Shown here piece by piece: positions 1 through 64,000 of a stretch of 64,000 nt of DNA. Each line of letters opens with the position of its first letter. Position 1 is the stretch's first letter. The notes under the pieces are model-generated. The model was not told the DNA's origin. It made no database searches and worked only from the letters and a program-made list of their open reading frames with translations. Made by a program: the position numbers and the translations under genes. Origin of the DNA: Pararhodobacter aggregans (GTDB lineage Bacteria > Pseudomonadota > Alphaproteobacteria > Rhodobacterales > Rhodobacteraceae); the NCBI RefSeq assembly GCF_003075525.1, contig NZ_QDDR01000012.1, forward strand, positions 62,001-126,000. The letters are read 5' to 3'.

Positions 1-2
1 GC

Positions 3-548
3 AAGGCGCTCGAGGTCATCTCGTTCCTGCCGATCGCCATCCCGCCGGTGGTCCTGGCCATCGCCGTCCTGCTGATCTACCTGCGGACGCCGCTATACGG
101 CACGGTCTGGATCATCGTGCTCGCGCATGTGACCGCCTATATCGCCTTTGGCACACGCACCATGAATGCAGCCCTGCTTCAGATCCACAGCGAGCTGGAA
201 AACGCCTCCTTCGTCTGTGGCGCCGGATGGTTCACCATGTTGCGGCGGATCATCTTTCCGCTGCTGCTGCCCCACATCCTCAACGGCTGGCTCTGGGTCG
301 CAGGGCACAGCGCGCGCGACATCACCTTTCCGCTGTTCCTGATCACCTCGTCCAACGTCGTCGCCGCGTCGCAGCTCTATCTCCTGTGGACGACGCCCGA
401 GATCCCGACCGCCTCGGCGCTTGCCGTCATCCTGGTGTTGGGATTGCTGTCGGTTGTGGTGCCGGTTCAGCTTTACGCCGCGCGGCTGGAAAGCGGCCGC
501 CACCGCAAGTCGCGGGCCAGCGATCCCGCCCTGGCCCCGGCCGAATGA
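3..548 (+). CDS. Iron(III)/FbpB-type ABC transporter permease, C-terminal part
   Basis: The gene enters from the left edge already in frame, so its start lies outside the window. The visible 181 residues are strongly hydrophobic, with about four to five membrane segments. They include an EAA-type loop (ELENASFVCGAGWFTMLRR...FPLLLPHIL) that docks the ATPase in binding-protein-dependent permeases. The sequence style (FLPIAIPPVVLAIAVLLIYL, HSARDITFPLFL) fits the second half of FbpB/ThiP/polyamine-type inner-membrane permeases that import iron(III) or small organic ligands. An aldo/keto reductase follows 16 bases later. The binding protein at 3030 is of the same general transporter class but has its own promoter. 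Substrate cannot be read from this fragment. Confidence 0.85.
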   Translation, partial: KALEVISFLPIAIPPVVLAIAVLLIYLRTPLYGTVWIIVLAHVTAYIAFGTRTMNAALLQIHSELENASFVCGAGWFTMLRRIIFPLLLPHILNGWLWVAGHSARDITFPLFLITSSNVVAASQLYLLWTTPEIPTASALAVILVLGLLSVVVPVQLYAARLESGRHRKSRASDPALAPAE

Positions 549-564
549 TGCGAGGATTTGCACG

Positions 565-1593
565 ATGAACTATCGTTCCCTTGGCCGCAGCGGCTTCATG
601 GTGGCGCCGCTCGCGCTCGGCACCTTCAATTTCGGCGGGCCGACAGACGAGGCGACCTCGATCCGCATCATGCTCCGGGCGCTCGACGCCGGGATCAACC
701 TGTTCGACGTTGCCAATTCCTACAACGAGGGCCGCAGCGAGGAATTCGTCGGCAAGGCCATCGCCGAATGGGGCCGGCGCGATGATGTGGTGATCGCCAC
801 GAAGGTGCATTTCCCGGTGGGGCAGGGACCCAACGACAGCGGCAACTCGCGCTATCACATCCTGCGCGAATGCGACCGCAGCCTGGCCCGCATGAAGGTC
901 GACCATATCGACCTTCTGCAACTGCACCGCCCCGACTTCACCATCCCCGCGGACGAGACCTTGCGGGCGCTGGATGATCTGGTGGCCGCGGGCAAGGTTC
1001 GATACATCGGCACGTCGTCCTTTCCGGCCTGGAAGGTGATGGAGGCCGTCGCCCTGGCCGACCGGCGGGGATGGGCGCGGCCGATCGTCGAACAGCCGCC
1101 CTATAACCTGCTTGACCGGCGGGTCGAGAATGAACTGGTGCCGCTCTGCCTGGCGCAGGGCCTGTCCCTGGTCCCCTACGCTCCGCTGGCCCAGGGCGTG
1201 CTGGCCGGGCGCTATGCGTCGGCCGATGACCTTCCGGCGGATTCGCGGGCGGTCACGCGGGGCGGTGTCTATTCGGACCGGGTGAACGACGCCGGTATCG
1301 CAGTCGGGCGGGAAGTCGCCCGGCTGGCGGCAGAGGCCGGCACGAGCGCCGCGCAGCTCGCCATGGCCTGGGTGCGCGACCAACCGGCGGTGGCGGCACC
1401 GCTGTTCGGCCCGCGGACGCTCGAGCAGCTGGAGCATATGCTGCCCGTTCTGGACCTGCCCTTTCCCCCCGACCTGCGGGAGGCCTTCGACACTCTGGTC
1501 CCGCCGGGAAGCGCGGTCACCAATTTCCACAACGGGGCACGCTGGATGAAGCAGGTGCTCGCCGTGCCGCATCCCGAAAGGACGCCCCGATGA
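565..1593 (+). CDS. Aldo/keto reductase
   Basis: A 342-residue AKR-fold NAD(P)H-dependent oxidoreductase of normal length for the YajO/Tas-like group. The catalytic tetrad is visible: Asp48 and Tyr53 (LFDVANSYNEGRSEEFVGKAI), Lys80 (VVIATKVHF) and His121 (LLQLHRPD). A longer open frame runs upstream, but the ATG at 565 is preceded by AGGA, follows the permease stop, and starts with the family-typical MNYRSLGRSG. Its stop overlaps the next start (ATGA), so it is translationally coupled to the NTF2-like gene. Substrate is unknown; the neighbouring importer suggests it reduces or oxidises an imported sugar-like or carbonyl compound, which is inference. Confidence 0.93.
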   Translation: MNYRSLGRSGFMVAPLALGTFNFGGPTDEATSIRIMLRALDAGINLFDVANSYNEGRSEEFVGKAIAEWGRRDDVVIATKVHFPVGQGPNDSGNSRYHILRECDRSLARMKVDHIDLLQLHRPDFTIPADETLRALDDLVAAGKVRYIGTSSFPAWKVMEAVALADRRGWARPIVEQPPYNLLDRRVENELVPLCLAQGLSLVPYAPLAQGVLAGRYASADDLPADSRAVTRGGVYSDRVNDAGIAVGREVARLAAEAGTSAAQLAMAWVRDQPAVAAPLFGPRTLEQLEHMLPVLDLPFPPDLREAFDTLVPPGSAVTNFHNGARWMKQVLAVPHPERTPR

Positions 1594-1973
1594 CCGAGAT
1601 GGACGCCCCGATTGCCCTGGCCGATGCCTATGCCCGCGCATTTCATGCGGGCGACGCGGACCGGCTGCGCGCGATCTTCCTGCCTGAGTGCAAACTGCAA
1701 TTCGTCGATGGCGATGCGCTCAGGTGCTTCGAGGCCCGGGACTGGATCGACCTCGTGGCGAGCCGCCCCTCGCAGGCGGCGCAGGGGCGGGCGCTGGATT
1801 ATCGACTGGTCTCGGCCCACATGGCCGGGCCCCATTGCGCGGCCGTCGCGCTGGAAATGGCAGCGGAACCCGGTTCCCGTTTCAGCGATGTGCTGCACCT
1901 GCTGCGCATCGGCGGGGTCTGGAAGATCGTCGCCAAGTCCTTTGCGGTGCTGCCGGTCGCCGTCGCCTCGTAG
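1590..1973 (+). CDS. NTF2/SnoaL-like family protein
   Basis: A 127-residue protein with the small alpha+beta-barrel pattern of the NTF2-like superfamily: an N-terminal helix (ALADAYARAFHAGDADRLRAIF), then strands, ending in a typical strand pair (HLLRIGGVWKIVAKSFAVLPV). Members are ligand-binding or small isomerase/dehydratase-type enzymes or subunits. No catalytic residues can be assigned from sequence alone. It overlaps the aldo/keto reductase by four bases, so the two are co-expressed and probably act on the same compound. It converges with the FadR-type gene downstream. Confidence 0.75.
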   Translation: MTEMDAPIALADAYARAFHAGDADRLRAIFLPECKLQFVDGDALRCFEARDWIDLVASRPSQAAQGRALDYRLVSAHMAGPHCAAVALEMAAEPGSRFSDVLHLLRIGGVWKIVAKSFAVLPVAVAS

Positions 1974-1996
1974 GACGCGCGAGCGGCCCGGCAGCC

Positions 1997-2749
1997 TCAA
2001 CTCATGCCGAGAAACTCGGCATAGGCGGTGACGTGCCGTTCCATCAGGCGCTTCGCCTCGGCCGGATCCTGCTTTTCGATGGCATCGGTGATGCGCCCGT
2101 GGATCCGGACCACCTGCTGTCGGACCTCGGGCGGGTTCAGGGTCTCGTCATTCGTCACGTCATAGACCGCGTGCGAGATCGATTCCATGAAGGCGATCAG
2201 CAGGTCGTTGTGGCTGGCGTGAACGATGGCCATGTGCCAGTCGAGGTTGCCGCGCAGAAACCTGTCCAGATCATCGATGCCCGCGACCATCGCCGCGTGC
2301 TTCTCCTGGATCCGGGCCAGATCCTCGTCGGTGCGGTGCTTGGCGGCCAGCATCGCGGCGGTCGGTTCGATGGCGCCCCGGGCCTCGACCAGCGAAACGC
2401 GCCGGGTCCGCCGGCTGGAAATGAACAGGCTGACGGTCTTGACGATGGTGTCGCGTCCCGGCTTGCAGACCCGCGAGCCGCCGTTGCGCCCCTGCTTGGT
2501 GGCAATCAGCCCCTCTAGCTCCAGCATGCGCAGGGCATCCCGTACCGACGAGCGCGACAACCCCGAGGATTCGGTCAGTTCGCGTTCGTTGGGCAGCATG
2601 TCACCATCGGACAGCCGGCCGCCGACGATCTCTTCGCGCAGCTGGTTTGCCAGGACTTCCGCGGCCCGGGGGATCTTCACCGGGCCGAGTTTGAGGCTGC
2701 TGGAGGCGGGTGATTTCAAGGCTGCCATCTGTTCCCGGTACTGCGCCAT
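1997..2749 (-). CDS. FadR/GntR-family transcriptional regulator
   Basis: A 250-residue regulator with an N-terminal winged helix (about residues 25-90: LPNERELTESSGLSRSSVRDALRMLELEGLIATKQGRNGGSRV) and an all-helical FCD ligand domain (about 110-235). The FCD domain carries the usual Asp/His metal-site positions (NLDWHMAI, HGRI, MERHVTAY). The ATG at 2749 was chosen over an upstream in-frame start because GGAGGTCAC lies immediately ahead of it. It is divergent from the binding-protein gene at 3030 and is the natural candidate to control it and itself. FCD regulators usually respond to small organic acids; the ligand here is unknown. Confidence 0.9.
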   Translation of the reverse strand: MAQYREQMAALKSPASSSLKLGPVKIPRAAEVLANQLREEIVGGRLSDGDMLPNERELTESSGLSRSSVRDALRMLELEGLIATKQGRNGGSRVCKPGRDTIVKTVSLFISSRRTRRVSLVEARGAIEPTAAMLAAKHRTDEDLARIQEKHAAMVAGIDDLDRFLRGNLDWHMAIVHASHNDLLIAFMESISHAVYDVTNDETLNPPEVRQQVVRIHGRITDAIEKQDPAEAKRLMERHVTAYAEFLGMS

Positions 2750-3029
2750 GTGACCTCCGTCCGTTGTCGTACATTTGCCAACCGATAGCAAACCTCAGTT
2801 GATACTAAACATCCATCCTTGACACTTCTGCCACGCATCTTGCTAATCATATGTCATTTATACATCGCATTTAGTAGCATGTTAATACAAGATATTTCTT
2901 GGTAAATCCGGCCATTTACGGCCAGCCTGCATTAAAGGTCTAATATTTAGTTGACTCGCGGTTTGGGGCGCTGCATCCTCGGGTCGACGCATGCTGAGAC
3001 TGTCACTATGCGCAACAAGGGAGGAAGAC
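2750..3029. promoter_or_regulatory. Divergent promoter region of fadR-type gene and binding protein
   Basis: This 280-base non-coding stretch is clearly more AT-rich than its surroundings, especially 2795-2945. It separates the leftward regulator from the rightward binding-protein gene. Candidate operator elements are an inverted pair TACTAAA (2803-2809) and TTTAGTA (2870-2876), and an ATGT-N7-ACAT dyad near 2851-2865. No convincing -35/-10 pair could be fixed. Assignment as the binding region of the adjacent FadR-type protein is inference from position. Confidence 0.5.
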
Positions 3030-4103
3030 ATGCCGTTCCATTCGACGATGGCCCGTTTGACCGGGACCGCAGCCTTGGCAACGTTTCTTGCAACCGGGAC
3101 ACTCGCCCAGACGGTCGAAGAACTGGTGGCAGGCGCCCGGGAGGAGGGCGAGCTGGTGGTGTTGATGCTGCACCCGACCGACAGCGCCAACCGGAACCGG
3201 CTGATCGACGCGTTCCTCGAGGAATACGATCTGGACATCAATATCGAATGGGCGCCGACGCACCCGACCGCCCTGATGGCACGGCTGAACGCTGAAAGCG
3301 CCTCGGGCGTCTTCAGCGGGGATGTGGGGCAGGGCAGCGTCGACGATCTCTGGCCCTCGGTGCAGCGGGGCTATATCGCCTCGGTCGACTGGGCCGGGAT
3401 CTTTGGCGACGACCTTCCCGGCATCGAGGCCGCGGCCTCGGGCGTGCCCCCCGAAATGGAGGGGACCGTCCTTTCCATGTTCGACCTCGTTTACGGGCTG
3501 ATCTGGAACCCTGAATTCGTCGAGGAAAGCGAGCTGCCGGTCACCGTGTCCGATCTGACCGCGCCGGAATGGGCCGGCAGGCTGGCGCTCAATTCCTACC
3601 ATATCGCGCCGGTCGATTACCTCAGCTACGCCATCGGCGAGGACGAGACCGTGGCGATCGTCGAGGGGTTGCTGGCCAATTCCCCGATCCTCAAGCCGGG
3701 AAGCGGTGCGGTTGGCGCGGCCGTTTCTGGCGGTGAGGCGGCGGTGGGAACCGGCATGTCCTACGCCACCGATCTGGCCATCGCCCGCGGCGAGCCCATC
3801 CGGTTTCGTCCCTTCGCCGATTACACGCCGGTCCTGGGCATGAAGACCTTCGTTCCGGAATTCGCGCCGCACCCGAATGCCGCGCGCCTGTTTGCCGCCT
3901 GGTTCGCTACGCGGGGCATCGAAATGATCGGGGAAGAGGAGCATATCGGCCAGCTGGCCAATCCGAACTCGACCGTCGGCGCCGCGCTGCTGCGGCAGAT
4001 CGAAGAAGCGGGTTCGACCATCGTGTCGGTTTCCTCGGTCGCGCAGTTCGACCAACTGGCGGAAACGCGGCGGATCATCGACGCCATGATCGCCGATCAG
4101 TGA
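3030..4103 (+). CDS. Iron/polyamine-type ABC transporter substrate-binding protein
   Basis: A 357-residue periplasmic binding protein of the type II (FbpA/PotD-like) class. Residues 1-26 form a signal peptide ending LAQ/TVE. The mature part begins ELVAGAREEGELVVL, the usual opening of this family. The ATG at 3030 is preceded by GGGAGGAAGAC; an earlier in-frame start at 2991 lacks a ribosome site. It stands alone between the divergent FadR-type regulator and a terminator at 4177. The matching permease may be the one ending at 548, but this cannot be proven because the rest of that operon is outside the window. Iron, thiamine or another small ligand are all possible. Confidence 0.88.
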   Translation: MPFHSTMARLTGTAALATFLATGTLAQTVEELVAGAREEGELVVLMLHPTDSANRNRLIDAFLEEYDLDINIEWAPTHPTALMARLNAESASGVFSGDVGQGSVDDLWPSVQRGYIASVDWAGIFGDDLPGIEAAASGVPPEMEGTVLSMFDLVYGLIWNPEFVEESELPVTVSDLTAPEWAGRLALNSYHIAPVDYLSYAIGEDETVAIVEGLLANSPILKPGSGAVGAAVSGGEAAVGTGMSYATDLAIARGEPIRFRPFADYTPVLGMKTFVPEFAPHPNAARLFAAWFATRGIEMIGEEEHIGQLANPNSTVGAALLRQIEEAGSTIVSVSSVAQFDQLAETRRIIDAMIADQ

Positions 4104-4176
4104 GCCCGTCGCGCGCGCGGGTCAGGCCCGGCTGCTGAAAGCTGGCCGCGTTCCGGCCGGGACCTGCTCAAGTCGC

Positions 4177-4213
4177 ACGATGCGCCTCCTCTGGATGGCG
4201 CATCGTCTTTTGT
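4177..4213 (+). terminator. Rho-independent terminator after the binding-protein gene
   Basis: A perfect 10-bp stem, ACGATGCGCC (4177-4186) against GGCGCATCGT (4197-4206), encloses a 10-base loop and is followed by CTTTTGTCT. It sits about 75 bases past the binding-protein stop and just before the converging cysG stop. The T-rich tail is on the plus strand. Confidence 0.8.
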
Positions 4214-4214
4214 C

Positions 4215-5621
4215 TCATGTCGCGTAATGCCGGTGCTGGGCCAGAGCGTGGCTGCGGGCGGCGACGGATGCCACCCGGGTGCGACGCGATACGGCCTTCG
4301 GCCAGCGCAACACGATGATCGCCCCGCTGCCGATGCCCGAGACCAGATCGGGCAGGTCACCGAGCCGCCCGGCAAGCTGCCGCTCCTCTGCGGATTGCGC
4401 GGCGACGATGACATCCACCTCAATATCCTGCGGCGTGCCGGCCGCCAGCAGCCGGTCGCGAATCTGCGGCGCCGCGCCGACCGCCATGTAGAAGCAGGTG
4501 GTCGTCCCGGGCGAGACATGCGCCGCCCAGTCCGGCGACGGATCTCCGGGACGGCAGCGGCCGGTGGTCAGCACCAGCGTATCGGTCTCGCCCCGCTCGG
4601 TGAGGGATCGCGTCAACGAGGCCGCGGCACCGGCAGCGGCGGTGACGCCCGGCACGATCTCGACCGCGATACCGGCGGCGCGGGCGGCGGCGATTTCCTC
4701 GGTCGCGCGGCCAAAGACGCCGGGATCGCCGGACTTCAGCCGGACCACCAGCTTGCCGGCACGGGCGGCGGCGACGATGACGCCATTGATGCGGTCCTGC
4801 GGCCAGGCATTGCCGCCGACCTCCTTTCCGACGCTGATCCGTTCGGCATCGCGCCGGGCCAGATCGAGGACGGCCGGATCGATCAGCCGGTCGTAGAAGA
4901 TCACATCCGCCTCCTGCAGACGGCGCAATCCGCGCAAGGTGAGCAGGTCGGCCGCCCCCGGTCCGGCACCGATCAGGCTGATCCGACCGGCGGGCGGCGG
5001 CGGGCCACCGGCCGCGATGGCCGTCTTGATCTGCTGTGCCGCCGCGTCGATGCCGTCTGCCGGCCTGACCGTGCGAAACACCCAATCCCAGAACGCCCGG
5101 CGCCCTTCATGGGGGATTCCCGCTTCCACCGCTCCGCGCAGCCGCCCAGCCAGGGCCGCCAGATCGCCCAGCCGCGGTTCCAGCAGCGTTTCGATCCGCG
5201 CCCGGATGTTGCGGCCCAGCACCGGCGCGGTGCCTTCGGTGCCGATGGCGACCACGACCGGGTCACGGTCGACGATGGCCGGGGTGAAGGCGTCGCACAG
5301 CGCCGGGCGGTCGACGACATTCACCAGCGCGGCGCCGCGCTGCTTGGCCAGGTGGTGCAGCGCCCGGTCGCGCGCGGCATCGCCTGTCGCGACAAAGACC
5401 AGGCTGGCGCCGGCCCAGTCGGCCTTGGCGGGGTCGGTCAGGTGCCGGGCGCGGCCGGCGCCGACCAGGCCTGCCAGTTCGGGGTCAAGGTCCGGCGCGA
5501 CCAGCACAATCCCGGCGGTGGTCCGGGCGATCAGCCGGGCTTTCTGCGCGGCCTGTTCCCCGCCGCCGGCAATGATGACGGTGCGCTGGTTCATGGTCAG
5601 GAACATCGGGAAGGTCTGCAT
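4215..5621 (-). CDS. cysG: Siroheme synthase (uroporphyrinogen-III methyltransferase / precorrin-2 dehydrogenase-ferrochelatase)
   Basis: A 468-residue fused enzyme that makes siroheme from uroporphyrinogen III. Residues 1-200 are the NAD-dependent precorrin-2 dehydrogenase/ferrochelatase half (VIIAGGGEQAAQKARLI). Residues about 215-455 are the SAM-dependent methyltransferase half (SLIGAGPGAADLLTLRGLRRLQEADVIFYDRL; VRLKSGDPGVFGRATEEI). Length matches CysG. It is the last gene of the nitrate cluster, nine bases after the nitrate reductase stop. This supplies the siroheme required by NirB in the same transcript. Confidence 0.96.
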   Translation of the reverse strand: MQTFPMFLTMNQRTVIIAGGGEQAAQKARLIARTTAGIVLVAPDLDPELAGLVGAGRARHLTDPAKADWAGASLVFVATGDAARDRALHHLAKQRGAALVNVVDRPALCDAFTPAIVDRDPVVVAIGTEGTAPVLGRNIRARIETLLEPRLGDLAALAGRLRGAVEAGIPHEGRRAFWDWVFRTVRPADGIDAAAQQIKTAIAAGGPPPPAGRISLIGAGPGAADLLTLRGLRRLQEADVIFYDRLIDPAVLDLARRDAERISVGKEVGGNAWPQDRINGVIVAAARAGKLVVRLKSGDPGVFGRATEEIAAARAAGIAVEIVPGVTAAAGAAASLTRSLTERGETDTLVLTTGRCRPGDPSPDWAAHVSPGTTTCFYMAVGAAPQIRDRLLAAGTPQDIEVDVIVAAQSAEERQLAGRLGDLPDLVSGIGSGAIIVLRWPKAVSRRTRVASVAARSHALAQHRHYAT

Positions 5622-5630
5622 GATCCGGTC

Positions 5631-8246
5631 CTATTCGGCGGCGAGGGCGGGTGAGGGGGGCGGGCTGGAAATGGCGGCCACCAGCGCCGCGATCTCGGGG
5701 CGGCAGGCGCCGCAATTGCTGCCCGCGCCGGTGGCCCGGGCGATGGCGGCGACATCGCAGGCGCCTGCCTGCGCCGCGGCCGCGATCCGGTTGCGCCCGA
5801 CTCCGGTGCAGGCGCAGACGAGGGGGCCGTTGTCGGGCTGGTCGGCGCGCGCGCGGGGGGCAAGGCTGCCGGGCAGGACCGGTGCGCCGATCCGGGCGAT
5901 GATCGCGTCACGGGCCAGCGCGACCGGCGCGGGGCCCGAAAACAGCAGCGCGCCGATCCGGCCCCGGTCGACAAGGGCAAGCGTGGCCAATCCGCGCGCG
6001 GGATCGTCGGACCGAATGAACTGGGCCTCGGGCAGGTCGAACAGGCGCCGCGCGAAGGCCTCGATATCCGCGGGCGCGGTCAGGTCGGCAAGCTCGGCGG
6101 CATGACCCGATTCGGTGACGCGCCGCGCCCAATAGGCGCTGTCGGGCGTGATGTCGCGGGCCGCAGCGGCGAAAGCGAACCAGCGGGCGGGGAATGGCGC
6201 GACCGAGACCGTCGCCGCCTTGAGTTCGGGCTGCCCCGAGATCGGGTCGAGCGCGCCGGGCACCAGCGCATCCACACGGCCGGTGGGCGCGGTCTCGCCG
6301 GACCAGTGCATCGGCGCGAAGGCCTGCCCGCGACCGACCCGGTCGCTCAGGACGACGCGCAGTATCGCGCTTCCATGGTCCGAGGTAACCTCGGCCAGCC
6401 CGAAGGGCGCAACGCCCAGTTGCAGCGCATCGGCGGGGTGCAGGTCGATGAACGGCTCGCCGAGATGACGATTCAGCCGAGCGGCGCGGTTGGTGCGGGT
6501 CATCGTGTGCCACTGGTCGCGGATGCGTCCGGTGTTCAGCCGCAGCGGACGCTTTTCCGAGGGCATGGCCGCCGGGGGGCGGGATGTGACTGCCACCATC
6601 CGCCCGCGCCGGTCGGGTGTGAAGAACTGCCCGTCGGCAAAGAACCGGCCCCCCTGCCGATGGGCGCTGAAGGGCCAGCGGAAGGGATCCATCACGTCAT
6701 ACCCGGCATCGCTGATCCGGGCTTTGCCCGAAATGTCGAAATCCCGCCCGAACCGGCCCGCGATGCCCGAGAGGGCAGCGTGCTCGCGGAAGATCGCGGC
6801 GGGACCGGACCAGTCGAAGCCGGAAAACCCCATGCGCCGAGCGACCTGCGCCAGCATCCACCAATCGGGCCTGGCCTGACCGGGTGCGGCGATCACCTGC
6901 CGCTGGCGACTGATCGTGCGGTCGGAATTGGTGACGGTGCCGGACTTTTCGGCCCAGGCGGCGGCCGGCAGCAGGACATGCGCCAGCCGCGCGGTATCGG
7001 TGGCACCGGTTACGTCGCTGACCACGACGAAATCGCATCCGGCAATCGCGGCGCGCACCGCATCGGCCTCGGGCAGGGTCACGGCGGGGTTGGTGTGGAT
7101 GATCCACAGCGCCTTGATCCGCCCGTCTCCTGCGGCGCGGAACAGGTCGACGGCCTTCAATCCCGGGCGGTCGGCCATCCGGGTCGCGTTCCAGAACCGG
7201 CCGACCGCCTGGCGGTGATCGGGATTTTCCAGCGCCAGATGACAGGCGAGCTGGTTCGCGAGGCCGCCGACCTCGCGCCCACCCATCGCATTCGGCTGGC
7301 CGGTGACCGAGAAAGGCCCCATGCCAGGGCGGCCGATGCGGCCCGTGGCCAGATGGCAGTTGAGGATGGCATTGACCTTGTCGGTGCCCGAGGTCGACTG
7401 GTTCACCCCCTGCGAGAAGACGGTGACAACCCGCGGTGTCGCGCACCAGAGGTCGATGAACCGGTCGAGAAGCGCCGGCGCAACGCCGGTTTCCGCCAGA
7501 TCGGCGCGGGCGGCGGCGATGGCGGCATCGGCACCCTCGATACGGGCGAGGTAAGCGGCATCCGTCAGGCCCCGGTCGGCAATCGCCACCAGCAGCCGGT
7601 TGAACAGCGCCACATCGGCGCCCGGCGAGAGCGGCAGATGCAGGTCGGCGGCATCGGCGGTGACGGACCGGCGCGGGTCGATGACGACGATCTTCGTGCC
7701 GCGCGCCGCCCTTGCCGCCTCGACCCTCTGCCACAGCACCGGATGGCACCAGGCAAGGTTGGAGCCGACCAGCACCACCAGATCGGCCTGGTCCAGGTCC
7801 TCGTAGGTGCCGGGCACCGTATCGGCACCGAAGGCGCGGGTGTGGCCGGCGACGGTCGAGGCCATGCACAGGCGCGAATTCGTGTCGACATTGGCGCTGC
7901 CGATGAAGCCCTTCATCAGCTTGTTCGCCACGTAATAATCCTCGGTCAGCATCTGCCCGGACAGATAGAAGGCGACCGAATCCGGCCCATGCCCGGCAAT
8001 CGTGTCGCGGAACCGCGCGGCGACCAGATCCAGTGCGGCGTCCCAGTCCGTTTCGACCCCCTTGACCAGCGGCGCGGTCAGCCGGCCGGACAGGCCGACC
8101 GTCTCGCCAAGAGCGGTGCCCTTGGAACAGAGCCGCCCGAGGTTGGCCGGGTGTTCAGGGTCGCCCTTGACCCTGATGCCATTCGCCACCGGCGTCAGGA
8201 TCACCCCGCAGCCGACCCCGCAATAGGGACAGGTGGACCGGGTCAT
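5631..8246 (-). CDS. nasC: Assimilatory nitrate reductase, molybdopterin catalytic subunit
   Basis: An 871-residue cytoplasmic molybdenum enzyme that reduces nitrate to nitrite. The N-terminus has the [4Fe-4S] cysteines (CPYCGVGC...GRLCSKG), followed by the large Mo-bisMGD domains (MCAST-type region, SNLAWCHPVLWQR, NQSTSGTDKVNAILNCHLATGRIGRPGMGPFSVTGQPNAMGGREVGG). At the C-terminus is a BFD-like [2Fe-2S] domain (VCACTGVGRN...GSNCGACRPEI), as in Klebsiella NasA. The start at 8246 was chosen because it puts the cysteine motif at residue 6 and overlaps nirD by ATGA; the open frame extends further upstream. The symbol follows Paracoccus usage; many annotations call it nasA. Confidence 0.95.
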   Translation of the reverse strand: MTRSTCPYCGVGCGVILTPVANGIRVKGDPEHPANLGRLCSKGTALGETVGLSGRLTAPLVKGVETDWDAALDLVAARFRDTIAGHGPDSVAFYLSGQMLTEDYYVANKLMKGFIGSANVDTNSRLCMASTVAGHTRAFGADTVPGTYEDLDQADLVVLVGSNLAWCHPVLWQRVEAARAARGTKIVVIDPRRSVTADAADLHLPLSPGADVALFNRLLVAIADRGLTDAAYLARIEGADAAIAAARADLAETGVAPALLDRFIDLWCATPRVVTVFSQGVNQSTSGTDKVNAILNCHLATGRIGRPGMGPFSVTGQPNAMGGREVGGLANQLACHLALENPDHRQAVGRFWNATRMADRPGLKAVDLFRAAGDGRIKALWIIHTNPAVTLPEADAVRAAIAGCDFVVVSDVTGATDTARLAHVLLPAAAWAEKSGTVTNSDRTISRQRQVIAAPGQARPDWWMLAQVARRMGFSGFDWSGPAAIFREHAALSGIAGRFGRDFDISGKARISDAGYDVMDPFRWPFSAHRQGGRFFADGQFFTPDRRGRMVAVTSRPPAAMPSEKRPLRLNTGRIRDQWHTMTRTNRAARLNRHLGEPFIDLHPADALQLGVAPFGLAEVTSDHGSAILRVVLSDRVGRGQAFAPMHWSGETAPTGRVDALVPGALDPISGQPELKAATVSVAPFPARWFAFAAAARDITPDSAYWARRVTESGHAAELADLTAPADIEAFARRLFDLPEAQFIRSDDPARGLATLALVDRGRIGALLFSGPAPVALARDAIIARIGAPVLPGSLAPRARADQPDNGPLVCACTGVGRNRIAAAAQAGACDVAAIARATGAGSNCGACRPEIAALVAAISSPPPSPALAAE

Positions 8247-8578
8247 GCGACGCGCCACGTCTGCAGCCGGGTCGCGTCGATCAGGACGCGGCCCTGCTCG
8301 ACCCGCGCGGGATAGGTGGCCACCGACCCATCGTCCTCTCCCAGCGCGCGGCCGGTCTCGAGGCTGAAAACCCAGGCATGCAGCGGGCAGGTCACGGCAT
8401 GGCCATGCACGATCCCCTCCGACAGCGGCCCGCCCTTGTGCGGGCAGCGGTCGTCGAGCGCGAACACCCGGTCGTCGAAGGTGCGGAAGACCGCGACGCA
8501 GCCTTGCGCCGTCTTCACCGTGCGCGCCCCGCGCGGCGGGATGTCGTCCAGCGCGGCAATGTCGATCCAGCGCGTCAT
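8243..8578 (-). CDS. nirD: Nitrite reductase small subunit, Rieske-type (NirD/NasG)
   Basis: A 111-residue Rieske-fold protein that accompanies the NADH-dependent nitrite reductase. Both halves of the [2Fe-2S] ligand motif are present: CPHKGGPL near residue 45 and CPLHAW near residue 63. It is therefore a cluster-binding form, unlike the enterobacterial NirD that lost the ligands. This matches the Paracoccus NasG ferredoxin, which passes electrons between NasB and NasC. Four-base overlaps with both nirB and the nitrate reductase gene indicate coupled translation. Confidence 0.95.
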   Translation of the reverse strand: MTRWIDIAALDDIPPRGARTVKTAQGCVAVFRTFDDRVFALDDRCPHKGGPLSEGIVHGHAVTCPLHAWVFSLETGRALGEDDGSVATYPARVEQGRVLIDATRLQTWRVA

Positions 8579-11010
8579 TCGGCGGCCTCCAGCGACAGGT
8601 CGGCAAGGGGCCGGAACCGCCGCGCCGCATCGGGCCTGGCGTGTTCGGCCCAGGGGTCCTTCTGATAGATGGACTGGCTCAGATCAAAACGCGCGATCAA
8701 GGCGGCGCGGATCTCGGCATCCAGCACCTGCGACCTGATCCAGTCGAGCCCGACCTTCCTGATCCATTTGTAGGGCCGGTCCAGGTATCTGGCATGTTCG
8801 CGGTAAAGCTGAACGAAGGCCACCGTGACATCCATTGCCTCGGCCTCGGTCTCGACCGCGACGAGGCGCTGGGTTTCCTGCAGGTCCATCCCCGCGGCTC
8901 CGCCGACGCCGACCTGGTATCCCGACTCGACGCAGACGATGCCGACATCCTTGCAGGTCGCCTCGGCGCAGTTGCGCGGACAGCCCGACACGGCCAGCTT
9001 GACCTTGTGCGGCGTCCACGATCCCCAGAGCCTTTGTTCCAGCCTGACGCCCAGGCCGGTCGAATCCTGGGTGCCGAACCGGCAGAACTCGGTCCCCACA
9101 CAGGTTTTCACCGTGCGCAGGCCCTTGGAATAGGCATGGCCCGAAACCAGACCGGCAGCGTTCAGATCGGCCCACATCGCCGGCAGGTCATCCTTGCGGA
9201 CTCCCAGCAGATCGATGCGCTGTCCGCCGGTAACCTTGACCATCGGCACGTTGTACTTGTCGGCGGCATCGGCGATGGCGCGGAGTTCGCGGGCGTTGGT
9301 CACACCCCCCCACATCCGGGGCACCACGCTGAACGTCCCGTCCTTCTGGATATTGGCGTGCAGGCGTTCATTGACGAACCGGCTTTGCGCATCGTCGCGA
9401 TAGTCCAGCGGCCAGTCGGCCAGCAGATAGAAGTTCAGCGCCGGACGGCAGGAAGGGCAGCCGCAGGACGTGCGCCAGCCCAGTTCCTGCAAGACGGCGG
9501 GCATCGATTTCAGCTCTTGCGCCTTGATAAGGCGCCGGACGTCCTCATGGGTCAGATCCGTGCAAGCGCACATCGGCTGGGCCGTGGGCATCTGGAAGGC
9601 CTCGCCAAGGCTGAGCGCCAGCACCTGCTCGACCAAGCCGGTGCAGGTGCCGCAGGAGGCCGAGGCCTTGGTCCTGGCCCGCACCAGTTGCAATGTGGTG
9701 GCGCCCCCGTCGATGGCGGCGGCGATCTGGCCCTTGCATACGCCGTTGCATCCGCAGATCTCTGCCTCAGGCGGCAAGGCTGCAACGGCTGCAAGAGGGT
9801 CCGCGGCGACACCTCCGGCAAAGGCGGGGCCGAAGATCAGCGTCTCGCGCTCGCCCGAGATGTCGGCGCCGTCCTTGATCTTCTGGAAGAACCAGTTGCC
9901 ATCGGCGGTATCGCCATACATGACCGCGCCGATCAGCCGGTCGCCTTCGAGGACGAGCCGCTTGTAGATGCCGCGTCCGGGATCGCGGAACACGATTTCC
10001 TCCCGGCCGGGCTTGTCGGCGAAATCGCCGGCGCTGAACAGGTCCACGCCCGTGACCTTGAGCTTGGTCGCGGTCTGCACCGGACGAAAGGCGGCATCGC
10101 CACCATTCAGGACCGAGGCCAGCACCTTTGCCTGATCGTAGAGGGGCGCCACAAGGCCGAACAACTGGCCGTCGAACTCGACGCATTCCCCGAGGGCGAA
10201 GACATCCGGGTCGGCCGTGCGCATCTGCGGATCGACGACGACACCCCGGTTCACTTCCAGATGGGCATCGGTGGCGAGTCGGGTCTCGGGGCGGATGCCC
10301 ACGGCCATGCAGACCAGATCGGCGCCATAGACGGTGCCATCCTCCAGCAGCACGGCCTCGACCTTGTCCTCGCCGAGGATCGCCTTGGTGGCGCCCTTGC
10401 AATGCACGCGGATGCCGCGCCGTTCCAGATCCTTCTGCAACAGGTAGCCCGCCGCCGGATCCAGCTGGCGTTCCATCAGATGGCTCATCAGGTGGATGAC
10501 GGTCACATCCGCGCCGCGCGCGGCCATCCCCGCCGCGGCTTCCAGCCCCAGAAGCCCGCCGCCGATGACGACGGCTTTCGCGCCGGGGCGGCTGGCCGCG
10601 ATCATCGCATTGGTGTCCTCCAGATCGCGATAGGTGACCACGCCCGGCAGCGCCTTGCCCGCCACCGGGATGATGAAGGGCGCCGACCCCGTGCCGATCA
10701 CCAGCCGGTCATAGGGCGTGTCACCCTGCGCCGTGACCACGACCTTCGCCGCACGGTCGATGCGGACCACCGGCTCGCCGAAGCGGCAGGTGATGCCCCG
10801 GTCTGCATAGAAGGCATCGTCATGGGTGATGATGTCCTCGTAGGCCTTTTCGCCCGACAGGACCGGCGACAACATGAGCCGGTTGTAGTTGCCGCGCGGC
10901 TCGGCGTTGAACAGGGTCACATCCCATCGGTCCGGGGCGGCGTCCAGCAGGTGTTCGATCAACCGGCCCGAGGCCATGCCGGCGCCGACGATGACGAGTC
11001 GTTTCTTCAT
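8575..11010 (-). CDS. nirB: NADH-dependent nitrite reductase large subunit (siroheme)
   Basis: An 811-residue enzyme that reduces nitrite to ammonium with NADH. Domains in order are an FAD/NAD pyridine-nucleotide oxidoreductase (starting KKRLVIVGAGMASGRLIEHL, with GGGLLGLEAAAGMAARG near 150), two BFD-like [2Fe-2S] domains (CGCNGVCKGQ...SCGTC and CACTDLT...SCGCPSC), and the siroheme/[4Fe-4S] module (CVGTEFCRFGTQDS; SGCPRNCAEATCKDVG). The ATG at 11010 follows GAGGACAGTGCC. An open frame continues upstream antiparallel to the transporter end but lacks protein-like sequence. It starts 20 bases after the transporter gene. Confidence 0.96.
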   Translation of the reverse strand: MKKRLVIVGAGMASGRLIEHLLDAAPDRWDVTLFNAEPRGNYNRLMLSPVLSGEKAYEDIITHDDAFYADRGITCRFGEPVVRIDRAAKVVVTAQGDTPYDRLVIGTGSAPFIIPVAGKALPGVVTYRDLEDTNAMIAASRPGAKAVVIGGGLLGLEAAAGMAARGADVTVIHLMSHLMERQLDPAAGYLLQKDLERRGIRVHCKGATKAILGEDKVEAVLLEDGTVYGADLVCMAVGIRPETRLATDAHLEVNRGVVVDPQMRTADPDVFALGECVEFDGQLFGLVAPLYDQAKVLASVLNGGDAAFRPVQTATKLKVTGVDLFSAGDFADKPGREEIVFRDPGRGIYKRLVLEGDRLIGAVMYGDTADGNWFFQKIKDGADISGERETLIFGPAFAGGVAADPLAAVAALPPEAEICGCNGVCKGQIAAAIDGGATTLQLVRARTKASASCGTCTGLVEQVLALSLGEAFQMPTAQPMCACTDLTHEDVRRLIKAQELKSMPAVLQELGWRTSCGCPSCRPALNFYLLADWPLDYRDDAQSRFVNERLHANIQKDGTFSVVPRMWGGVTNARELRAIADAADKYNVPMVKVTGGQRIDLLGVRKDDLPAMWADLNAAGLVSGHAYSKGLRTVKTCVGTEFCRFGTQDSTGLGVRLEQRLWGSWTPHKVKLAVSGCPRNCAEATCKDVGIVCVESGYQVGVGGAAGMDLQETQRLVAVETEAEAMDVTVAFVQLYREHARYLDRPYKWIRKVGLDWIRSQVLDAEIRAALIARFDLSQSIYQKDPWAEHARPDAARRFRPLADLSLEAAE

Positions 11011-11030
11011 GGCACTGTCCTCTCGCGCTT

Positions 11031-12239
11031 TCATGCGGGTTGGCCGGTGGGGGCGCCGGTCATGCGGCGCACGGCGAGATGCATCCAGATCAGGCAGAGC
11101 GCGGCGATCACGAACAGCGCGGCAAAGCACGACGACCACAGCCCGGTGACATCGCGCAGCCAGCCAAAGACCAGAGGCAGCACGAACCCGCCAAGACCGC
11201 CGATCATGCCGACCATGCCGCCGACCGCGCCCACATTCTCCGGGTAGTAGACCGGGATATGCTTGAATACCGCGGCCTTGCCGATGGCCATGAACAGCCC
11301 CAGCACGAAGACCACGGCGATGAAACCGGCGGGCGGCATGCCAAAGGGCAGGGCCAGGATCAGGGTGGCAAGGGTCGAGACGGCAAAGGTCCAGTACAGC
11401 ACCGCCCGCGCGCCGTATCTGTCGGACAAGGCCCCGCCCCAGGCCCGGAAGATCGACCCCGGGATCGAATAGGCGGCACCGACCATCCCGGCCACGGCGA
11501 CCTCGAACCCGTAGACGCCGATCAGATAGCGCGGCAGCCACAGGGCCAGCGCGACGAAGGCGCCGAAGACAAAGAAGTAATAGAGCGAGAAGCGAAGCAC
11601 CCGGATATCGGCCAGGGGCGCGAATTCGGCCGCAAAGCTGCGCTCCGGGGTCTTGCCGCGCGCGGCGATGACCGGATCATCGTCGGACAGCAGCCAGAAG
11701 GCGACGGCGGTCAGGGCCAGCACGGCGGCATAGGCCTGCGCGGCGCCCTGCCAGCCCAAGGCCAGCATCAGGAACGGCGCCGCAAACTTGGTCAGGGCCG
11801 AGCCGACGTTGCCCACGCCGAAGATGCCAAGCGCGGTGCCCTGACGGTCGGCGGGATAGAAGCGCGACACATAGGCGACGCCGACCGCGAACGACCCGCC
11901 CGCGATGCCGACGCCAAGGGCGGCGATCAGGAACTGACCATAGGTCTGGGCATAGGACAGCAGGAAGGTGGCGACCGCGGCCGCCAGCATGGTCAGGGTA
12001 AAGACCAGACGGCCGCCCAGACGGTCGGTCCAGACGCCAAGGATGACGCGGACCAGCGATCCGGTCAGGATCGGCATGCCGACCAGCAGGCCGAACTGGG
12101 TCTCGGTCAGCGACAGGGTTTCGCGGATCTGCAGACCGATGATCGAAAAGATCGTCCAGACGGCGAAACAGACGGTGAAAGCGCCGGTCGACAGGGTGAG
12201 GGCGCGGGTGGCATTGGGGGAAACGGCGGCAGAGGCCAT
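11031..12239 (-). CDS. nasA: Nitrate/nitrite MFS transporter, NarK/NNP family
   Basis: A 402-residue major facilitator protein with about 12 membrane segments, importing nitrate as the first step of assimilation. The nitrate-porter signature is visible (GVGIAGGSFAVGVAYVSRFYPADRQGTALGIFGVGNVGSALT). The start at 12239 (MASAAVSPNATRALTLSTGAF) is preceded by GGAGC; the open frame upstream of it has no membrane-protein character. It is the first gene after the leader at 12240-12483 and heads the structural operon. The symbol follows Paracoccus nomenclature. A second nitrite porter (nasH), present in the P. denitrificans cluster, is absent here. Confidence 0.93.
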   Translation of the reverse strand: MASAAVSPNATRALTLSTGAFTVCFAVWTIFSIIGLQIRETLSLTETQFGLLVGMPILTGSLVRVILGVWTDRLGGRLVFTLTMLAAAVATFLLSYAQTYGQFLIAALGVGIAGGSFAVGVAYVSRFYPADRQGTALGIFGVGNVGSALTKFAAPFLMLALGWQGAAQAYAAVLALTAVAFWLLSDDDPVIAARGKTPERSFAAEFAPLADIRVLRFSLYYFFVFGAFVALALWLPRYLIGVYGFEVAVAGMVGAAYSIPGSIFRAWGGALSDRYGARAVLYWTFAVSTLATLILALPFGMPPAGFIAVVFVLGLFMAIGKAAVFKHIPVYYPENVGAVGGMVGMIGGLGGFVLPLVFGWLRDVTGLWSSCFAALFVIAALCLIWMHLAVRRMTGAPTGQPA

Positions 12240-12483
12240 GGCAAGCTCCGGGCTGCAAGGCGTCAGGGGGGCGGCAGACGCAGACCAAGACCGGTCGCGT
12301 GTCGCCTGCGAATGTCGGGGGTCCGCGTCATCGCGGAGGGTGGCATTCGAACGAGATGCCGGAGGACTGCGCCGTTGCAGGCCTGAGGTCAGGTCACCAC
12401 AATCGCCGCAGCGCCGCAACATCGTGCTGCAACCGCGCGGACCGGGGCGGGTTTCTGCTGCAATTTTGGGCGGAAATCAGGGA
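12240..12483 (-). promoter_or_regulatory. Nas operon leader, predicted NasT (ANTAR) antitermination target
   Basis: A 244-base non-coding region between nasS and the transporter on the transcribed minus strand. Read as RNA it holds three successive hairpins: 12364-12383 (hexaloop, listed separately), 12342-12360 (GGCAT/ATGCC, 9-base loop) and 12322-12337 (TCCGCG/CGCGGA with an ATGA loop), each separated by only 3-4 bases. Paracoccus NasT is known to act on a leader in this position, and ANTAR proteins bind tandem hairpins with A1/G4 hexaloops. One hairpin fits that rule exactly. A terminator with a U-run was not seen, so the read-through step is not resolved from sequence. Confidence 0.6.
12364..12383 (-). 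ncRNA. ANTAR-target hairpin with A1/G4 hexaloop
   Basis: On the minus strand the stem CTGC/GCAG (12367-12380) closes the six-base loop AACGGC, which has A at position 1 and G at position 4, the two bases conserved in ANTAR-recognised loops. The stem extends by two more G-C pairs across one mismatch. It lies about 125 bases ahead of the transporter start. The second canonical hexaloop could not be found, so this is half of the expected tandem motif. Confidence 0.5.
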
Positions 12484-13596
12484 TCAGCCGTCGAGGGGAT
12501 CAAAAATCCAGCCGTCGAAGAACCGGTCCGGCCCCAGAATCATTGTCCCGCGTTCCGAGGCGACGGCAGTGGGATGCGACAGGGTGCCTTCGATCTTCTG
12601 CGAGGCGCCCGGCAGATCGGCGCCCGCCTCGCGCAGGTGCAGGCGATAGAGATCGGTGCGGAACACCGCCGATCCGGCGGTGACCGCCGGGCCCTCGGGC
12701 AGGCCGTGACGGCGGGCGAGCAATGCGGCGATCAGCCCGCCGAGGCTTTTCCACGGGAATGTCGCCGCGCCCTCGTGGAAGGTGACGAAGCGCCCGGCGC
12801 CGCCGATGCCGCCGGTCAGCGCGCGGTCGATCACCTCGGGCGGGAGTGACAGGAATTCCGGCCGGGCCAGGATCTCGGCCGCCATGCTGCGGTTCGCGGG
12901 CAGATCCAGCCAGCGCCCCGCCCGCCACACGGCCCGCATCAAGGCCCGCGCCGTGTCCGGTGCGGATTCGGCCCAGCCCGACCGGACCGCGAGGACCTTC
13001 TCTGCCGCCGAGGCCCAGATCGCCCGGCCGGGCAGCAGGATGCGACCGACGCCCTGTCGCTCGGCCACCGAGCCCCAAGGTTCGCCCACGCAGAACAGGT
13101 CGATCTCACCGGCCTCCAGCGCCTGCGCCATCAAGGGCGGCGGGACGGTGCGGATGTCGATATCATTGCCCAGCCAGCGGGTCATCAGCAGGACATGGGT
13201 CGAAAACGGAAAGGGCACACCGACGCGCAGGCGGGCAGGCCCGGCGGCACGGATGGCGCGGGCCAGCGGCGCCGGTTCGGTCAGACCGGCTACACGCTGC
13301 GCCAGCGCCTCGGCCGCGCCCACGGCCTGCCCGCCCTGCGACAGGATCATCAGCACCTCGACCGGGGGCAGGGCCGGACCCAGCCCCATGGCGCGGGCCA
13401 CCGCCATCGGCGCCAGCATATGCGCGGCATCGACCGCGCCCGCCGCCAGCAGATCGCGCAACGAGGCCCAGGACCGCGCCTGCGCCAGGTCCAGCGCCAG
13501 CCCTTCGTCGGCGGCGAAGCCCAGTTCGCGTGCGACGATCAGCGGTGCCGCATCGACCAGCGGCACATAGGCCGCGCGGATCGCAAGCCCGCTCAT
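12484..13596 (-). CDS. nasS: Nitrate/nitrite sensor NasS (NrtA-like, cytoplasmic)
   Basis: A 370-residue NrtA/CmpA-like nitrate-binding protein without a signal peptide. It begins MSGLAIRAAYVPLVDAAPLIVARELGFAADEGLALDLAQARSWASLRDLLAAGAVDAAHML, so it acts in the cytoplasm. In Paracoccus and Azotobacter NasS sequesters NasT and releases it when nitrate or nitrite binds. The start at 13596 overlaps the nasT stop by four bases (ATGA), giving paired expression. The frame stays open far upstream, but that part is antiparallel-like and not protein-like. Adjacency to nasT and the nas leader makes NasS more likely than a transporter component. Confidence 0.93.
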   Translation of the reverse strand: MSGLAIRAAYVPLVDAAPLIVARELGFAADEGLALDLAQARSWASLRDLLAAGAVDAAHMLAPMAVARAMGLGPALPPVEVLMILSQGGQAVGAAEALAQRVAGLTEPAPLARAIRAAGPARLRVGVPFPFSTHVLLMTRWLGNDIDIRTVPPPLMAQALEAGEIDLFCVGEPWGSVAERQGVGRILLPGRAIWASAAEKVLAVRSGWAESAPDTARALMRAVWRAGRWLDLPANRSMAAEILARPEFLSLPPEVIDRALTGGIGGAGRFVTFHEGAATFPWKSLGGLIAALLARRHGLPEGPAVTAGSAVFRTDLYRLHLREAGADLPGASQKIEGTLSHPTAVASERGTMILGPDRFFDGWIFDPLDG

Positions 13597-14177
13597 CCCA
13601 GAAGACCCGCCGCGGTGACCAGCGCCGCCGCGACCTCGGCCAGCCGTTTCTTCTGGTCCATCGCCGTCTTGCGCAAAAGGGCATAGGCCTCGTCCTCGGA
13701 CAGGCCGCGCGCCCGCATCAGGATGCCCTTGGCGCGGTCGATCAGCTTGCGCTCCTCGAGCGCGCGTCGCGTCGCCTCGAGTTCGGTCCGCAGGCGCTGC
13801 ATCTGGCCGAACTGGGCGATGGCAAGGTCGATCACCGGGCGCAGCACCTCGGGACGGACCCCCTCGGCCACATAGGCCGACACGCCCGCTTCGATGGCGG
13901 CCCGCATGAGCGCCGTATCGCCGCCCGGTGCGAACAGCGCAACGGCGCGATCCTTTGGCCCGGCGGCCAGCGACAGATCCTCGATCACGTCGCGCGAAGG
14001 GTTTTCCATGTCGATCAGGACCACATCGGGGTTCATCTCGGCGATGCGCCGCGCGAGCGACGAGACATCGGCCAGGATCACCACCCGGCAACCGCCATCG
14101 GCGCTGAGCGCATCCGCCACCGCCCGCGCCCGCGTCGGGTCGGACTCAACGACAAGAATATCGATTCCCCGGGTCAT
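13593..14177 (-). CDS. nasT: ANTAR-domain antitermination regulator NasT
   Basis: A 194-residue response-regulator-like RNA-binding protein. Residues 1-120 are a receiver-like domain (IDILVVESDPTRARAVADALS; DVVLIDMENPSRD with Asp56), and residues about 130-190 are the ANTAR helices (LEERKLIDRAKGILMRARGLSEDEAYALLRKTAMDQKKRLAEVAAAL). In relatives it binds hairpin RNA in the nas leader to allow transcription to continue, under control of NasS rather than a kinase. The ATG at 14177 gives the normal family length. It is the first gene of the cluster; its promoter must lie in 14178-14387, where the bases just upstream are AT-rich. Confidence 0.94.
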   Translation of the reverse strand: MTRGIDILVVESDPTRARAVADALSADGGCRVVILADVSSLARRIAEMNPDVVLIDMENPSRDVIEDLSLAAGPKDRAVALFAPGGDTALMRAAIEAGVSAYVAEGVRPEVLRPVIDLAIAQFGQMQRLRTELEATRRALEERKLIDRAKGILMRARGLSEDEAYALLRKTAMDQKKRLAEVAAALVTAAGLLG

Positions 14178-14387
14178 GGCTCTCGTGTCGCACAAAGCGG
14201 ACGGAACGCAATGCGCGGTGCCGGGGCTATGGGCGCAGAAAGCGCGACGCAACGAAAGTGCTGAAAATTTGTGCGGCCGACGGGCGTAGGTCTGGGGCGG
14301 ATCGACTTTCACCTCCACCAGACCCGGGTTGCGGCGCGGGGCTATCAACGGCAGCGCGGCGGTTCATGTGTGCTGGCGGGCAGGGTT

Positions 14388-15812
14388 TCAGGGGATGGTC
14401 TTGCCGGGGTTGAACAGATCGTCAGGATCGAGCGCCCCCTTGATCGCCCGCATCGCCGCGAGCCGCGCCTTGCTGCGGTAGCGCGGCATGTAGGGCAGTT
14501 TCGCCTGGCCGATGCCGTGTTCGGCGCTGAACGACCCGCCAAGAGCGGCGACGCGATCCAGGATGCGGTCGATCTGCGCCGTGTGGGGCAGCGCGGCCCA
14601 GTCCCGACCGGCCCCCGCCGCCAGCGTGTAATGCAGGTTGCCGTCGCCCAGATGCGCGACGGTATAGACCTCGAACCCCAGGGCGCGGGATTCGGCATCG
14701 GTCTGGGCGACGAAGTCCGCCACTGCGGCCAGCGGCAGCGAGAGGTCGAACATGTAGCTGCCCTTCAGCGCATAGATCGCCTCGGCGGCACCCTCGCGCA
14801 GCTGCCAGAGCGCATTGCGCTGCGCCTCGGAGGCGCAGATCACCGCGTCCGCGACCAGCCCCTCCTCCATCAGACCGGCCAGCACCTCGGTCACCAGCGC
14901 CTGCAGCCTCGGCGTGCCTTCGGGATCGGGCGCGGCATCGTCGCCCCGGGTCGAGGCGAGTTCCAGCAGGATCCCGGTTTCGGGCGGCTCGGCCATCGGG
15001 GGGCGCTTGCCGTGATGGGCGCAGATCTGGCGCATCATCGGCGCCGGCATGTATTCGAATGCCTCCACCAACCCGCCTGACGCGTCCTGCAACCGGTTCA
15101 GCACGCTCAGGGCCGAGGCCACGTCGGGCAGCGCCAGAAAGGCAGTGGCGCGGATGACCGGGGCCGGGTAAAGCCGCAGGCAGGCCGCCGTGATGATACC
15201 CAAAGTCCCCTCGGCGCCGATCATCAGGTCGCGCAGGTCGTAGCCGGTGTTGTCCTTGCGCAGGCCGGACAGGTCACTGACCACGCTGCCGTCGGCCATC
15301 ACCGCCTCGATCCCCAGACAGAGCGCGCGGGTATTGCCGTAGCGCAGGACATTCGAGCCCCCGGCATTGGTCGACAGGTTCCCGCCGATGGTGCAGGAGC
15401 CGCGCGCGCCGAACATCAGCGGGAAGATCAGGCCCTCGGGCGCGATGGCCTCTTGCAGCTGTTGCAGCACGCAGCCGGCTTCGACCGTGACCGAGCGCGC
15501 GGCGGCGTCGATCCGGCGGATCGCCTTCATCCGGTCGAGCGAGAGCAGGATATGCGGCCGGTTGCCCAGCGGCACACCGCCGCCCGCCACGCCGGTATTG
15601 CCCCCCTGCGGCGTGATCGCCACGCCCGACGCCGCGCAGAGCTTCACCACCGCCGCCACGGCCTCGGTCGAGGCGGGTCGGACCACGGCCAGGGCGGTGC
15701 CTCTGAATTGGCCGGTCCAATCCGTAAGATAGCGCGCGCAATCCGCGGGATCGGTCAGCAGGGCCTCAGGGCCGAGGGCGCGGCGCAGGTCGTCGAGGAT
15801 GGTCGTGTGCAT
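14388..15812 (-). CDS. FAD-linked 2-hydroxyacid dehydrogenase (GlcD/D-lactate/D-2-hydroxyglutarate type)
   Basis: A 474-residue FAD-dependent oxidoreductase. The PCMH-type FAD-binding domain spans about residues 38-215 (VVRPASTEAVAAVVKLCAASGVAITPQGGNTGVAGG; GNLSTNAGGSNVLRYGN; GAEGTLGIITAACLRLYP), followed by the C-terminal FAD-oxidase domain with EHGIGQAKLPYMPRY near residue 440. Such enzymes oxidise D-2-hydroxyacids to 2-oxoacids and pass electrons to a flavoprotein, quinone or cytochrome. It ends the tctCBA operon, 20 bases after tctA, so the imported carboxylate or a product of it is the probable substrate. Which hydroxyacid is not visible. Confidence 0.88.
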   Translation of the reverse strand: MHTTILDDLRRALGPEALLTDPADCARYLTDWTGQFRGTALAVVRPASTEAVAAVVKLCAASGVAITPQGGNTGVAGGGVPLGNRPHILLSLDRMKAIRRIDAAARSVTVEAGCVLQQLQEAIAPEGLIFPLMFGARGSCTIGGNLSTNAGGSNVLRYGNTRALCLGIEAVMADGSVVSDLSGLRKDNTGYDLRDLMIGAEGTLGIITAACLRLYPAPVIRATAFLALPDVASALSVLNRLQDASGGLVEAFEYMPAPMMRQICAHHGKRPPMAEPPETGILLELASTRGDDAAPDPEGTPRLQALVTEVLAGLMEEGLVADAVICASEAQRNALWQLREGAAEAIYALKGSYMFDLSLPLAAVADFVAQTDAESRALGFEVYTVAHLGDGNLHYTLAAGAGRDWAALPHTAQIDRILDRVAALGGSFSAEHGIGQAKLPYMPRYRSKARLAAMRAIKGALDPDDLFNPGKTIP

Positions 15813-15832
15813 CGGAAACTCCGGATCGGGGG

Positions 15833-17413
15833 TCAGCCGCGCCGCTCACCCGGCGCACGGCCAGCGAGGAAGACCGTGGCGATCGCCATCAGCATGAAGG
15901 CGGTCGAGACCCAGGACGAGAACAGGAAGAACGGATCGCCACCGGTGGCAGAAAACGCCTGCCGCGCGGCATTCTCGAGGCTGCCGGCGAGGATGAAGGC
16001 GATGACAAAGGGCAGGTGCGGGATGCGCAGGCAGCGGAACAGATAGCCCAGCACGCCGAAGCCGAAGGCGGTCCACAGCGCGCCGAGGCGCGGGTCCTGC
16101 ACATAGATCGCGGTCAGCGTGACCAACAGCACGACCGGCAGCAGGTAGCGGATCGGCACGCGCGACATGATGCCCATCGCCCGCATGAACACACCGCCGA
16201 TGGTCCAGTTCAGCAGGTTCCCCAGCGCCATCAGGGTGAAGATGCCGAAAGCCACCACCAGCTCCGGGTTGATCTGCGGGTGGCTGAAGGTGAAGACGCC
16301 CGGCCCCGGGTTGAAGCCGCCGATGCTGTCGGCGGCGAGGATCAGGAACACCGCCGCCGCGTTGCCGGGAATGCCCAGCGACAACACCGGGATCAGGTTC
16401 GCGCCGCTGACCGCGCTGTTGGCGGCCTCGGTCGCGGCGATGCCCTCGGGCGCGCCCTCGCCGAACGCGGCCTGCTCGGGGGTCTTGCGCTTGGCATGGA
16501 CCCGGCGGCCCCAGGTGTAGCCCAGCGTCGCGGCCAGCGTGGACCCCACGCCCGGCAAGGCGCCGATCACGGTGCCGATCAGCGACGAGCGCAGGATATG
16601 CGGCAGGATCCGCCGCACGTCGCCCTTGCGCAGCCCGTCAGGGCCGGCGTCGGTCGCCTCGGTCGCGTCCCGGCTCACCCGCCCGCGCCAATGGTCATCG
16701 AGCGTCCAGAAGATCTCGCCCAGGATCAGGATGCCGAGGACCGCCGAGACCATCGGAAAGCCGTGGCTCAACGCATCGACGCCCAGGGCCAGCCGGGGAT
16801 GGAAGTCCTGCCCCGTCGCCACCATCGCCGCCAGCATCCCCAGGCCGATGGCGATCAGCCCCTTGCCGACCGAACTGCCCATGACAGCGGCGATGAACGT
16901 CAGCGACAGCAGGATCAGCGCGGTCTTTTCGGGCAGGTCGAGGAACCGCTCGACCAGAACGGCGAGGAAGGGCGCGCAGACGAAGAGCGCGATGTCCGAC
17001 AGTGTGTCGCCGCTGACCGAGGACAGATGGGCGATCTTCAGCGCGCGTTTCGGCATCCCGCGCCGGGTCATCGGATAGCCGTCAAGCGTGGTCATGAAGG
17101 CGTCCGGCGTGCCGGGGATGTTGAACAGCACCGCTGGGACCGCCCCGCCCACCGTCGCGCCCTTCATGATGCCGATCAGGAAGCCGAAGACCGGCAGCAG
17201 CGCATCGGGGCGCACCCCGAAGATCGAGATCAGGATCGGCAGCGACACCGCCATGGCCATCGGCCCCGCCAGCCCCGGCGTGGCACCGACCGCGATGCCG
17301 GTGAGCAGGCCGAGGAACAGCATGGCCGGGGCGGCGGGGATGCCGATGCCCCCGAGCGCGAACAGCTCGGGCCCGCCGAACACCGCGCCGATCCCCATCA
17401 GGATATAGTCCAT
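15833..17413 (-). CDS. tctA: Tripartite tricarboxylate transporter large permease TctA
   Basis: A 526-residue membrane protein with about 12 hydrophobic segments and the TctA hallmarks GLLTGIAVGATPGLAGPMAMAVSLPI near the N-terminus and GALPGVGSTLAATLGY in the middle. It forms the channel of a secondary, binding-protein-dependent carboxylate importer in the inner membrane. The start at 17413 shares one base with the tctB stop (TGATG); an open frame further upstream is a shadow. Tct-type systems carry citrate, tartrate, terephthalate and other carboxylates. Confidence 0.95.
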   Translation of the reverse strand: MDYILMGIGAVFGGPELFALGGIGIPAAPAMLFLGLLTGIAVGATPGLAGPMAMAVSLPILISIFGVRPDALLPVFGFLIGIMKGATVGGAVPAVLFNIPGTPDAFMTTLDGYPMTRRGMPKRALKIAHLSSVSGDTLSDIALFVCAPFLAVLVERFLDLPEKTALILLSLTFIAAVMGSSVGKGLIAIGLGMLAAMVATGQDFHPRLALGVDALSHGFPMVSAVLGILILGEIFWTLDDHWRGRVSRDATEATDAGPDGLRKGDVRRILPHILRSSLIGTVIGALPGVGSTLAATLGYTWGRRVHAKRKTPEQAAFGEGAPEGIAATEAANSAVSGANLIPVLSLGIPGNAAAVFLILAADSIGGFNPGPGVFTFSHPQINPELVVAFGIFTLMALGNLLNWTIGGVFMRAMGIMSRVPIRYLLPVVLLVTLTAIYVQDPRLGALWTAFGFGVLGYLFRCLRIPHLPFVIAFILAGSLENAARQAFSATGGDPFFLFSSWVSTAFMLMAIATVFLAGRAPGERRG

Positions 17414-17973
17414 CACAGGTCCCCGTTGGGCGGCAGCAGGAAGTCCCTGAACGGCAGGTCGTAGAACATCGCCAGCAGCAGGGCGGCGAAAAAGCCGATG
17501 ACGAAGGCCCTGACGCTGATCCGTCGCTCCGCGAGGGCGATCAGGCTGCCGACCAGGATCGTGCCGCCGGTGACATAGCCGAGGTATTTCCACGGCAGGC
17601 TTGCCCTGAGAGACCGGTAGCCGCCCTCGGTCAGCAGCGATGCCAGGGCCGGGCCCGTCCAGCGCATGGCCAGCAGGCTGATCATGAAGATCACGAACAA
17701 GAGCAGGAGGAAGCCCAGCTGCGCAGAACCCAAGCCGCTGGGCCCCGGCCCCGAGGCTGGTTTGAGCCAGGCCTCGATGGCCAGCACGATCCCCGCCAGA
17801 ATGAGAATGCCGAAGGCGACGGCCGGTCCCATGGCATCCCCGATCCGGTACTGCCCGCGGATCCGTTCCACGATGCCGCTGCCGGTATCGGCGGGCACCC
17901 AGAACAGCAGCGCAGCCAGCGCCAGGGCCAGGGCGGCGAGCCCCAGCACAAGGTCAGCGGTCAGGCGTGGCAT
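17413..17973 (-). CDS. tctB: Tripartite tricarboxylate transporter small permease TctB
   Basis: A 186-residue, four-helix membrane protein (ADLVLGLAALALALAALLFWVP; VAFGILILAGIVLAIEAWL; LGFLLLLFVIFMISLLAMRWTG; FVIGFFAALLLAMFYDLPF) typical of TctB in size and topology. The ATG at 17973 follows GGGAGGAAGACGCC; an upstream GTG at 18000 would add nine residues but lacks a site. It lies 30 bases after tctC and directly before tctA, the standard order. Confidence 0.88.
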   Translation of the reverse strand: MPRLTADLVLGLAALALALAALLFWVPADTGSGIVERIRGQYRIGDAMGPAVAFGILILAGIVLAIEAWLKPASGPGPSGLGSAQLGFLLLLFVIFMISLLAMRWTGPALASLLTEGGYRSLRASLPWKYLGYVTGGTILVGSLIALAERRISVRAFVIGFFAALLLAMFYDLPFRDFLLPPNGDL

Positions 17974-18003
17974 GGCGTCTTCCTCCCTCGCCACCGGCAC
18001 CGG

Positions 18004-18963
18004 TCAGCGCACGGTGTCGATGAGCCGCACGGAATCCTCGACCGCTGCCTGCAGATAGGCGTCAAGCGCCTCGCCGGTCAGAACCGAGGCGCCGCCGAAA
18101 TTGCGCGCGATCAGCGCACCGGCCTCGGTTTGGGGGTTCTGGACGACCGAGGCAATCGCCCCGGACAGAGCCTCGCGGGCCTCGTCGGGAATGCCGGCGG
18201 GCGCCACGAACATGAAATAGCCGTCGAGATAGAAGTTGCTGCCCAGCTCGCGGATCGTCGGCGCATCGGGGCTTTCGGCCAGCGGAGTCGGGATGCCGCT
18301 GGCGACGTTGACCATCTCGCCGCCCGCAACGGCGCTGGCCTGTGCCCCGGCCACCCAGCCGAGGTCCAGATCGCCCGCGCGCAGCCCGTTCATGATCTCG
18401 GACCCGCCCTGCACCTGCACGATGTTGAACTCGATCCCCGAGCCGAGGCCAAGGTGATAGGCCATGTCCGCCTGCCGCTCGGTCGCGGTGCCAAGGCGGA
18501 TCGGCCGGCCGGCCTCGTGCGCGGCCTCGACCGCTTCCCAGCTGGCGAAATCGCCGTTCGCCATGGCGACGAGGCCCAGCTGGAACGCCGCCGTGGTGGC
18601 GAGGGGCGTGAAGTTCGAGGCCTGCAGGTCCGGGTTGCCGACGCGGACCGCGTTATAGGCCAGCGTTTCCGAGACGATCATGCCGATCACGCTGCCATCG
18701 GCGGGCGCGTCGCGCAGCTGCTGGGCCAGTGTCAGGCCGCTGTTGCCGGTGACCTGCTGCGGCAGGACGGTCCAGCCGGTCGCATCCTCGATCCCCTGCG
18801 CGACGAGCCGCGCCTGGGTATCCGCGCCGCCGCCGGCAGCGAAGCCGATCATCAGCGTGATCGGACCCGGCGGAGTCCAGCCCGCCGATTGGGCGAAGGC
18901 GGGAAGGGTGAAGCAGGCGCCGGCCAGCAAGGCTGCCGCGCAGGTCGGGATGGCACGAATCAT
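18004..18963 (-). CDS. tctC: Tripartite tricarboxylate transporter substrate-binding protein TctC
   Basis: A 319-residue periplasmic binding protein of the Bug/TctC family. Its signal peptide is MIRAIPTCAAALLAGACFTLPAFAQ, cut near AFA/QS. The mature chain opens with GPITLMIGFAAGGGADTQARLVAQGIE, the typical carboxylate-binding loop and first helix. GGAGGAGACTG precedes the ATG. It is the first gene of the leftward operon and is divergent from marR across a strong inverted repeat at 19000-19041, so it is probably repressed by that MarR protein. Confidence 0.93.
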   Translation of the reverse strand: MIRAIPTCAAALLAGACFTLPAFAQSAGWTPPGPITLMIGFAAGGGADTQARLVAQGIEDATGWTVLPQQVTGNSGLTLAQQLRDAPADGSVIGMIVSETLAYNAVRVGNPDLQASNFTPLATTAAFQLGLVAMANGDFASWEAVEAAHEAGRPIRLGTATERQADMAYHLGLGSGIEFNIVQVQGGSEIMNGLRAGDLDLGWVAGAQASAVAGGEMVNVASGIPTPLAESPDAPTIRELGSNFYLDGYFMFVAPAGIPDEAREALSGAIASVVQNPQTEAGALIARNFGGASVLTGEALDAYLQAAVEDSVRLIDTVR

Positions 18964-18999
18964 CAGTCTCCTCCTCTGATGCGTCCACCGTCCGAAATG

Positions 19000-19041
19000 A
19001 AGGTAGAAAAGTCAACTTAATATTGTTGACTTGTCCACCTT
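19000..19041. promoter_or_regulatory. MarR-type operator between tctC and marR
   Basis: Two 17-base arms, AAGGTAGAAAAGTCAAC (19000-19016) and the complement of AAGGTGGACAAGTCAAC (19025-19041), face each other across the 8-base spacer TTAATATT. Only two of 17 positions differ; the inner 8-bp arms AAGTCAAC/GTTGACTT are perfect. It sits 37 bases upstream of both start codons. Binding by the adjacent MarR protein is inferred from position and symmetry. Confidence 0.75.
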
Positions 19042-19077
19042 ATTCCGGGAAGGTCAGCCAAGGGAAGAGGAATTGTC

Positions 19078-19563
19078 ATGGCCAAGAGTGACATAGAATC
19101 GGCGATCGAACTGCGCCTGCCGCTGCCGCTGCTGGTGTTCCAGCTGCACAGCCTGCTCAACGCGCAGGCGCGGGCGCTGATCTCGAAACGCGGGAACCTG
19201 AGCCTCGCGCAATGGCGGGTCCTGCGGCTGATAAGCCTCGATGTGGCGCACACAAGCACGGCGCTGCGCAAGCTGATGGGCATCGACAAGAGCCAGTTCT
19301 CCAAGGAGATCAGCCAGCTGATCGCCGACGGCTATGTCACCAGCGCGCCCTACGAGGCGGATCGCCGCCAGCAGCTTCTTGCCATGACCGACAAGGGCCA
19401 CGCCGCCTATGCCCGCATCGCCCCGGCGCTGGATGCGCGGCAGGCGCATCTGATGGGCGCCCTGACCGACACCCAACGCAACGTGATGTTCGAGGCGATC
19501 AAGGCGCTGGCCGAGGCCGCGCAGCGGCACGATTTCGACACTGACGAGGAAGACAACGCATGA
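19078..19563 (+). CDS. MarR-family transcriptional regulator
   Basis: A 161-residue winged-helix regulator: the DNA-binding core is about residues 40-115 (SLAQWRVLRLISLDVAHTSTALRKLMGIDKSQFSKEISQLIADGYVTSAPYEADRRQQLLAMTDKGHAAY), flanked by dimerisation helices. AGAGGAATTGTC precedes the ATG. It overlaps the sulfatase start by four bases and is divergent from tctCBA, with a 17-bp-arm inverted repeat between. The likely role is autorepression plus control of transporter, dehydrogenase and sulfatase, relieved by the imported substrate; the ligand is unknown. Confidence 0.92.
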   Translation: MAKSDIESAIELRLPLPLLVFQLHSLLNAQARALISKRGNLSLAQWRVLRLISLDVAHTSTALRKLMGIDKSQFSKEISQLIADGYVTSAPYEADRRQQLLAMTDKGHAAYARIAPALDARQAHLMGALTDTQRNVMFEAIKALAEAAQRHDFDTDEEDNA

Positions 19564-20996
19564 GCCGCACCCCCAACCTGCTGGTGATCCTGTCCGACCA
19601 GCATCAGGCACAGGCCCTGTCCTGCGCCGGCCATCCTGTCGTGCGGACCCCGAACCTCGATGCGCTGGCCGACCGCGGCACACGGTTCACCGAGGCCTAT
19701 ACCCCCTCGCCGATCTGCGTCCCCGCCCGGGCCGCCTTCGCCACCGGCCGCTATGTCCATCAGATCCGCCGCTGGGACAATGCCATGCCCTATACCGGCC
19801 AGCCGCGCGGCTGGGGGCACGCGCTGCAGGACAAGGGCATCCGCGTGGAAAGCATCGGCAAGCTGCATTACCGGCAGACCGGCGACGACACCGGCTTTGA
19901 CGTGCAGCACATCCCGATGCATGTGGTGGACGGCAAGGGCATGGTCTGGGGCTCGATCCGCCGCGAGGATCAGCGCGTCTACAAGCGCGAGGTCCGCATG
20001 ATGGGCGATGTGGTCGGCCCCGGCGAGAGCAGCTACACCAAATACGATGCCGCCGTGACCCAGCGCAGCTGCGACTGGCTGGCCGAGGCCGCGGGGGCCG
20101 AGGCGCCCTGGTGCCTCTATGTCGGCCTCGTCGCGCCGCATCACCCGCTGATCGCCCCGCCCGAATTCTATGACATGTACCCGACAGACGAGCTGCCCGC
20201 CGACAAGATGCGCGGCTTGCCGCGGCATCCGTGGGTCGACAAGACCGCCGCCGCGATGGTCGGCGAGGAAGGCTGGACGGACGAGGAAGAGCGCCGCGTC
20301 GCCATCGCCGCCTATTACGGGCTGACCAGCTACATGGACGACAACGTGGGCCGCATCGTCGCCGCGCTGAAGGCGAGCGGCCAGTTCGAGAACACGACGA
20401 TCATCTATTCCAGCGACCATGGCGAGAGCCTCGGCACCCGCAACCTCTGGGGCAAGATGACGATGTACGAGGAAAGCGCGAAGATCCCGCTGATCGTCGC
20501 CCCCGCACCGTCGCTGGGGGCCTCGGTTCCCGCGCTCTGTGCGACACCCGCCAGTCTGCTTGACGTGTCCGAGACGATCCTCGACCATTTCAAGGCTCCC
20601 TTGGAGGGCGAGCGGCCCGGCCAGTCCCTCTATGACCTTGCGGCGCGGCCAGCGGATCCCGAGCGCGCCGTGTTCAGCGAATACCATGCAGTCGGCGCGG
20701 TCTCGGGCGCCTTCATGCTGCGTAGGGGCCGGTGGAAGCTGATCCATTACGTCGGCTTCCCGCCCGAGCTTTTCGACCTTGCGGCCGATCCCGAAGAAGC
20801 GGTGAACCGCGCCGCCGATCCCGCCTGCGCCGGGGCGCTGGCCGCGATGCAGGCCGCCCTGCGCGCGATCTGCGACCCCGAGGCGGTCGATGCCCAGGCC
20901 TTCGCCGATCAGGATGCGATGATCGAAAGCTACGGCGGGACGGCCATTGCCGCCTCGATCGGCGCGCCTTCGTCGACCCCGCCGCCGAAGCACTGA
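19560..20996 (+). CDS. Sulfatase (arylsulfatase/choline-sulfatase superfamily, Cys type)
   Basis: A 478-residue alkaline-phosphatase-fold sulfatase. The formylglycine motif is C53-V-P-A-R57 within SPICVPARAAFATGRY. Metal-binding residues begin at Asp13 (VILSDQH), and the second metal cluster is SSDHGESLG near residue 283. There is no signal peptide, so it should act in the cytoplasm on an imported sulfate ester. A separate formylglycine-generating activity would be needed; none is in the window. Coupled translation with marR and the shared operator with tctCBA-dehydrogenase suggest one pathway: import of a sulfated or hydroxy-carboxylate, sulfate release, then oxidation. Phosphonate monoester hydrolases look similar and cannot be fully excluded. 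Confidence 0.88.
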   Translation: MSRTPNLLVILSDQHQAQALSCAGHPVVRTPNLDALADRGTRFTEAYTPSPICVPARAAFATGRYVHQIRRWDNAMPYTGQPRGWGHALQDKGIRVESIGKLHYRQTGDDTGFDVQHIPMHVVDGKGMVWGSIRREDQRVYKREVRMMGDVVGPGESSYTKYDAAVTQRSCDWLAEAAGAEAPWCLYVGLVAPHHPLIAPPEFYDMYPTDELPADKMRGLPRHPWVDKTAAAMVGEEGWTDEEERRVAIAAYYGLTSYMDDNVGRIVAALKASGQFENTTIIYSSDHGESLGTRNLWGKMTMYEESAKIPLIVAPAPSLGASVPALCATPASLLDVSETILDHFKAPLEGERPGQSLYDLAARPADPERAVFSEYHAVGAVSGAFMLRRGRWKLIHYVGFPPELFDLAADPEEAVNRAADPACAGALAAMQAALRAICDPEAVDAQAFADQDAMIESYGGTAIAASIGAPSSTPPPKH

Positions 20997-21005
20997 GGCC
21001 CCGGA

Positions 21006-21020
21006 CGGCGGTGCCCGCCG
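21006..21020. terminator. GC-rich hairpin between converging sulfatase and lysR genes
   Basis: CGGCGG/CCGCCG forms a perfect 6-bp stem with a three-base loop TGC, ten bases after the sulfatase stop and ahead of the converging lysR stop. There is no T-run on either side, so terminator function is uncertain. Confidence 0.3.
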
Positions 21021-21063
21021 CTGTGTCGGCCTGACCGCGAACTGATCGGCACCTTGGCGCCCG

Positions 21064-21960
21064 TCAGCGCGGCAGCTGCATCTGATTGCGCAGCCGGAAC
21101 AGGATGGCGGTGAAATCCCGCACCAGCCCGGCGCGCTGGGTGTCCGGGCGGAACACCAGCAGCGAGCGAAAGGTCACCTTGGGCGCGAAGGGCCTGAGGA
21201 CGAGCCCGCGCTCGCTGTACCCCTCGGCCGAGATCGGGTTCACGAACCCCACCGCGTCGCCGGACAGGGCCAGCGCGCAGATCGTCGCCGATGACGGCGT
21301 CTCGAGGATGTAATCGGCCCGGTGCCCCGCCTCCCTCAGCGCGGCATCCAGCCGGTGGCGGGCCCGGTCCTCGGGCGAGAGACCGATCAGCGGCCAGGCC
21401 ACCAGATCCGCAGGGGTCACCACCTCCTTCCGCGTCAGGGGATGATCCGGCGCCATAGCGATCACCCCGGCCACGCTGAGGAAGGTCTGGGTGTCGACGC
21501 CGGACTGGTCGATCTCGTCCGCGGCCAGCCCGACATCAATCTGACCATCCGCTACCAGATTGCGCACCTGCGCCGACGAGGTGACCTGCAGCAGGATGCG
21601 GATCTTGGGATGCTCCGTGCGGAAATGCTGGATGGCGCGCGCCACCAGCGTCGGCCCCAGAACCGACAGGCTGGCGACGCGCAGCAGGCCCGAGCCGTAT
21701 TCGCGGATCGAGGCCGCCGCGGACCGCAGCCGGTCCAGCCCCTTGTAGCTTTCATTCACCTCGCGAAAGAACAGCTGCCCCTCGGGCGTCGGCACCAGCC
21801 GGCCGCGCACCCGGTCGAACAGGGCAAAGCCCAGCGACGCCTCCAGCTCGGCGATGGTGCGGCTGACCGCTGGCTGGGTGACCTGCAGCAATTCCGCCGC
21901 GCGCACGGTCGAACCCGAGATCATCACCGAGCGGAATGCCTCCAGCTGCCGGAAGTTCAT
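21064..21960 (-). CDS. LysR-family transcriptional regulator
   Basis: A 298-residue LysR protein with N-terminal HTH (MNFRQLEAFRSVMISGSTVRAAELLQVTQPAVSRTIAELEASLGFALFDRVRGRLVPT) and an effector domain resembling opine/amino-acid-responsive members such as OccR/NocR. The start at 21960 aligns with the family N-terminus and follows AGGATGGGCG. It is divergent from metC-aapJQMP with two palindromes in the 100-base gap. It is therefore expected to activate that operon in response to an imported amino acid; the inducer is not visible. Confidence 0.93.
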   Translation of the reverse strand: MNFRQLEAFRSVMISGSTVRAAELLQVTQPAVSRTIAELEASLGFALFDRVRGRLVPTPEGQLFFREVNESYKGLDRLRSAAASIREYGSGLLRVASLSVLGPTLVARAIQHFRTEHPKIRILLQVTSSAQVRNLVADGQIDVGLAADEIDQSGVDTQTFLSVAGVIAMAPDHPLTRKEVVTPADLVAWPLIGLSPEDRARHRLDAALREAGHRADYILETPSSATICALALSGDAVGFVNPISAEGYSERGLVLRPFAPKVTFRSLLVFRPDTQRAGLVRDFTAILFRLRNQMQLPR

Positions 21961-21980
21961 CGCCCATCCTATAAGGTTTG

Positions 21981-22017
21981 CGCATAGAGCTATGCGGTCC
22001 AATCAGTAGTATTACTA
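21981..22017. promoter_or_regulatory. LysR binding region: two palindromes in the lysR-metC gap
   Basis: CGCATAG-AG-CTATGCG (21981-21996) is a perfect 7-bp-arm inverted repeat containing an ATAG-N2-CTAT core compatible with a LysR recognition site. Sixteen bases on, TAGTA-T-TACTA (22007-22017) is a second perfect palindrome. The tandem placement, one distal and one nearer metC, resembles recognition plus activation sites of LysR-controlled divergent promoters. Confidence 0.6.
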
Positions 22018-22060
22018 GTCTGAACGCGCTTTGATCAAGCCATTCAGAACAGGACATCCC

Positions 22061-23248
22061 ATGAAAGACGCCACGCGATGCATCATCCACCCCGCGGTCT
22101 CGACCGAGGGTTTCGACAGTCTCGCGGTCCCGGTGCATCGGGCCTCGACCATCCTCTTCAAGGATGCGGCCGCCTATGCCGCCCGGACCCAGCGCGATCT
22201 GGACGGCTATTCCTATGGCCTGCACGGCACGCCGACCACCCGCACGCTGGAGGCGCAGCTGACCGCGCTGGAGGGCGGGCTGCGCACGGTTCTGGTGCCC
22301 TCGGGTCAGGCGGCGCTGGCGATGGTGCTGCTGACCGTGCTGATGCCGGGCGATTGCGTGCTGATCCCCGACACCGCCTATCCGCCGCTGACCGGCCTCT
22401 GCCGCCACTACCTTGAGCCGCGCGGCGTCGCCTGGCGGATCTATCCGGCCGATGGCGCGGGGCTGGAGGCGATGATCGACCCCTCGGTCAAGCTGATCTG
22501 GATGGAGAGCCCCGGCTCGACCACGATGGAGGTGCAGGACGTGCCCGCCATCGTGGCGCTGGCGCGGCGGCATGGCGTGCTGACCGGCATCGACAACACC
22601 TGGGCCACGCCGCTGCTGTTCAAGCCGCTGGCGCATGGCGTCGATTTCTCGATGCAGGCGCTGAGCAAATATGTCGGCGGGCATTCCGACCTGCTTCTGG
22701 GGTCGATCACCGTGTCGGATCTGGACCTGCGCCGCCGCCTGCGCGACACGATGCGGATGCTGGGTCTGGGGGTCTCGCCCGACGACGCGGCGCTGGCGCT
22801 GCGCGGGCTGGAGACGATGGCGGTACGTCTGGCGCATGTGGGCCGGGTGGGACTGGATTTCGCGCGGCGGCTGCAGGGGATGCCCGGCACCGGCGAGATC
22901 CTGCACCCGGCCCTGCCCGGCGCGCCCGGCCACGCCCTGTGGCAGCGCGATTTCAAGGGCGCGAGCGGGCTCTTCAGCGTGGTGCTGGACGAGGCGGCCG
23001 AGCCCCGTCTGGAGGCAGCGCTGAACCGGCTGAAGACATTCCGCATCGGATCGAGCTGGGGTGGCACGCGCAGCCTGATCGCGCCGATGAGCGTGAAGTC
23101 GAACCGCATCTTCCCGCATCCCCGGAACGACCGGACCATCCTGCGGATCTGCATCGGGCTCGAAGACCCGGCCGATCTGTGGGCCGACCTCGAGGCGCTG
23201 TTCGCGGCGCTTCAGCCCCATCCCCAAGCGGTACAACAGGAAGGATAA
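22061..23248 (+). CDS. metC: Cystathionine beta-lyase / Cys-Met metabolism PLP-dependent enzyme
   Basis: A 395-residue fold-type I PLP enzyme of the Cys/Met metabolism family. Visible landmarks are SYGLHGTPTTRTLEAQLTALEGG, the cofactor region SGQAALA, the PLP Asp in GIDNTWATPLLFKPL, and the Schiff-base Lys203 in ALSKYVGGHSDLLLG. MetC-type members cleave cystathionine or related thioethers to pyruvate, ammonia and a thiol. The ATG at 22061 follows AGGACATCCC. It ends three bases before aapJ, so it belongs to an amino-acid import operon, which favours a catabolic beta-lyase role for an imported sulfur amino acid over methionine synthesis; that is inference. Confidence 0.9.
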   Translation: MKDATRCIIHPAVSTEGFDSLAVPVHRASTILFKDAAAYAARTQRDLDGYSYGLHGTPTTRTLEAQLTALEGGLRTVLVPSGQAALAMVLLTVLMPGDCVLIPDTAYPPLTGLCRHYLEPRGVAWRIYPADGAGLEAMIDPSVKLIWMESPGSTTMEVQDVPAIVALARRHGVLTGIDNTWATPLLFKPLAHGVDFSMQALSKYVGGHSDLLLGSITVSDLDLRRRLRDTMRMLGLGVSPDDAALALRGLETMAVRLAHVGRVGLDFARRLQGMPGTGEILHPALPGAPGHALWQRDFKGASGLFSVVLDEAAEPRLEAALNRLKTFRIGSSWGGTRSLIAPMSVKSNRIFPHPRNDRTILRICIGLEDPADLWADLEALFAALQPHPQAVQQEG

Positions 23249-23251
23249 GAC

Positions 23252-24274
23252 ATGCATCCCGGACTTCGTTCCCTCCCCCTTCTCGCGGCGGCCCTGACGC
23301 TGCTGCCGGTCGCCGGACAGGCGCAATCCACGCTGGAAACCGTGCGCGAGCGGGGGCGGCTGATCTGCGGCTCCAGCCAGGGCGCGGTCGGCTTCGGCGC
23401 GCCCGACAGCAACGGCTATTGGCGCGGCCTCGATGTCGAGACCTGCCGGGCGGTCGCCGTGGCCGTGCTGGGCGACCGTGACGCGGTGGAATTCGTGCCG
23501 CTGACCGGCCAGCAGCGTATCCCCGCGCTGCAGACCGGCGAGATCGACATCCTGCCCCGCACCCTGACATGGACGCTGCAACGCGACGGCAACGGGCTCA
23601 ATTTCACCACGCCCAATTACTACGAATACACCGGCTTCATGATGCCGCGTGAACTGGGCATCGAGCGGGTCCAGGACATGGCCGGCGCCTCGGTCTGCGT
23701 GCAGACCGGCTCGACCACCGAAGTCGTGGTCAACGACGTGTCGACCGAGCACGACCTGGGCCTGAACGTGGTGGTCTTCGACAACACGGCGGCCACGCGG
23801 CAGGCGTTTTTCTCGGGGCGCTGCGATGCGCTCATCACCGACGCCGCCGGGCTGGCCTCGATCCGCGCGACCGAGGCGCCGAACCCGGACGATTACGTGA
23901 TCTTCCCCGCCACGCGCTACATGGACGCGCTGACCCCGGCGGTGCGGCATGGGGACGATCAATGGCTGGATATCGTCACCTGGTCGATCCAGGCGCTGAT
24001 CGCCGCCGAGCAATTCGGCATCACCCAGGACAACATCGACAGCTTCGCCGAGACCACCGACCCGCGGATCCGCCGGTTCCTGGGCCTCGATCCGGGCAAC
24101 GGGCAGGCCTTGGGGCTGGGCGAGGATTTCGCCTATCAGATCATCCGGGCGATGGGCAATTACGGCGAGATGTTCGAGCGCAATCTGGGCATGGACAGCC
24201 CGCTGCGGCTGGAGCGGGGCTCGAACCGGCTCTACAGCGACGGCGGGTTGATGTTCCCGCTGGCCTTCCAGTGA
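23252..24274 (+). CDS. aapJ: General L-amino-acid ABC transporter substrate-binding protein (AapJ-like)
   Basis: A 340-residue periplasmic binding protein. Signal peptide about residues 1-24 (LLAAALTLLPVAGQA/QS). The mature chain TLETVRERGRLICGSSQGAVGFGAPDSNGYWRGLDVETCRAVAVAVLGD and the ends RLERGSNRLYSDGGLMFPLAFQ match AapJ/BztA proteins. AAGGATAAGAC precedes the ATG. It is the binding component of the four-gene aapJQMP set. The family usually has broad L-amino-acid specificity, but linkage to metC and a LysR regulator suggests a narrower physiological substrate. Confidence 0.95.
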   Translation: MHPGLRSLPLLAAALTLLPVAGQAQSTLETVRERGRLICGSSQGAVGFGAPDSNGYWRGLDVETCRAVAVAVLGDRDAVEFVPLTGQQRIPALQTGEIDILPRTLTWTLQRDGNGLNFTTPNYYEYTGFMMPRELGIERVQDMAGASVCVQTGSTTEVVVNDVSTEHDLGLNVVVFDNTAATRQAFFSGRCDALITDAAGLASIRATEAPNPDDYVIFPATRYMDALTPAVRHGDDQWLDIVTWSIQALIAAEQFGITQDNIDSFAETTDPRIRRFLGLDPGNGQALGLGEDFAYQIIRAMGNYGEMFERNLGMDSPLRLERGSNRLYSDGGLMFPLAFQ

Positions 24275-24277
24275 GGC

Positions 24278-25414
24278 ATGGACCGGATGCTCCGCACCCT
24301 CTGGTACAGCACCCGGGTCAGGAACTGGCTGTTCCAGATCGCCCTTCTGGGCGGTCTGGCGGCGCTGGTCGCCTGGATCGTCGGCAACACGCTCACCAAT
24401 CTGGCGGCGCGGGGCATAAGGACCGGGTTCGAGTTCCTAAGCCGTCCGGCGCGGTTCCCGATCTCGGAAAGCGTGCTGGCCTATGACTCGGCGGATACCT
24501 ACGGCTGGGCCTTTGTCGTGGGCATCGGCAACACGGTCTTCGTCTCGGCGCTGACCATCCTGCTGGCCAGCCTGCTGGGCTTTGCCGTGGCGCTGGCCCG
24601 GGGCATGGGCAATCCGCTGCTCTCGGCGCTGGCGGGGGCCTATGTCACGCTGATGCGCAACATGCCGCTGATCGTGCAATTGCTGTTCTGGTACGCGCTG
24701 GCCACCACGGCCTTTCCGCCGGCACGGCAGGCGCTGAACCCCCTGCCCGGCGTCTATCTCTCGCAGCGCGGCATCCATCTGCCGGCGCTCGCCTTCGAAG
24801 GGATCGCGGTTCTGGTCCTGGTGGCGCTGGCCGCCGGGGTGGCCGCGGCCCTGGGCCGTCGCCGGTTTCTGGGCCGCGGCGGGCTCCTCTGGCCGCTGGG
24901 GGCGGCGCTGGCCGCGGGGCTGGCGCTGAGCCTCCTGCGCGGATCGGCGCCATCGCTGGACATGCCGCTGCTGGTCGGGCTCAACTTTCGCGGCGGGTTG
25001 CATCTGACGCCGGAATTCGCCGCGCTGATGATCGGTCTGGTCCTTTATACCGCCGCCTTCATCAGCGAGATCATCCGCGGCGGGATCGAAGCCATCTCGC
25101 GCGGGCAATGGGAGGCCGGGCGCGCCCTGGGCCTGACCCGCCGCCAGATCCTGCGCCATGTCATCGTGCCGCAGGCGCTGCGCATCATCATCCCGCCCCT
25201 GACCTCGCAATATCTGTCGACCGTCAAGAATACCACGCTGGCGCTGGCCGTCGGCTATCCCGAACTGGGGCTGGTGGTCGGCACGGTCATCAACCAGAGC
25301 GGTCAGGCCATCGAAAGCATTCTCATCATGCTGGCTGTCTTCCTGTCGATCTCGGTCTCGGTGTCGCTGTTCATGAACTGGTACAACGCCCGCGTGGCGC
25401 TGGTGGTCCGGTGA
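24278..25414 (+). CDS. aapQ: Amino-acid ABC transporter permease AapQ-like
   Basis: A 378-residue inner-membrane permease with about eight hydrophobic segments and the EAA-loop motif near the C-terminus (EAISRGQWEAGRALGLTRRQILRHVIVPQALRIIIPPLTSQYLSTVKNTTLALAVGYPEL). The extended middle section is typical of AapQ/BztB compared with short HisQ-type permeases. GTGAGGC immediately before the ATG and a three-base gap from aapJ show operon organisation; its stop overlaps the GTG start of aapM. Confidence 0.95.
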   Translation: MDRMLRTLWYSTRVRNWLFQIALLGGLAALVAWIVGNTLTNLAARGIRTGFEFLSRPARFPISESVLAYDSADTYGWAFVVGIGNTVFVSALTILLASLLGFAVALARGMGNPLLSALAGAYVTLMRNMPLIVQLLFWYALATTAFPPARQALNPLPGVYLSQRGIHLPALAFEGIAVLVLVALAAGVAAALGRRRFLGRGGLLWPLGAALAAGLALSLLRGSAPSLDMPLLVGLNFRGGLHLTPEFAALMIGLVLYTAAFISEIIRGGIEAISRGQWEAGRALGLTRRQILRHVIVPQALRIIIPPLTSQYLSTVKNTTLALAVGYPELGLVVGTVINQSGQAIESILIMLAVFLSISVSVSLFMNWYNARVALVVR

Positions 25415-26499
25415 CCAGCGTGACCGAACACCCCCCGCTTGCCGCCCAGACCCCGCCGGCAAAGGCCCGGACCCCGCTGGTCCGGCTGCTGTTCGGCGAT
25501 GCGCTGTCGGCCCTGCTGACCCTCCTGGCCCTCGGCCTGATCCTTGCCCTGCTGCCGGCGCTGGACTGGGCGATCCTCGATGCCGTCTGGCGCACCGAGG
25601 ATCCCGATGCCTGCCGTCAGGGCGGCGCCTGCTGGGCCTATGTCCATGACAAGGCGCGGCTGATCCTGTTCGGCATCTACCCGCCAGACCAACACTGGCG
25701 CCCCCTCTTGGTCATCGGGCTGATCCTGGCCATGGTGCTGGCCTCGCTTTCGCCCCGGCTGTGGGGCGCGCGATTGCTGGCGATCTGGGGCCTGTCGCTG
25801 CTGGCCATGCTGGGGCTGATGCAGGGCGGCTTCCTCGGCCTGCCGCTGGTGCCGACCTCGCAATGGGGCGGCTTGCCCGTCACGCTGCTGCTTGCGGTGC
25901 TGTCTTTGGGGATCGGCTTTCCCTTCGCCGTCGCGCTGGCGCTGGGGCGACGCTCGGCCCTGCCGGTGCCGCGGCTGGTCTCGGTCGGCCTGATCGAGCT
26001 GGTGCGCGGCCTGCCGCTGGTCGGCGTGCTCTTCGTGGCCTCGATCCTGCTGCCGCTCCTGCTGCCCGAGGGCTGGACCATCGACAAGCTGGGCCGGACG
26101 CTGGCCGCGCTGACCGTCTTTGCCGCGGTCTATCTGGCCGAGGTGATCCGCGGCGGCCTGCAGGGCGTGGACAAAGGACAGGGCGAGGCGGCGCAGGCCC
26201 TGGGCATCCCGTTCTGGAAGACGATCTGGCACATCATCCTGCCGCAGGCGATCCAGAAGGTGATCCCGCCCCTGACCAACACCGCGATCATCATGGTCAA
26301 GAACACCTCGCTGGTGATGATCGTCGGCGTCTTCGACATGCTGGGGGCGGGCCGCGCCGCGGCTGCCGATCCCGCCTGGCCGGCGCCCTATACCGAAACC
26401 TATCTGTTCGTCGCCCTGATGTATTTCCTCATCTGCATCGCGATCTCGCTCTATTCGCGCTGGCTGGAACAGACCGTCAAGAACCGGAGCCATTCATGA
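25411..26499 (+). CDS. aapM: Amino-acid ABC transporter permease AapM-like
   Basis: A 362-residue permease pairing with AapQ. It has a soluble N-terminus, about eight hydrophobic segments and an EAA loop ([63 protein letters not shown]). The GTG at 25411 was chosen because it overlaps the aapQ stop as GTGA and begins just before the first conserved segment; a second GTG at 25420 is possible. The same frame is open much further upstream inside aapQ, but that part is a shadow. Confidence 0.93.
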
Positions 26500-27227
26500 C
26501 CGCCATCTCCGTATCCGGACTGAACAAATGGTACGGCAGCTATCACGCGCTGCGCGACATCGACCTGACGGTCGAGCCCGGCGAGCGGATCGTGGTCTGC
26601 GGGCCCTCGGGGTCCGGCAAGTCGACGCTGATCCGCTGCCTCAACCGGCTGGAGGACCATCAGTCGGGCAGCATCGTGGTGAACGGCACCCCGCTGACCG
26701 ATGACCTGAAGAACCTCAGCGCCGTGCGGCGCGAGGTGGGGATGGTGTTCCAGCACTTCAACCTGTTCCCGCACCTGACCGTGCTGGAGAATTGCGCCCT
26801 GCCGCAGATCCTGGCCCGCGGCACCCGCCGGGCCGAGGCGGAGGCCCGCGCGCGCCGCTATCTGGAACGGGTCCGCATCCCCGAGCAATCGGCCAAGTTC
26901 CCCGGGCAGTTGTCGGGCGGGCAGCAGCAGCGCGTCGCCATCGCCCGCGCCCTGTGCATGGAGCCCAAGGTGATGCTGTTCGACGAGCCGACCAGCGCGC
27001 TGGATCCCGAGATGATAAAGGAGGTGCTGGAAACCATGATCGCGCTTGCCGATGACGGGATGACCATGATCGTCGTCACGCACGAGATGGGGTTTGCGCG
27101 CCGGGTGGCGGACCGGGTGATCTTCATGGACGCCGGGCAGATCGTGGAACAGGCCCCGCCCGAGGATTTCTTCGGCAATCCCCACCACGCGCGCACCCGC
27201 GAGTTTCTGGAACAGATCGTCCACTGA
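26496..27227 (+). CDS. aapP: Amino-acid ABC transporter ATP-binding protein AapP-like
   Basis: A 243-residue polar-amino-acid ABC ATPase. Walker A is GPSGSGKST (about residues 36-44), the Q-loop [20 protein letters not shown], the signature LSGGQQQR, Walker [15 protein letters not shown] and the H-loop VVTHEMGFA. It overlaps aapM by four bases and closes the metC-aapJQMP operon. A 180-base non-coding gap separates it from the converging racemase gene; no clear terminator was found there. Confidence 0.95.
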
Positions 27228-27407
27228 CCGGGTTTTCATCGGCCCGGCACGGGGTCCGCGCCACAAGCGGGAACGGTCGCCGCCTGCGGCATCCCTGCGG
27301 ACAGGCCGGTCACCAGAAGCGTCCGGTTCCGATCTCCGCTCGATCCGGCGCACAGGGAACAGCGCCGGATGCGAGAGAGCGGCCGACCCGTCTTGCAAGG
27401 GCCGAGA

Positions 27408-28484
27408 TCACTCCTTCCGCAGGGCTCTCACCAGGCCGAAATGCAGGTCCGTGACCGACAGGCCAAGCGCCCCGGCGAGGTCCTGCAGCGTGATCTCCCT
27501 CCCGCCGTCCTGACCGACGAGCGTCACGGGATCACCGTCGCCGGCATCCGCAATGTCACTGAGATCGACCATCGATGCCAAGAGCGTTCGCGCGACAACC
27601 GGCGCCGCTTGCCCCCGGATCAGCACCTGTCCGAACGGCGGTCGAGCCGGGAGCCCGTCGAAATGGCCGATGGGAATGGTCCCGACCCGCGATGGCGCGC
27701 GCCCCGCCACGGCGCCGTAGCCGAGCGCGCCCGCCCGCCGAACAGCGCGGCTGTCGAGCAGCACGGACCGGATCGCGCGGACCACGGGCCTGAAAGCGGC
27801 GCTGCCCGGCGGCTGCATCATGCCATAAAGCGCCCGGCCGGGATCGACCTGTTCATGGCGCAAATCGGGCCGTGCCAGCAGCAGGGGGCTGGCCGCAAGC
27901 ATGCCTGGTATCGCCCGCCTGCAGGCCGCGCGGATCGAGGTCAGTTGCCGGTCAAAGGCGGCCAGCGCGGCCTCGGTCGAACCGCGCGCCGAGGATTGAC
28001 TGAAATGGGTATAGACCCCGGCGATGCCCTGCAGGTGCCCCTTGTCGAGCGCCGACAGGACCGGCGCCAGTTCAGGCTCGGCAAAGCCGTAGCGATGCAG
28101 GCCGCAATCGAGCTTCAGCCAGAAACCCGCCTCAGGGGCGGCCATCAGGATCGCCTCCAGACTGGCCCGATTGTGCACGGAAACCAGGATCCCTGCCGCG
28201 GCCAGCGCTGGCAGATCGGCCGGCAACGCCGAGGGGAACATCAGGATCCGGGCGTCAGGCAAGGCGGCGCGCAGCTCCAGCGCCTCGTCTGGCGTACCGA
28301 CGCAAAACCGGCCGAGCCCGCAGGCCGCCCCCATCCGCGCCGCACGGACCGTGCCCAGCCCGTAGCCGTCGCCCTTGCAGACCTGCCAGATCACCGGATC
28401 GCCGGGCAGCATCCCGCGCAGCAGCGCGAGGTTGTGGCGCAGCGCGTCCGGGTCGAGCTCGACATGATTGGGGCGCGAGATCAT
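27408..28484 (-). CDS. alr: Alanine racemase family protein
   Basis: A 358-residue fold-type III PLP enzyme. The Schiff-base Lys37 lies in VCKGDGYGLG (canonical VKANAYGHG), with LKLDCGLHRYGF, GVYTHFSQS and the PGRALYGMMQ motif further on. A C-terminal beta domain holds GALGYGAVAG. It overlaps hyuB by four bases and is the last gene of the LacI-controlled hydantoinase operon, so it is unlikely to be the housekeeping cell-wall racemase. More likely it racemises an amino acid released by the HyuAB step, which is inference. Several core motifs deviate (CKGDGYG), fitting a specialised member. Confidence 0.82.
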   Translation of the reverse strand: MISRPNHVELDPDALRHNLALLRGMLPGDPVIWQVCKGDGYGLGTVRAARMGAACGLGRFCVGTPDEALELRAALPDARILMFPSALPADLPALAAAGILVSVHNRASLEAILMAAPEAGFWLKLDCGLHRYGFAEPELAPVLSALDKGHLQGIAGVYTHFSQSSARGSTEAALAAFDRQLTSIRAACRRAIPGMLAASPLLLARPDLRHEQVDPGRALYGMMQPPGSAAFRPVVRAIRSVLLDSRAVRRAGALGYGAVAGRAPSRVGTIPIGHFDGLPARPPFGQVLIRGQAAPVVARTLLASMVDLSDIADAGDGDPVTLVGQDGGREITLQDLAGALGLSVTDLHFGLVRALRKE

Positions 28485-30325
28485 GGGCGGTCGCCGATCC
28501 CCGGACCGGCGCCGATCGTCTCCAGGAAATGGGCCTGCTGCCTCATCGCGAGTTCTCCCGGTTCCAGCCGCGACAGGTCCCGGCGCAGCGCGTCGGTCGC
28601 GAGCGGATCCGGCGCCCCATCGGCCGCCAGCACCACGCCATAGACCGTGCGGGCGTGCCCGGCGTCCAGAAGGCCATCGCGGCAATCCTCGGCCACCGCC
28701 TCGGGTGGACGGGTCAGCGGGTCGCCATAACCGGCGCCGCCCGCGGCGATATGCATCACGCGGTCGCCGCGTTGCAGCGGGCGCGGTCCCATGTTCATGG
28801 TCGGCAGCAGGCTGCAACGGCCATCGGCATGCTGCAGCGTCGTCACCGAGGGCGAACCCGGCAATCCGCCGTCCATCGCCAGCGGCAGATTGCGCCGCCG
28901 ATCCGAACGCAGGGTCATGGAGGCAGTCTCGGCCTCGATCACATAGGTGCGCTGCATCGCCAGCCCGCCGCGCCGGCGCCCGGCCCCACCGGAATTCGGC
29001 GCGAAGCCATAGCTTTCCACGCGCAGCGGCAGACGGGCCTCCATCAACTCGATCGGTTGGTTCGAGAGGTTGGCGCCGGGGCTGGAGATGCCCTCGACCC
29101 CGTCATGGTCGCGCCGCCCGCCCCAACTGCCGAGGATGCCGTCCGTGACCAGCCATTGCACCTGACGCGGGCCCTGCCGCCCCGAGAAGGTGATCGCCGT
29201 CGGCCCGCCCTCGCCGCCGGCGGGCACCAGCCCCGGCATCAGCGGGCCGAAGGCGGCGAAACAGGTGTCGAGCATCCGATAGGCGATCACGCCGCGCGCC
29301 GCGCAGGCCGCGCCGTCGCGCGGGTTGACGATCGATCCCTCGGGGGCACGCAGATGGATCGGCCGCATGTAGCCCTCGCAATTCGGGATCCCCGGACCCA
29401 GGGCATTGCGCAAGGCGGCATAGGCGAGCGACCAGGTGGTCGTGATCGGACAGTTGATCGCACCGGCAACCTGATCCGAGGTCCCCTCCCAGTCGAAGGT
29501 GATCTCGCTGCCCTTGACTGTGATCGCGACATGAAAGTCGATCCGCGCGCCGGATTCGCCGAGCCCGTCGATGTAGTCGACCGCGCGCATCACCCCGTCC
29601 GGGATCTCGGCGATGCGCTGGCGCACCAGCCGCTCGGCGTAATCGTGCAACTCGTCGATCAGCGCCGGAAAGGCCGCGCCGTGCTTGGCCACCAGCGCCG
29701 CGAAGGACCGCGCGACGGTATCGCAGGCCGAGATCTGCGCGCGCAGATCGCCCATCACCTCGCCCGGCATCCGGGAATTGGCGCGCAGCATGTCGAATAC
29801 CGCGGCGTTGGGCCGCCCGGCCTCGAACAGCCGCACCAGCGGGATGCGCAAACCCTCCTGATGGATCTCCTCGGCATTCAGCGCCATCGAACCGGGGGCG
29901 AGGCCGCCGATATCGGTGTGATGCACCAGCGAGGCGGTGAAACCCACGCGCTGCCCGGCCTGAAACACCGGGCGGATGAAGAAGATGTCCGGCAGATGCA
30001 TGCCCCCTGCGGCATAGGGATCGTTGACGAGGAAGCCATCGCCCTCGGCAATCGTCGCGCCGAAGGTTTCCAGCAGCCGCGTCATCACGCGCGGGAAGGA
30101 CCCCAGGTGAATCGGGTTCGTCAGACCCTGCGCCACCAGCCGCCCCTCGGCATCGAAGATCGCGGTCGAGTAATCCATCGAGTCGCGCACGATCGGGCTG
30201 TAGGCCGAACGCAGGATGATCAGCGCCATCTCGTCGGCCAGTGATTCCAGCGCGTTCTTCAGGATTTCCAGTGTCACGGGGTCCGAGCGCGTGGCGGTGA
30301 TCTCGGGTCGGGGGGCGAGCGGCAT
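28481..30325 (-). CDS. hyuB: Hydantoinase B / oxoprolinase family protein
   Basis: A 614-residue HyuB-type subunit: opening DPVTLEILKNALESLADEMALIILRSAYSPIVRDSMDYSTAIFDAEGRLVAQGLTNPIHLGSFP, then NDPYAAGGMHLPDIFFIRPVF and HHTDIGGLAPGSMA, all hallmark segments. With HyuA it hydrolyses cyclic amide rings (5-oxoproline, N-methylhydantoin and similar) using ATP. AGGAGGCCTGAG precedes the start at 30325, only one base after the hyuA stop. Length is typical for separate-subunit forms. The exact ring substrate is not readable; a carboxylase role (acetone or acetophenone carboxylase relatives) is less likely because no third subunit is present. Confidence 0.92.
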   Translation of the reverse strand: MPLAPRPEITATRSDPVTLEILKNALESLADEMALIILRSAYSPIVRDSMDYSTAIFDAEGRLVAQGLTNPIHLGSFPRVMTRLLETFGATIAEGDGFLVNDPYAAGGMHLPDIFFIRPVFQAGQRVGFTASLVHHTDIGGLAPGSMALNAEEIHQEGLRIPLVRLFEAGRPNAAVFDMLRANSRMPGEVMGDLRAQISACDTVARSFAALVAKHGAAFPALIDELHDYAERLVRQRIAEIPDGVMRAVDYIDGLGESGARIDFHVAITVKGSEITFDWEGTSDQVAGAINCPITTTWSLAYAALRNALGPGIPNCEGYMRPIHLRAPEGSIVNPRDGAACAARGVIAYRMLDTCFAAFGPLMPGLVPAGGEGGPTAITFSGRQGPRQVQWLVTDGILGSWGGRRDHDGVEGISSPGANLSNQPIELMEARLPLRVESYGFAPNSGGAGRRRGGLAMQRTYVIEAETASMTLRSDRRRNLPLAMDGGLPGSPSVTTLQHADGRCSLLPTMNMGPRPLQRGDRVMHIAAGGAGYGDPLTRPPEAVAEDCRDGLLDAGHARTVYGVVLAADGAPDPLATDALRRDLSRLEPGELAMRQQAHFLETIGAGPGIGDRP

Positions 30326-30326
30326 C

Positions 30327-32417
30327 TCAGGCCTCCTTGGTGATGACGATGTTGGTAAAGGCGTCGAGTTCGGCGCCCCAGCCGGGCGGCACGACGGTGG
30401 TGCTGTCGTATTCCTCGACGATGAGCGGCCCGGCACGGCGGCCTCCGGCCAGATCGGCGCGGGTCAGGACCGGTGTGGCGACGCGGGCACCGAGCGCCGC
30501 GAAATGGACCTTGCGATGATGCGTGCCGCGCGCGGGCGTGCCCAGCGGCGGGGCGCGGAAGGTCCGGTCGCCGCTGTCGGCGCGCAGGCCGATCAGCCGC
30601 AGGTTCACCAGTTCGACCGCGTCCTCGTCCGAGGCATGGCCGTAGGTGCGGGCGTGTTCGCCATGGAAAGCCGCGCCGAGGGCGTCCAGAATCCCCTCCG
30701 GCAGCTCGGCGGCGACGGGAACCGTCAGCTCATAGGCCTGACCGACGTAGCGCAGGTCGGCCTCGATCTGGAACCGCATGGCGTCGGGTGCGCAGCCCTC
30801 GTCGGCCAGCGCCCGCGCGACACCCTCGCGCAGGGCGTCGAGGCCGTGCTGAAGCGCCTCGGGCGTCAGCGCGGCCAAGGGCCGATAGACAGTGCGCGTC
30901 AGTTCGCGCCTGGTCTGCGAATGCAGCAGGCCCAGGGCCGAAAAGACGCCCGGGCTGGGGGGCACCACCACGCGGCCCATGTCCAGCAGTTCCGCCACCT
31001 GGACCGCGACCAGCGGACCGTTGCCGCCGAAGGCAAAGAGCGCAAAGTCGCGCGGGTCGCGGCCGCGATAGGTCGAGACCGCCTTGACCGCCCGCATCAT
31101 CGTCGCCGCGGCAATGGCATAGACGCCGCTCGCAGCCTGATCGAGCGTCAGCCCGGCCGGACCTGCCACGCGCGCCTGCAAGGCGTCGCGCGCCTTCGCG
31201 GCATTCAGCGCCACGGCGCCGCCTGCCAGATGCTCGGGGTTCAGATACCCCAGCACCACCGCTGCGTCGGTGAAGGTCGGATCCTCGCCGCCGAGGTCAT
31301 AGCAGGCGGGCCCCGGCGAGGATCCGGCACTGTCCGGGCCCACCCGCAGCGCCCCGCCCGCGTCGAGCCGCACGATCGAGCCGCCGCCCGCGCCGATTTC
31401 GGAGACGTCGATGAAAGGCATCTTGACCGAATGCCCGCCACCCTTGACCAGCTTGGAGCTGAGGTTGATCCCCGCCCCCACCTCGTATTCTGTGGTGCGC
31501 GTTGGCTCGCCGCCTTCGATCATCGCGGCCTTCGCCGTGGTCCCGCCCATGTCAAAGGTGATGATCTCGCCATAGCCCGCGGCGCGCCCGAGATTCGCCG
31601 CCGCGATCACCCCGGCCGCCGGACCGCTTTCGATGATCGCCGCCGGGATCTCGGCCGCAGCGCGCGCGCTCATCGCCCCGCCCGAGGATTGGACGATGGA
31701 CAGGGGCGCCGCCAGCCCCGCGCTGGCCAGACGGCGTTCCAGCGACAGCAGGTAGCGCTTCACCACCGGCCCCAGATAGGCGTTCACCACGACAGTGCTG
31801 GTGCGTTCGTATTCGCGGATCTCGGGCAGGACTTCGGTCGAGCGGGTGAGGTAGATGTCCGGCCCCAGCGCCTCGGCCAGCAGGGCGAAGGCGCGGGCTT
31901 CGTGATCGGGGTTGGCGTAGGAATGCAGGAAGCTGATCGCCACCGCCTCGATCCCGGCGGCGCGGATCTCGGCCGCGATTGTCGTCAGCTCCGCCTCGGC
32001 CAGCGGCACCAGGACCGAGCCGTCGGCCAGCATGCGCTCGCTGACCTCATAGCGGTGACGTCGAAGGGCCAGCGGCACCGGCTTGACGTAGTTCAGGTCA
32101 TAAAGCTGCGGCACGCGCAGCCGCCCGATCTCGACCACGTCGCGAAAGCCGCGCGTCGTTACCAGCGCCGTTTTCGCGCCTTTGCCTTCCAGCACGGTGT
32201 TGGTGGCGACGGTCGTGGCATGGATGATCTCGGACACCTGCGCCGGATCGGCACCCACGCGGCTCAGCAATTCCTGCGCGCCATTCAGGATGCCCAGCGA
32301 ATAATCCGCCGGCGTGGACGAGACCTTGCACTGATGAATCGTTTCATCGTTACCGCGCAGAACAACATCGGTGAAGGTGCCGCCGATGTCGGCACCCAGT
32401 CGGTAGGTAATGGTCAC
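30327..32417 (-). CDS. hyuA: Hydantoinase A / oxoprolinase family protein
   Basis: A 696-residue HyuA-type ATP-binding subunit. It starts MTITYRLGADIGGTFTDVVL, the phosphate-binding loop of the ASKHA fold, followed by HATTVATNTVLEGKGAKTALVTTRGFRDVVEIGR and, further on, DMGGTTAKAAMIEGG and GAGGGSIVRLD. It activates a cyclic amide with ATP for ring opening together with HyuB. Residues 24-28 (DETIH) are encoded by an exact copy of the upstream LacI operator, and the codons there are unusually AT-ending for this genome. It follows the ATPase gene by 16 bases. Confidence 0.93.
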   Translation of the reverse strand: MTITYRLGADIGGTFTDVVLRGNDETIHQCKVSSTPADYSLGILNGAQELLSRVGADPAQVSEIIHATTVATNTVLEGKGAKTALVTTRGFRDVVEIGRLRVPQLYDLNYVKPVPLALRRHRYEVSERMLADGSVLVPLAEAELTTIAAEIRAAGIEAVAISFLHSYANPDHEARAFALLAEALGPDIYLTRSTEVLPEIREYERTSTVVVNAYLGPVVKRYLLSLERRLASAGLAAPLSIVQSSGGAMSARAAAEIPAAIIESGPAAGVIAAANLGRAAGYGEIITFDMGGTTAKAAMIEGGEPTRTTEYEVGAGINLSSKLVKGGGHSVKMPFIDVSEIGAGGGSIVRLDAGGALRVGPDSAGSSPGPACYDLGGEDPTFTDAAVVLGYLNPEHLAGGAVALNAAKARDALQARVAGPAGLTLDQAASGVYAIAAATMMRAVKAVSTYRGRDPRDFALFAFGGNGPLVAVQVAELLDMGRVVVPPSPGVFSALGLLHSQTRRELTRTVYRPLAALTPEALQHGLDALREGVARALADEGCAPDAMRFQIEADLRYVGQAYELTVPVAAELPEGILDALGAAFHGEHARTYGHASDEDAVELVNLRLIGLRADSGDRTFRAPPLGTPARGTHHRKVHFAALGARVATPVLTRADLAGGRRAGPLIVEEYDSTTVVPPGWGAELDAFTNIVITKEA
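32333..32348. promoter_or_regulatory. Intragenic LacI-type operator inside hyuA
   Basis: GATGAATCGTTTCATC is identical to the site at 38142-38157 upstream of the operon and sits 70-85 bases into hyuA. It covers codons 24-28; four of those five codons end in A or T (GAT GAA ACG ATT CAT), in a genome where GC-ending codons dominate. Function as a bound operator is inference. Confidence 0.6.
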
Positions 32418-32433
32418 GGGTCTCTCCTGTGGA

Positions 32434-34044
32434 TCAGGCGGGGCTTGCGAAACGGGCGCGGCCGGCCAGCCCCTTGGGCAGCGAAGCCAGCAGCGCGCGG
32501 GTGTAATCGGTGGCGGGATGGGTCAGGACCTGCCGCGCCTCGCCGGTCTCGACGATGGCGCCCGCGCGCATCACGAGGACCCGGTCGCAGATCGTGCCGA
32601 TCAGCCCGAGGTCGTGGCTGATGACGATCAGCGTCATGCCGAGATCGCGCTGCAGCGCTTGCAGAAGCTCGATGATCTCTTTCTGCACCGAAACGTCCAG
32701 CGCGGAGGTGGGCTCGTCGGCGATCAGGATGTCGGGGCTGGTCGCCAGCGCCCGGGCGATGCCGACGCGCTGACGCTGGCCGCCCGACAATTGGTGCGGA
32801 TAGCGATCCAGCAGCGCGGGATCGAGGCGTACAAGCTCCATCAGCGCCCCGGGGCTGCGCCGCTCGGCGCGGGGCAATGCCTGCATCGCCTCGGACAGGG
32901 CCCGCCGGATGGTCTTGCGCGGGTTGAGCGAGGCCTGACTGCCCTGAAACACCAGCTGGATCCGGCGCGACAGCGCGCGGCGCCCGGCCCGGTCGCGGGG
33001 CTTCAGCGGAGCGCCTTGCAACAGCACGGTGCCGCTGGTTGGCAGGTCGAGCCCGATCAGCAGCCGCGCCAGCGTCGACTTGCCCGAGCCGCTCTCGCCG
33101 ACGATGCCCAGCACCTGCCCGGCATGGACCTGCAGGTCCGAGGGACGAAGCGCCTGCACCTGCCGCCGGTCCCAGAGCCTTGCCACGGCCGAGCGCGCGC
33201 GCGGATAGGCGCGGCTGACCGCGCGGGTCTCAAGCACCACGGGCGTGTCGGGTATCCGGCCCTCGCCCGGCAGGCCGATCCGGGGGATCGCCGCCAAGAG
33301 CTTCCGCGTATACTCGGCCCGCGGCGCCCCCATGACCTGCGCCGCCTCGCCCATCTCGACAATCCGGCCCTCGTGCATCACCGCGATGCGGTCGGCGAAT
33401 TCCCCGACCAGATCAAGGTTGTGCGAGATGAACAGCAGCCCGATGCCGCGCGCCCGGCACAGATCGACCAGCAACCGCGTGATCTGCTCCTGCACGGTCA
33501 CATCCAGCGCCGTGGTCGGCTCGTCCGCGATAAGCAAGGCGGGATCGCAGGCGATCGCCAGCGCGATCATCACCCGCTGCCGCATCCCCCCGGACAGTTC
33601 ATGCGGATAGAGGGTGAGGCAACGCTCGGCCTCGCGGATGCCGACCTGGGCCAGCAGATCGATGGCCCGACCGCGCCGCGCCGCGCCGGACAGGTCGGTA
33701 TGCGCGGCCAGCACATCGCCGATCTGCCGCCCGACCGGAAACACCGGGTTGAGCGAGGTCATCGGATCCTGGAAAACCATCGCCACCCGCCGCCCGCGCA
33801 TCTGTCGCAGCGCCGAGGCGGACAGCGACAGCACGTCCTCGCCCTGCAGCAGGATCCGCCCCGCAGTCCGCGCCGCGCCGTCCAGCAACCGCATCACCGA
33901 CAGGGCGGTCACGCTCTTGCCCGAGCCGCTTTCGCCGATGATCGCCAGCTTCTCGCCGCGCGCCAGATGCAGCGAGACGCCGCGCACCGCGTGAAAGGTG
34001 CCAAAGCGGACATCCAGATCCTCGATCTGCAACAGCGCATCCAT
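32434..34044 (-). CDS. Dipeptide-type ABC transporter ATPase, fused double NBD (DppD-DppF/GsiA-like)
   Basis: A 536-residue protein containing two complete ATPase domains. NBD1 (about 5-255): Walker [11 protein letters not shown]-loop [12 protein letters not shown], signature LSGGMRQR, Walker [16 protein letters not shown]2 (about 285-530): [56 protein letters not shown]. Each NBD ends in an oligopeptide-family C-terminal segment. It energises the DppBC-like permeases encoded just upstream. The start at 34044 shares one base with the preceding stop; the longer open frame upstream is a shadow. Confidence 0.95.
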
Positions 34045-34922
34045 CAGGCGGTTTCCTTCGGCAGGCGGGTGCGGCGGCGCGGGTCGAACAGGTCGCGCAG
34101 GCCGTCGCCCAAGAGGTTGAAGCCGATCACGGACAGGAAAATCGCCAGACCCGGGAACAGCGACAGCCAGTATTCGCCGCTGAACACCGTCTGCTTGCTG
34201 TCCGCCAGCATCGAGCCCCAGCTGGGCATCGGTGGTTGCACACCGAGGCCGACGAAGGACAGCGAGGCTTCGATGATGATGCCGATGCCCACCAGCACGC
34301 TGGCCTGCACCAGAAGCGGCGACAGGATGTTGGGCAGCACGTCGCCGAACAGGATCGCCGCGCTGCCGGTACCCGGCAGGCGGCGGGCATCGACATATTC
34401 CTGCTTCAGCTCGGCCAGTGCCAGGCCATAGGTGATGCGCGCGATGCCGGGGAAGAACAGGACGCCCACCAGCAGCACCAGTTTTGCCTCGTTCGACAGG
34501 CTCACCGGGCCGATCTGCGTGGCGCCGGTGCCGACGATGCCGACCACGGCGATGGCCCAGATCAGCACCGGGATCGCGGCGAAGATATCGACAAGACGCA
34601 TGGCCAGCTCCTCGAACAGGCTGCCGGCGGCTTCGGCGGCGGCTAGGCCCAGCGAAACGCCCAGCACCATGCCGATCACCACGATCCCCAGGCCGATCGC
34701 CAGGGACGAGCGCGCGCCCCAGAATGTGCGCGCCAGCACGTCGCGCCCCAGCGCATCGGTGCCGAACCAATGCTCGGCCGAGGGCGGCAGATAGGTGTCG
34801 AGGATGCTGGTCGCGGTCGGCGAGGGCAGCGGCAGTACCGGAGCCAGCAGCGCGATCAGCCCCATGGCCAGGACCAGCGCCAGGCCCAGAAGGGCGACAG
34901 GAGAGCGGGAGAGCGCGGACAT
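34044..34922 (-). CDS. Dipeptide-type ABC transporter permease (DppC-like)
   Basis: A 292-residue permease with about six membrane helices. It has the DppC-typical N-terminal segment and periplasmic loop (YLPPSAEHWFGTDALGRDVLARTFWGARSSLAIGLGIVVIGMVLG) and a C-terminal SFVGLGVQPPMPSWGSMLADS. The motif FGTDALGRD is diagnostic of the DppC/OppC group. GAGGAGGGATC precedes the ATG. It lies ten bases after the partner permease and touches the ATPase gene. Confidence 0.95.
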   Translation of the reverse strand: MSALSRSPVALLGLALVLAMGLIALLAPVLPLPSPTATSILDTYLPPSAEHWFGTDALGRDVLARTFWGARSSLAIGLGIVVIGMVLGVSLGLAAAEAAGSLFEELAMRLVDIFAAIPVLIWAIAVVGIVGTGATQIGPVSLSNEAKLVLLVGVLFFPGIARITYGLALAELKQEYVDARRLPGTGSAAILFGDVLPNILSPLLVQASVLVGIGIIIEASLSFVGLGVQPPMPSWGSMLADSKQTVFSGEYWLSLFPGLAIFLSVIGFNLLGDGLRDLFDPRRRTRLPKETA

Positions 34923-34931
34923 GATCCCTCC

Positions 34932-35864
34932 TCAGGTCGCGAGGCGCGGGTTCAGCGCGCGCTGGATCAGATCGGCAGCGGTCGAGGCCAGCACGAACAC
35001 GAGGGTAATCAGCAGCACGATGGCCTGGATCATCGGGTAATCGCGCTGGAAGATCGCGGTCAGCAGCGCATTGGCAAGGCCGGGCAGGTTGAACACCATT
35101 TCGACAATGACGGCCCAGCCGAACATGTAGCCATAGGACATGGCCGCCATCGAGACGAAGGGCGGCAGGGCGTTGCGCAGCGTATAGACATAGCGGGTGC
35201 GCGCCGGCAGTCCCAGCGCCACGCCGGTACGGGTGTAATCCTGCCCCAGCACGTCAATCAGGCTGGCGCGCATCAGCCGGGACATGGCGCCGATGTAATA
35301 GATCGCAATCGCCAGCGCCGGCAGCAGGAGCGAGGACAGATGCGGCCAGACCCCGCGCGCCCAGGGGATCACGCCCACCGGTGGCAGCCAGCCCAGTTGC
35401 ACACCCACCAGCCGCATCAACAGGAGGCCCAGCCAGAACCCCGGCACCGACAGCGCCGCCATGGCGAGGATGCGCACGGCATGATCGGGCCAGCGGTTCT
35501 CGCCATAGGCCGAGGCCGATCCCAGCGCGACCGACCCCACCACCGCCAGCACGAAGGCCAGCGTCACCAGTTCCAGCGTCAGCGGCAGCGTCTCGGCCAG
35601 CCGCTGGTTCACCGATTGGCCGGTGACATAGGAGCGGGCGAAGCCCTCGGCCGGCAGCGCGCGCAGCCATGCCAGGTATTGCACGGCGATGGGCCGGTCC
35701 AGGCCGTGCTCGGCCTCGAAGGCGGCGAGGCTCTCGGCGGGCGCGTCGGCGCCCAGCACCAGCCGCGCGGGCGAAACGCCGCCCAGCCGGGTCAGCGCGA
35801 AGATCATCGCGCTGACCACGAAGAGCACCATCAGGGCGCTGGCGAGGCGGGTCAGAACCGGCAT
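34932..35864 (-). CDS. Dipeptide-type ABC transporter permease (DppB-like)
   Basis: A 310-residue permease of the DppB/OppB group: N-terminal TM1 (LASALMVLFVVSAMIFALTRLGG), the periplasmic ERG-like loop (EHGLDRPIAVQYLAWLRALPAEGFARSYVTGQSVNQRLAETLPLTLEL) and the C-terminal core (SLIDVLGQDYTRTGVALGLPARTRYVYTLRNALPPFVSM; EMVFNLPGLANALLTAIFQRDYPMIQ). Normal length. It starts one base after the binding-protein stop. Confidence 0.95.
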   Translation of the reverse strand: MPVLTRLASALMVLFVVSAMIFALTRLGGVSPARLVLGADAPAESLAAFEAEHGLDRPIAVQYLAWLRALPAEGFARSYVTGQSVNQRLAETLPLTLELVTLAFVLAVVGSVALGSASAYGENRWPDHAVRILAMAALSVPGFWLGLLLMRLVGVQLGWLPPVGVIPWARGVWPHLSSLLLPALAIAIYYIGAMSRLMRASLIDVLGQDYTRTGVALGLPARTRYVYTLRNALPPFVSMAAMSYGYMFGWAVIVEMVFNLPGLANALLTAIFQRDYPMIQAIVLLITLVFVLASTAADLIQRALNPRLAT

Positions 35865-35865
35865 C

Positions 35866-37410
35866 TCAGGCCGCGAGCTTCACGTCGCGAAGCCGCAGGG
35901 TGATGCCGGTGTTCACCGGCATCTCGGTCACGTCGGCGCCCCAGAGATTGAAGGCCTTGGGCGTACCGATGAAGGCCGCCGGGGCCTCGTCGGCAAGGAT
36001 TGCCTGTGCGCGGGCCAGGATCGGCGCAAGATCCTCGTCGCGGGCCGCGAAACTCTCTTCGATGGCCGCGGTCAGCGCCTCCGAGCTGAAACCGGTGCCG
36101 ACATTGAGCGACTGGCCCGGCATGAACAGGGCGTTCATGATGAAGGTCGGATCGGTCGTCCCCACCACGGCCCAGAGCACCGACTGGTGGTTGCCGCCGA
36201 AGATGTCGCCGAACATCTGCCCTGTCTCCAGCGGCTTCAGTGTGACGGTGATCCCCACCTCGGCCAGGGCCGCCTGGATATAGAGCGCGGTGTCGCGCAC
36301 ATCGAGCAGGTAGGCGTCGGTCGGATAGGTCAGTTCGAAGGCGGCGTTCCCGGCATGGGCGCTGTCGGCGAGCGCGGCACGGGCCGCCTCCAGATCCATC
36401 GACAGCCGGGCATCGGCCTCGGCGGAATGCAGCGCCGAGGCCGTCGGCACAAGGACCGAGGTCTCCTCGAGCAATCCGCCATAGATCCGCTCGGCAATCG
36501 CGGCGCGGTCAAAGGCGCGGGCCACGGCGATGCGGAAGTTCCGGTCGTCGAACGGGGCTTTGGCGCAGTTGTGCATGAGCATCATCGCCGCCCCGAGCGC
36601 CGGCTTCGACGCCCCCGAAAAGCCGCCGCCCTCGGCCGTCAGGCGCAGGAAATCGCGCGCCGCAGGGCCGCCGACCACATCTGCCGTGCCGCTCATCAGC
36701 GCGGCGAGACGGGCGTTCGCCTCGCCCGCGATCTCGAAGCGGACGACATCCCAATCGGGCGCCTCACCCCAGTAATCGGGATTGCGCAGCAGTTCGACAT
36801 AGGCGCCGGTCTGTGCCTCGGAGAAGATCGCAGGCCCGGTGCCCAGACCCGCGGGGGCGCTCTGGAACGCGTCCGCCGCCGCCTCGCGCGAGCCCTGGGG
36901 GAAGATGCCCATGTATTTGGTCATCGACGAAAGAAGCGGGCGGTAGGGCCGCGAGAGGTGGAAGCGGACCTCGTAATCGGACAGGACCTCGACGCGCTCG
37001 ATCGCCGTCCAGTAGGACCGGCGCAGGGCCTCGTTGGCCGGATCGAGCATGTAATCATAGGAGTATTTCACATCCGCCGCGGTGAAGGGCGCGCCGTTGT
37101 GGAACCGCACCCCCTCTCGCAGACGGAAGGTATAGGTCAGTCGATCCTCGGAGATCTCGGGCAGGTCGACGGCCAGCTGGGGCACCAGATTGCCGTCCAC
37201 ATCCACCTCCAGCAGGTTCTGGTAGATCAGCTGGCTGACCGCCATCGCGTCATGGTTGCTCTGGTTCAGCGGATCCAGTGTCGAGGGGTTCGACGGGATC
37301 GTCGCCACCAGAACCTTGCGCCCCTGCGCATCGACGCGGGTGGCGAAGCCCCCGGCGAGGCTGGCGGTCAGGCTGGCGGCTGTAGCGAGGAAATGTCGGC
37401 GGGACAGCAT
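35866..37410 (-). CDS. Peptide/nickel-type ABC transporter substrate-binding protein (SBP family 5)
   Basis: A 514-residue extracytoplasmic solute receptor of the DppA/OppA family. The N-terminus is a twin-arginine signal (MLSRRHFLATAASLTASLAGG). The mature part shows GRKVLVATIPSNPSTLDPLNQSNHDAM and YTFRLREGVRFHNGAPFTAADVKYSYD, diagnostic of the family. The start at 37410 was chosen because it yields the Tat signal; upstream codons are not protein-like. With the two permeases and fused ATPase it forms a complete importer whose ligand, from operon context, may be a cyclic amide or amino-acid derivative. Confidence 0.94.
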   Translation of the reverse strand: MLSRRHFLATAASLTASLAGGFATRVDAQGRKVLVATIPSNPSTLDPLNQSNHDAMAVSQLIYQNLLEVDVDGNLVPQLAVDLPEISEDRLTYTFRLREGVRFHNGAPFTAADVKYSYDYMLDPANEALRRSYWTAIERVEVLSDYEVRFHLSRPYRPLLSSMTKYMGIFPQGSREAAADAFQSAPAGLGTGPAIFSEAQTGAYVELLRNPDYWGEAPDWDVVRFEIAGEANARLAALMSGTADVVGGPAARDFLRLTAEGGGFSGASKPALGAAMMLMHNCAKAPFDDRNFRIAVARAFDRAAIAERIYGGLLEETSVLVPTASALHSAEADARLSMDLEAARAALADSAHAGNAAFELTYPTDAYLLDVRDTALYIQAALAEVGITVTLKPLETGQMFGDIFGGNHQSVLWAVVGTTDPTFIMNALFMPGQSLNVGTGFSSEALTAAIEESFAARDEDLAPILARAQAILADEAPAAFIGTPKAFNLWGADVTEMPVNTGITLRLRDVKLAA

Positions 37411-37435
37411 GGCAGTTTCCTTTCGGACGAAGGGG

Positions 37436-37993
37436 TCAGAGCTGGGCAAGCAGTGCGTCGGTGGTGGTGACCTCGGCCCGCGTGGCAAAAGGCACGCGCA
37501 GCAGGGCTTCCTGCGCCGCGGCGTCCGGCTCGAAACAGCCGTCGGCGATCAGCAGGATCCGGTAGTCGAGGTCGCTGGCCTCGGCCAGGGTCGAGAACAC
37601 TACCCCCGAGGTGGTGATCCCGGCCATCATCAGCGTGTCGATGCCCCGCGCCCGGAGCGAGAGGTCAAGATCGGTGCCCTTGAAGGCGCTGACGCGATGG
37701 GCGGTGATCTCGGTATCGCCGCTCCCCCGGAGGGCATCGGGGATCGCGTCGTTGGTGAACAGACCGAAACTGCGGATCATCTGGCCGTTCTGGTTGTTCG
37801 CGCTGATCTCGCGGTAATCGGGGCTGAAACCGATCCGCACCAGATAGACCGGCACCCCGGCCCCTCGCGCAGCCCCGGCAAGCCGGGCCATGCGCTGGAC
37901 ATAGGCGTCGATACCCGCCTCGGCAAAGAGGGCGAGGATGTCGGTCTGGTAATGCAGCAGGACAAGCGCGCTGCGGCGGGGGTCGATCGGCAT
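37436..37993 (-). CDS. Isochorismatase-fold hydrolase-like protein lacking the catalytic cysteine
   Basis: A 185-residue protein of the isochorismatase superfamily (ALVLLHYQTDILALF; HRVSAFKGTDLDLSLRARGIDTLMMAGITTSGVVFSTLAEASDLDYRILLIADGC). The Asp and Lys of the triad are visible, but the position of the nucleophilic Cys in amidase members (VATDVCV) is Val in TTSGVVFST, so it is not an obvious N-carbamoyl amidohydrolase. GAGGAGAGCCCC precedes the ATG at 37993. In frame upstream, an ATG at 38128 would add a Tat-like leader (TRRAMIAGALSLGFIHSLPQSARS) without a ribosome site. It is the first gene of the hydantoinase operon, directly after the double LacI operator. Confidence 0.8.
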   Translation of the reverse strand: MPIDPRRSALVLLHYQTDILALFAEAGIDAYVQRMARLAGAARGAGVPVYLVRIGFSPDYREISANNQNGQMIRSFGLFTNDAIPDALRGSGDTEITAHRVSAFKGTDLDLSLRARGIDTLMMAGITTSGVVFSTLAEASDLDYRILLIADGCFEPDAAAQEALLRVPFATRAEVTTTDALLAQL

Positions 37994-38141
37994 GGGGCTC
38001 TCCTCGATGGGCTGACTGCGCGCGCTTTGGGGAAGGCTGTGAATGAAACCCAGCGACAAGGCGCCGGCGATCATCGCACGCCGTGTCGGCCCTGTCCCCT
38101 CGCCCCTCCTGTCGCCCGCGTCTCTCATGTTGGAATCACCC

Positions 38142-38179
38142 GATGAATCGTTTCATCAACTCTAATGAAACGATTCATC
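38142..38179. promoter_or_regulatory. Paired LacI-type operators upstream of the hydantoinase operon
   Basis: Two near-identical sites face each other: GATGAATCGTTTCATC (38142-38157) and the complement of GATGAATCGTTTCATT (38164-38179). Together they make a perfect 15-bp inverted repeat with an 8-base spacer. Each site is itself a near-palindrome with a central CG, the usual LacI/GalR-family form. They lie between the lacI stop (38197) and the first operon gene, and are the obvious targets of the adjacent regulator. Confidence 0.8.
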
Positions 38180-38196
38180 AGCCGTCCAGTGTTTTC

Positions 38197-39183
38197 TTAC
38201 ACGGATTTGCGATCAATGAACCCGGGCGCCAGCGGGAATGCCGGGGCCGGGGCGGAACGGGCTTTGGGATCAAGGCGTTGCAGCAAAAGCTCGGCCGCTT
38301 CGGACGCGACGCGCCGGCTTGGCAGCACCACCGCCGAGACGGCCGGCCGGCAGATGGACAGGAACGGATCGTCCCCGATGGAGATCACCGAAAGATCCCC
38401 CGGGCAGGCGAGTCCGGCTTCCTCCACCGCACCCAGCACCGCGGGAATGTCATGGACATTGGCCACGACCGCATCGACCGGATCCTCGGCCTGTAGCGCG
38501 GCGCGGAAGGTGGCGGGGTCGAAGCGCCCGGTATGCACGACCTCGAGCCTCGCCCCGGAACCAAGGCCGTCGCGCATCCCGGCCACCTGCTCGCGCCCGG
38601 TCCAGGTGTGTTCATGTCCGGCAATCAGCAGCACCCGCTTCCGCCCGCGCCGCCGCAACGCCTCGGCCGCCATCCGCGCGCCGGCGCGATGATCGGTGCG
38701 CACCGAGGGGAAACGCCCGCCGGTGTCGCGCTCCCACAGCACCACGGGAATCCCCATCGCTTCGAGCCGGTCGAGCAGTGCCGCATCCTCGTCCGAGCTG
38801 ATGGTCAGCACGAGGCCGTCCACGCTGCGCTCGGCCATGAAGCTCAGCAGGCGTTCCTCGGCCGCGGCGTCGTTCTGGAAATCCCCGACGATGGGCGCGA
38901 AACCATGGCGGCGGGCGATTTCCGAGGCCTGCGCCACCAGCGTCGCGGCGACCGGCTGCCGCAGGTCGGTGACGATGATGCCGATGGCATGGGTGCGCCG
39001 CGTGCGCATGGTCCGGGCCGAGACATTCGGGCGATAGCCCAGCTCTCGGATCACCGCCTCGACATGGCGGCGCAGCTCTGGCGCGACGGTGGCATTGCTG
39101 TTGACGATGCGCGAGACGGTGCCGAGCGAGACATTGGCGCGCCGCGCAACGTCCTTCATCGTCGGTGTTCGATCAGACCTCAT
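38197..39183 (-). CDS. LacI-family transcriptional regulator
   Basis: A 328-residue LacI/GalR regulator: HTH TMKDVARRANVSLGTVSRIVNSNATVAPELRRHVEAVIRELGYRPN with the hinge NVSARTMRTRRTHAIGIIV, then a periplasmic-binding-protein-like ligand domain (DGLVLTISSDEDAALLDRLEAMGIPVVLWERD; VISIGDDPFLSICRPAVSAV). The ATG at 39183 (MRSDRTPTMKDV) was preferred; starts at 39192 (TTG) and 39159 are possible. It is transcribed in the same direction as the hydantoinase operon, with the paired operators between, and is expected to repress that operon until its ligand is present. Confidence 0.92.
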   Translation of the reverse strand: MRSDRTPTMKDVARRANVSLGTVSRIVNSNATVAPELRRHVEAVIRELGYRPNVSARTMRTRRTHAIGIIVTDLRQPVAATLVAQASEIARRHGFAPIVGDFQNDAAAEERLLSFMAERSVDGLVLTISSDEDAALLDRLEAMGIPVVLWERDTGGRFPSVRTDHRAGARMAAEALRRRGRKRVLLIAGHEHTWTGREQVAGMRDGLGSGARLEVVHTGRFDPATFRAALQAEDPVDAVVANVHDIPAVLGAVEEAGLACPGDLSVISIGDDPFLSICRPAVSAVVLPSRRVASEAAELLLQRLDPKARSAPAPAFPLAPGFIDRKSV

Positions 39184-39566
39184 GGTGAACAAGCTCGCCT
39201 ATGTACCTGCCGGATGATAGCCGCCGACTTGCGACGGATCGAGGGGCCTCGTGCGTCGGCCTGTGACTTAGGGCCCCTAAGTGCTCGGGACTCCGTCGAT
39301 TTCCAGTCTTGTATCGCCCCCGGACGAGAAGCCACCTGCGGCGGGCGTCGTCAAGACGCTGCTCATGTCCGTTTGGCACCGTCGGTCCTTGGCATCGCCA
39401 TAACTCATCTGTGGCCCTGATCCCCGGTCGCGTCGGGGATGCCGCCACAACGAGGCATGGACGATCTGACAGAGCCCCTTCCGACCGGCGCCGGGCGGCG
39501 ACGTCGGGCCGGGTGGTGTGGAACCATACGGAAACGGTCGGGTTCCCTTAGCGGGAGGACTTCCGC
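39184..39566. promoter_or_regulatory. Divergent non-coding region between lacI and fadE, with a 17-base palindrome
   Basis: This 383-base gap carries the promoters of the leftward lacI and the rightward fad operon. The one clear element is the perfect palindrome ACTTAGGGCCCCTAAGT (39266-39282; 8-bp arms around one base), a candidate operator. Small open frames here (for example 39309-39551) lack recognisable protein character. The fadE ribosome site GGGAGGAC ends the region. No RNA gene was recognised. Confidence 0.5.
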
Positions 39567-41813
39567 ATGAGCTTTCGCCGCGACCATCTCAGCCGACGCA
39601 TCTTTGACTGGGCGCAGACCGCGCTTCCCAGCCTGTCCAAGACCGAATCCGAAGCCATTGCGGCGGGTGAGGTGCATTTCGAGGCCGAGCTTTTCACCGG
39701 CAATCCCGATTGGTCGGTGCTGCGCGGCGTCCCCGCGCCCCGCCTCACGCCCGAGGAACAGGCCTTTGTCGACGGCCCCTGCCGGCAGTTCTGCAACCTC
39801 ATCGACACCTGGCAGATCGACCGCGTTGACGCCGACCTGCCGCCCGAGGCCTGGGCCTTCCTGCGTCGGCACGGGTTCTTCGGGATGATTATCCCCAAGG
39901 AGCACGGCGGCCTCGGCTTTTCGGCCTATGCCCATTCCGAGGTGGTGCGCTACATCTCCAGCCATTCGGTGGTCGGCGCGGTGACGGTCATGGTGCCCAA
40001 TTCCCTGGGCCCGGGCGAGCTGATCCTGCAATTCGGCACCGAGGCGCAGAAAGCGCACTGGCTGCCGCGCCTCGCCAGTGGCGAGGAGCTGCCCGCCTTC
40101 GGCCTGACCAGCGAACAGGCGGGCTCGGACGCTTCGGCCATGGTCGATGAGGGCGTGGTCTGCCGTGGTCCGTGGCAGGGCGAGGAGGTGCTGGGCATCC
40201 GCCTCAACTGGGCCAAGCGCTACATCACCCTGGCGCCGGTCTGCACCGTGCTGGGCCTCGCCTTCAAACTGCGCGACCCCGAGGGGTTGCTGGGCGACGA
40301 TCCCGAACCCGGCATCACCTGCGCACTGGTTCCGACCGACCTGCCGGGGGTCGAGACGGGGCGGCGGCACATGCCCTCGGGGACCATGTTCATGAACGGC
40401 CCGACCGAGGGGCATGACGTCTTCATCCCGCTGGAGAACATCATCGGCGGCCCCGATTATGCCGGGCGCGGCTGGATGATGCTGATGAGCGCGCTGGCCG
40501 CCGGGCGGGGCATCTCGCTGCCCTCCCTCTCTGCCGCCGCGACCGCGCTCTCGGCCCATACCACCGGCGCCTATGCCCGGATCCGCACCCAGTTCAACCT
40601 GCCCATCGGCCTGTTCGGCGGGGTGCAGGAGCCCTTGGCGCGCATCGCCTCGAACGCCTATGCCATCGACGCCGGGCGACGGCTGACCACCGCGATCCTC
40701 GATCAGGGCAAGAAGCTGGCGGTGATCTCGGCGATCATGAAGTACCACGCAACCGAGCGGATGCGCCACAGCGTCAACGATGCGATGGACGTGCATTCCG
40801 GCAAGGCGGTGATCGACGGGCCGCTGAACTATCTGCAACCCGCCTATCGCGCCATTCCCATCGGCATCACCGTCGAAGGCGCCAATATCGTCACCCGCAA
40901 CCTGATTATCTTCGGTCAGGGGGCGATCCGCGCCCATCCCTATCTGCTGGACGAAATGAATGCGCTGCAGGAGCCCGACCGCGAGAAGGCGCTCGATGAT
41001 TTCGACCGGCTCTTCTGGGCCCATGCCGGCCATGCCACCAAGACCGCCTTCCGCGCCTTCGGCCGATCGCTGACCGGCAAGGGCCCGGCCCCGCGCGAGG
41101 CGGGCAAGGCGCGCGACCTCTATGGCCGGCTGTCGCGCTGGTCGGCGGCTTTCGCCCTCACCGCTGACCTCGCGTTCCTCACGCTGGGCGGCGCGCTGAA
41201 GCGCAAGGAGATGATCTCGGCCCGGCTGGGCGATGCGCTGTCCCAGATGTTCCTCGTCGCCGCGGCGCTGAAGCGCTGGGAGGATGACGGCCGCCCCGAG
41301 GCCGATCTGCCGCTGCTCCGCCATGTGGCCGAGACCTCGTTCCAGGCCATCGGCGAGGCGCTGGATGCGGTGATCGCCAATTTCCCCGCCCCCTGGGCGC
41401 GCTGGCTGTTGCGGATCGTCACCCGGCCCCGGGCCCATGCCCGCGGCCCCTCGCATGCGCTGATCGAGAAGGTGGCGATGCTGGTCTATCACCCCTCCGA
41501 GACCCGCGACCGGCTGGTCGGCCGGCTGCATCCCGGCGCGGCCGACAGCGGGCTGGGCCTGCTGGAACACGCCTATCGGTTGGTGCTGGATACCGAGCCG
41601 CTGCGCAAGCGCCTGCGCGACCTGAAGAAAACCCCCGATGCCGCGCGCAATGCCGGGGTGCTGTCCGATGCCGACCTCGCCCGCCTGACCGAGGCCGACG
41701 AGGCCGTGCGCCGCGTCGTGGCGGTGGACGATTTCTCGCCCGAGACGCTGGCGCGGCTCTATCCGGGCCTCACCCCGCCGCAGCCGCCGCAGCATCGCGA
41801 GGCCGCGGAATGA
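39567..41813 (+). CDS. fadE: Acyl-CoA dehydrogenase, FadE type
   Basis: A 748-residue FAD-dependent acyl-CoA dehydrogenase for the first step of beta-oxidation, somewhat shorter than E. coli FadE (about 814). The acyl-CoA dehydrogenase N-terminal, middle and C-terminal domains are seen in GFFGMIIPKEHGGLGFSAYAHSEVV, AFGLTSEQAGSDASAM, RAYAR-type FNLPIGLFGGVQEPLARIASNAYAIDAGRR and ITVEGANIVTRNLIIFGQGAIRAHPYL. A FadE-specific C-terminal extension (about 480-748) follows. GGGAGGACTTCCGC precedes the ATG. It starts the fad operon and overlaps the thiolase gene by four bases. Confidence 0.95.
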   Translation: MSFRRDHLSRRIFDWAQTALPSLSKTESEAIAAGEVHFEAELFTGNPDWSVLRGVPAPRLTPEEQAFVDGPCRQFCNLIDTWQIDRVDADLPPEAWAFLRRHGFFGMIIPKEHGGLGFSAYAHSEVVRYISSHSVVGAVTVMVPNSLGPGELILQFGTEAQKAHWLPRLASGEELPAFGLTSEQAGSDASAMVDEGVVCRGPWQGEEVLGIRLNWAKRYITLAPVCTVLGLAFKLRDPEGLLGDDPEPGITCALVPTDLPGVETGRRHMPSGTMFMNGPTEGHDVFIPLENIIGGPDYAGRGWMMLMSALAAGRGISLPSLSAAATALSAHTTGAYARIRTQFNLPIGLFGGVQEPLARIASNAYAIDAGRRLTTAILDQGKKLAVISAIMKYHATERMRHSVNDAMDVHSGKAVIDGPLNYLQPAYRAIPIGITVEGANIVTRNLIIFGQGAIRAHPYLLDEMNALQEPDREKALDDFDRLFWAHAGHATKTAFRAFGRSLTGKGPAPREAGKARDLYGRLSRWSAAFALTADLAFLTLGGALKRKEMISARLGDALSQMFLVAAALKRWEDDGRPEADLPLLRHVAETSFQAIGEALDAVIANFPAPWARWLLRIVTRPRAHARGPSHALIEKVAMLVYHPSETRDRLVGRLHPGAADSGLGLLEHAYRLVLDTEPLRKRLRDLKKTPDAARNAGVLSDADLARLTEADEAVRRVVAVDDFSPETLARLYPGLTPPQPPQHREAAE

Positions 41814-43093
41814 GCCGCCCGGTCTATATCGTCGACGGCGCCCGCACCCCCTTCCTGAAGGCGCGCGGCAAGCCCGGGCCCTTCACGCCCGTGGATCTGG
41901 CCGTGCAATGCGGTCGCCCGCTGCTGGCGCGCCAGCCCTTCGCGCCGCAGGCCATCGAGCTGGTGATCCTGGGCTGCGTCAATGTCATCCAGGACGAGAT
42001 GAACCCGGCCCGCGTCGCCGCGTTGCGCCTTGGGCTCGGCGAGCAGACCGTGGCCTTCACCGTGCAGATCAACTGCGGCTCGGGCATGCAGAGCATCGAC
42101 ACCGCCTATCGCTACATCCGCGACGGCAGCCATCAGATGATCCTGGCCGGCGGCGCCGAGGCGCTGAGCCACGCGCCGCTGGTCTATCGCCACGAGGCGA
42201 CGGAATGGTTCGGCGAACTGGCACGGGCGAAGTCGCCCCTCGCCAAGATGAAGGCGCTGAGCGAGGTGCGGCCCAATTTCTTCTCGCCCGTCATCGGGCT
42301 GGAACGCGGGCTGACCGACCCGATAACGGCGCTGAACATGGGCCAGACGGCCGAAGTTCTGGCACATCGCTTCCACATCGACCGCGCCAGCGCCGATGCC
42401 TATGCCGTGGACAGCCACAAGCGGCTTGCCGCGGCGCAGGTGAGCGGCGCCCTGAAGGGCGAGGTGATGCCCGCCTTCGACCGCGAGGGCGGCGTGCATG
42501 AGGCCGATGATGGCGTCCGGCCCGACAGTTCGCTCGACAAGCTCGCCAAGCTCTCGCCGGTCTTCGAGCCGCCTTTCGGCAAGGTGACGGCGGGCAATTC
42601 CAGCCAGATCACCGACGGCGCCTCCTGGGTGCTGCTGGCCTCGGAAACCGCGGTCGAGGCGCATGGCCTGACGCCGCTGGCCCGGATCGTGGACAGCGAA
42701 TGGGCGGCGCTGGATCCCGCGATCATGGGGCTGGGGCCGGTCCTGGCCTCGACGCCGCTGGCCCAGCGGCACGGGCTGTCGGTCGGCGACATCGACCTGT
42801 GGGAATTGAACGAGGCCTTCGCTGCGCAGGTCCTTTCCTGCCTCGCCGCGTGGCAGGATGACGCGTTCTGCCGCGAGGTGCTGGGCTATGATGCCGCCTT
42901 CGGGCGGATCGACCGCGACCGGCTCAATGTCGATGGCGGGGCGATCAGCCTCGGCCATCCGGTCGGCACCAGCGGCAACCGCATCGTGCTGCACCTCGCC
43001 AATGCGCTGAAGGCCCGCAACCTGCGCCGCGGCATCGCCACCGAATGCATCGGCGGCGGGCTGGGCGGCGCGATGCTGCTGGAGGCCGCATGA
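41810..43093 (+). CDS. fadA: 3-ketoacyl-CoA thiolase / acetyl-CoA acyltransferase
   Basis: A 427-residue thiolase for the last beta-oxidation step. The nucleophile is Cys89 (QINCGSGMQSID); the C-terminal pair is His383 (LGHPVGTSGNR) and Cys413 (ATECIGGGLGGAMLLE). The N-terminus PVYIVDGARTPFLKARGKPGPFTPVDLA and length resemble FadI-type more than short FadA thiolases, so either symbol could apply. ATGA overlaps with both fadE and fadJ show a tightly coupled operon. Confidence 0.93.
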   Translation: MSRPVYIVDGARTPFLKARGKPGPFTPVDLAVQCGRPLLARQPFAPQAIELVILGCVNVIQDEMNPARVAALRLGLGEQTVAFTVQINCGSGMQSIDTAYRYIRDGSHQMILAGGAEALSHAPLVYRHEATEWFGELARAKSPLAKMKALSEVRPNFFSPVIGLERGLTDPITALNMGQTAEVLAHRFHIDRASADAYAVDSHKRLAAAQVSGALKGEVMPAFDREGGVHEADDGVRPDSSLDKLAKLSPVFEPPFGKVTAGNSSQITDGASWVLLASETAVEAHGLTPLARIVDSEWAALDPAIMGLGPVLASTPLAQRHGLSVGDIDLWELNEAFAAQVLSCLAAWQDDAFCREVLGYDAAFGRIDRDRLNVDGGAISLGHPVGTSGNRIVLHLANALKARNLRRGIATECIGGGLGGAMLLEAA

Positions 43094-45159
43094 CCGATCC
43101 CATCGACACTCTGACCGCCGATCCCGCCGCCGAGGCGGGCGCCGATGCCCCGCGGCCCGCCGGGCTGACCTGCTGGCGGCGGAGCGATTCTGCGGGCGTC
43201 GTGACCCTCTGGCTCGATTGCCCCGGGACCGGGACCAACGTCATTTCGGAAACCGTGCTGCGCGAGCTGGACCAGCTGCTGGGCGATCTGGCCGGGGCCA
43301 GGGCGCTGGTGATCCGCTCCGCCAAGCCCTCGGGTTTCGCCGCGGGTGCCGACATCGACGGCTTCGCGGGCCTCGACCGCGACGCGGCGCTGAGCCTGCT
43401 GAACCAGGGCCATGCGGTGCTGGACCGGCTGGCCGCGCTGGAGATCCCGACCGTGGCCGTGATCCATGGCCATACCCTGGGCGGCGGGCTGGAACTGGCG
43501 CTGGCCTGCGACCGGCGCATCGGCCTCGACGGGGTGAAGGCGGGTTTCCCCGAGGTCCAGCTGGGCCTGCACCCCGGGCTGGGCGGCACCTTCCGGCTCA
43601 CCCAGCGCATCGACCCGATTGAGGCGATGCAGGCCATGCTGACCGGCAAGACCATCCACGACCGCAAGGCCAAGCGGCTGGGCCTGCTGGACGCGCTGGT
43701 CCCCGCCCGCCATGTCGACGCCGCCATCGAGGCCGCCTGCACCGGCCAGCTGCCCGCGGCCGAGGACGGGCTGAAGGCGGGCGCGCTGCGGCTGGCCCCG
43801 GCCCGCAGCCTCGCCGCGACCCGCATGCGGCAGGAGGCCGAGAAAACCGCACCCCGCCGCCATTATCCCGCCCCCTATGCGCTGATCGACCTCTGGCACG
43901 ACCACGGCGGTGACCCGGAGGCGATGCAGCGGGCCGAGATCGCCTCGTTCGCGACGCTGCTGGAAAGCGCCACGGCGCAGGCCCTGATCCGCGTCTTCTT
44001 CCTGCGCCGCCAGTTGAAGGCGGGGGCGAAGGGGGACTCGGGCATCACCCATGTGCATGTCATCGGCGCCGGGACCATGGGCGCCGAAATCGCCGCCTGG
44101 GCCGCGCTGCGCGCCAAGCGCGTGACGCTGGAGGATGTGGCGCTGCCGCCGCTGGGCAAGGCCGTCAGCCGCGCCGCAACGCTTTACGAACGCCGCCACC
44201 TCTCGGGGATCGAGGCGCGCGATGCCCTCGACCGGCTGATGCCCGACCCCGAGGGGCTGGGCCGCGCCCGCGCCGATCTGGTGATCGAGGCCGCGCCGGA
44301 GCGTGCCGCGCTGAAGGAAAAGATCTATGCCGGGCTGGTCGATGTGCTGAAACCGGGCGCGATCCTGGCCAGCAATACCTCCAGCCTGCGCCTGACCGAT
44401 CTGGTCGATGCCGCGCCTGATCCCGCGCGCTTTGCCGGGCTGCATTTCTTCAACCCCGTCTCGCGCATGCCGCTGATCGAGGTGGTGGCGCACGAGGGGC
44501 TCGCGCCCGGGGTGCTCGACAGGCTCTGCGCCTTTGCCGGCGAGCTGGATCGCCTGCCGGTGCGGGTCCGCGAGTACCCCGGCTTCGTGGTGAACCGGGT
44601 CCTCGCGCCCTATATGCTGGAAGCGATGCTGATGCTGGACGAGGGGCTGGACAAGGCCCGCATCGACCGCGCCGCGCTGGCTTTCGGGATGCCCATGGGG
44701 CCGGTGACGCTTGTCGATCAGGTGGGGCTCGACATCTGCCTCGACGTGGCGCGCTCGCTGGCCTCGGGCGTGGCGCAACCCCTGCCCGAGCCGCCCGCCT
44801 GGCTGCGGGAAAAGGTCGCGAAGGGCAAGACCGGCAAGAAGGCCGGCAAGGGGCTTTATGATTACGCGCGGGAATCCCCGCCCGAGACGGCCGGCGAGGC
44901 GGACGAGGATCCGGCGATCATCGACCGGCTGATCCTGCCGATGTGCAACGCCGGGATGGAATGCCTGCGTCAGGGCGTGGTGGCCGATGCCGACACGCTG
45001 GACGCGGCGCTGATCTTCGGCGCGGGCTGGGCGCCGTTCCGGGGCGGGCCGATGCATTACGCCAGGGTCCGGGGCGACGTGCCCGCGCGGCTGCGCGCGC
45101 TGGAACAGCAGTTGGGTCGCCGCTTTACCCCCGATGCCGGGTGGGACAGCCTTGGCTGA
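43090..45159 (+). CDS. fadJ: 3-hydroxyacyl-CoA dehydrogenase / enoyl-CoA hydratase bifunctional protein
   Basis: A 689-residue trifunctional-alpha-type protein. The N-terminal crotonase domain (about 15-210) holds RSAKPSGFAAGADIDGF and HGHTLGGGLELALACDRRIG, including the Glu/oxyanion region. The NAD-binding 3-hydroxyacyl-CoA dehydrogenase domain begins near residue 320 (VHVIGAGTMGAEIAAWAALRAKRVTLEDV), with LHFFNPVSRMPLIEVV carrying the catalytic His, and two C-terminal dehydrogenase domains (YPGFVVNRVLAPYMLEAMLMLDEG). It catalyses hydration and oxidation of enoyl-CoA. Partner of the upstream thiolase. Confidence 0.95.
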   Translation: MTDPIDTLTADPAAEAGADAPRPAGLTCWRRSDSAGVVTLWLDCPGTGTNVISETVLRELDQLLGDLAGARALVIRSAKPSGFAAGADIDGFAGLDRDAALSLLNQGHAVLDRLAALEIPTVAVIHGHTLGGGLELALACDRRIGLDGVKAGFPEVQLGLHPGLGGTFRLTQRIDPIEAMQAMLTGKTIHDRKAKRLGLLDALVPARHVDAAIEAACTGQLPAAEDGLKAGALRLAPARSLAATRMRQEAEKTAPRRHYPAPYALIDLWHDHGGDPEAMQRAEIASFATLLESATAQALIRVFFLRRQLKAGAKGDSGITHVHVIGAGTMGAEIAAWAALRAKRVTLEDVALPPLGKAVSRAATLYERRHLSGIEARDALDRLMPDPEGLGRARADLVIEAAPERAALKEKIYAGLVDVLKPGAILASNTSSLRLTDLVDAAPDPARFAGLHFFNPVSRMPLIEVVAHEGLAPGVLDRLCAFAGELDRLPVRVREYPGFVVNRVLAPYMLEAMLMLDEGLDKARIDRAALAFGMPMGPVTLVDQVGLDICLDVARSLASGVAQPLPEPPAWLREKVAKGKTGKKAGKGLYDYARESPPETAGEADEDPAIIDRLILPMCNAGMECLRQGVVADADTLDAALIFGAGWAPFRGGPMHYARVRGDVPARLRALEQQLGRRFTPDAGWDSLG

Positions 45160-47017
45160 GACCTCGCCGATCATCGCCCCGGCCGAGGACATCGCCGAAG
45201 CCCTCATCGCCCGCTGCGGGCCCGAGATCCGGCTCGCCTTGCCGCTGGGTCTGGGCAAGCCGGTCACGCTGCTGGACGCGCTGACCCGCGCCGTGGCCCG
45301 GCGGCCCGAGGTGCGGCTCTCGATCCTGACCGCGCTGACGCTTGAGCCGCCCGAGGCGGACAGCGGCATGGCCAAGCGCTTCCTCGGCCCGGCGCGCGAG
45401 CGGCTGTTCGGCGCCTATCCGGTGCCCGACTATGCCAAGCGGCTGCGCGACGGCACCCTGCCCGCGAATATCGAGGTGGCGGAATTCTTCATGCTGGCCG
45501 GGCGCTGGCTGGGGGTCGAGGCCGCGCAACGCCATTACATCGCCGCGAATTACACCCATGCGCTGGAGGTGGTGCGGCGCTGGCGGCCCAATCTGGTGCT
45601 GCAGCTGCTGGGCGAGGATGCGGAGGGCACGCTCACCCTGTCTTGCAACACCGACATCACCGCCGACCTGCTGCGCGACCGCCACGCCGGTCGGCTCGAT
45701 TTCCTGATGGCGGGCGAGACCAACGCGAACCTCCCGGCCCTGCCCGGACCCGACGCCACCCTGCCGCGCGAGGCGCTGGCCTTCCTGTTGCAGGATCCGC
45801 CGAATTTCGAGCTTTTCTCGGTCGTCAAGCGCCCGGTCGGCGCGGTCGAACACGCCATCGCCCTGCAGGTCGCGGGGATGATCCGCGACGGCGGCACGCT
45901 GCAGATCGGCATCGGCGCCATCGGCGACGCGGTGGCCCATGCGCTGATCGCCCGGCACGAGGGGCGCCTTGCTGCGTTGCAGCAAGACCGCCCCTTCGCC
46001 GCCCCCCTGCCCCGCGAACTGGCCAGCGACGGGCCGTTCCGCCAAGGCCTCTATTGCGCGACCGAGATGCTGGTGGACGGGCTCCTGCACCTCTTCGAGG
46101 CCGGGATCATCACCCGCGAGGTCGAGGGCGCCGCGATCCACGCGGGATTTTTCGTGGATTGTCGAAATTTCTACGAAAGGCTCCACGCCCTGCCCCCCGA
46201 GCAGCGCGCCCGTATCCAGATGGTGCCCGTCTCCTTCACCAACCAGCTTTATGGCGACGAGGCCGCCAAGCGCGCGGCCCGGCGCGACGCGCGCTTCGTC
46301 AATTCGGCGATGAAGGCCACGCTGCTGGGCGGAATCGTCAGCGATGCCACGGCCGAGGGGCAGGAGGTCAGCGGCATCGGCGGGCAGTTCAACTTCATCG
46401 AACAGGCCTTCGCGCTGGAGGGCGCCCGGGCCATCATCACCCTGCCCGCGACACGGCAGAGCAAGGGCAGGCTGCGCTCGAACATCCTCTGGGAGCATCC
46501 GCATGAAAGCGTGCCGCGCGCTTATCGCGATCTGGTCGTCACCGAATACGGCGTGGCCGATCTGCGCGGCAAGCGGGACGAGGAGGTGGTCATGGCCATG
46601 CTGCGGATCGCCGACAGCCGTTTTCAGCTCGGCCTGATGGCAAAGGCGCAGAAGGCCGGGAAGCTGGCGCGCGATTTCACCCTGCCCCCGGAATGGCGGC
46701 GCAACACGCCCGAGGCGCTGGAGGGCTGGCTGCGCCCCAAGGCGCTGCCGGATTTCCCCTTCGGCACCGATTTCACCCCGGTCGAGCAACAATTGCTGCC
46801 GGCGCTGGACCGGCTGTCGCAGGCGCAGGGCGACAAGAGGGCGCTGGCCGGGCTGATCTGGCAGGGAATCCGCGGCGGGGCCGGGGCGCGGGCCCGGCAT
46901 GTCGCCGCGATGCAGCGCATGGGGTTGGATGCGGCCGCGACGCTGGGCGAGCGGCTGGAAGGCTGGGCGCTGCTGGGGGCGCTGGAGGCCAGCGAAAGGC
47001 GACCTTCGCCGCCCTGA
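45134..47017 (+). CDS. Acetyl-CoA hydrolase/transferase family protein
   Basis: A 627-residue protein of the acetyl-CoA hydrolase / CoA-transferase family. The N-terminal part is divergent; the C-terminal domain shows the family glycine loop EVSGIGGQFNFIEQAFALEGARAIITLPATRQSKGRLRSNI and VTEYGVADLRGKRDEEVVMAML. These enzymes hydrolyse acyl-CoA or move CoA between carboxylates. It overlaps the fadJ end by 26 bases; a TTG at 45152 is an alternative start with a shorter overlap. Position in the fad operon suggests CoA recycling or activation of an organic acid, inferred from context. It is longer than typical 500-residue members, mostly at the N-terminus. Confidence 0.85.
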   Translation: MPGGTALAETSPIIAPAEDIAEALIARCGPEIRLALPLGLGKPVTLLDALTRAVARRPEVRLSILTALTLEPPEADSGMAKRFLGPARERLFGAYPVPDYAKRLRDGTLPANIEVAEFFMLAGRWLGVEAAQRHYIAANYTHALEVVRRWRPNLVLQLLGEDAEGTLTLSCNTDITADLLRDRHAGRLDFLMAGETNANLPALPGPDATLPREALAFLLQDPPNFELFSVVKRPVGAVEHAIALQVAGMIRDGGTLQIGIGAIGDAVAHALIARHEGRLAALQQDRPFAAPLPRELASDGPFRQGLYCATEMLVDGLLHLFEAGIITREVEGAAIHAGFFVDCRNFYERLHALPPEQRARIQMVPVSFTNQLYGDEAAKRAARRDARFVNSAMKATLLGGIVSDATAEGQEVSGIGGQFNFIEQAFALEGARAIITLPATRQSKGRLRSNILWEHPHESVPRAYRDLVVTEYGVADLRGKRDEEVVMAMLRIADSRFQLGLMAKAQKAGKLARDFTLPPEWRRNTPEALEGWLRPKALPDFPFGTDFTPVEQQLLPALDRLSQAQGDKRALAGLIWQGIRGGAGARARHVAAMQRMGLDAAATLGERLEGWALLGALEASERRPSPP

Positions 47018-47146
47018 CCGCAGGGCGCCCCGCATCCCGCAGGGAACCAATCCCGCACCCGGCCGTTGACCTGCAGCGGGCGGGCGCCCCGCCGCCTTGA
47101 GCCCGGATCCGAAATCACAGTCGAAGATCGCGCGACAAAGCCTTTA

Positions 47147-48391
47147 GTGTCACGAAACATCCTTCCCCTCACCGCCCTCTTCGCGGGCACCGCCCTTCTG
47201 CTTTTCGCTGGGGGCATCAACGGGTTGATCCTGCCGGTGCGCGGCACCGCCGAGGGCTTCAGCGCCACCTCCCTCGGCCTTCTCGGCACCGGCTGGGCGG
47301 TGGGCTATATCGCCGGTTGTCTGCTCACGCCCTGGCTGGTGGCGCGGGTCGGGCATATCCGGTCCTTCGGCGCCATGTGCGCGCTGGCTGCGGTCGCCAT
47401 CCTCGTCTCGCTGCTGATCATCTCGCCCGCGGTCTGGATCCCGGTCCGGGCGCTTTCGGGCTTCTGCTTCGCGGGCTCGGCCATGATCGCCGAGAGCTGG
47501 CTGAACGAGAAAGCCGACGCAGGCTCGCGCGGGCGGATCTTTGGCATCTACACCATGGTCAACCTGGCTGCGACCACGGCGGGGCAGATGATCCTGACCC
47601 TGGGCGAGGCTTCGGGGATCTTCTTCTTCGTGCTGGCGGCCATCGTCTATTGCCTGGCCCTGCTGCCGACCGCGGTCGGCGCCACCACCAGCCCGACGCC
47701 GCTGACGGTGGTCAAGCTGGACGTGCCGGCGCTCTGGCGCAATTCGCCGGTGGCGGTCTTTGCGGTGCTGATGGTCGGCATCTCCAATTCGGCCTTCGGC
47801 ACGCTGGCCGCGGTCTATGCCGATTGGGCCGGCTTCTCGCTGACCGATATCGCCCTCTTCGCCAGCATCCCGATCCTGGCGGGAGCGCTGTCGCAGATCC
47901 CGGTCGGCGCGGCCTCTGACCGGTTCGACCGGCGGCTGGTGCTGCTGGGGGCTTCGGTGCTGGCACTGGCGACTGATCTGGCCTTCATCGTCACCGGCAG
48001 CACTGACCCGGCGTTCCTGCTGGGGCTTTCGGCCTGTTTCGGGGCGACCGTTTTCGTGATGTATCCCGTGATCGTCGCCCATGCCAATGACCACGCCGCG
48101 CCCGGCACCTTCATCCAGGTCAGCGGCGGCCTGCTGTTGGTCTCGGGTATCGGATCGGTGATCGGGCCGACTGTTGCCGGGCTGGCGATGGGCGCTTTCG
48201 ACCCCTCGGCCATGTTCCTCGTCACCGGGCTCTGCCATCTGGGCGTGATCCTCTTCACGCTCTGGCGCCTGCGCCAGCGGTCCTCCATCGCTCCCTCGCT
48301 GAAGACCGTGTTCCAGGCCGCGCCCATGGCCCGGATGTCGACGCCCGAGACGGCCGCCTTCGCTTCGGACGAGGCGCCTGAGGCGCGATGA
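47147..48391 (+). CDS. MFS transporter
   Basis: A 414-residue major facilitator protein with 12 predicted membrane segments (LFAGTALLLFAGGINGLILPVRGT; GLLGTGWAVGYIAGCLLTPWLVARVGHIRSF with the loop 2-3 signature). A GxxSDRFDRR-type loop 8-9 motif is present (GAASDRFDRRLVLLG). The GTG at 47147 is chosen because it directly precedes the first segment. An earlier in-frame ATG at 47066 adds 27 hydrophilic residues. It follows the fad operon by 129 bases in the same direction. Substrate is unknown; it could export or import a carboxylate linked to fatty-acid use. Confidence 0.82.
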   Translation: MSRNILPLTALFAGTALLLFAGGINGLILPVRGTAEGFSATSLGLLGTGWAVGYIAGCLLTPWLVARVGHIRSFGAMCALAAVAILVSLLIISPAVWIPVRALSGFCFAGSAMIAESWLNEKADAGSRGRIFGIYTMVNLAATTAGQMILTLGEASGIFFFVLAAIVYCLALLPTAVGATTSPTPLTVVKLDVPALWRNSPVAVFAVLMVGISNSAFGTLAAVYADWAGFSLTDIALFASIPILAGALSQIPVGAASDRFDRRLVLLGASVLALATDLAFIVTGSTDPAFLLGLSACFGATVFVMYPVIVAHANDHAAPGTFIQVSGGLLLVSGIGSVIGPTVAGLAMGAFDPSAMFLVTGLCHLGVILFTLWRLRQRSSIAPSLKTVFQAAPMARMSTPETAAFASDEAPEAR

Positions 48392-48454
48392 CGGCGGGGT
48401 ATCGGCGCTGCGGGACGGCAAACATGCGGACACTTCCGGCCGTGTTTTATAAGA

Positions 48455-48505
48455 TAGTTATAACTACATAATTATATTGACCAATTCGGCCCAGCTTCCT
48501 AACGT
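48455..48505 (+). promoter_or_regulatory. Putative promoter and operator ahead of the E1 operon
   Basis: An AT-rich island carries the perfect 12-base palindrome TAGTTATAACTA (48455-48466). It is followed by TTGACC (48477-48482) and TAACGT (48500-48505) at 17-base spacing, a fair sigma-70-like pair. Transcription would begin near 48512. The palindrome just upstream of the -35 is a candidate site for the IclR-type regulator encoded in the operon. Confidence 0.45.
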
Positions 48506-48517
48506 CCCCCCGACACG

Positions 48518-50569
48518 ATGCAAGGCGCAGGGGGAAAAGAATTGCCCGCCTCTCTCACCGATACCGACATTGATTTCCTGCTTCATTCCTACGAGCGGAT
48601 GTACCGTATTCGTCAGTTCGAGCAGTCCGCGCTCGATCACAGCACCAGCAAGGAAGCGCTGATCGCCGGATCCGTGCATCTCTGCGCCGGTCAGGAGGCG
48701 GTCCCGGTCGGTGCCATGGCGGCGTTGGGCGCGGATGATCGCGTGATTGCCACCTATCGCGGCCATGGCTGGGCGCTGGAAACGGGCGTTCCGGCGCGGG
48801 AATTCTTCGCCGAACTCTGCCACCGCCAGCCGGGCGTGAACGGCGGGCGGAGCGGCTCTGCCCTGATTACGGCGCCGAATGAGCGGTTTGTCGGTGAAAA
48901 CTCCATCGTCGGCGCAGGGGGACCGATCGCCTGCGGCATCGCGCTGGCGGCCAGAATGGAGGGAGCGAACAGGGTCTGCGTCGTGACATTCGGCGATGGA
49001 GCCACCAGCCAGGGCGCCCTGCATGAGGCCTTTGTCTTTGCCGCCGCCTACAAGCTGCCGGTGATATTCGTCTGCGAGAACAATGGCTGGTCGGAAATGA
49101 CCCCGACGCCGTCGATCACCGGACTGGAGCGCCTGGCCCGGCGCGCGAATGGCTACGGCATGCAATCCGCCACGATCGACGGCACCGATCCGCTGGCGGT
49201 CAGGGACAGTTTTGCCCTGGCGCGCGCTGCGGTGCTTGCCGGCAAGGGGCCTGCCCTGATCGAATGCCGCGTCCCGCGGCTGTGGGGGCATTACAACCGC
49301 GATATCGAACATTACCGGCCGAAGTCCGACCGTCAGGAGAGCCTGACCCGCGACCCGCTGGCCTTGATGGAGGCCCGGCTCTGCACGCTCGGGGTGAGCA
49401 GCCCGGATGAGCTCGCAATCCTGCGGGACCGACTTGACCGAGACTGGAGCGCCGTTCTGGATGCCGTGCGCGCCATGCCTCTTCCTGATCCCGATAGCGC
49501 CGCAGAGCATGTCGTCGCCCCGGTTCCGGCCGCGAAGGCCCAGGCGGAACCACGGGGCGCGGAGAAGGAGATCACCTATATCCAGGCGGTGAACGAGGCG
49601 CTCAAGCGCGAGCTGGCAGAGCGTGCCGACGTGCTGATCTTTGGCGAGGATGTCGGTCACGCGGGCGGCATCTTTGGCGCAACCCGTTATCTGCAAAGGG
49701 ATTTCGGCGCCGACAGGGTCTTCGATACCCCGATTGCCGAAGCCGCCATCCTGGGTTCGGCGGTCGGGCTGGCGCTGGAAGGCAAGCGCCCGGTGGTCGA
49801 GATCATGTGGGCCGACTTCCTGCTGGTGGCCATGGATCAGATCATCAACCAGGCGGCGAACATCCGCTATCTGACGCGTGGCACCCGCACGGCGCCGATG
49901 GTCGTCCGCGTCCAGCAGGGGGCGACGCCCGGCTCGACCGCGCAGCACTCGCAATCGCTGGAGGCAATGCTGGCCCATGTGCCGGGGCTGCGGGTCGGCC
50001 TCCCCTCGACCGCCGATGACGCCTATCACATGCTGCGCGCGGCGATGCATGGCGACGATCCGGCGGTTATCATCGAATCCCGCGCGCTGTACCAGCGCCC
50101 CGGCCCCGTCTGGCCCGATGCGGCGCGGCAGGTCACCGCCGGGGCGGCCCTGCGCCGCAGCGGCACCAGCCTGACGTTGCTCGGCTGGGGCGCGGTCATG
50201 CCCGCCGTGGAGGCGGCCGCCGAAGCGCTGGACGAGGAGGGAACCGATGTGTCGGTCCTGGACCTGCGCTGGCTGTCACCCGTGGATTGGGACCGGGTGT
50301 GTGCCACGGTTGCGGCGACCGGCGGCCGGGTCGTGGTGGTTCATGAGGCCAATCTGACCGGCGGGTTCGGAGCGGAAATCGTGACCGGCCTGGCAGAGCG
50401 GCTGGGTCCTGCGGCACTGTCGTTCCGCAGGGTCGCCACGCCGGATGTCCGGATGCCGGCCTCTCCGGTCCTGCAAGCGGCGCTCTTGCCGGATGCGGCA
50501 AAGATCGTCGAGGCAGCGCGTGAATTGTTGCTGTCAAACGCCCAACCCCGAAGCGAGGCATATGTCTGA
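48518..50569 (+). CDS. 2-oxoacid dehydrogenase E1, fused alpha and beta subunits (TPP-dependent)
   Basis: A 683-residue fusion of E1-alpha (about 10-330) and E1-beta (about 355-670). The alpha part has the TPP motif GDGATSQGALHEAFVFAAAYKLPVIFVCENNGW. The beta part has FGEDVGHAGGIFGATRYLQRDFGADRVFDTPIAEAAILGSAVG and RHSQSLE-like TAQHSQSLEAMLAHVPGL. Such enzymes decarboxylate 2-oxoacids or acetoin and hand the acyl group to a lipoyl E2. No E2 or E3 gene is nearby. A TTG at 48542, preceded by AGGGGGAAAAGAA, is an alternative start and fits the putative promoter better than the ATG. It is coupled by one base to the IclR gene and heads a catabolic operon. Confidence 0.9.
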   Translation: MQGAGGKELPASLTDTDIDFLLHSYERMYRIRQFEQSALDHSTSKEALIAGSVHLCAGQEAVPVGAMAALGADDRVIATYRGHGWALETGVPAREFFAELCHRQPGVNGGRSGSALITAPNERFVGENSIVGAGGPIACGIALAARMEGANRVCVVTFGDGATSQGALHEAFVFAAAYKLPVIFVCENNGWSEMTPTPSITGLERLARRANGYGMQSATIDGTDPLAVRDSFALARAAVLAGKGPALIECRVPRLWGHYNRDIEHYRPKSDRQESLTRDPLALMEARLCTLGVSSPDELAILRDRLDRDWSAVLDAVRAMPLPDPDSAAEHVVAPVPAAKAQAEPRGAEKEITYIQAVNEALKRELAERADVLIFGEDVGHAGGIFGATRYLQRDFGADRVFDTPIAEAAILGSAVGLALEGKRPVVEIMWADFLLVAMDQIINQAANIRYLTRGTRTAPMVVRVQQGATPGSTAQHSQSLEAMLAHVPGLRVGLPSTADDAYHMLRAAMHGDDPAVIIESRALYQRPGPVWPDAARQVTAGAALRRSGTSLTLLGWGAVMPAVEAAAEALDEEGTDVSVLDLRWLSPVDWDRVCATVAATGGRVVVVHEANLTGGFGAEIVTGLAERLGPAALSFRRVATPDVRMPASPVLQAALLPDAAKIVEAARELLLSNAQPRSEAYV

Positions 50570-51324
50570 TGACCGGAAGCAAAGAGAAGAGCGGACGCCT
50601 TCAGATCAATTCCGTGGTGCGCGGGGTCAATATCCTGACCGCCATCGCCCGCAGCGATCAGGGCCTGAGCGTGCGCGAGATCGCCGAGGCGATCGGGGTC
50701 GAGCGGCAGACGGCCTATCATCTGGTCCACACCCTTGAGGACACCGGCTTCATCGCCCGCGACGATCAGCGCAATTACCGCCTTGGCCTGCGGGTCGGCG
50801 CGCTGGCCGAGGCCTTCGGCCGGCAGTTCTCGGCGCCGGATTACATGCTGCCCCTGGTGCGGGGCTTTGCCCATGAGACCGGAGAGACCTGCTACGTCGT
50901 CGGTTGGTGGCGGGGCGAGATCGTGATTATCGAGGTCGCCGCCGGGGCCAATGCGATCCGCGCGGCCGAAATGCCGCATGGCCAGTATGAGCATGCCCAT
51001 GCACGGGCGGCGGGCAAGGTGCTTCTGGCCTATGCGGCCACGGCGCGCATGGCGGAATATCTGCTCAACCATCAGCCCCTTGCGAAGCTGACCGAGAACA
51101 CGATCACCGATTTCAAATCCCTGCAGGCCGAGTTCGCCCGGATCCGGGCCGAGGGTATCGGCTATGACAACGAGGAATTCGCCCCCGGCATTTCCTGCAT
51201 GGCGATGCCGCTGGAAGCAGGCACCGCCCCCTATGCCCTGGCCTTGTCCGCGCCCTCCGAGCGCTTTCATGCCTTCCGGGAAACCTATCAGCAAAAACTG
51301 GCCGCGCTGGTTCAGCACAACTGA
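50569..51324 (+). CDS. IclR-family transcriptional regulator
   Basis: A 251-residue IclR protein: N-terminal winged HTH (about 15-75: SVVRGVNILTAIARSDQGLSVREIAEAIGVERQTAYHLVHTLEDTGFIARDDQRNYRLGLRV) and the GAF-like effector domain (about 85-245: HARAAGKVLLAYA; GYDNEEFAPGISCMAMPL). Its start shares a base with the E1 stop, so it is made from the operon it probably controls. The effector is presumably a substrate of this amidase/aminotransferase pathway. Confidence 0.93.
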   Translation: MTGSKEKSGRLQINSVVRGVNILTAIARSDQGLSVREIAEAIGVERQTAYHLVHTLEDTGFIARDDQRNYRLGLRVGALAEAFGRQFSAPDYMLPLVRGFAHETGETCYVVGWWRGEIVIIEVAAGANAIRAAEMPHGQYEHAHARAAGKVLLAYAATARMAEYLLNHQPLAKLTENTITDFKSLQAEFARIRAEGIGYDNEEFAPGISCMAMPLEAGTAPYALALSAPSERFHAFRETYQQKLAALVQHN

Positions 51325-51336
51325 GGGACAGAAATC

Positions 51337-51735
51337 ATGACCATCACGCTTTTTGACTGCACGGATGTCGCCGCCGCTTTCGGGAATTATTCACACGGGG
51401 TGGTCATTCCTCCCGGCGCGACCACCCTCCATCTGGCCGGTCAGGTCGGTGTGCGGCCCGATGGCTCGATCCCCGACGATGCCGGCGAGCAGACCCGGAT
51501 CATCTTTGAGAATTTCAGGATCATTCTGGAAAGCCGGGGCTTCGCCTTCACGGATATCGTCAAGATGACCTACTTCGTCGTCGCGGCCGAAGACCTGCCC
51601 GCAATCCGCGCGGTGCGCGACACCCTGATCGCCGCGCCCTTTCCCGCAGCCTCGCTGGTTCTGGTCAAGGCGCTGGGTCGGCCCGAGTGGAAACTGGAAG
51701 TCGAATGCATCGCGGCACGGATCGGGGCGGCATGA
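51337..51735 (+). CDS. RidA/YjgF-family protein without the catalytic arginine
   Basis: A 132-residue Rid-superfamily protein (IPPGATTLHLAGQVGVRPDGSIPDDAGEQTRIIFENFRIILESRGFAFTDIVKMTYFV; LEVECIAARI). Archetypal RidA hydrolyses 2-enamine/imine intermediates using an Arg in PARS; here the same place reads PAAS with Ala105, so it belongs to a subgroup lacking that residue and may have another activity. GAGGGACAGAAATC precedes the ATG. Placement directly before an aminotransferase and after E1 suggests a role on an amino or imino intermediate, but the chemistry is open. Confidence 0.88.
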   Translation: MTITLFDCTDVAAAFGNYSHGVVIPPGATTLHLAGQVGVRPDGSIPDDAGEQTRIIFENFRIILESRGFAFTDIVKMTYFVVAAEDLPAIRAVRDTLIAAPFPAASLVLVKALGRPEWKLEVECIAARIGAA

Positions 51736-53117
51736 TGCGCAATTCCCTTGCCCGGACGGATCTGGCCTTTGTCCTGCATCCCCAGACCGACCCTGCCCTG
51801 CTCGAGGTCGAAGGGCCGATGATCCTGGACCACGGAAACGGCGTCTTTGTCACCGACAGCAGCGGGCGCACCTATCTGGAGGGCATGTCAAGCCTGTGGT
51901 GCGCGGCCCTCGGCTTCAACGAACCGCGACTGGCCCGCGCCGCGGCGGAACAGATCGCCCGCCTCGGCACCTATCATACCTTCAACCGACGCTCGAATCC
52001 GGCGGTGATCGACCTGGCAGAGCGGCTTGTCGCCCTGTCGCCAATGCCGGATGGCAAGGCAATATTTGCCAATTCCGGCTCGGAAGCGGTCGATACGATG
52101 ATCAAGCTGGCCTGGCTTTACCATTCGGGCCGCGGCGCGCCCGAGCGGCGCAAGATCATCAGCCGCCGTCGCGCCTATCACGGCAGCACGGTCCTGGGCG
52201 CCACGCTCAGCGGGATCCCTTCGATGCGGGGGGCCTTTGCCTGGCCGGATCCGGGCGTCCTTTTTGCCGAGGCCCCGCATTTCTACACCGGCGGCAAGGC
52301 GGGTGAAAGCGAGGAGGAATTCGCGGACCGGCTTGTCGGCGACATCGCGGCGATGATCGAGGCCGAGGGGGCGCAAAGCATTGCGGCGATGATCGCCGAG
52401 CCGGTGATGGGAGCCGGCGGCGTCATCCTTCCGCCCGCCAGCTATTTTCCGAAGCTGGCCGCCCTGCTGCGAGGCCATGGAATCCTGCTGCTCAGCGATG
52501 AGGTGATCTGCGGATTCGGCCGCACCGGCGAATGGTTCGGCTGCCAGGCCTTCGGCTTCCGGCCCGACATGATGAGCGTCGCCAAGGCGCTGTCCTCGGG
52601 CTACCAGCCGATCGGGGCAACCCTGCTCAGCGCCGAGGTTCACGAGGTGGTCCGGGCCGAGGCCAGCCGCCTGGGCGTCCTGGGCCATGGTTTCACCTAT
52701 GCCGGGCACCCGGTGACCAGCGCCGTCGCGCTCGAGACGCTGAAGATCTACGAGGAGATGGACCTGCTGGCCCGGGTCCGGGCGCTGGCGCCGGCGTTTC
52801 GCGCGCATGTCGGGGCGCTGGCCTCTCATCCGCTGGTGGGTGATGCCCGCGCTGTCGGGCTGATCGGCGCGGTCGAGCTGGTCGCAGATCGCGCCACCCG
52901 TCGGCCCTTTGCCGCTTCCGATGGCGTGGGGACCAGGCTCATCGCTTTGGCGCTGGAGCAAGGCCTGATCCTGCGCAACCTCGGGGACACGATCGCCATC
53001 TGCCCGCCTCTGGTCATTGCGCCCGCCGAGCTGGACCTGCTGTTCACCCGTCTGCGGCAGGCACTTGACGCCCTGTCCGATACGCTGGCCGCAATCCCGC
53101 AGGAGAAAACGGCATGA
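51732..53117 (+). CDS. Class III aminotransferase (omega-amino acid--pyruvate type)
   Basis: A 461-residue PLP-dependent aminotransferase. Landmarks include FANSGSEAVDTMIKLAWLYH, SRRRAYHGSTVLGATLSG, the PLP Asp in LLLSDEVICGFGRTGEWFG and the Schiff-base Lys in SVAKALSSGYQPIGATLL (residue 284 counting from the second Met). The class acts on omega-amino groups, amines or beta-amino acids. The start is either of two adjacent ATGs (51732, 51735) that overlap the Rid stop. Flanking amidases suggest the donor is an amino acid or amine released from an amide. Confidence 0.93.
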   Translation: MMRNSLARTDLAFVLHPQTDPALLEVEGPMILDHGNGVFVTDSSGRTYLEGMSSLWCAALGFNEPRLARAAAEQIARLGTYHTFNRRSNPAVIDLAERLVALSPMPDGKAIFANSGSEAVDTMIKLAWLYHSGRGAPERRKIISRRRAYHGSTVLGATLSGIPSMRGAFAWPDPGVLFAEAPHFYTGGKAGESEEEFADRLVGDIAAMIEAEGAQSIAAMIAEPVMGAGGVILPPASYFPKLAALLRGHGILLLSDEVICGFGRTGEWFGCQAFGFRPDMMSVAKALSSGYQPIGATLLSAEVHEVVRAEASRLGVLGHGFTYAGHPVTSAVALETLKIYEEMDLLARVRALAPAFRAHVGALASHPLVGDARAVGLIGAVELVADRATRRPFAASDGVGTRLIALALEQGLILRNLGDTIAICPPLVIAPAELDLLFTRLRQALDALSDTLAAIPQEKTA

Positions 53118-54541
53118 TCGAGGAGATTCTTGACCGCGATGCAATGGCGCAGGCCGAAGCCGTGGCCAGAGGCGAGGTCAGCGCGGTCGAACTGGCGCAG
53201 GCCGCCATCGCCCGGATCGAAACCGGCGAGCCCGTCCTGAATGCCGTGACGCAGCGCTTCTTCACCGAGGCTCTGACACAGGCGGCGGCCGACCTGCCGG
53301 CGGGGCCGTTTCGTGGCGTGCCCTTCCTGGTGAAGGATTTCTATTGCCATATGGCAGGAACCCCCACGACCGGCAGCGCCCGCCTGCTGGCCCAGAACGT
53401 GATCGACCATGACAGCGCGCTCATGGCGCGGTATCGTCAGGCCGGATTCGTCACCCTTGGCAAGACCAACGTGCCGGAAATGGTGACGATGGGCACGACC
53501 GAGCCGGTCTGGCGCGGTCCCACCCACAACCCCTGGAATACCGCCCATACGCCGGGCGGCTCGTCGGGCGGGGCGGCGGCAGCGGTGGCGGCGGGATATG
53601 TCGCGGTGGCGCATGCCAATGACGGCGCAGGCTCGATCCGCATTCCGGCCTCATGCTGCGGGCTCTTCGGGCTGAAACCGTCCCGGGCGCGGATCACGCT
53701 GGGGCCCGATGTCGGCGAAGCCATCGGTGGCATAACGGCGGAACATGTCGTGTCGCGATCCGTGCGTGACAGCGCAGCGGTGCTCGATACCACCGCCGGG
53801 GCCTTGCCGGGCGACCCCTATGTCGCGCCCGAACCGGCGGAGAGCTTCCTCTCGTCGATCGCCACGCCTCGGAGTGGGTTGCGGATCGGGGTGACCCTGG
53901 ATGCGCCCGACGGCACGGAATCCGCCCCTGACTGTCGCGCGGCGGTCCTGCAGGCGGTCGAAATCCTGCGCGGCCTTGGCCACCGGGTCGAGGAGGTCGC
54001 GCTTCCGTTCGACGGGACTGCCTTCCGCGCGGCGCTGGCCAGCTTCTGGCCGATGACGGTCACGCGTGGACTGAGCGCGATTGCGGCGGCCCGGGGTGCC
54101 GATCCCGAGGTTCTGGTGCGCGAGCTTGAACCCTTCAACCAGCATCTCTTCGCTTTGGGCATCTCGCGCCGGGCGGTCGATTACATCCGCGATCTGGTGT
54201 TCTTCCAGGGGATGGCCCGGGCGATGGGGCAATTCTTCGCCACGCAGGACATCTGGCTGTCGCCGGTGCTGCCTTTCGCACCGCCCCGGCTCGGCTATTT
54301 CGACGCGGCGGCTGTGGGATGTGACACGGCCTGGAGCCGGGTGCTCGATTCCTTCATGTTCACCGCGCCTGCCAATGTCACCGGCCTGCCATCGGCCAGC
54401 GTTCCGATGAAGGTGACGGCAGAGGGGCTCCCGGTGGGCATCCAGCTCACTGCGGCGCTGAACGACGAAGCGACCATCCTCAACCTTGCCGCCCAACTCG
54501 AATCGGCAAACCCCTGGGTAATGCCCGGGCGCAAGTTCTAG
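53114..54541 (+). CDS. Amidase (amidase signature family), first of two
   Basis: A 475-residue amidase-signature hydrolase. The Ser-cisSer-Lys triad is visible: Lys74 (VPFLVKDFY), Ser150 ([12 protein letters not shown]) and nucleophile Ser174 ([11 protein letters not shown]). Such enzymes hydrolyse carboxamides. It overlaps the aminotransferase gene by four bases and is followed by the ABC transporter. It resembles catabolic amidases more than GatA because of its context and the lack of gatB/gatC. Substrate is unknown. Confidence 0.92.
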
Positions 54542-54572
54542 ACGACAACCAACCACAACAGGGAGTTACAAC

Positions 54573-55880
54573 ATGGGTCATCGCATCCATCGGAGAAGCA
54601 TGCTCAAAGGGTCGGCCTGGCTGGCCGGGGCGTCGGCGGTGCTGTCCGGCGCAAACGGCGCCCGGGCAGAGGCAAATGGCGAGCCGATCCCCGTCGGTCA
54701 GGCTGCGCCGCTGACCGATTTCGCCGCCGCTGACGGGGTGGAGTTCCGCAACGGGTTGATCATGGCCTGTGACGAGATCAATGCCCTCGGCGGCATCCTC
54801 GGCCGCCCGCTGGAGCCGCATTTCGTCGACACCCGCCAGATGGGCGACGCGACCAATGTGCAGGCGGTGCAGCGGCTGATCGACCGCTACGGCGTGCATG
54901 CCGTAATCAACGGTTACAACACCGGATCGGGTTCGGCCGTGCAGGACGCGATTGCCGATGCCGGCATCATCTACCTGCATAACGACACGTCCAGCGGGCA
55001 TGGCGTGCTGATCGGCTCGGACCCGGACCGCTATTTCGGATCCTTCCAGACCGACCCTTCGGAAACCTGGTATGGGTCGGGTCTGCTGAAATTCCTGTCG
55101 TCGCTGACCGATGGCGGCGCTTTCACCCCCGCCAATCGCCGACTGGCGATCATTCTGTCGGCGGGGACCTATTCCTCGAACATCGCCAATGTGGTCCGGG
55201 AAGGCGCCGCCACGCTGGGCTGGGAGGTCAGTCTCTACGAGACCGTCAACGTGCCGATCTCGGAATGGGGTCCGACTTTGTCGAAACTGCGCCAGGATCC
55301 CCCCGGCGTGATCGTGGTGACGCATTATTTCCCGGCCGATCTGGCGCAGTTCATGGTTCAGTTCATGACCAATCCGACGCCCAGCCTGATCTACATGCAA
55401 TATGGTCCCTCGGTGAAATCGTTCCGCGACATCGCCGGGCCCGCAGCGGCCGGTGTGGTGTTCTCGACGGTCATCGGCGCGCTGCAGGACGAGATCGGCC
55501 TCGATTTCGAGACCCGCTACAAGGCGCGCTTCGGCGAGGACGCGGGCCATAATTCGGGTGTGCAATCCTATAACGCGGCCTGGATCTGGGCGACGGCGGC
55601 CGCCCTGGCCGGAGGCTCGGGCGGCCCGGGCGAGGACGCGCAGAACCGCAAGGTCGCAGACCGGATCCGGGCGATGATCCACCGCGGCCCGAACGGGACG
55701 ACGCGCTTCATCGCCGGCGAGCAGGCTGCGGCGTCCTATCCCGGCGGCACCGACGACCCGTCGCTCGGCATGCCGCACCAGTTTCTGCAGATCCAGGACC
55801 ACACGGCCGAGCCGGTCCTGATCGCGCCCTGGCCCTATGCCAAGGCCGATTTCGTCACCCCGCCCTGGATCGCGGACTGA
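54573..55880 (+). CDS. LIV-type ABC transporter substrate-binding protein (Tat-exported)
   Basis: A 435-residue Peripla_BP_6-type receptor. The N-terminus is a twin-arginine signal (HRRSMLKGSAWLAGASAVLSG...ARA/EA, about residues 6-32). The mature part shows IPVGQAAPLTDFAAADGVEFRNGLIMACDEINALGGILGRPLEPHFVDTRQ, typical of branched-chain amino-acid and amide/urea receptors. GGGAGTTACAAC precedes the ATG. It starts the transporter set that lies between two amidases, so an amide is a plausible ligand. Confidence 0.92.
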   Translation: MGHRIHRRSMLKGSAWLAGASAVLSGANGARAEANGEPIPVGQAAPLTDFAAADGVEFRNGLIMACDEINALGGILGRPLEPHFVDTRQMGDATNVQAVQRLIDRYGVHAVINGYNTGSGSAVQDAIADAGIIYLHNDTSSGHGVLIGSDPDRYFGSFQTDPSETWYGSGLLKFLSSLTDGGAFTPANRRLAIILSAGTYSSNIANVVREGAATLGWEVSLYETVNVPISEWGPTLSKLRQDPPGVIVVTHYFPADLAQFMVQFMTNPTPSLIYMQYGPSVKSFRDIAGPAAAGVVFSTVIGALQDEIGLDFETRYKARFGEDAGHNSGVQSYNAAWIWATAAALAGGSGGPGEDAQNRKVADRIRAMIHRGPNGTTRFIAGEQAAASYPGGTDDPSLGMPHQFLQIQDHTAEPVLIAPWPYAKADFVTPPWIAD

Positions 55881-55883
55881 CCG

Positions 55884-56696
55884 ATGACCCAGGCAAGGGA
55901 AACCCCTCTCCTGTCCTGCCGCAATGTCACGAAGGCGTTCGGGTCGCTGACGGCTGTCAACGACCTGAGCTTCGAGCTTGCCGCGGGTGAGGTCCTCGGT
56001 ATCGGCGGGCCGAACGGCGCCGGAAAGACCACGCTCTTCGAAATGATCTCGGGACAGACGGGCGTCACCTCGGGGACGATCGCGCTGGAAGGGCGCGATA
56101 TCACGACGCTGTCGCCGGTCGGACGCTGCCATGCCGGGCTTGCCCGTGTCTTTCAGCTGAATACCGGATTCGACAGCCTGACCGTGCGCGAGAATGTGCT
56201 GGTCGCGGCCTATTACGGGCGGGCCCCGCGGCGGATGCCGGGCCTTCGCGTGCCCTCGGAGGTCGGCGACCGGGTGCAGGATGCGCTCGGCCGGGTCGGG
56301 CTGGAAGCAAGCGCGGATCGTCCGGCCGCCACGCTGCCGGTCATCGACCGCAAGCTTCTGATGATCGCCGGTGCGCTGGCGATGTCGCCGAAACTGCTGT
56401 TGCTGGACGAACCCGTGGGCGGGCTGACGCAACGGGAAATTGATCGGGTGGCCGATGTTGTCAGGCAGGTTGCAGCCGGCGGGGTCACGGTCGTGCTGAT
56501 CGAACACGTGATGCGCTTTCTGGTGCAATTGTCGAACCGGGTGATGATCCTGCACCACGGCAAAAAGCTCTATGAGGGCGACGCAAGCGGCCTTTCCCGC
56601 GATCGCGATGTGGTCGAGGTCTATCTCGGCCACGGAGCGGGGAAAGAGGTCGCGCGGATGGCCGCGGACCGGGCGGAGGTGCGCCATGTCGGATGA
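55884..56696 (+). CDS. LIV-type ABC transporter ATPase (LivG-like) with atypical signature loop
   Basis: A 270-residue ATPase. Walker A is GPNGAGKTT (residues 42-50) and Walker B LLLLDEPVGG (171-180), followed by VVLIEHVMRF. The C-loop normally reading LSxGQ/LPYGQ is replaced by LPVIDRK (151-157), lacking the signature glycine. This is unusual for an ABC ATPase and may make it the catalytically weaker partner of the LivF-like subunit, whose signature is intact. It lies three bases after the receptor gene and overlaps livF by 11 bases. Confidence 0.9.
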   Translation: MTQARETPLLSCRNVTKAFGSLTAVNDLSFELAAGEVLGIGGPNGAGKTTLFEMISGQTGVTSGTIALEGRDITTLSPVGRCHAGLARVFQLNTGFDSLTVRENVLVAAYYGRAPRRMPGLRVPSEVGDRVQDALGRVGLEASADRPAATLPVIDRKLLMIAGALAMSPKLLLLDEPVGGLTQREIDRVADVVRQVAAGGVTVVLIEHVMRFLVQLSNRVMILHHGKKLYEGDASGLSRDRDVVEVYLGHGAGKEVARMAADRAEVRHVG

Positions 56697-57399
56697 CCTC
56701 GTGATCTCGGATCTTGCGGCCGGTTATGGTCATCAGTCCGTTCTGCACGATCTGACGCTGCGGGCGCAGGCTGGCAGGCTCACCGCGATCATCGGGCCGA
56801 ACGGTCATGGCAAGACCACGCTGCTGCGGGCAATCTCGGGTCTGATCGCAGTCAGGACGGGCGAAATCCGACTGGGGGCAGACCGGATATCCGGGCTTCC
56901 GGCCGAAGCCGTCGTCGCGCGCGGGATTGTCCACGTGCCGCAGGGGGATTTGCTGTTTCCCGACATGACGGTGCTGGAAAACCTGCGCATGGGGGCCTTT
57001 CTTCCTGCCGCCGCCCGGCAGGAAAAGACCGTGCTGGAGGAGGTCTACACCCTCCTGCCCAAGTTGCGGGACCGCGAAAACCAGATCGCGCGCACCTTGT
57101 CGGGGGGCGAGCGGCGGATGGTCGGCATCGGGCGGGGGCTGATGGCCTCGGGCCGGGTGCTGATGCTCGACGAGCCATCGCTGGGTCTGGCGCCGATCGT
57201 GATCGAACAGATCTATGAGGTGATCGCCGGATTGCGCCGCGCCGGGCGCAGCATCCTGCTGGTCGAGGAAAACGCCATGCGGGCCGCCGCAATCGCCGAT
57301 CAGGTGCATCTGCTGGACCATGGCACCCTCAACTGGAGCGGCACCGGCGCAGAGCTTTCGGGCCGCCCCGAGCTTCTTGAAACCTATCTGGGGGTGTGA
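56686..57399 (+). CDS. LIV-type ABC transporter ATPase (LivF-like)
   Basis: A 237-residue ATPase with complete motifs: Walker A GPNGHGKTT, Q-loop VPQGDLLFPDMTVLENL, signature LSGGERRM and Walker B VLMLDEPSLGLAP, with LLVEENAMRAAAIAD at the H-loop position (Glu-Asn in place of His, common in LivF). The start at 56686 overlaps the livG end by 11 bases. An earlier open frame inside livG is a shadow. It pairs with the LivG-like ATPase. Confidence 0.93.
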   Translation: MSDDLVISDLAAGYGHQSVLHDLTLRAQAGRLTAIIGPNGHGKTTLLRAISGLIAVRTGEIRLGADRISGLPAEAVVARGIVHVPQGDLLFPDMTVLENLRMGAFLPAAARQEKTVLEEVYTLLPKLRDRENQIARTLSGGERRMVGIGRGLMASGRVLMLDEPSLGLAPIVIEQIYEVIAGLRRAGRSILLVEENAMRAAAIADQVHLLDHGTLNWSGTGAELSGRPELLETYLGV

Positions 57400-57402
57400 G
57401 CG

Positions 57403-58281
57403 ATGGATGTCTTCTTCCAGATCCTCGCCTCGGGCCTGACGCTGGGCGCGGTCTATGCGATTTCCACCGTCGGGCTGGCGCTGGTCTTCGGCGCGATGAA
57501 CATGCTCAACATGAGCCATGGCGCGCTTATGGCGCTTGGCGGATACATGGCCTGGTTCACCATGACCGGCCTCGGCCTGCCGCCGGTTGCGGGAATGCTG
57601 GTCGCGGTGCTGGTCTGCGCCGGTGTGGGCGTCCTGATCTATCTGCTCATCGCCGGGCCCATGCTGCGTTCGGAAGGGTTCGAGACCCGTGTCTTCATCG
57701 CGACCATCGGCTTCGGTGCGATGCTGGAAAGCGTGATCCTGATGGCTTTCGGGCCACAGCCGAAGCCGCAGCCGCTGGCGGTGCAGGGCGGGCTTTCCGT
57801 TGCACAGGTGCATCTGCCCGTCCAGAACCTGCTGATCCTGGCGCTGGCCATGGTCCTCATGGCGGCGCTGGCGCTGCTCTTGCAAAAGAGCCGTATCGGC
57901 AGGGCGATCCGGGCAACGGCGCAGAACCGGGATGCCGCAAGGCTGATGGGCGTGCGGGTCGGCATGGTCTACGCGCTGGTGCTGGCGATCTCGGGCGGGC
58001 TCGCGGCGGTGTCCGGGATCACGGTCTCGTCGCTGTCCAGCCTGCTGCCGAACATGGGGGGCGATCCGATGCTGAAAGCCTTCATCATCTGCGTCGTCGC
58101 CGGGCTTGGCCGTGTGCCGGGCAGCGTGGTTGCCGCCCTGTTCATCGGCCTCTTCGAGGCGGTGGTCCAATATACCGTCGGGGTGCGCTTCAGCTTCGCC
58201 TCGCTGCTTCTTCTCGTCATTGTGGTGCTGATCTGGAAGCCTCAGGGCGTGTTCGGGCGCCATCAGGGAGTTCGTCTATGA
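57403..58281 (+). CDS. LIV-type ABC transporter permease (LivH-like)
   Basis: A 292-residue permease with about eight membrane segments: FFQILASGLTLGAVYAISTVGLALVFGAMNMLNMSHGALMALGGYMAWF is the standard LivH opening, and RIGRAIRATAQNRDAARLMGVRVGMVYALVLAISGGLAAVSG the cytoplasmic coupling region. It begins three bases after livF and overlaps livM by four bases. Confidence 0.95.
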   Translation: MDVFFQILASGLTLGAVYAISTVGLALVFGAMNMLNMSHGALMALGGYMAWFTMTGLGLPPVAGMLVAVLVCAGVGVLIYLLIAGPMLRSEGFETRVFIATIGFGAMLESVILMAFGPQPKPQPLAVQGGLSVAQVHLPVQNLLILALAMVLMAALALLLQKSRIGRAIRATAQNRDAARLMGVRVGMVYALVLAISGGLAAVSGITVSSLSSLLPNMGGDPMLKAFIICVVAGLGRVPGSVVAALFIGLFEAVVQYTVGVRFSFASLLLLVIVVLIWKPQGVFGRHQGVRL

Positions 58282-59282
58282 CTGCCATGCGTCGTGATCT
58301 TCTTCTCTGCGGCCTGTTCGCCTGTGCCGCCCTGTTCTGGCCCATGATCTCGGACATGCGCTATTCGGTCACCCAGACCACCTTTTTCTTCATCTGGGCC
58401 ACCGTGGTGGTGCAGTGGAATCTGGTCTTCGGGATCGGCGGGATCTTCTCGCTGGCCCAGGTCGCGATCTTTGCCATCGGCGCCTATGTGACGGCGATGC
58501 TGGGCTATTACCTCGGCACCTCGATGCTGCTGGCGATGCCGGCGGGCGCGGTGGCGGCGGTGGCGGCAAGCCTGGTCCTGGGCATCGCCTGCCTCAGGCT
58601 CTACGGGCCCTATGTCGCCCTGCTGACGATCTGCGTGTCGCAGGTTCTCTATGTGCTCATCGTGAATGACACCGATTGCTTCACCAACCCGCCGTCCGGA
58701 TGCATGCCGCTGATGGGCGGGGTTCGCGGCTTCTCGCGCTTCGGCGATCTGGGTTTCCGCGACTGGCTTGGCGCGGGCTTCTACATCGGCAATTACTATG
58801 TCGGGCTCTTGCTGCTGACCGCCGCGATCCTGTTCTCGATCGCGATCATCCATAGCCCGATGGGACTGGCCTTCCGGGCCCTGCGCGACAACCCTGTCTA
58901 TGCCGCGGCCCGGGGTGTCGACCGCTTCCGCTATCAGCTGTGGATCTTCGGGCTGTCGGCCTTTTTCACCGGTCTCTCGGGCGCCTTCTATGCGGTCAAT
59001 ACTGGCGTGGTCGGCCCGGTGGTGTTTTCCTTCCAGCATCTGCTCTTCCTGCTCTCGATGATCGTGATCGGCGGGATCGGCACGGTCTGGGGGCCGGTAA
59101 TCGGGGCGGCCGTGCTGATGCTGGCGGATGAAGCCATGCGCGAGCTCGGCGATTTCCGCGACATCGGCATGGGCTTGCTGCTGGTTGCCTGTGTCGTGCT
59201 GATGCCCCGGGGCCTGACAGGGCTTTTCCAGGACATGGCCCGGCGGTTTGCAAAACCGGCCGACACCGAAGGAGCGACGTGA
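58278..59282 (+). CDS. LIV-type ABC transporter permease (LivM-like)
   Basis: A 334-residue permease completing the transporter: NLVFGIGGIFSLAQVAIFAIGAYVTAMLGYYLG near the N-terminus and IHSPMGLAFRALRDNPVYAAARGVDRFRYQLWIFGLSAFFTGLSGAFYA with GGIGTVWGPVIGAAVL toward the end are LivM hallmarks. The start at 58278 overlaps livH by ATGA. A much longer same-frame opening upstream runs through livH and is a shadow. Its stop overlaps the second amidase start. Confidence 0.95.
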   Translation: MTAMRRDLLLCGLFACAALFWPMISDMRYSVTQTTFFFIWATVVVQWNLVFGIGGIFSLAQVAIFAIGAYVTAMLGYYLGTSMLLAMPAGAVAAVAASLVLGIACLRLYGPYVALLTICVSQVLYVLIVNDTDCFTNPPSGCMPLMGGVRGFSRFGDLGFRDWLGAGFYIGNYYVGLLLLTAAILFSIAIIHSPMGLAFRALRDNPVYAAARGVDRFRYQLWIFGLSAFFTGLSGAFYAVNTGVVGPVVFSFQHLLFLLSMIVIGGIGTVWGPVIGAAVLMLADEAMRELGDFRDIGMGLLLVACVVLMPRGLTGLFQDMARRFAKPADTEGAT

Positions 59283-60724
59283 TGTCCGGACCGACGCTGG
59301 TGACCATGACGGAGCAGCTGCGCCAGTTGCGCAGCGGCGAGACGAGTGCCGAAGCCCTGATGTCCCGGGCGATCCGAAGGGCTGAAGACCTGGGTCATCT
59401 CAACGCGTTCCTGTGCCTGGAACCGGAAAAGGCGCTCGAGCAGGCCCGTTCGGTCGATCTGGCCCGAGGACGCGGCACGACCGTGCCGGCACTGGCCGGA
59501 CTGCCGGTCGCCGTGAAAGACAACGTCGATATCGCGGGCTGGATCACGTCAGGGGCGACGCCCGCTCTGGCGCAGATGCGCGCGAGGCAGACCGGACCCG
59601 TCGCACAGCGCCTGCTGGATGCCGGGGCGATTGTGCTGGGAAAGACCAATCTGCACGAACTGGCCTTCGGCGTCACGAATACGAATTTCGCGCCGATCCC
59701 GATGACACGGAATCCGCATGATCCGGGCCGGATCACGGGTGGCTCGTCCGGCGGGACGGCCGCCGCGATTGCGGCGGGGATCGTCGGGGCCGGGCTGGGC
59801 ACCGATACCTCCGGTTCGATCCGGATCCCGGCGGCGCTTTGCGGCATTGCCGGTTTGCGGCCATCGGTCGGCACCGGGGGAGCCGGGCGCAGATACCCCA
59901 CAGCCGGGGTGCTGCCCATCAGCCATACCAACGATACCGTCGGACCGATGGCGGCCTCGGTCGCGGATCTGGCCCTGCTCGACGCCGTCGTAACCGGAGC
60001 GGACCCCGTCACCGCCGCCCCCCTGAAAGGAATGCGCCTTGGCCTGCCCGCGTGCTTCTGGGTCGATATCGACGACGAGGTCGCGCGTCTTTGCCGGGCG
60101 GCCTGCGAAAGCCTGACCCGGGCAGGGGCCGAGCTGGTTCCGGTCAGCCTGCCCGGCCTTCGCGAGGCCTGGCGGCAGGTCTCGGCCCCGGTGGTCCTGA
60201 ATGAGCCACGCGAGGATATTCCCGCCTGGCTTGCGGCGCATGGGCGGGCCGATATCACGCTTTCCGCGATCGTCGACCAGATCGCCAACCCCGATGTGCG
60301 CGCGGCTTTCGGGGTGGTCATGTCAGAAAGCACCGCAGGCAGCTACCGCCCGGCGATGGAGACGCATCGCCCCGCCTTGTGCCGGATCTATGCGGCAGCC
60401 TTCCGGGAACAGGGCCTCGCGGCGCTGATCTTTCCCACTGTCCCCGTTCCCGCACCTCAGGCCCAGCCTGCCGATGCCTTCGGCCGGGTAAGCGTCAATG
60501 GCCGCGATCACGCGGTTTTCGAGACACTCATCCGCAACACGGATCCCGGGGCAAACGCCGGATTGCCCGGTCTGAGCCTGCCGGTCGGATTTACCCGCGA
60601 TGGCTTGCCGGTCGGCCTGGAACTTGACGGGCAAGTGGGTTCGGATCGCGATCTGCTGAGCCTTGGCATGACGATCGAGTTGATCCTCGCCGACGTCAGG
60701 CACCCTGGCGCCCTGAGCCGCTGA
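59282..60724 (+). CDS. Amidase (amidase signature family), second of two
   Basis: A 480-residue amidase with the full triad: Lys79 (LPVAVKDNVDI), Ser155 (ITGGSSGGTAAA) and nucleophile Ser179 (DTSGSIRIPAALCG). It is only distantly similar to the first amidase at 53114 and resembles mandelamide/indoleacetamide hydrolase-type enzymes. The ATG at 59282 follows GAAGGAGCGACGT; a GTG one codon earlier is also possible. It is the last gene of the E1-IclR-Rid-aminotransferase-amidase-Liv operon. Two different amidases around one importer suggest successive hydrolysis of two amide bonds or two related substrates. Confidence 0.92.
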   Translation: MSGPTLVTMTEQLRQLRSGETSAEALMSRAIRRAEDLGHLNAFLCLEPEKALEQARSVDLARGRGTTVPALAGLPVAVKDNVDIAGWITSGATPALAQMRARQTGPVAQRLLDAGAIVLGKTNLHELAFGVTNTNFAPIPMTRNPHDPGRITGGSSGGTAAAIAAGIVGAGLGTDTSGSIRIPAALCGIAGLRPSVGTGGAGRRYPTAGVLPISHTNDTVGPMAASVADLALLDAVVTGADPVTAAPLKGMRLGLPACFWVDIDDEVARLCRAACESLTRAGAELVPVSLPGLREAWRQVSAPVVLNEPREDIPAWLAAHGRADITLSAIVDQIANPDVRAAFGVVMSESTAGSYRPAMETHRPALCRIYAAAFREQGLAALIFPTVPVPAPQAQPADAFGRVSVNGRDHAVFETLIRNTDPGANAGLPGLSLPVGFTRDGLPVGLELDGQVGSDRDLLSLGMTIELILADVRHPGALSR

Positions 60725-60743
60725 CGTCGGAACCGGCGCGGTC

Positions 60744-60762
60744 GCGGCAGGCGCCCTGCCGC
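60744..60762 (+). terminator. Hairpin after the second amidase
   Basis: GCGGCAGG and CCTGCCGC form a perfect 8-bp stem with a CGC loop, 19 bases after the amidase stop at the end of the long operon. No T-run follows, so it is at best a weak or Rho-assisted terminator. Confidence 0.35.
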
Positions 60763-60899
60763 CCGCCTCCGCGCGGCCACCCCATTGACCCTCGGCCGGG
60801 ATGAGCCGCGGACCGCTTGAGCGCATCTCGCTTCCTGACCGCTTGCGGGCGGCCCCGGCCCCGCCGGGACATCAGGCTTGACCGAGGCCCGGCATTTGC

Positions 60900-60930
60900 C
60901 CATAATTGAATAAATCGTTCATTATTGCAC
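60900..60930. promoter_or_regulatory. Predicted IclR operator upstream of the FAD monooxygenase
   Basis: An AT-rich stretch with a TGAA-N7-TTCA dyad contains GTTCATTATTG (60917-60927). The same 11 bases occur, in reverse orientation, in the iclR/small-HTH promoter at 63044-63054. It lies 20 bases ahead of the monooxygenase start. Binding by the IclR protein encoded at 62097 is inferred. Confidence 0.55.
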
Positions 60931-60946
60931 AAATGGGAGAAGGCCG

Positions 60947-62068
60947 ATGCTGGATATCGCGATCTGTGGCGGGGGTGTGGGCGGGCTTTGTGCCGCTATC
61001 GCCCTGCGCAGCATGGGTCACAAGGTCACCGTCTACGAACAGGCCCGACAATTCGGGCGGGTCGGCGCGGATATCAACCTGACCCCGAATGCGGTGCATG
61101 CCCTGGACCGGCTGGGCGCCAGCGAGGATCTGCGCCGGAACGCCGCGCGCCCGACCCATCGCATCAGCCGCACCTGGGACAGCGGTGAGGAAACCTCGCG
61201 CCTGCCGATGTCCGAGGCCGCCGAGGCCCGCTACGGCGCCCCGCAGCTGACCGTCCACCGCGCCGACCTGCTGGCCGCGCTGGAGGCCCTGCTGCCCGAG
61301 GGCGTGCTGCGTTTCGGCGCCACCGTCAAGACCGTCGGTCAGGATGAGGACGGCGCCTGGGCCGGGCTGTCGGATGGCGAGGTGATCCGCGCCGATGTGG
61401 TGATCGGCGCCGACGGCATCCATTCACCGGTGCGCGAGGCGGTCTTCGGGCCCGATCATCCGCAATTCACCGGCCTGGTGTCCTGGCGGGCCGTCTTCCC
61501 GCGCGAGAAGGGCGGCGATCTGCCCGATCTCGACGCCTTTACCAAATGGTGGGGACCGACCGCCGACCGGCAGATCGTCACCTTCCCGCTGACCCGGGGC
61601 GAGGAAGTCTTCGTCTTCGCCACCCACAAGCAGGAGGGCTGGGCCGAGGAAGGCTGGACGCTGCCCGGCGACATCACCGAATTGCGCGGCCATTACGCCG
61701 ACTTCCACCCGCACGCCCGCGCCCTGCTGGATGCCTGCGAGACGGTGCCCCGCTCGGCCCTGCATGTGCGCGAACCGATGGCGCATTGGTCGATGGGTCG
61801 GATCAGCCTTCTGGGCGATGCTGCGCATCCGATGGTCCCCTTCATGGCGCAGGGCGCCTGCATGGCGATCGAGGATGCGGTGGTGCTGGCCCGCGCGCTG
61901 GAAGGCGCCACGCCGGAAACCGCGCCCGAGGCGCTGACCCGCTATGAGGCGGCGCGCATTCCCCGCACGTCCGAGATCCAGCGTTCCTCGCTGGCCAATG
62001 AATGGCTGAAGACCCAGGGCAATGCCGATTGGGTCTATGGCTATCAGGCGTGGTCGGCCGAGGTCTGA
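60947..62068 (+). CDS. FAD-dependent aromatic monooxygenase (salicylate/6-hydroxynicotinate hydroxylase-like)
   Basis: A 373-residue group A flavoprotein hydroxylase. It has GGGVGGL (residues 8-14) with Glu31 for FAD binding, the DG motif VVIGADGIHSPVRE near 150, and GDAAHPMVPFMAQGACMAIEDA near 290. These enzymes hydroxylate activated aromatic rings with NAD(P)H and oxygen. The C-terminal DWVYGYQAW is reminiscent of 6-hydroxynicotinate 3-monooxygenase-type proteins, a weak resemblance. GGGAGAAGGCCG precedes the ATG. It converges with the iclR gene and shares a promoter motif with it, so both probably serve one aromatic-compound pathway. Confidence 0.88.
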   Translation: MLDIAICGGGVGGLCAAIALRSMGHKVTVYEQARQFGRVGADINLTPNAVHALDRLGASEDLRRNAARPTHRISRTWDSGEETSRLPMSEAAEARYGAPQLTVHRADLLAALEALLPEGVLRFGATVKTVGQDEDGAWAGLSDGEVIRADVVIGADGIHSPVREAVFGPDHPQFTGLVSWRAVFPREKGGDLPDLDAFTKWWGPTADRQIVTFPLTRGEEVFVFATHKQEGWAEEGWTLPGDITELRGHYADFHPHARALLDACETVPRSALHVREPMAHWSMGRISLLGDAAHPMVPFMAQGACMAIEDAVVLARALEGATPETAPEALTRYEAARIPRTSEIQRSSLANEWLKTQGNADWVYGYQAWSAEV

Positions 62069-62096
62069 GACCTCGGCCCCCCCGCGGTCAGCCCGG

Positions 62097-62891
62097 TCAG
62101 CCCGAATATCCCAGCGCCGCCGAGACCTCGGCGGCGGCTTTGCGGATCGCGGCCTCGATCTGCGCGGCGAGGGGCGTGTCGGGCTGGAACTGGCTTTCCG
62201 GCCCGGTCACGTTGAGCCCCGCCACCGCGCGGCCTTGGTGGTCAAAGATCGCCGCCGCGCACGAGCCGATGCCGCGCTCGAAATTGCCCGAACTCCAGGC
62301 CACGCCCCGCGTCGTATCGGCGGCGATCTGTGCGGCCAAGGCGTCGAGCGACGTCGCCGTCTTGTCGGTGAAGGTCGACAGGTCCGATCCGCCATAGCGC
62401 CGTTCCAGCTCTCCCGCGGGCAAGGCGCCCAGAAGGATGCGACCGATGGTCGTGGCATGGGCGGGCAGGCGCGAGCCCTCGCGGACATTGCTCACCAGAT
62501 GCGAATTCGGCGTCTCGCGCAGCAGGTAGATGATCTCCGTCCCCTCGAGGATGCCCATATGCGCGGACAGGCCCAGCTGGGTCACCAGCCGCGCCATCAC
62601 CGGCTGCGCAACGCGCACCACATCGCGCGACTTCAGCGCATCGGCGGCCAGCGCGATCATGCCGGGGCCCAGCTGCCAGCTGAGGCCCTCATCCTGCGTC
62701 TCGATCATGCGCTCGGCCTCCAGCGTGTGCAGAAGGCGGATCAGCGTGGTGCGGTTGATGCCCAGTTCGCGCGCCGTGGCGCTGGCGTTCGAGCATCGCG
62801 CGCCCCCGGCGATATGGCGCAGCAGGCGGAAGGCTCGGTGCACGGGCGGGACGGAATAGCTGGTTCCCTCGGATTCGGTCTCGTCGCTCAC
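62097..62891 (-). CDS. IclR-family transcriptional regulator
   Basis: A 264-residue IclR protein: winged HTH near residues 15-75 (PPVHRAFRLLRHIAGGARCSNASATARELGINRTTLIRLLHTLEAERMIETQDEG) and effector domain (LPAHATTIGRILLGALPAGEL; FERGIGSCAAAIFDHQGRAVAGLNVTGPESQF). The GTG at 62891 was chosen for its GGGAGGGAATTCAG site and because it immediately precedes typical IclR sequence; the frame remains open to 63059. It is divergent from the small-HTH/NitT operon and shares an 11-base promoter motif with the monooxygenase, so it likely regulates both sides. Confidence 0.9.
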   Translation of the reverse strand: MSDETESEGTSYSVPPVHRAFRLLRHIAGGARCSNASATARELGINRTTLIRLLHTLEAERMIETQDEGLSWQLGPGMIALAADALKSRDVVRVAQPVMARLVTQLGLSAHMGILEGTEIIYLLRETPNSHLVSNVREGSRLPAHATTIGRILLGALPAGELERRYGGSDLSTFTDKTATSLDALAAQIAADTTRGVAWSSGNFERGIGSCAAAIFDHQGRAVAGLNVTGPESQFQPDTPLAAQIEAAIRKAAAEVSAALGYSG

Positions 62892-63043
62892 CTGAATTCC
62901 CTCCCGTTTTCCTGTCCTTACGTCCGGCAAGCCCGTGCCGCAATCGCGCGCCACCTCTTCAGGCCTGATGCCCAAAGCAACGGCGTATCGGCGACACATC
63001 CCGTTTTCTTCAAGATTCTTCTTGACCGAATCTTTGCCTGCGC

Positions 63044-63063
63044 CAATAATGAACATCATGTTC
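63044..63063. promoter_or_regulatory. Predicted IclR operator in the divergent iclR / transporter promoter
   Basis: CAATAATGAAC (63044-63054) is the exact complement of the motif at 60917-60927. It overlaps the perfect palindrome GAACAT-C-ATGTTC (63051-63063). A further GAAC half-site follows at 63070. The 244-base gap between the two divergent starts holds no coding sequence. Confidence 0.6.
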
Positions 63064-63135
63064 TAATATGAACGGTTTTGCAAGGCCAAAGATCAGACGG
63101 TCCCGCGAAGCCAGAGCCAGCCACAGGAGACGCCG

Positions 63136-63438
63136 ATGGACGCTTTCAAGGATCGACTCTCGCAACGCGCCCGCGACACCTCGCGCCCCGCGCTGGCGCA
63201 TCAATCGCTGGGCCGCCCTCTGTCCGGGCCCGAGCAGGCGCTTGCCGCAGCGCTGATGGAGGTCATGGGGACGCGCGAACATGATTTCGCCGCCGTCGCC
63301 GCCGCGCTCAAGGCCAAGGGCCTGGCCGCGCCGGTCTCGGGCCGGACGGACTGGGATCTGGCGCTGCTGGAATCCGAACTGAAGGCGATCAACGCCGATC
63401 TGGACGCGGCCTATGCGGAAAACGGCTATGGCGCTTGA
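63136..63438 (+). CDS. Small protein, possible recombinase-like HTH-domain family
   Basis: A 100-residue, mostly helical, charged protein (SGPEQALAAALMEVMGTREHDFAAVAAALKAKGLAAPVSGRTDWDLALLESELKAINADLDAAYAENGYGA). AGGAGACGCCG precedes the ATG and the next gene overlaps it by 11 bases, so it is genuinely expressed with an ABC importer. The pattern resembles a small family annotated as recombinase-like helix-turn-helix proteins that recurs beside NitT/TauT transporters and aromatic oxygenases. The resemblance is from memory of sequence style. No membrane segment or signal is present. Function unknown. Confidence 0.75.
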   Translation: MDAFKDRLSQRARDTSRPALAHQSLGRPLSGPEQALAAALMEVMGTREHDFAAVAAALKAKGLAAPVSGRTDWDLALLESELKAINADLDAAYAENGYGA

Positions 63439-64000
63439 ATTCGACCACGTCACCAAGACCTTCGCCCTGCCGTCGGGGCAGGAACTGACCGCCGTCAGCG
63501 ACATCAACTTCAAGGTCGAGAAGGGCGAATTCGTCTCGGTCGTCGGGCCCTCGGGCTGCGGCAAATCGACGATCCTGTCGATGACTGCGGGCCTCTATCA
63601 GCCGACCAGCGGCATCGTGCGCGTCTCGGGCGAGGTGGTGACCAAGCCCAATCCGCATGTCGGCTTCATGCTGCAAAAGGACCTGCTGCTGCCTTGGCGC
63701 ACCATCGTCAAGAACGTCGAATTCGGGCTGGAATCGCGGGGCGTGTCGAAGAGCGAACGCCGCGACCGCGCCATGGCCGAACTGGAGCGCTGCCACCTCA
63801 AGGGCTTCGAGAACCATTACCCCTATCAGCTGTCCGGCGGGATGCGGCAGCGCGCGGCGCTGGCCCGGACGCTGGCCATCGACCCCGATATCATCCTGCT
63901 GGACGAACCCTTCTCGGCGCTCGACGCGCAGACCAAGCTGCTGATCCAGGACAGCTTTGCCGAGACGATCAAGGAGGCGGGGATCACCACGCTGCTGATT
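63428..64000 (+). CDS. NitT/TauT-type ABC transporter ATPase, N-terminal part
   Basis: The gene runs off the right edge after 191 codons with no stop. Visible motifs are Walker A GPSGCGKST, the Q-loop GFMLQKDLLLPWRTIVKNVEFG, signature LSGGMRQR and Walker B IILLDEPFSALDAQTK. LPW after the Q-loop and overall style are characteristic of SsuB/TauB/NrtD-like ATPases that import sulfonates, nitrate, or small heterocyclic and aromatic compounds. It overlaps the small HTH-like gene by 11 bases. Placement with IclR and a FAD monooxygenase favours an aromatic or heterocyclic substrate. Confidence 0.92.
   Translation, partial: MALEFDHVTKTFALPSGQELTAVSDINFKVEKGEFVSVVGPSGCGKSTILSMTAGLYQPTSGIVRVSGEVVTKPNPHVGFMLQKDLLLPWRTIVKNVEFGLESRGVSKSERRDRAMAELERCHLKGFENHYPYQLSGGMRQRAALARTLAIDPDIILLDEPFSALDAQTKLLIQDSFAETIKEAGITTLLI

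Follow-up and report, generated by a model that had tools for sequence, protein, structure and literature searches.

A putative third LacI-family operator within the hyuA coding sequence of a Pararhodobacter aggregans operon

The hyu operon and its predicted operators

The DNA analyzed here, referred to as the window, is a 64-kb stretch of the Pararhodobacter aggregans genome in which the genes from a LacI/PurR-type repressor to an alanine-racemase-family protein all lie on one strand; we infer that they form one transcript. The genes, three predicted operators, and a possible promoter are as follows, from the head of the operon.

38197..39192, minus strand: lacI, LacI/PurR-type repressor of 331 aa (Pfam LacI, 2.9e-17, and Peripla_BP_3)
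38159..38188, minus strand: possible weak promoter, TGGACG and TAGAGT around an 18-base spacer holding the O1 core (8/12 consensus matches, relaxed scan)
38164..38179, no strand assigned: predicted upstream operator O1, its centre 22 bases from that of O2, identical in three genomes
38142..38157, no strand assigned: predicted upstream operator O2, with 13 bases between it and the isochorismatase-family ATG, identical in three genomes
37436..38128, minus strand: isochorismatase-family hydrolase with a Tat-like N-terminus (Pfam PF00857; TRRAMI conserved in the alignment)
35866..37488, minus strand: ABC transporter substrate-binding protein, family 5 (Pfam SBP_bac_5; longest ORF, true start probably inside)
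34932..35864, minus strand: ABC permease 1 (Pfam BPD_transp_1)
34044..34922, minus strand: ABC permease 2 (Pfam BPD_transp_1)
32434..34053, minus strand: fused double ABC ATPase, approximate start (two ABC_tran stretches)
30327..32417, minus strand: hyuA, hydantoinase/oxoprolinase A subunit, 696 aa, sixth gene after lacI (Pfam Hydantoinase_A and Hydant_A_N)
32333..32348, no strand assigned: predicted internal operator O3, GATGAAACGATTCATC on the hyuA strand, hyuA bases 70-85, exact match to O2
28481..30325, minus strand: hyuB, hydantoinase B subunit, approximate start, the ORF being listed from 30436 (Pfam Hydantoinase_B)
27408..28526, minus strand: alanine-racemase-family protein, approximate start (Pfam Ala_racemase_N and _C)

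The best-scoring NCBIfam models are caprolactamase CapA for HyuA and CapB for HyuB, both far under their cut-offs (507.9/1000 and 252.3/1000 bits, respectively), and the racemase-family protein scores 152.7 bits with the alr model, under the cut-off of 168. The operon probably breaks down a lactam-like or amide-like compound. The ABC ATPases, fused in one ORF here (32434-34053), are two separate genes in the Bosea and Paraburkholderia operons described below. The Tat-like N-terminus of the isochorismatase-family hydrolase (38050-38128), TRRAMI and a hydrophobic stretch, is kept in three Pararhodobacter genomes, and the DNA upstream of the annotated start of the Paraburkholderia isochorismatase contains an in-frame NRRAF; because of these two features, the hydrolase may be exported.

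The sequence GATGAATCGTTTCATC occurs exactly at 32333-32348 and 38142-38157, and 38164-38179 has it with one mismatch on the opposite strand. O1 and O2 both lie between lacI and the first operon gene, adjoining the regulator gene, whereas the internal site is inside the sixth gene, downstream in the direction of transcription, where it reads GAT GAA ACG ATT CAT C on the hyuA strand (codons 24 to 29) and encodes DETIH. The first-pass annotation had described an exact 16-base copy about 80 bases into hyuA and 5.8 kb from the upstream copy, and both statements hold: the site occupies bases 70-85, its centre is 5809 bases from that of 38142-38157, and these are the two exact places in the window. 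The hyuA start codon is GTG at 32417 on the minus strand, and the conserved N-terminal stretch DIGGTFTD precedes the site, with the Pfam Hydant_A_N match beginning at HyuA residue 6; no later start codon can therefore place the site outside hyuA. At up to three mismatches, GATGAATCGTTTCATC gives 10 rows in the window, representing six places of which four are listed on both strands, compared with a mean of 0.33 in shuffled sequences, none of 100 shuffles giving at least 10. When up to two mismatches are allowed, GATGAAWCGWTTCATC matches the complete assembly of 5,079,942 bases at the three operator places only, and the control, its reversed pattern, gives one match per strand. A chance match as the origin of the internal site was rejected because of this genome-wide uniqueness.

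GATGAAWCGWTTCATC is an even palindrome with a central CG and six of seven outer pairs matched. LacI-family operators are described, in the available portion of a large survey, as even palindromes of 16-22 bases with a central CG, and paired sites show spacing peaks at 13, 22, and 32 bp (PMC4052901); the O1-O2 spacing of 22 is one of these. Elsewhere in the operon there are weak matches to the core, with two mismatches; TGATCGGCTTCA in permease 2 is one of them. These matches recur in Bosea, look protein-driven, and were set aside. Separately, hyuB contains a perfect 16-base palindrome, ATCTGCGCGCGCAGAT (29733-29748), as part of 53 consecutive bases that the three genomes share without change; Caballeronia nearly retains the palindrome as well, for which reason it is probably protein-driven.

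Conservation and codon choice at the internal site

Among 147 genomes searched, the P. aggregans genome included, only two others, CCB-MM2 and the MAG RHODO2, encode both HyuA (93-97% identity) and LacI (83-97% identity); orthologues were not found in 15 other genomes of the same genus, in which the best E values were 9.3e-131 for HyuA and 3.8e-28 for LacI. None of the three predicted operators differs between the three Pararhodobacter genomes, and the flanking bases vary. CCB-MM2 is the more distant relative, its hyuA differing from that of the window in 231 of 696 codons (183 synonymous and 48 nonsynonymous changes), and none of the five site codons is changed among the three genomes. Thus the freely varying synonymous positions that the first-pass annotation had named as evidence against its proposal are not seen, in a comparison that has little power. 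Taken alone, conservation of the internal site is a weak argument, because 214 of 2076 16-base windows of hyuA (10%) are equally unchanged in all three genomes; among A/T-ending hyuA codons with a conserved amino acid, 51 of 94 vary, corresponding to a probability of about 0.04 that four remain unchanged.

Codon usage was counted over seven genes of the window, hyuA included, which have a GC3 of 0.87 over 3034 codons. With this usage, a stretch encoding DETIH would have the five site codons with a joint probability of 0.0021. As was noticed at first, four of the five end in A or T; four or more such codons occur in 5 of 3006 five-codon windows, and the sole one within hyuA is the internal site. 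This codon choice fits selection at the level of the DNA. The case for an operator, as read from the sequence, rests on uniqueness, exact identity, and codon choice.

An alternative is that the inverted repeat acts in the mRNA as a hairpin (GAUGAA-ACGA-UUCAUC) near the hyuA start. The 45-base stretches of the window and CCB-MM2 fold at −8.4 and −15.6 kcal/mol, respectively (values computed without a shuffle control), the former with this stem, but the pairing predicted for CCB-MM2 is a different one, and the loop bases, which a hairpin does not need, match the upstream DNA operators exactly. A hairpin is highly improbable as the explanation.

Operators and promoter-like sequences in distant homologous operons

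A tblastn search with HyuA against plasmids gave 975 records, the best seven of which were opened. Four of the seven loci have the same operon type together with a LacI gene: those of Paraburkholderia 22B1P, Caballeronia NK8, Bosea F3-2, and Bosea Tri-49. Left out of the operator tally were two plasmid loci with other neighbours and Bosea NBC_00550, which has transporter, hyuA, and hyuB in the same order, with a LysR gene in front and without an annotated LacI. A search of the G1119 family with Bosea HyuA (1 of 258 genomes at E 1e-235) was discarded as giving no new locus, since its coordinates are those of the Tri-49 plasmid match.

In the two Burkholderiales loci, HyuA is 61-62% and LacI 38-39% identical to the window proteins, it being noted that the Paraburkholderia lacI is cut by the end of the compared stretch and that the genes of Caballeronia NK8, which is unannotated, were located by tblastn, with no isochorismatase match found in its stretch. 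Each locus has four perfect TGAATCGATTCA palindromes, one of them just before hyuA; its distance to the gene start is 116 bases in Paraburkholderia, where the start is annotated, and about 43 bases in Caballeronia, where the start was assigned in this analysis. Allowing up to two mismatches, the complete plasmids contain GTGAATCGATTCAC four times in one case, all four within the operon, and six times in the other, four of them within it. A further operator in these operons precedes a porin gene (L065:8569 and L066:8664), which is annotated in the first locus and inferred by position in the second; the Paraburkholderia operon also includes a chemotaxis receptor gene.

In Bosea F3-2 and Tri-49, lacI is behind the racemase gene, its product being 44% identical to the window LacI in the one measured, and two sites 21 bp apart precede the substrate-binding gene. 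No clear operator was found at hyuA in these two operons, the equivalent place having 3/12 mismatches to the Pararhodobacter core. An operator in or near hyuA is therefore found in three of three Pararhodobacter, two of two Burkholderiales, and none of two Bosea loci. Bosea HyuA reads ETxH (ETVH) at the equivalent place, so part of the match is protein-driven; a purely protein-driven match was rejected, because Bosea has ETxH without the operator and the site codons are unusual. Fewer than three mismatches to the 12-base core were found in none of 75 other distinct HyuA stretches compared, these coming from alignments that began no later than residue 20 and extended at least to residue 32, with identical DNA dropped. 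Wider HyuA searches at E 1e-170, which found 36 of 385 and 4 of 398 genomes, with the P. aggregans genome in both, were used for this site comparison only.

These comparisons bear on whether the site is inert or titrating, the repressor binding it without effect, or is a chance match arising from a DETIH-coding stretch. The ETVH of Bosea would accord with this, as would the many intragenic PhoB sites that are transcriptionally inert according to the portion of the report available (PMC10294691). Opposed to it are genome-wide uniqueness, the low joint codon probability, identity in three species, and a hyuA operator in two loci of another class, and an inert site is accordingly considered rather unlikely. 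Good support for an operator maintained at the level of the DNA comes from the uniqueness of the site, its identity in three species, its codon choice, and the operators adjoining hyuA in two Burkholderiales operons.

Promoter-like sequences were sought with a stricter tool and with a relaxed scan, the latter run without a shuffle control; both cover one promoter type (sigma-70-like), and missing sigma-70 hexamers say little in alphaproteobacteria. All three operators before Burkholderiales substrate-binding genes follow TTGACN-17-NATCNT by 3 to 16 bases (9/12 matches, relaxed scan), and the Paraburkholderia isochorismatase operator is behind a weaker pair (8/12, relaxed scan), but none of the four porin and hyuA operators has such a pair before it in the relaxed scan. 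The stricter tool gave a pair at two of the three substrate-binding-gene operators, barely above shuffles (2 versus 0.5 and 1 versus 0.3), and nothing promoter-like near either Burkholderiales hyuA. The possible promoter at 38159..38188 in the window is not detected by the stricter scan, and the same place in the two Pararhodobacter relatives fails the relaxed scan.

The internal site might instead be the operator of a promoter inside or just before hyuA that would give a separate, repressed hyuAB transcript. Burkholderiales hyuA and porin genes, each behind its own operator and an intergenic gap, would be in keeping with this, and in CCB-MM2 a single weak pair (8/12, relaxed scan) ends at the internal site. 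However, this pair is not shared by the others: the relaxed scan shows none at the site in the window or in the second relative (L037), and the stricter scan finds none in window 32200-32700 or in CCB-MM2 (L036) 9850-10150. Moreover, only 16 bases separate hyuA from the ATPase gene. The lack of a shared promoter-like pair before the site weakens this explanation, which is judged unlikely.

The repressor and the role of the internal site

The best relatives of the repressor include PurR, a dimer. Aligned to the PurR chain of 340 residues, it ends opposite PurR residue 330; its alignments to the 360-residue LacI stop at LacI residue 307, and the 331-aa protein shows no LacI-like C-terminal extension. 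In LacI, the C-terminal helix is the tetramer helix. These properties bear on a possible role in looping. The site would then be the auxiliary operator of a repression loop of 5.8 kb, in which a repressor bound in hyuA would contact one bound at O1/O2 and raise its local concentration. Identity of the internal site with O2 is as would be expected for a high-affinity partner, and PMC4132739 cites work on looping over long distances by the Lac and lambda repressors. Nevertheless, the repressor has no counterpart of the tetramer helix, and in the Burkholderiales loci the hyuA operator is at other distances from the front operators than in the window. Tetramers formed through some other contact are possible, but given the end of the LacI alignment and the PurR-like C terminus, a loop made by the repressor itself is distinctly unlikely.

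The repressor is probably a pathway-specific regulator. A genome of another genus of the same family (G307) has a LacI 65% identical to it (L064:14226-15149); hyu genes were not found by tblastn in the 18-kb stretch around this gene, nor was a central-CG palindrome with six of seven pairs found near it, which suggests that this homologue has another target.

Three roles had been proposed at the outset for the internal site; looping and an internal promoter are weakened by the absence of a LacI-like extension and of a shared promoter-like pair, respectively, and the remaining one, a roadblock, is favored. We consider it probable, on the sequence comparisons above, that the site is a third operator of the repressor whose gene heads the operon and that it acts by blocking elongation. 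A repressor dimer on O1 and O2 would block initiation, and repressor on the internal site would stop RNA polymerase entering hyuA from leaky initiation or lacI read-through. The transport genes, being upstream of the roadblock, would keep a trickle of expression sufficient for inducer entry, hyuAB and the racemase gene would stay off without inducer, and inducer would release all operators together. The roadblock is in line with the exact match to O2, the uniqueness of the site, its identity in three species and its codons, as well as with the Burkholderiales hyuA operators that have no promoter pair and the PurR-like repressor; the two Bosea operons with a related LacI and no clear hyuA operator count against it, and binding to a single site may be weaker than to the tandem pair. 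Roadblocking is reported for LacI, PurR, GalR, and CcpA (PMC4132739, PMC3463425). As far as the accessible text goes, a LacI roadblock can lower downstream transcription by >80%, the stalled polymerase is removed mainly by Mfd, and readthrough increases with polymerase flux (PMC4132739), properties that fit a site that would silence leakage yet yield on induction. Two points from the same text count against a roadblock here: RNA polymerase can get past LacI with the aid of a ribosome trailing it, and the roadblock spacings measured there were 30 to 102 bp, not kilobases (PMC4132739).

Intragenic operators are rare but have precedents. In E. coli, lac O2 is within the first gene of its operon, a few hundred bases away, with a loop partner at about 400 bp and a tetrameric, looping LacI. 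It resembles the internal site in being an auxiliary operator copy within a structural gene but differs in that the Pararhodobacter repressor has no LacI-like extension. The PurR operator of E. coli purB, reportedly described by He and Zalkin in 1992 as a roadblock, is similar in having a LacI-family regulator and a site inside coding sequence, and in the elongation block that is proposed here; the Pararhodobacter site differs in being in a sixth gene, 5.8 kb from the front operators, with the regulator gene adjoining the operon. In the available portion of the large survey, coding regions hold <1% of LacI-family sites, with lacZ and purB named (PMC4052901). The first-pass annotation had regarded an operator this deep in a catabolic operon as undescribed for the family. 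That is too broad as worded, since the accessible part of one report places a Bacillus subtilis CcpA (LacI-family) site at +2404, within iolB, which is second in the iol operon (PMC3463425). Like the present site, this cre lies beyond the first gene of a catabolic operon and is accompanied by a site near the promoter, but CcpA is a global regulator, the distance is 2.4 kb rather than 5.8 kb, and the two iol sites differ in sequence, whereas O2 and the internal site are the same (PMC3463425). The distance of 5.8 kb, the position in the sixth gene, and the neighbouring regulator are new, and the features peculiar to this case are its depth, the identical copies, and that regulator. In open-licence PubMed Central, neither a LacI-type operator in hyu or Rhodobacter settings nor a description of an internal hyuA operator or the same arrangement was found.

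A broader and more tentative extension of the roadblock reading, less likely to be right than wrong, is that operon-internal roadblocks of one dedicated repressor could serve as a gene-by-gene dimmer, with transport leaking and the enzymes held tight, and that this is kept in two bacterial classes, the hyuA operator being intergenic in Burkholderiales and inside hyuA in Pararhodobacter, where the gap is 16 bases. As a unique and conserved case, the internal site would allow a test of whether the tuning of individual operon genes by repressor roadblocks is routine, and it also lets one ask whether coding sequences bend to hold operators.
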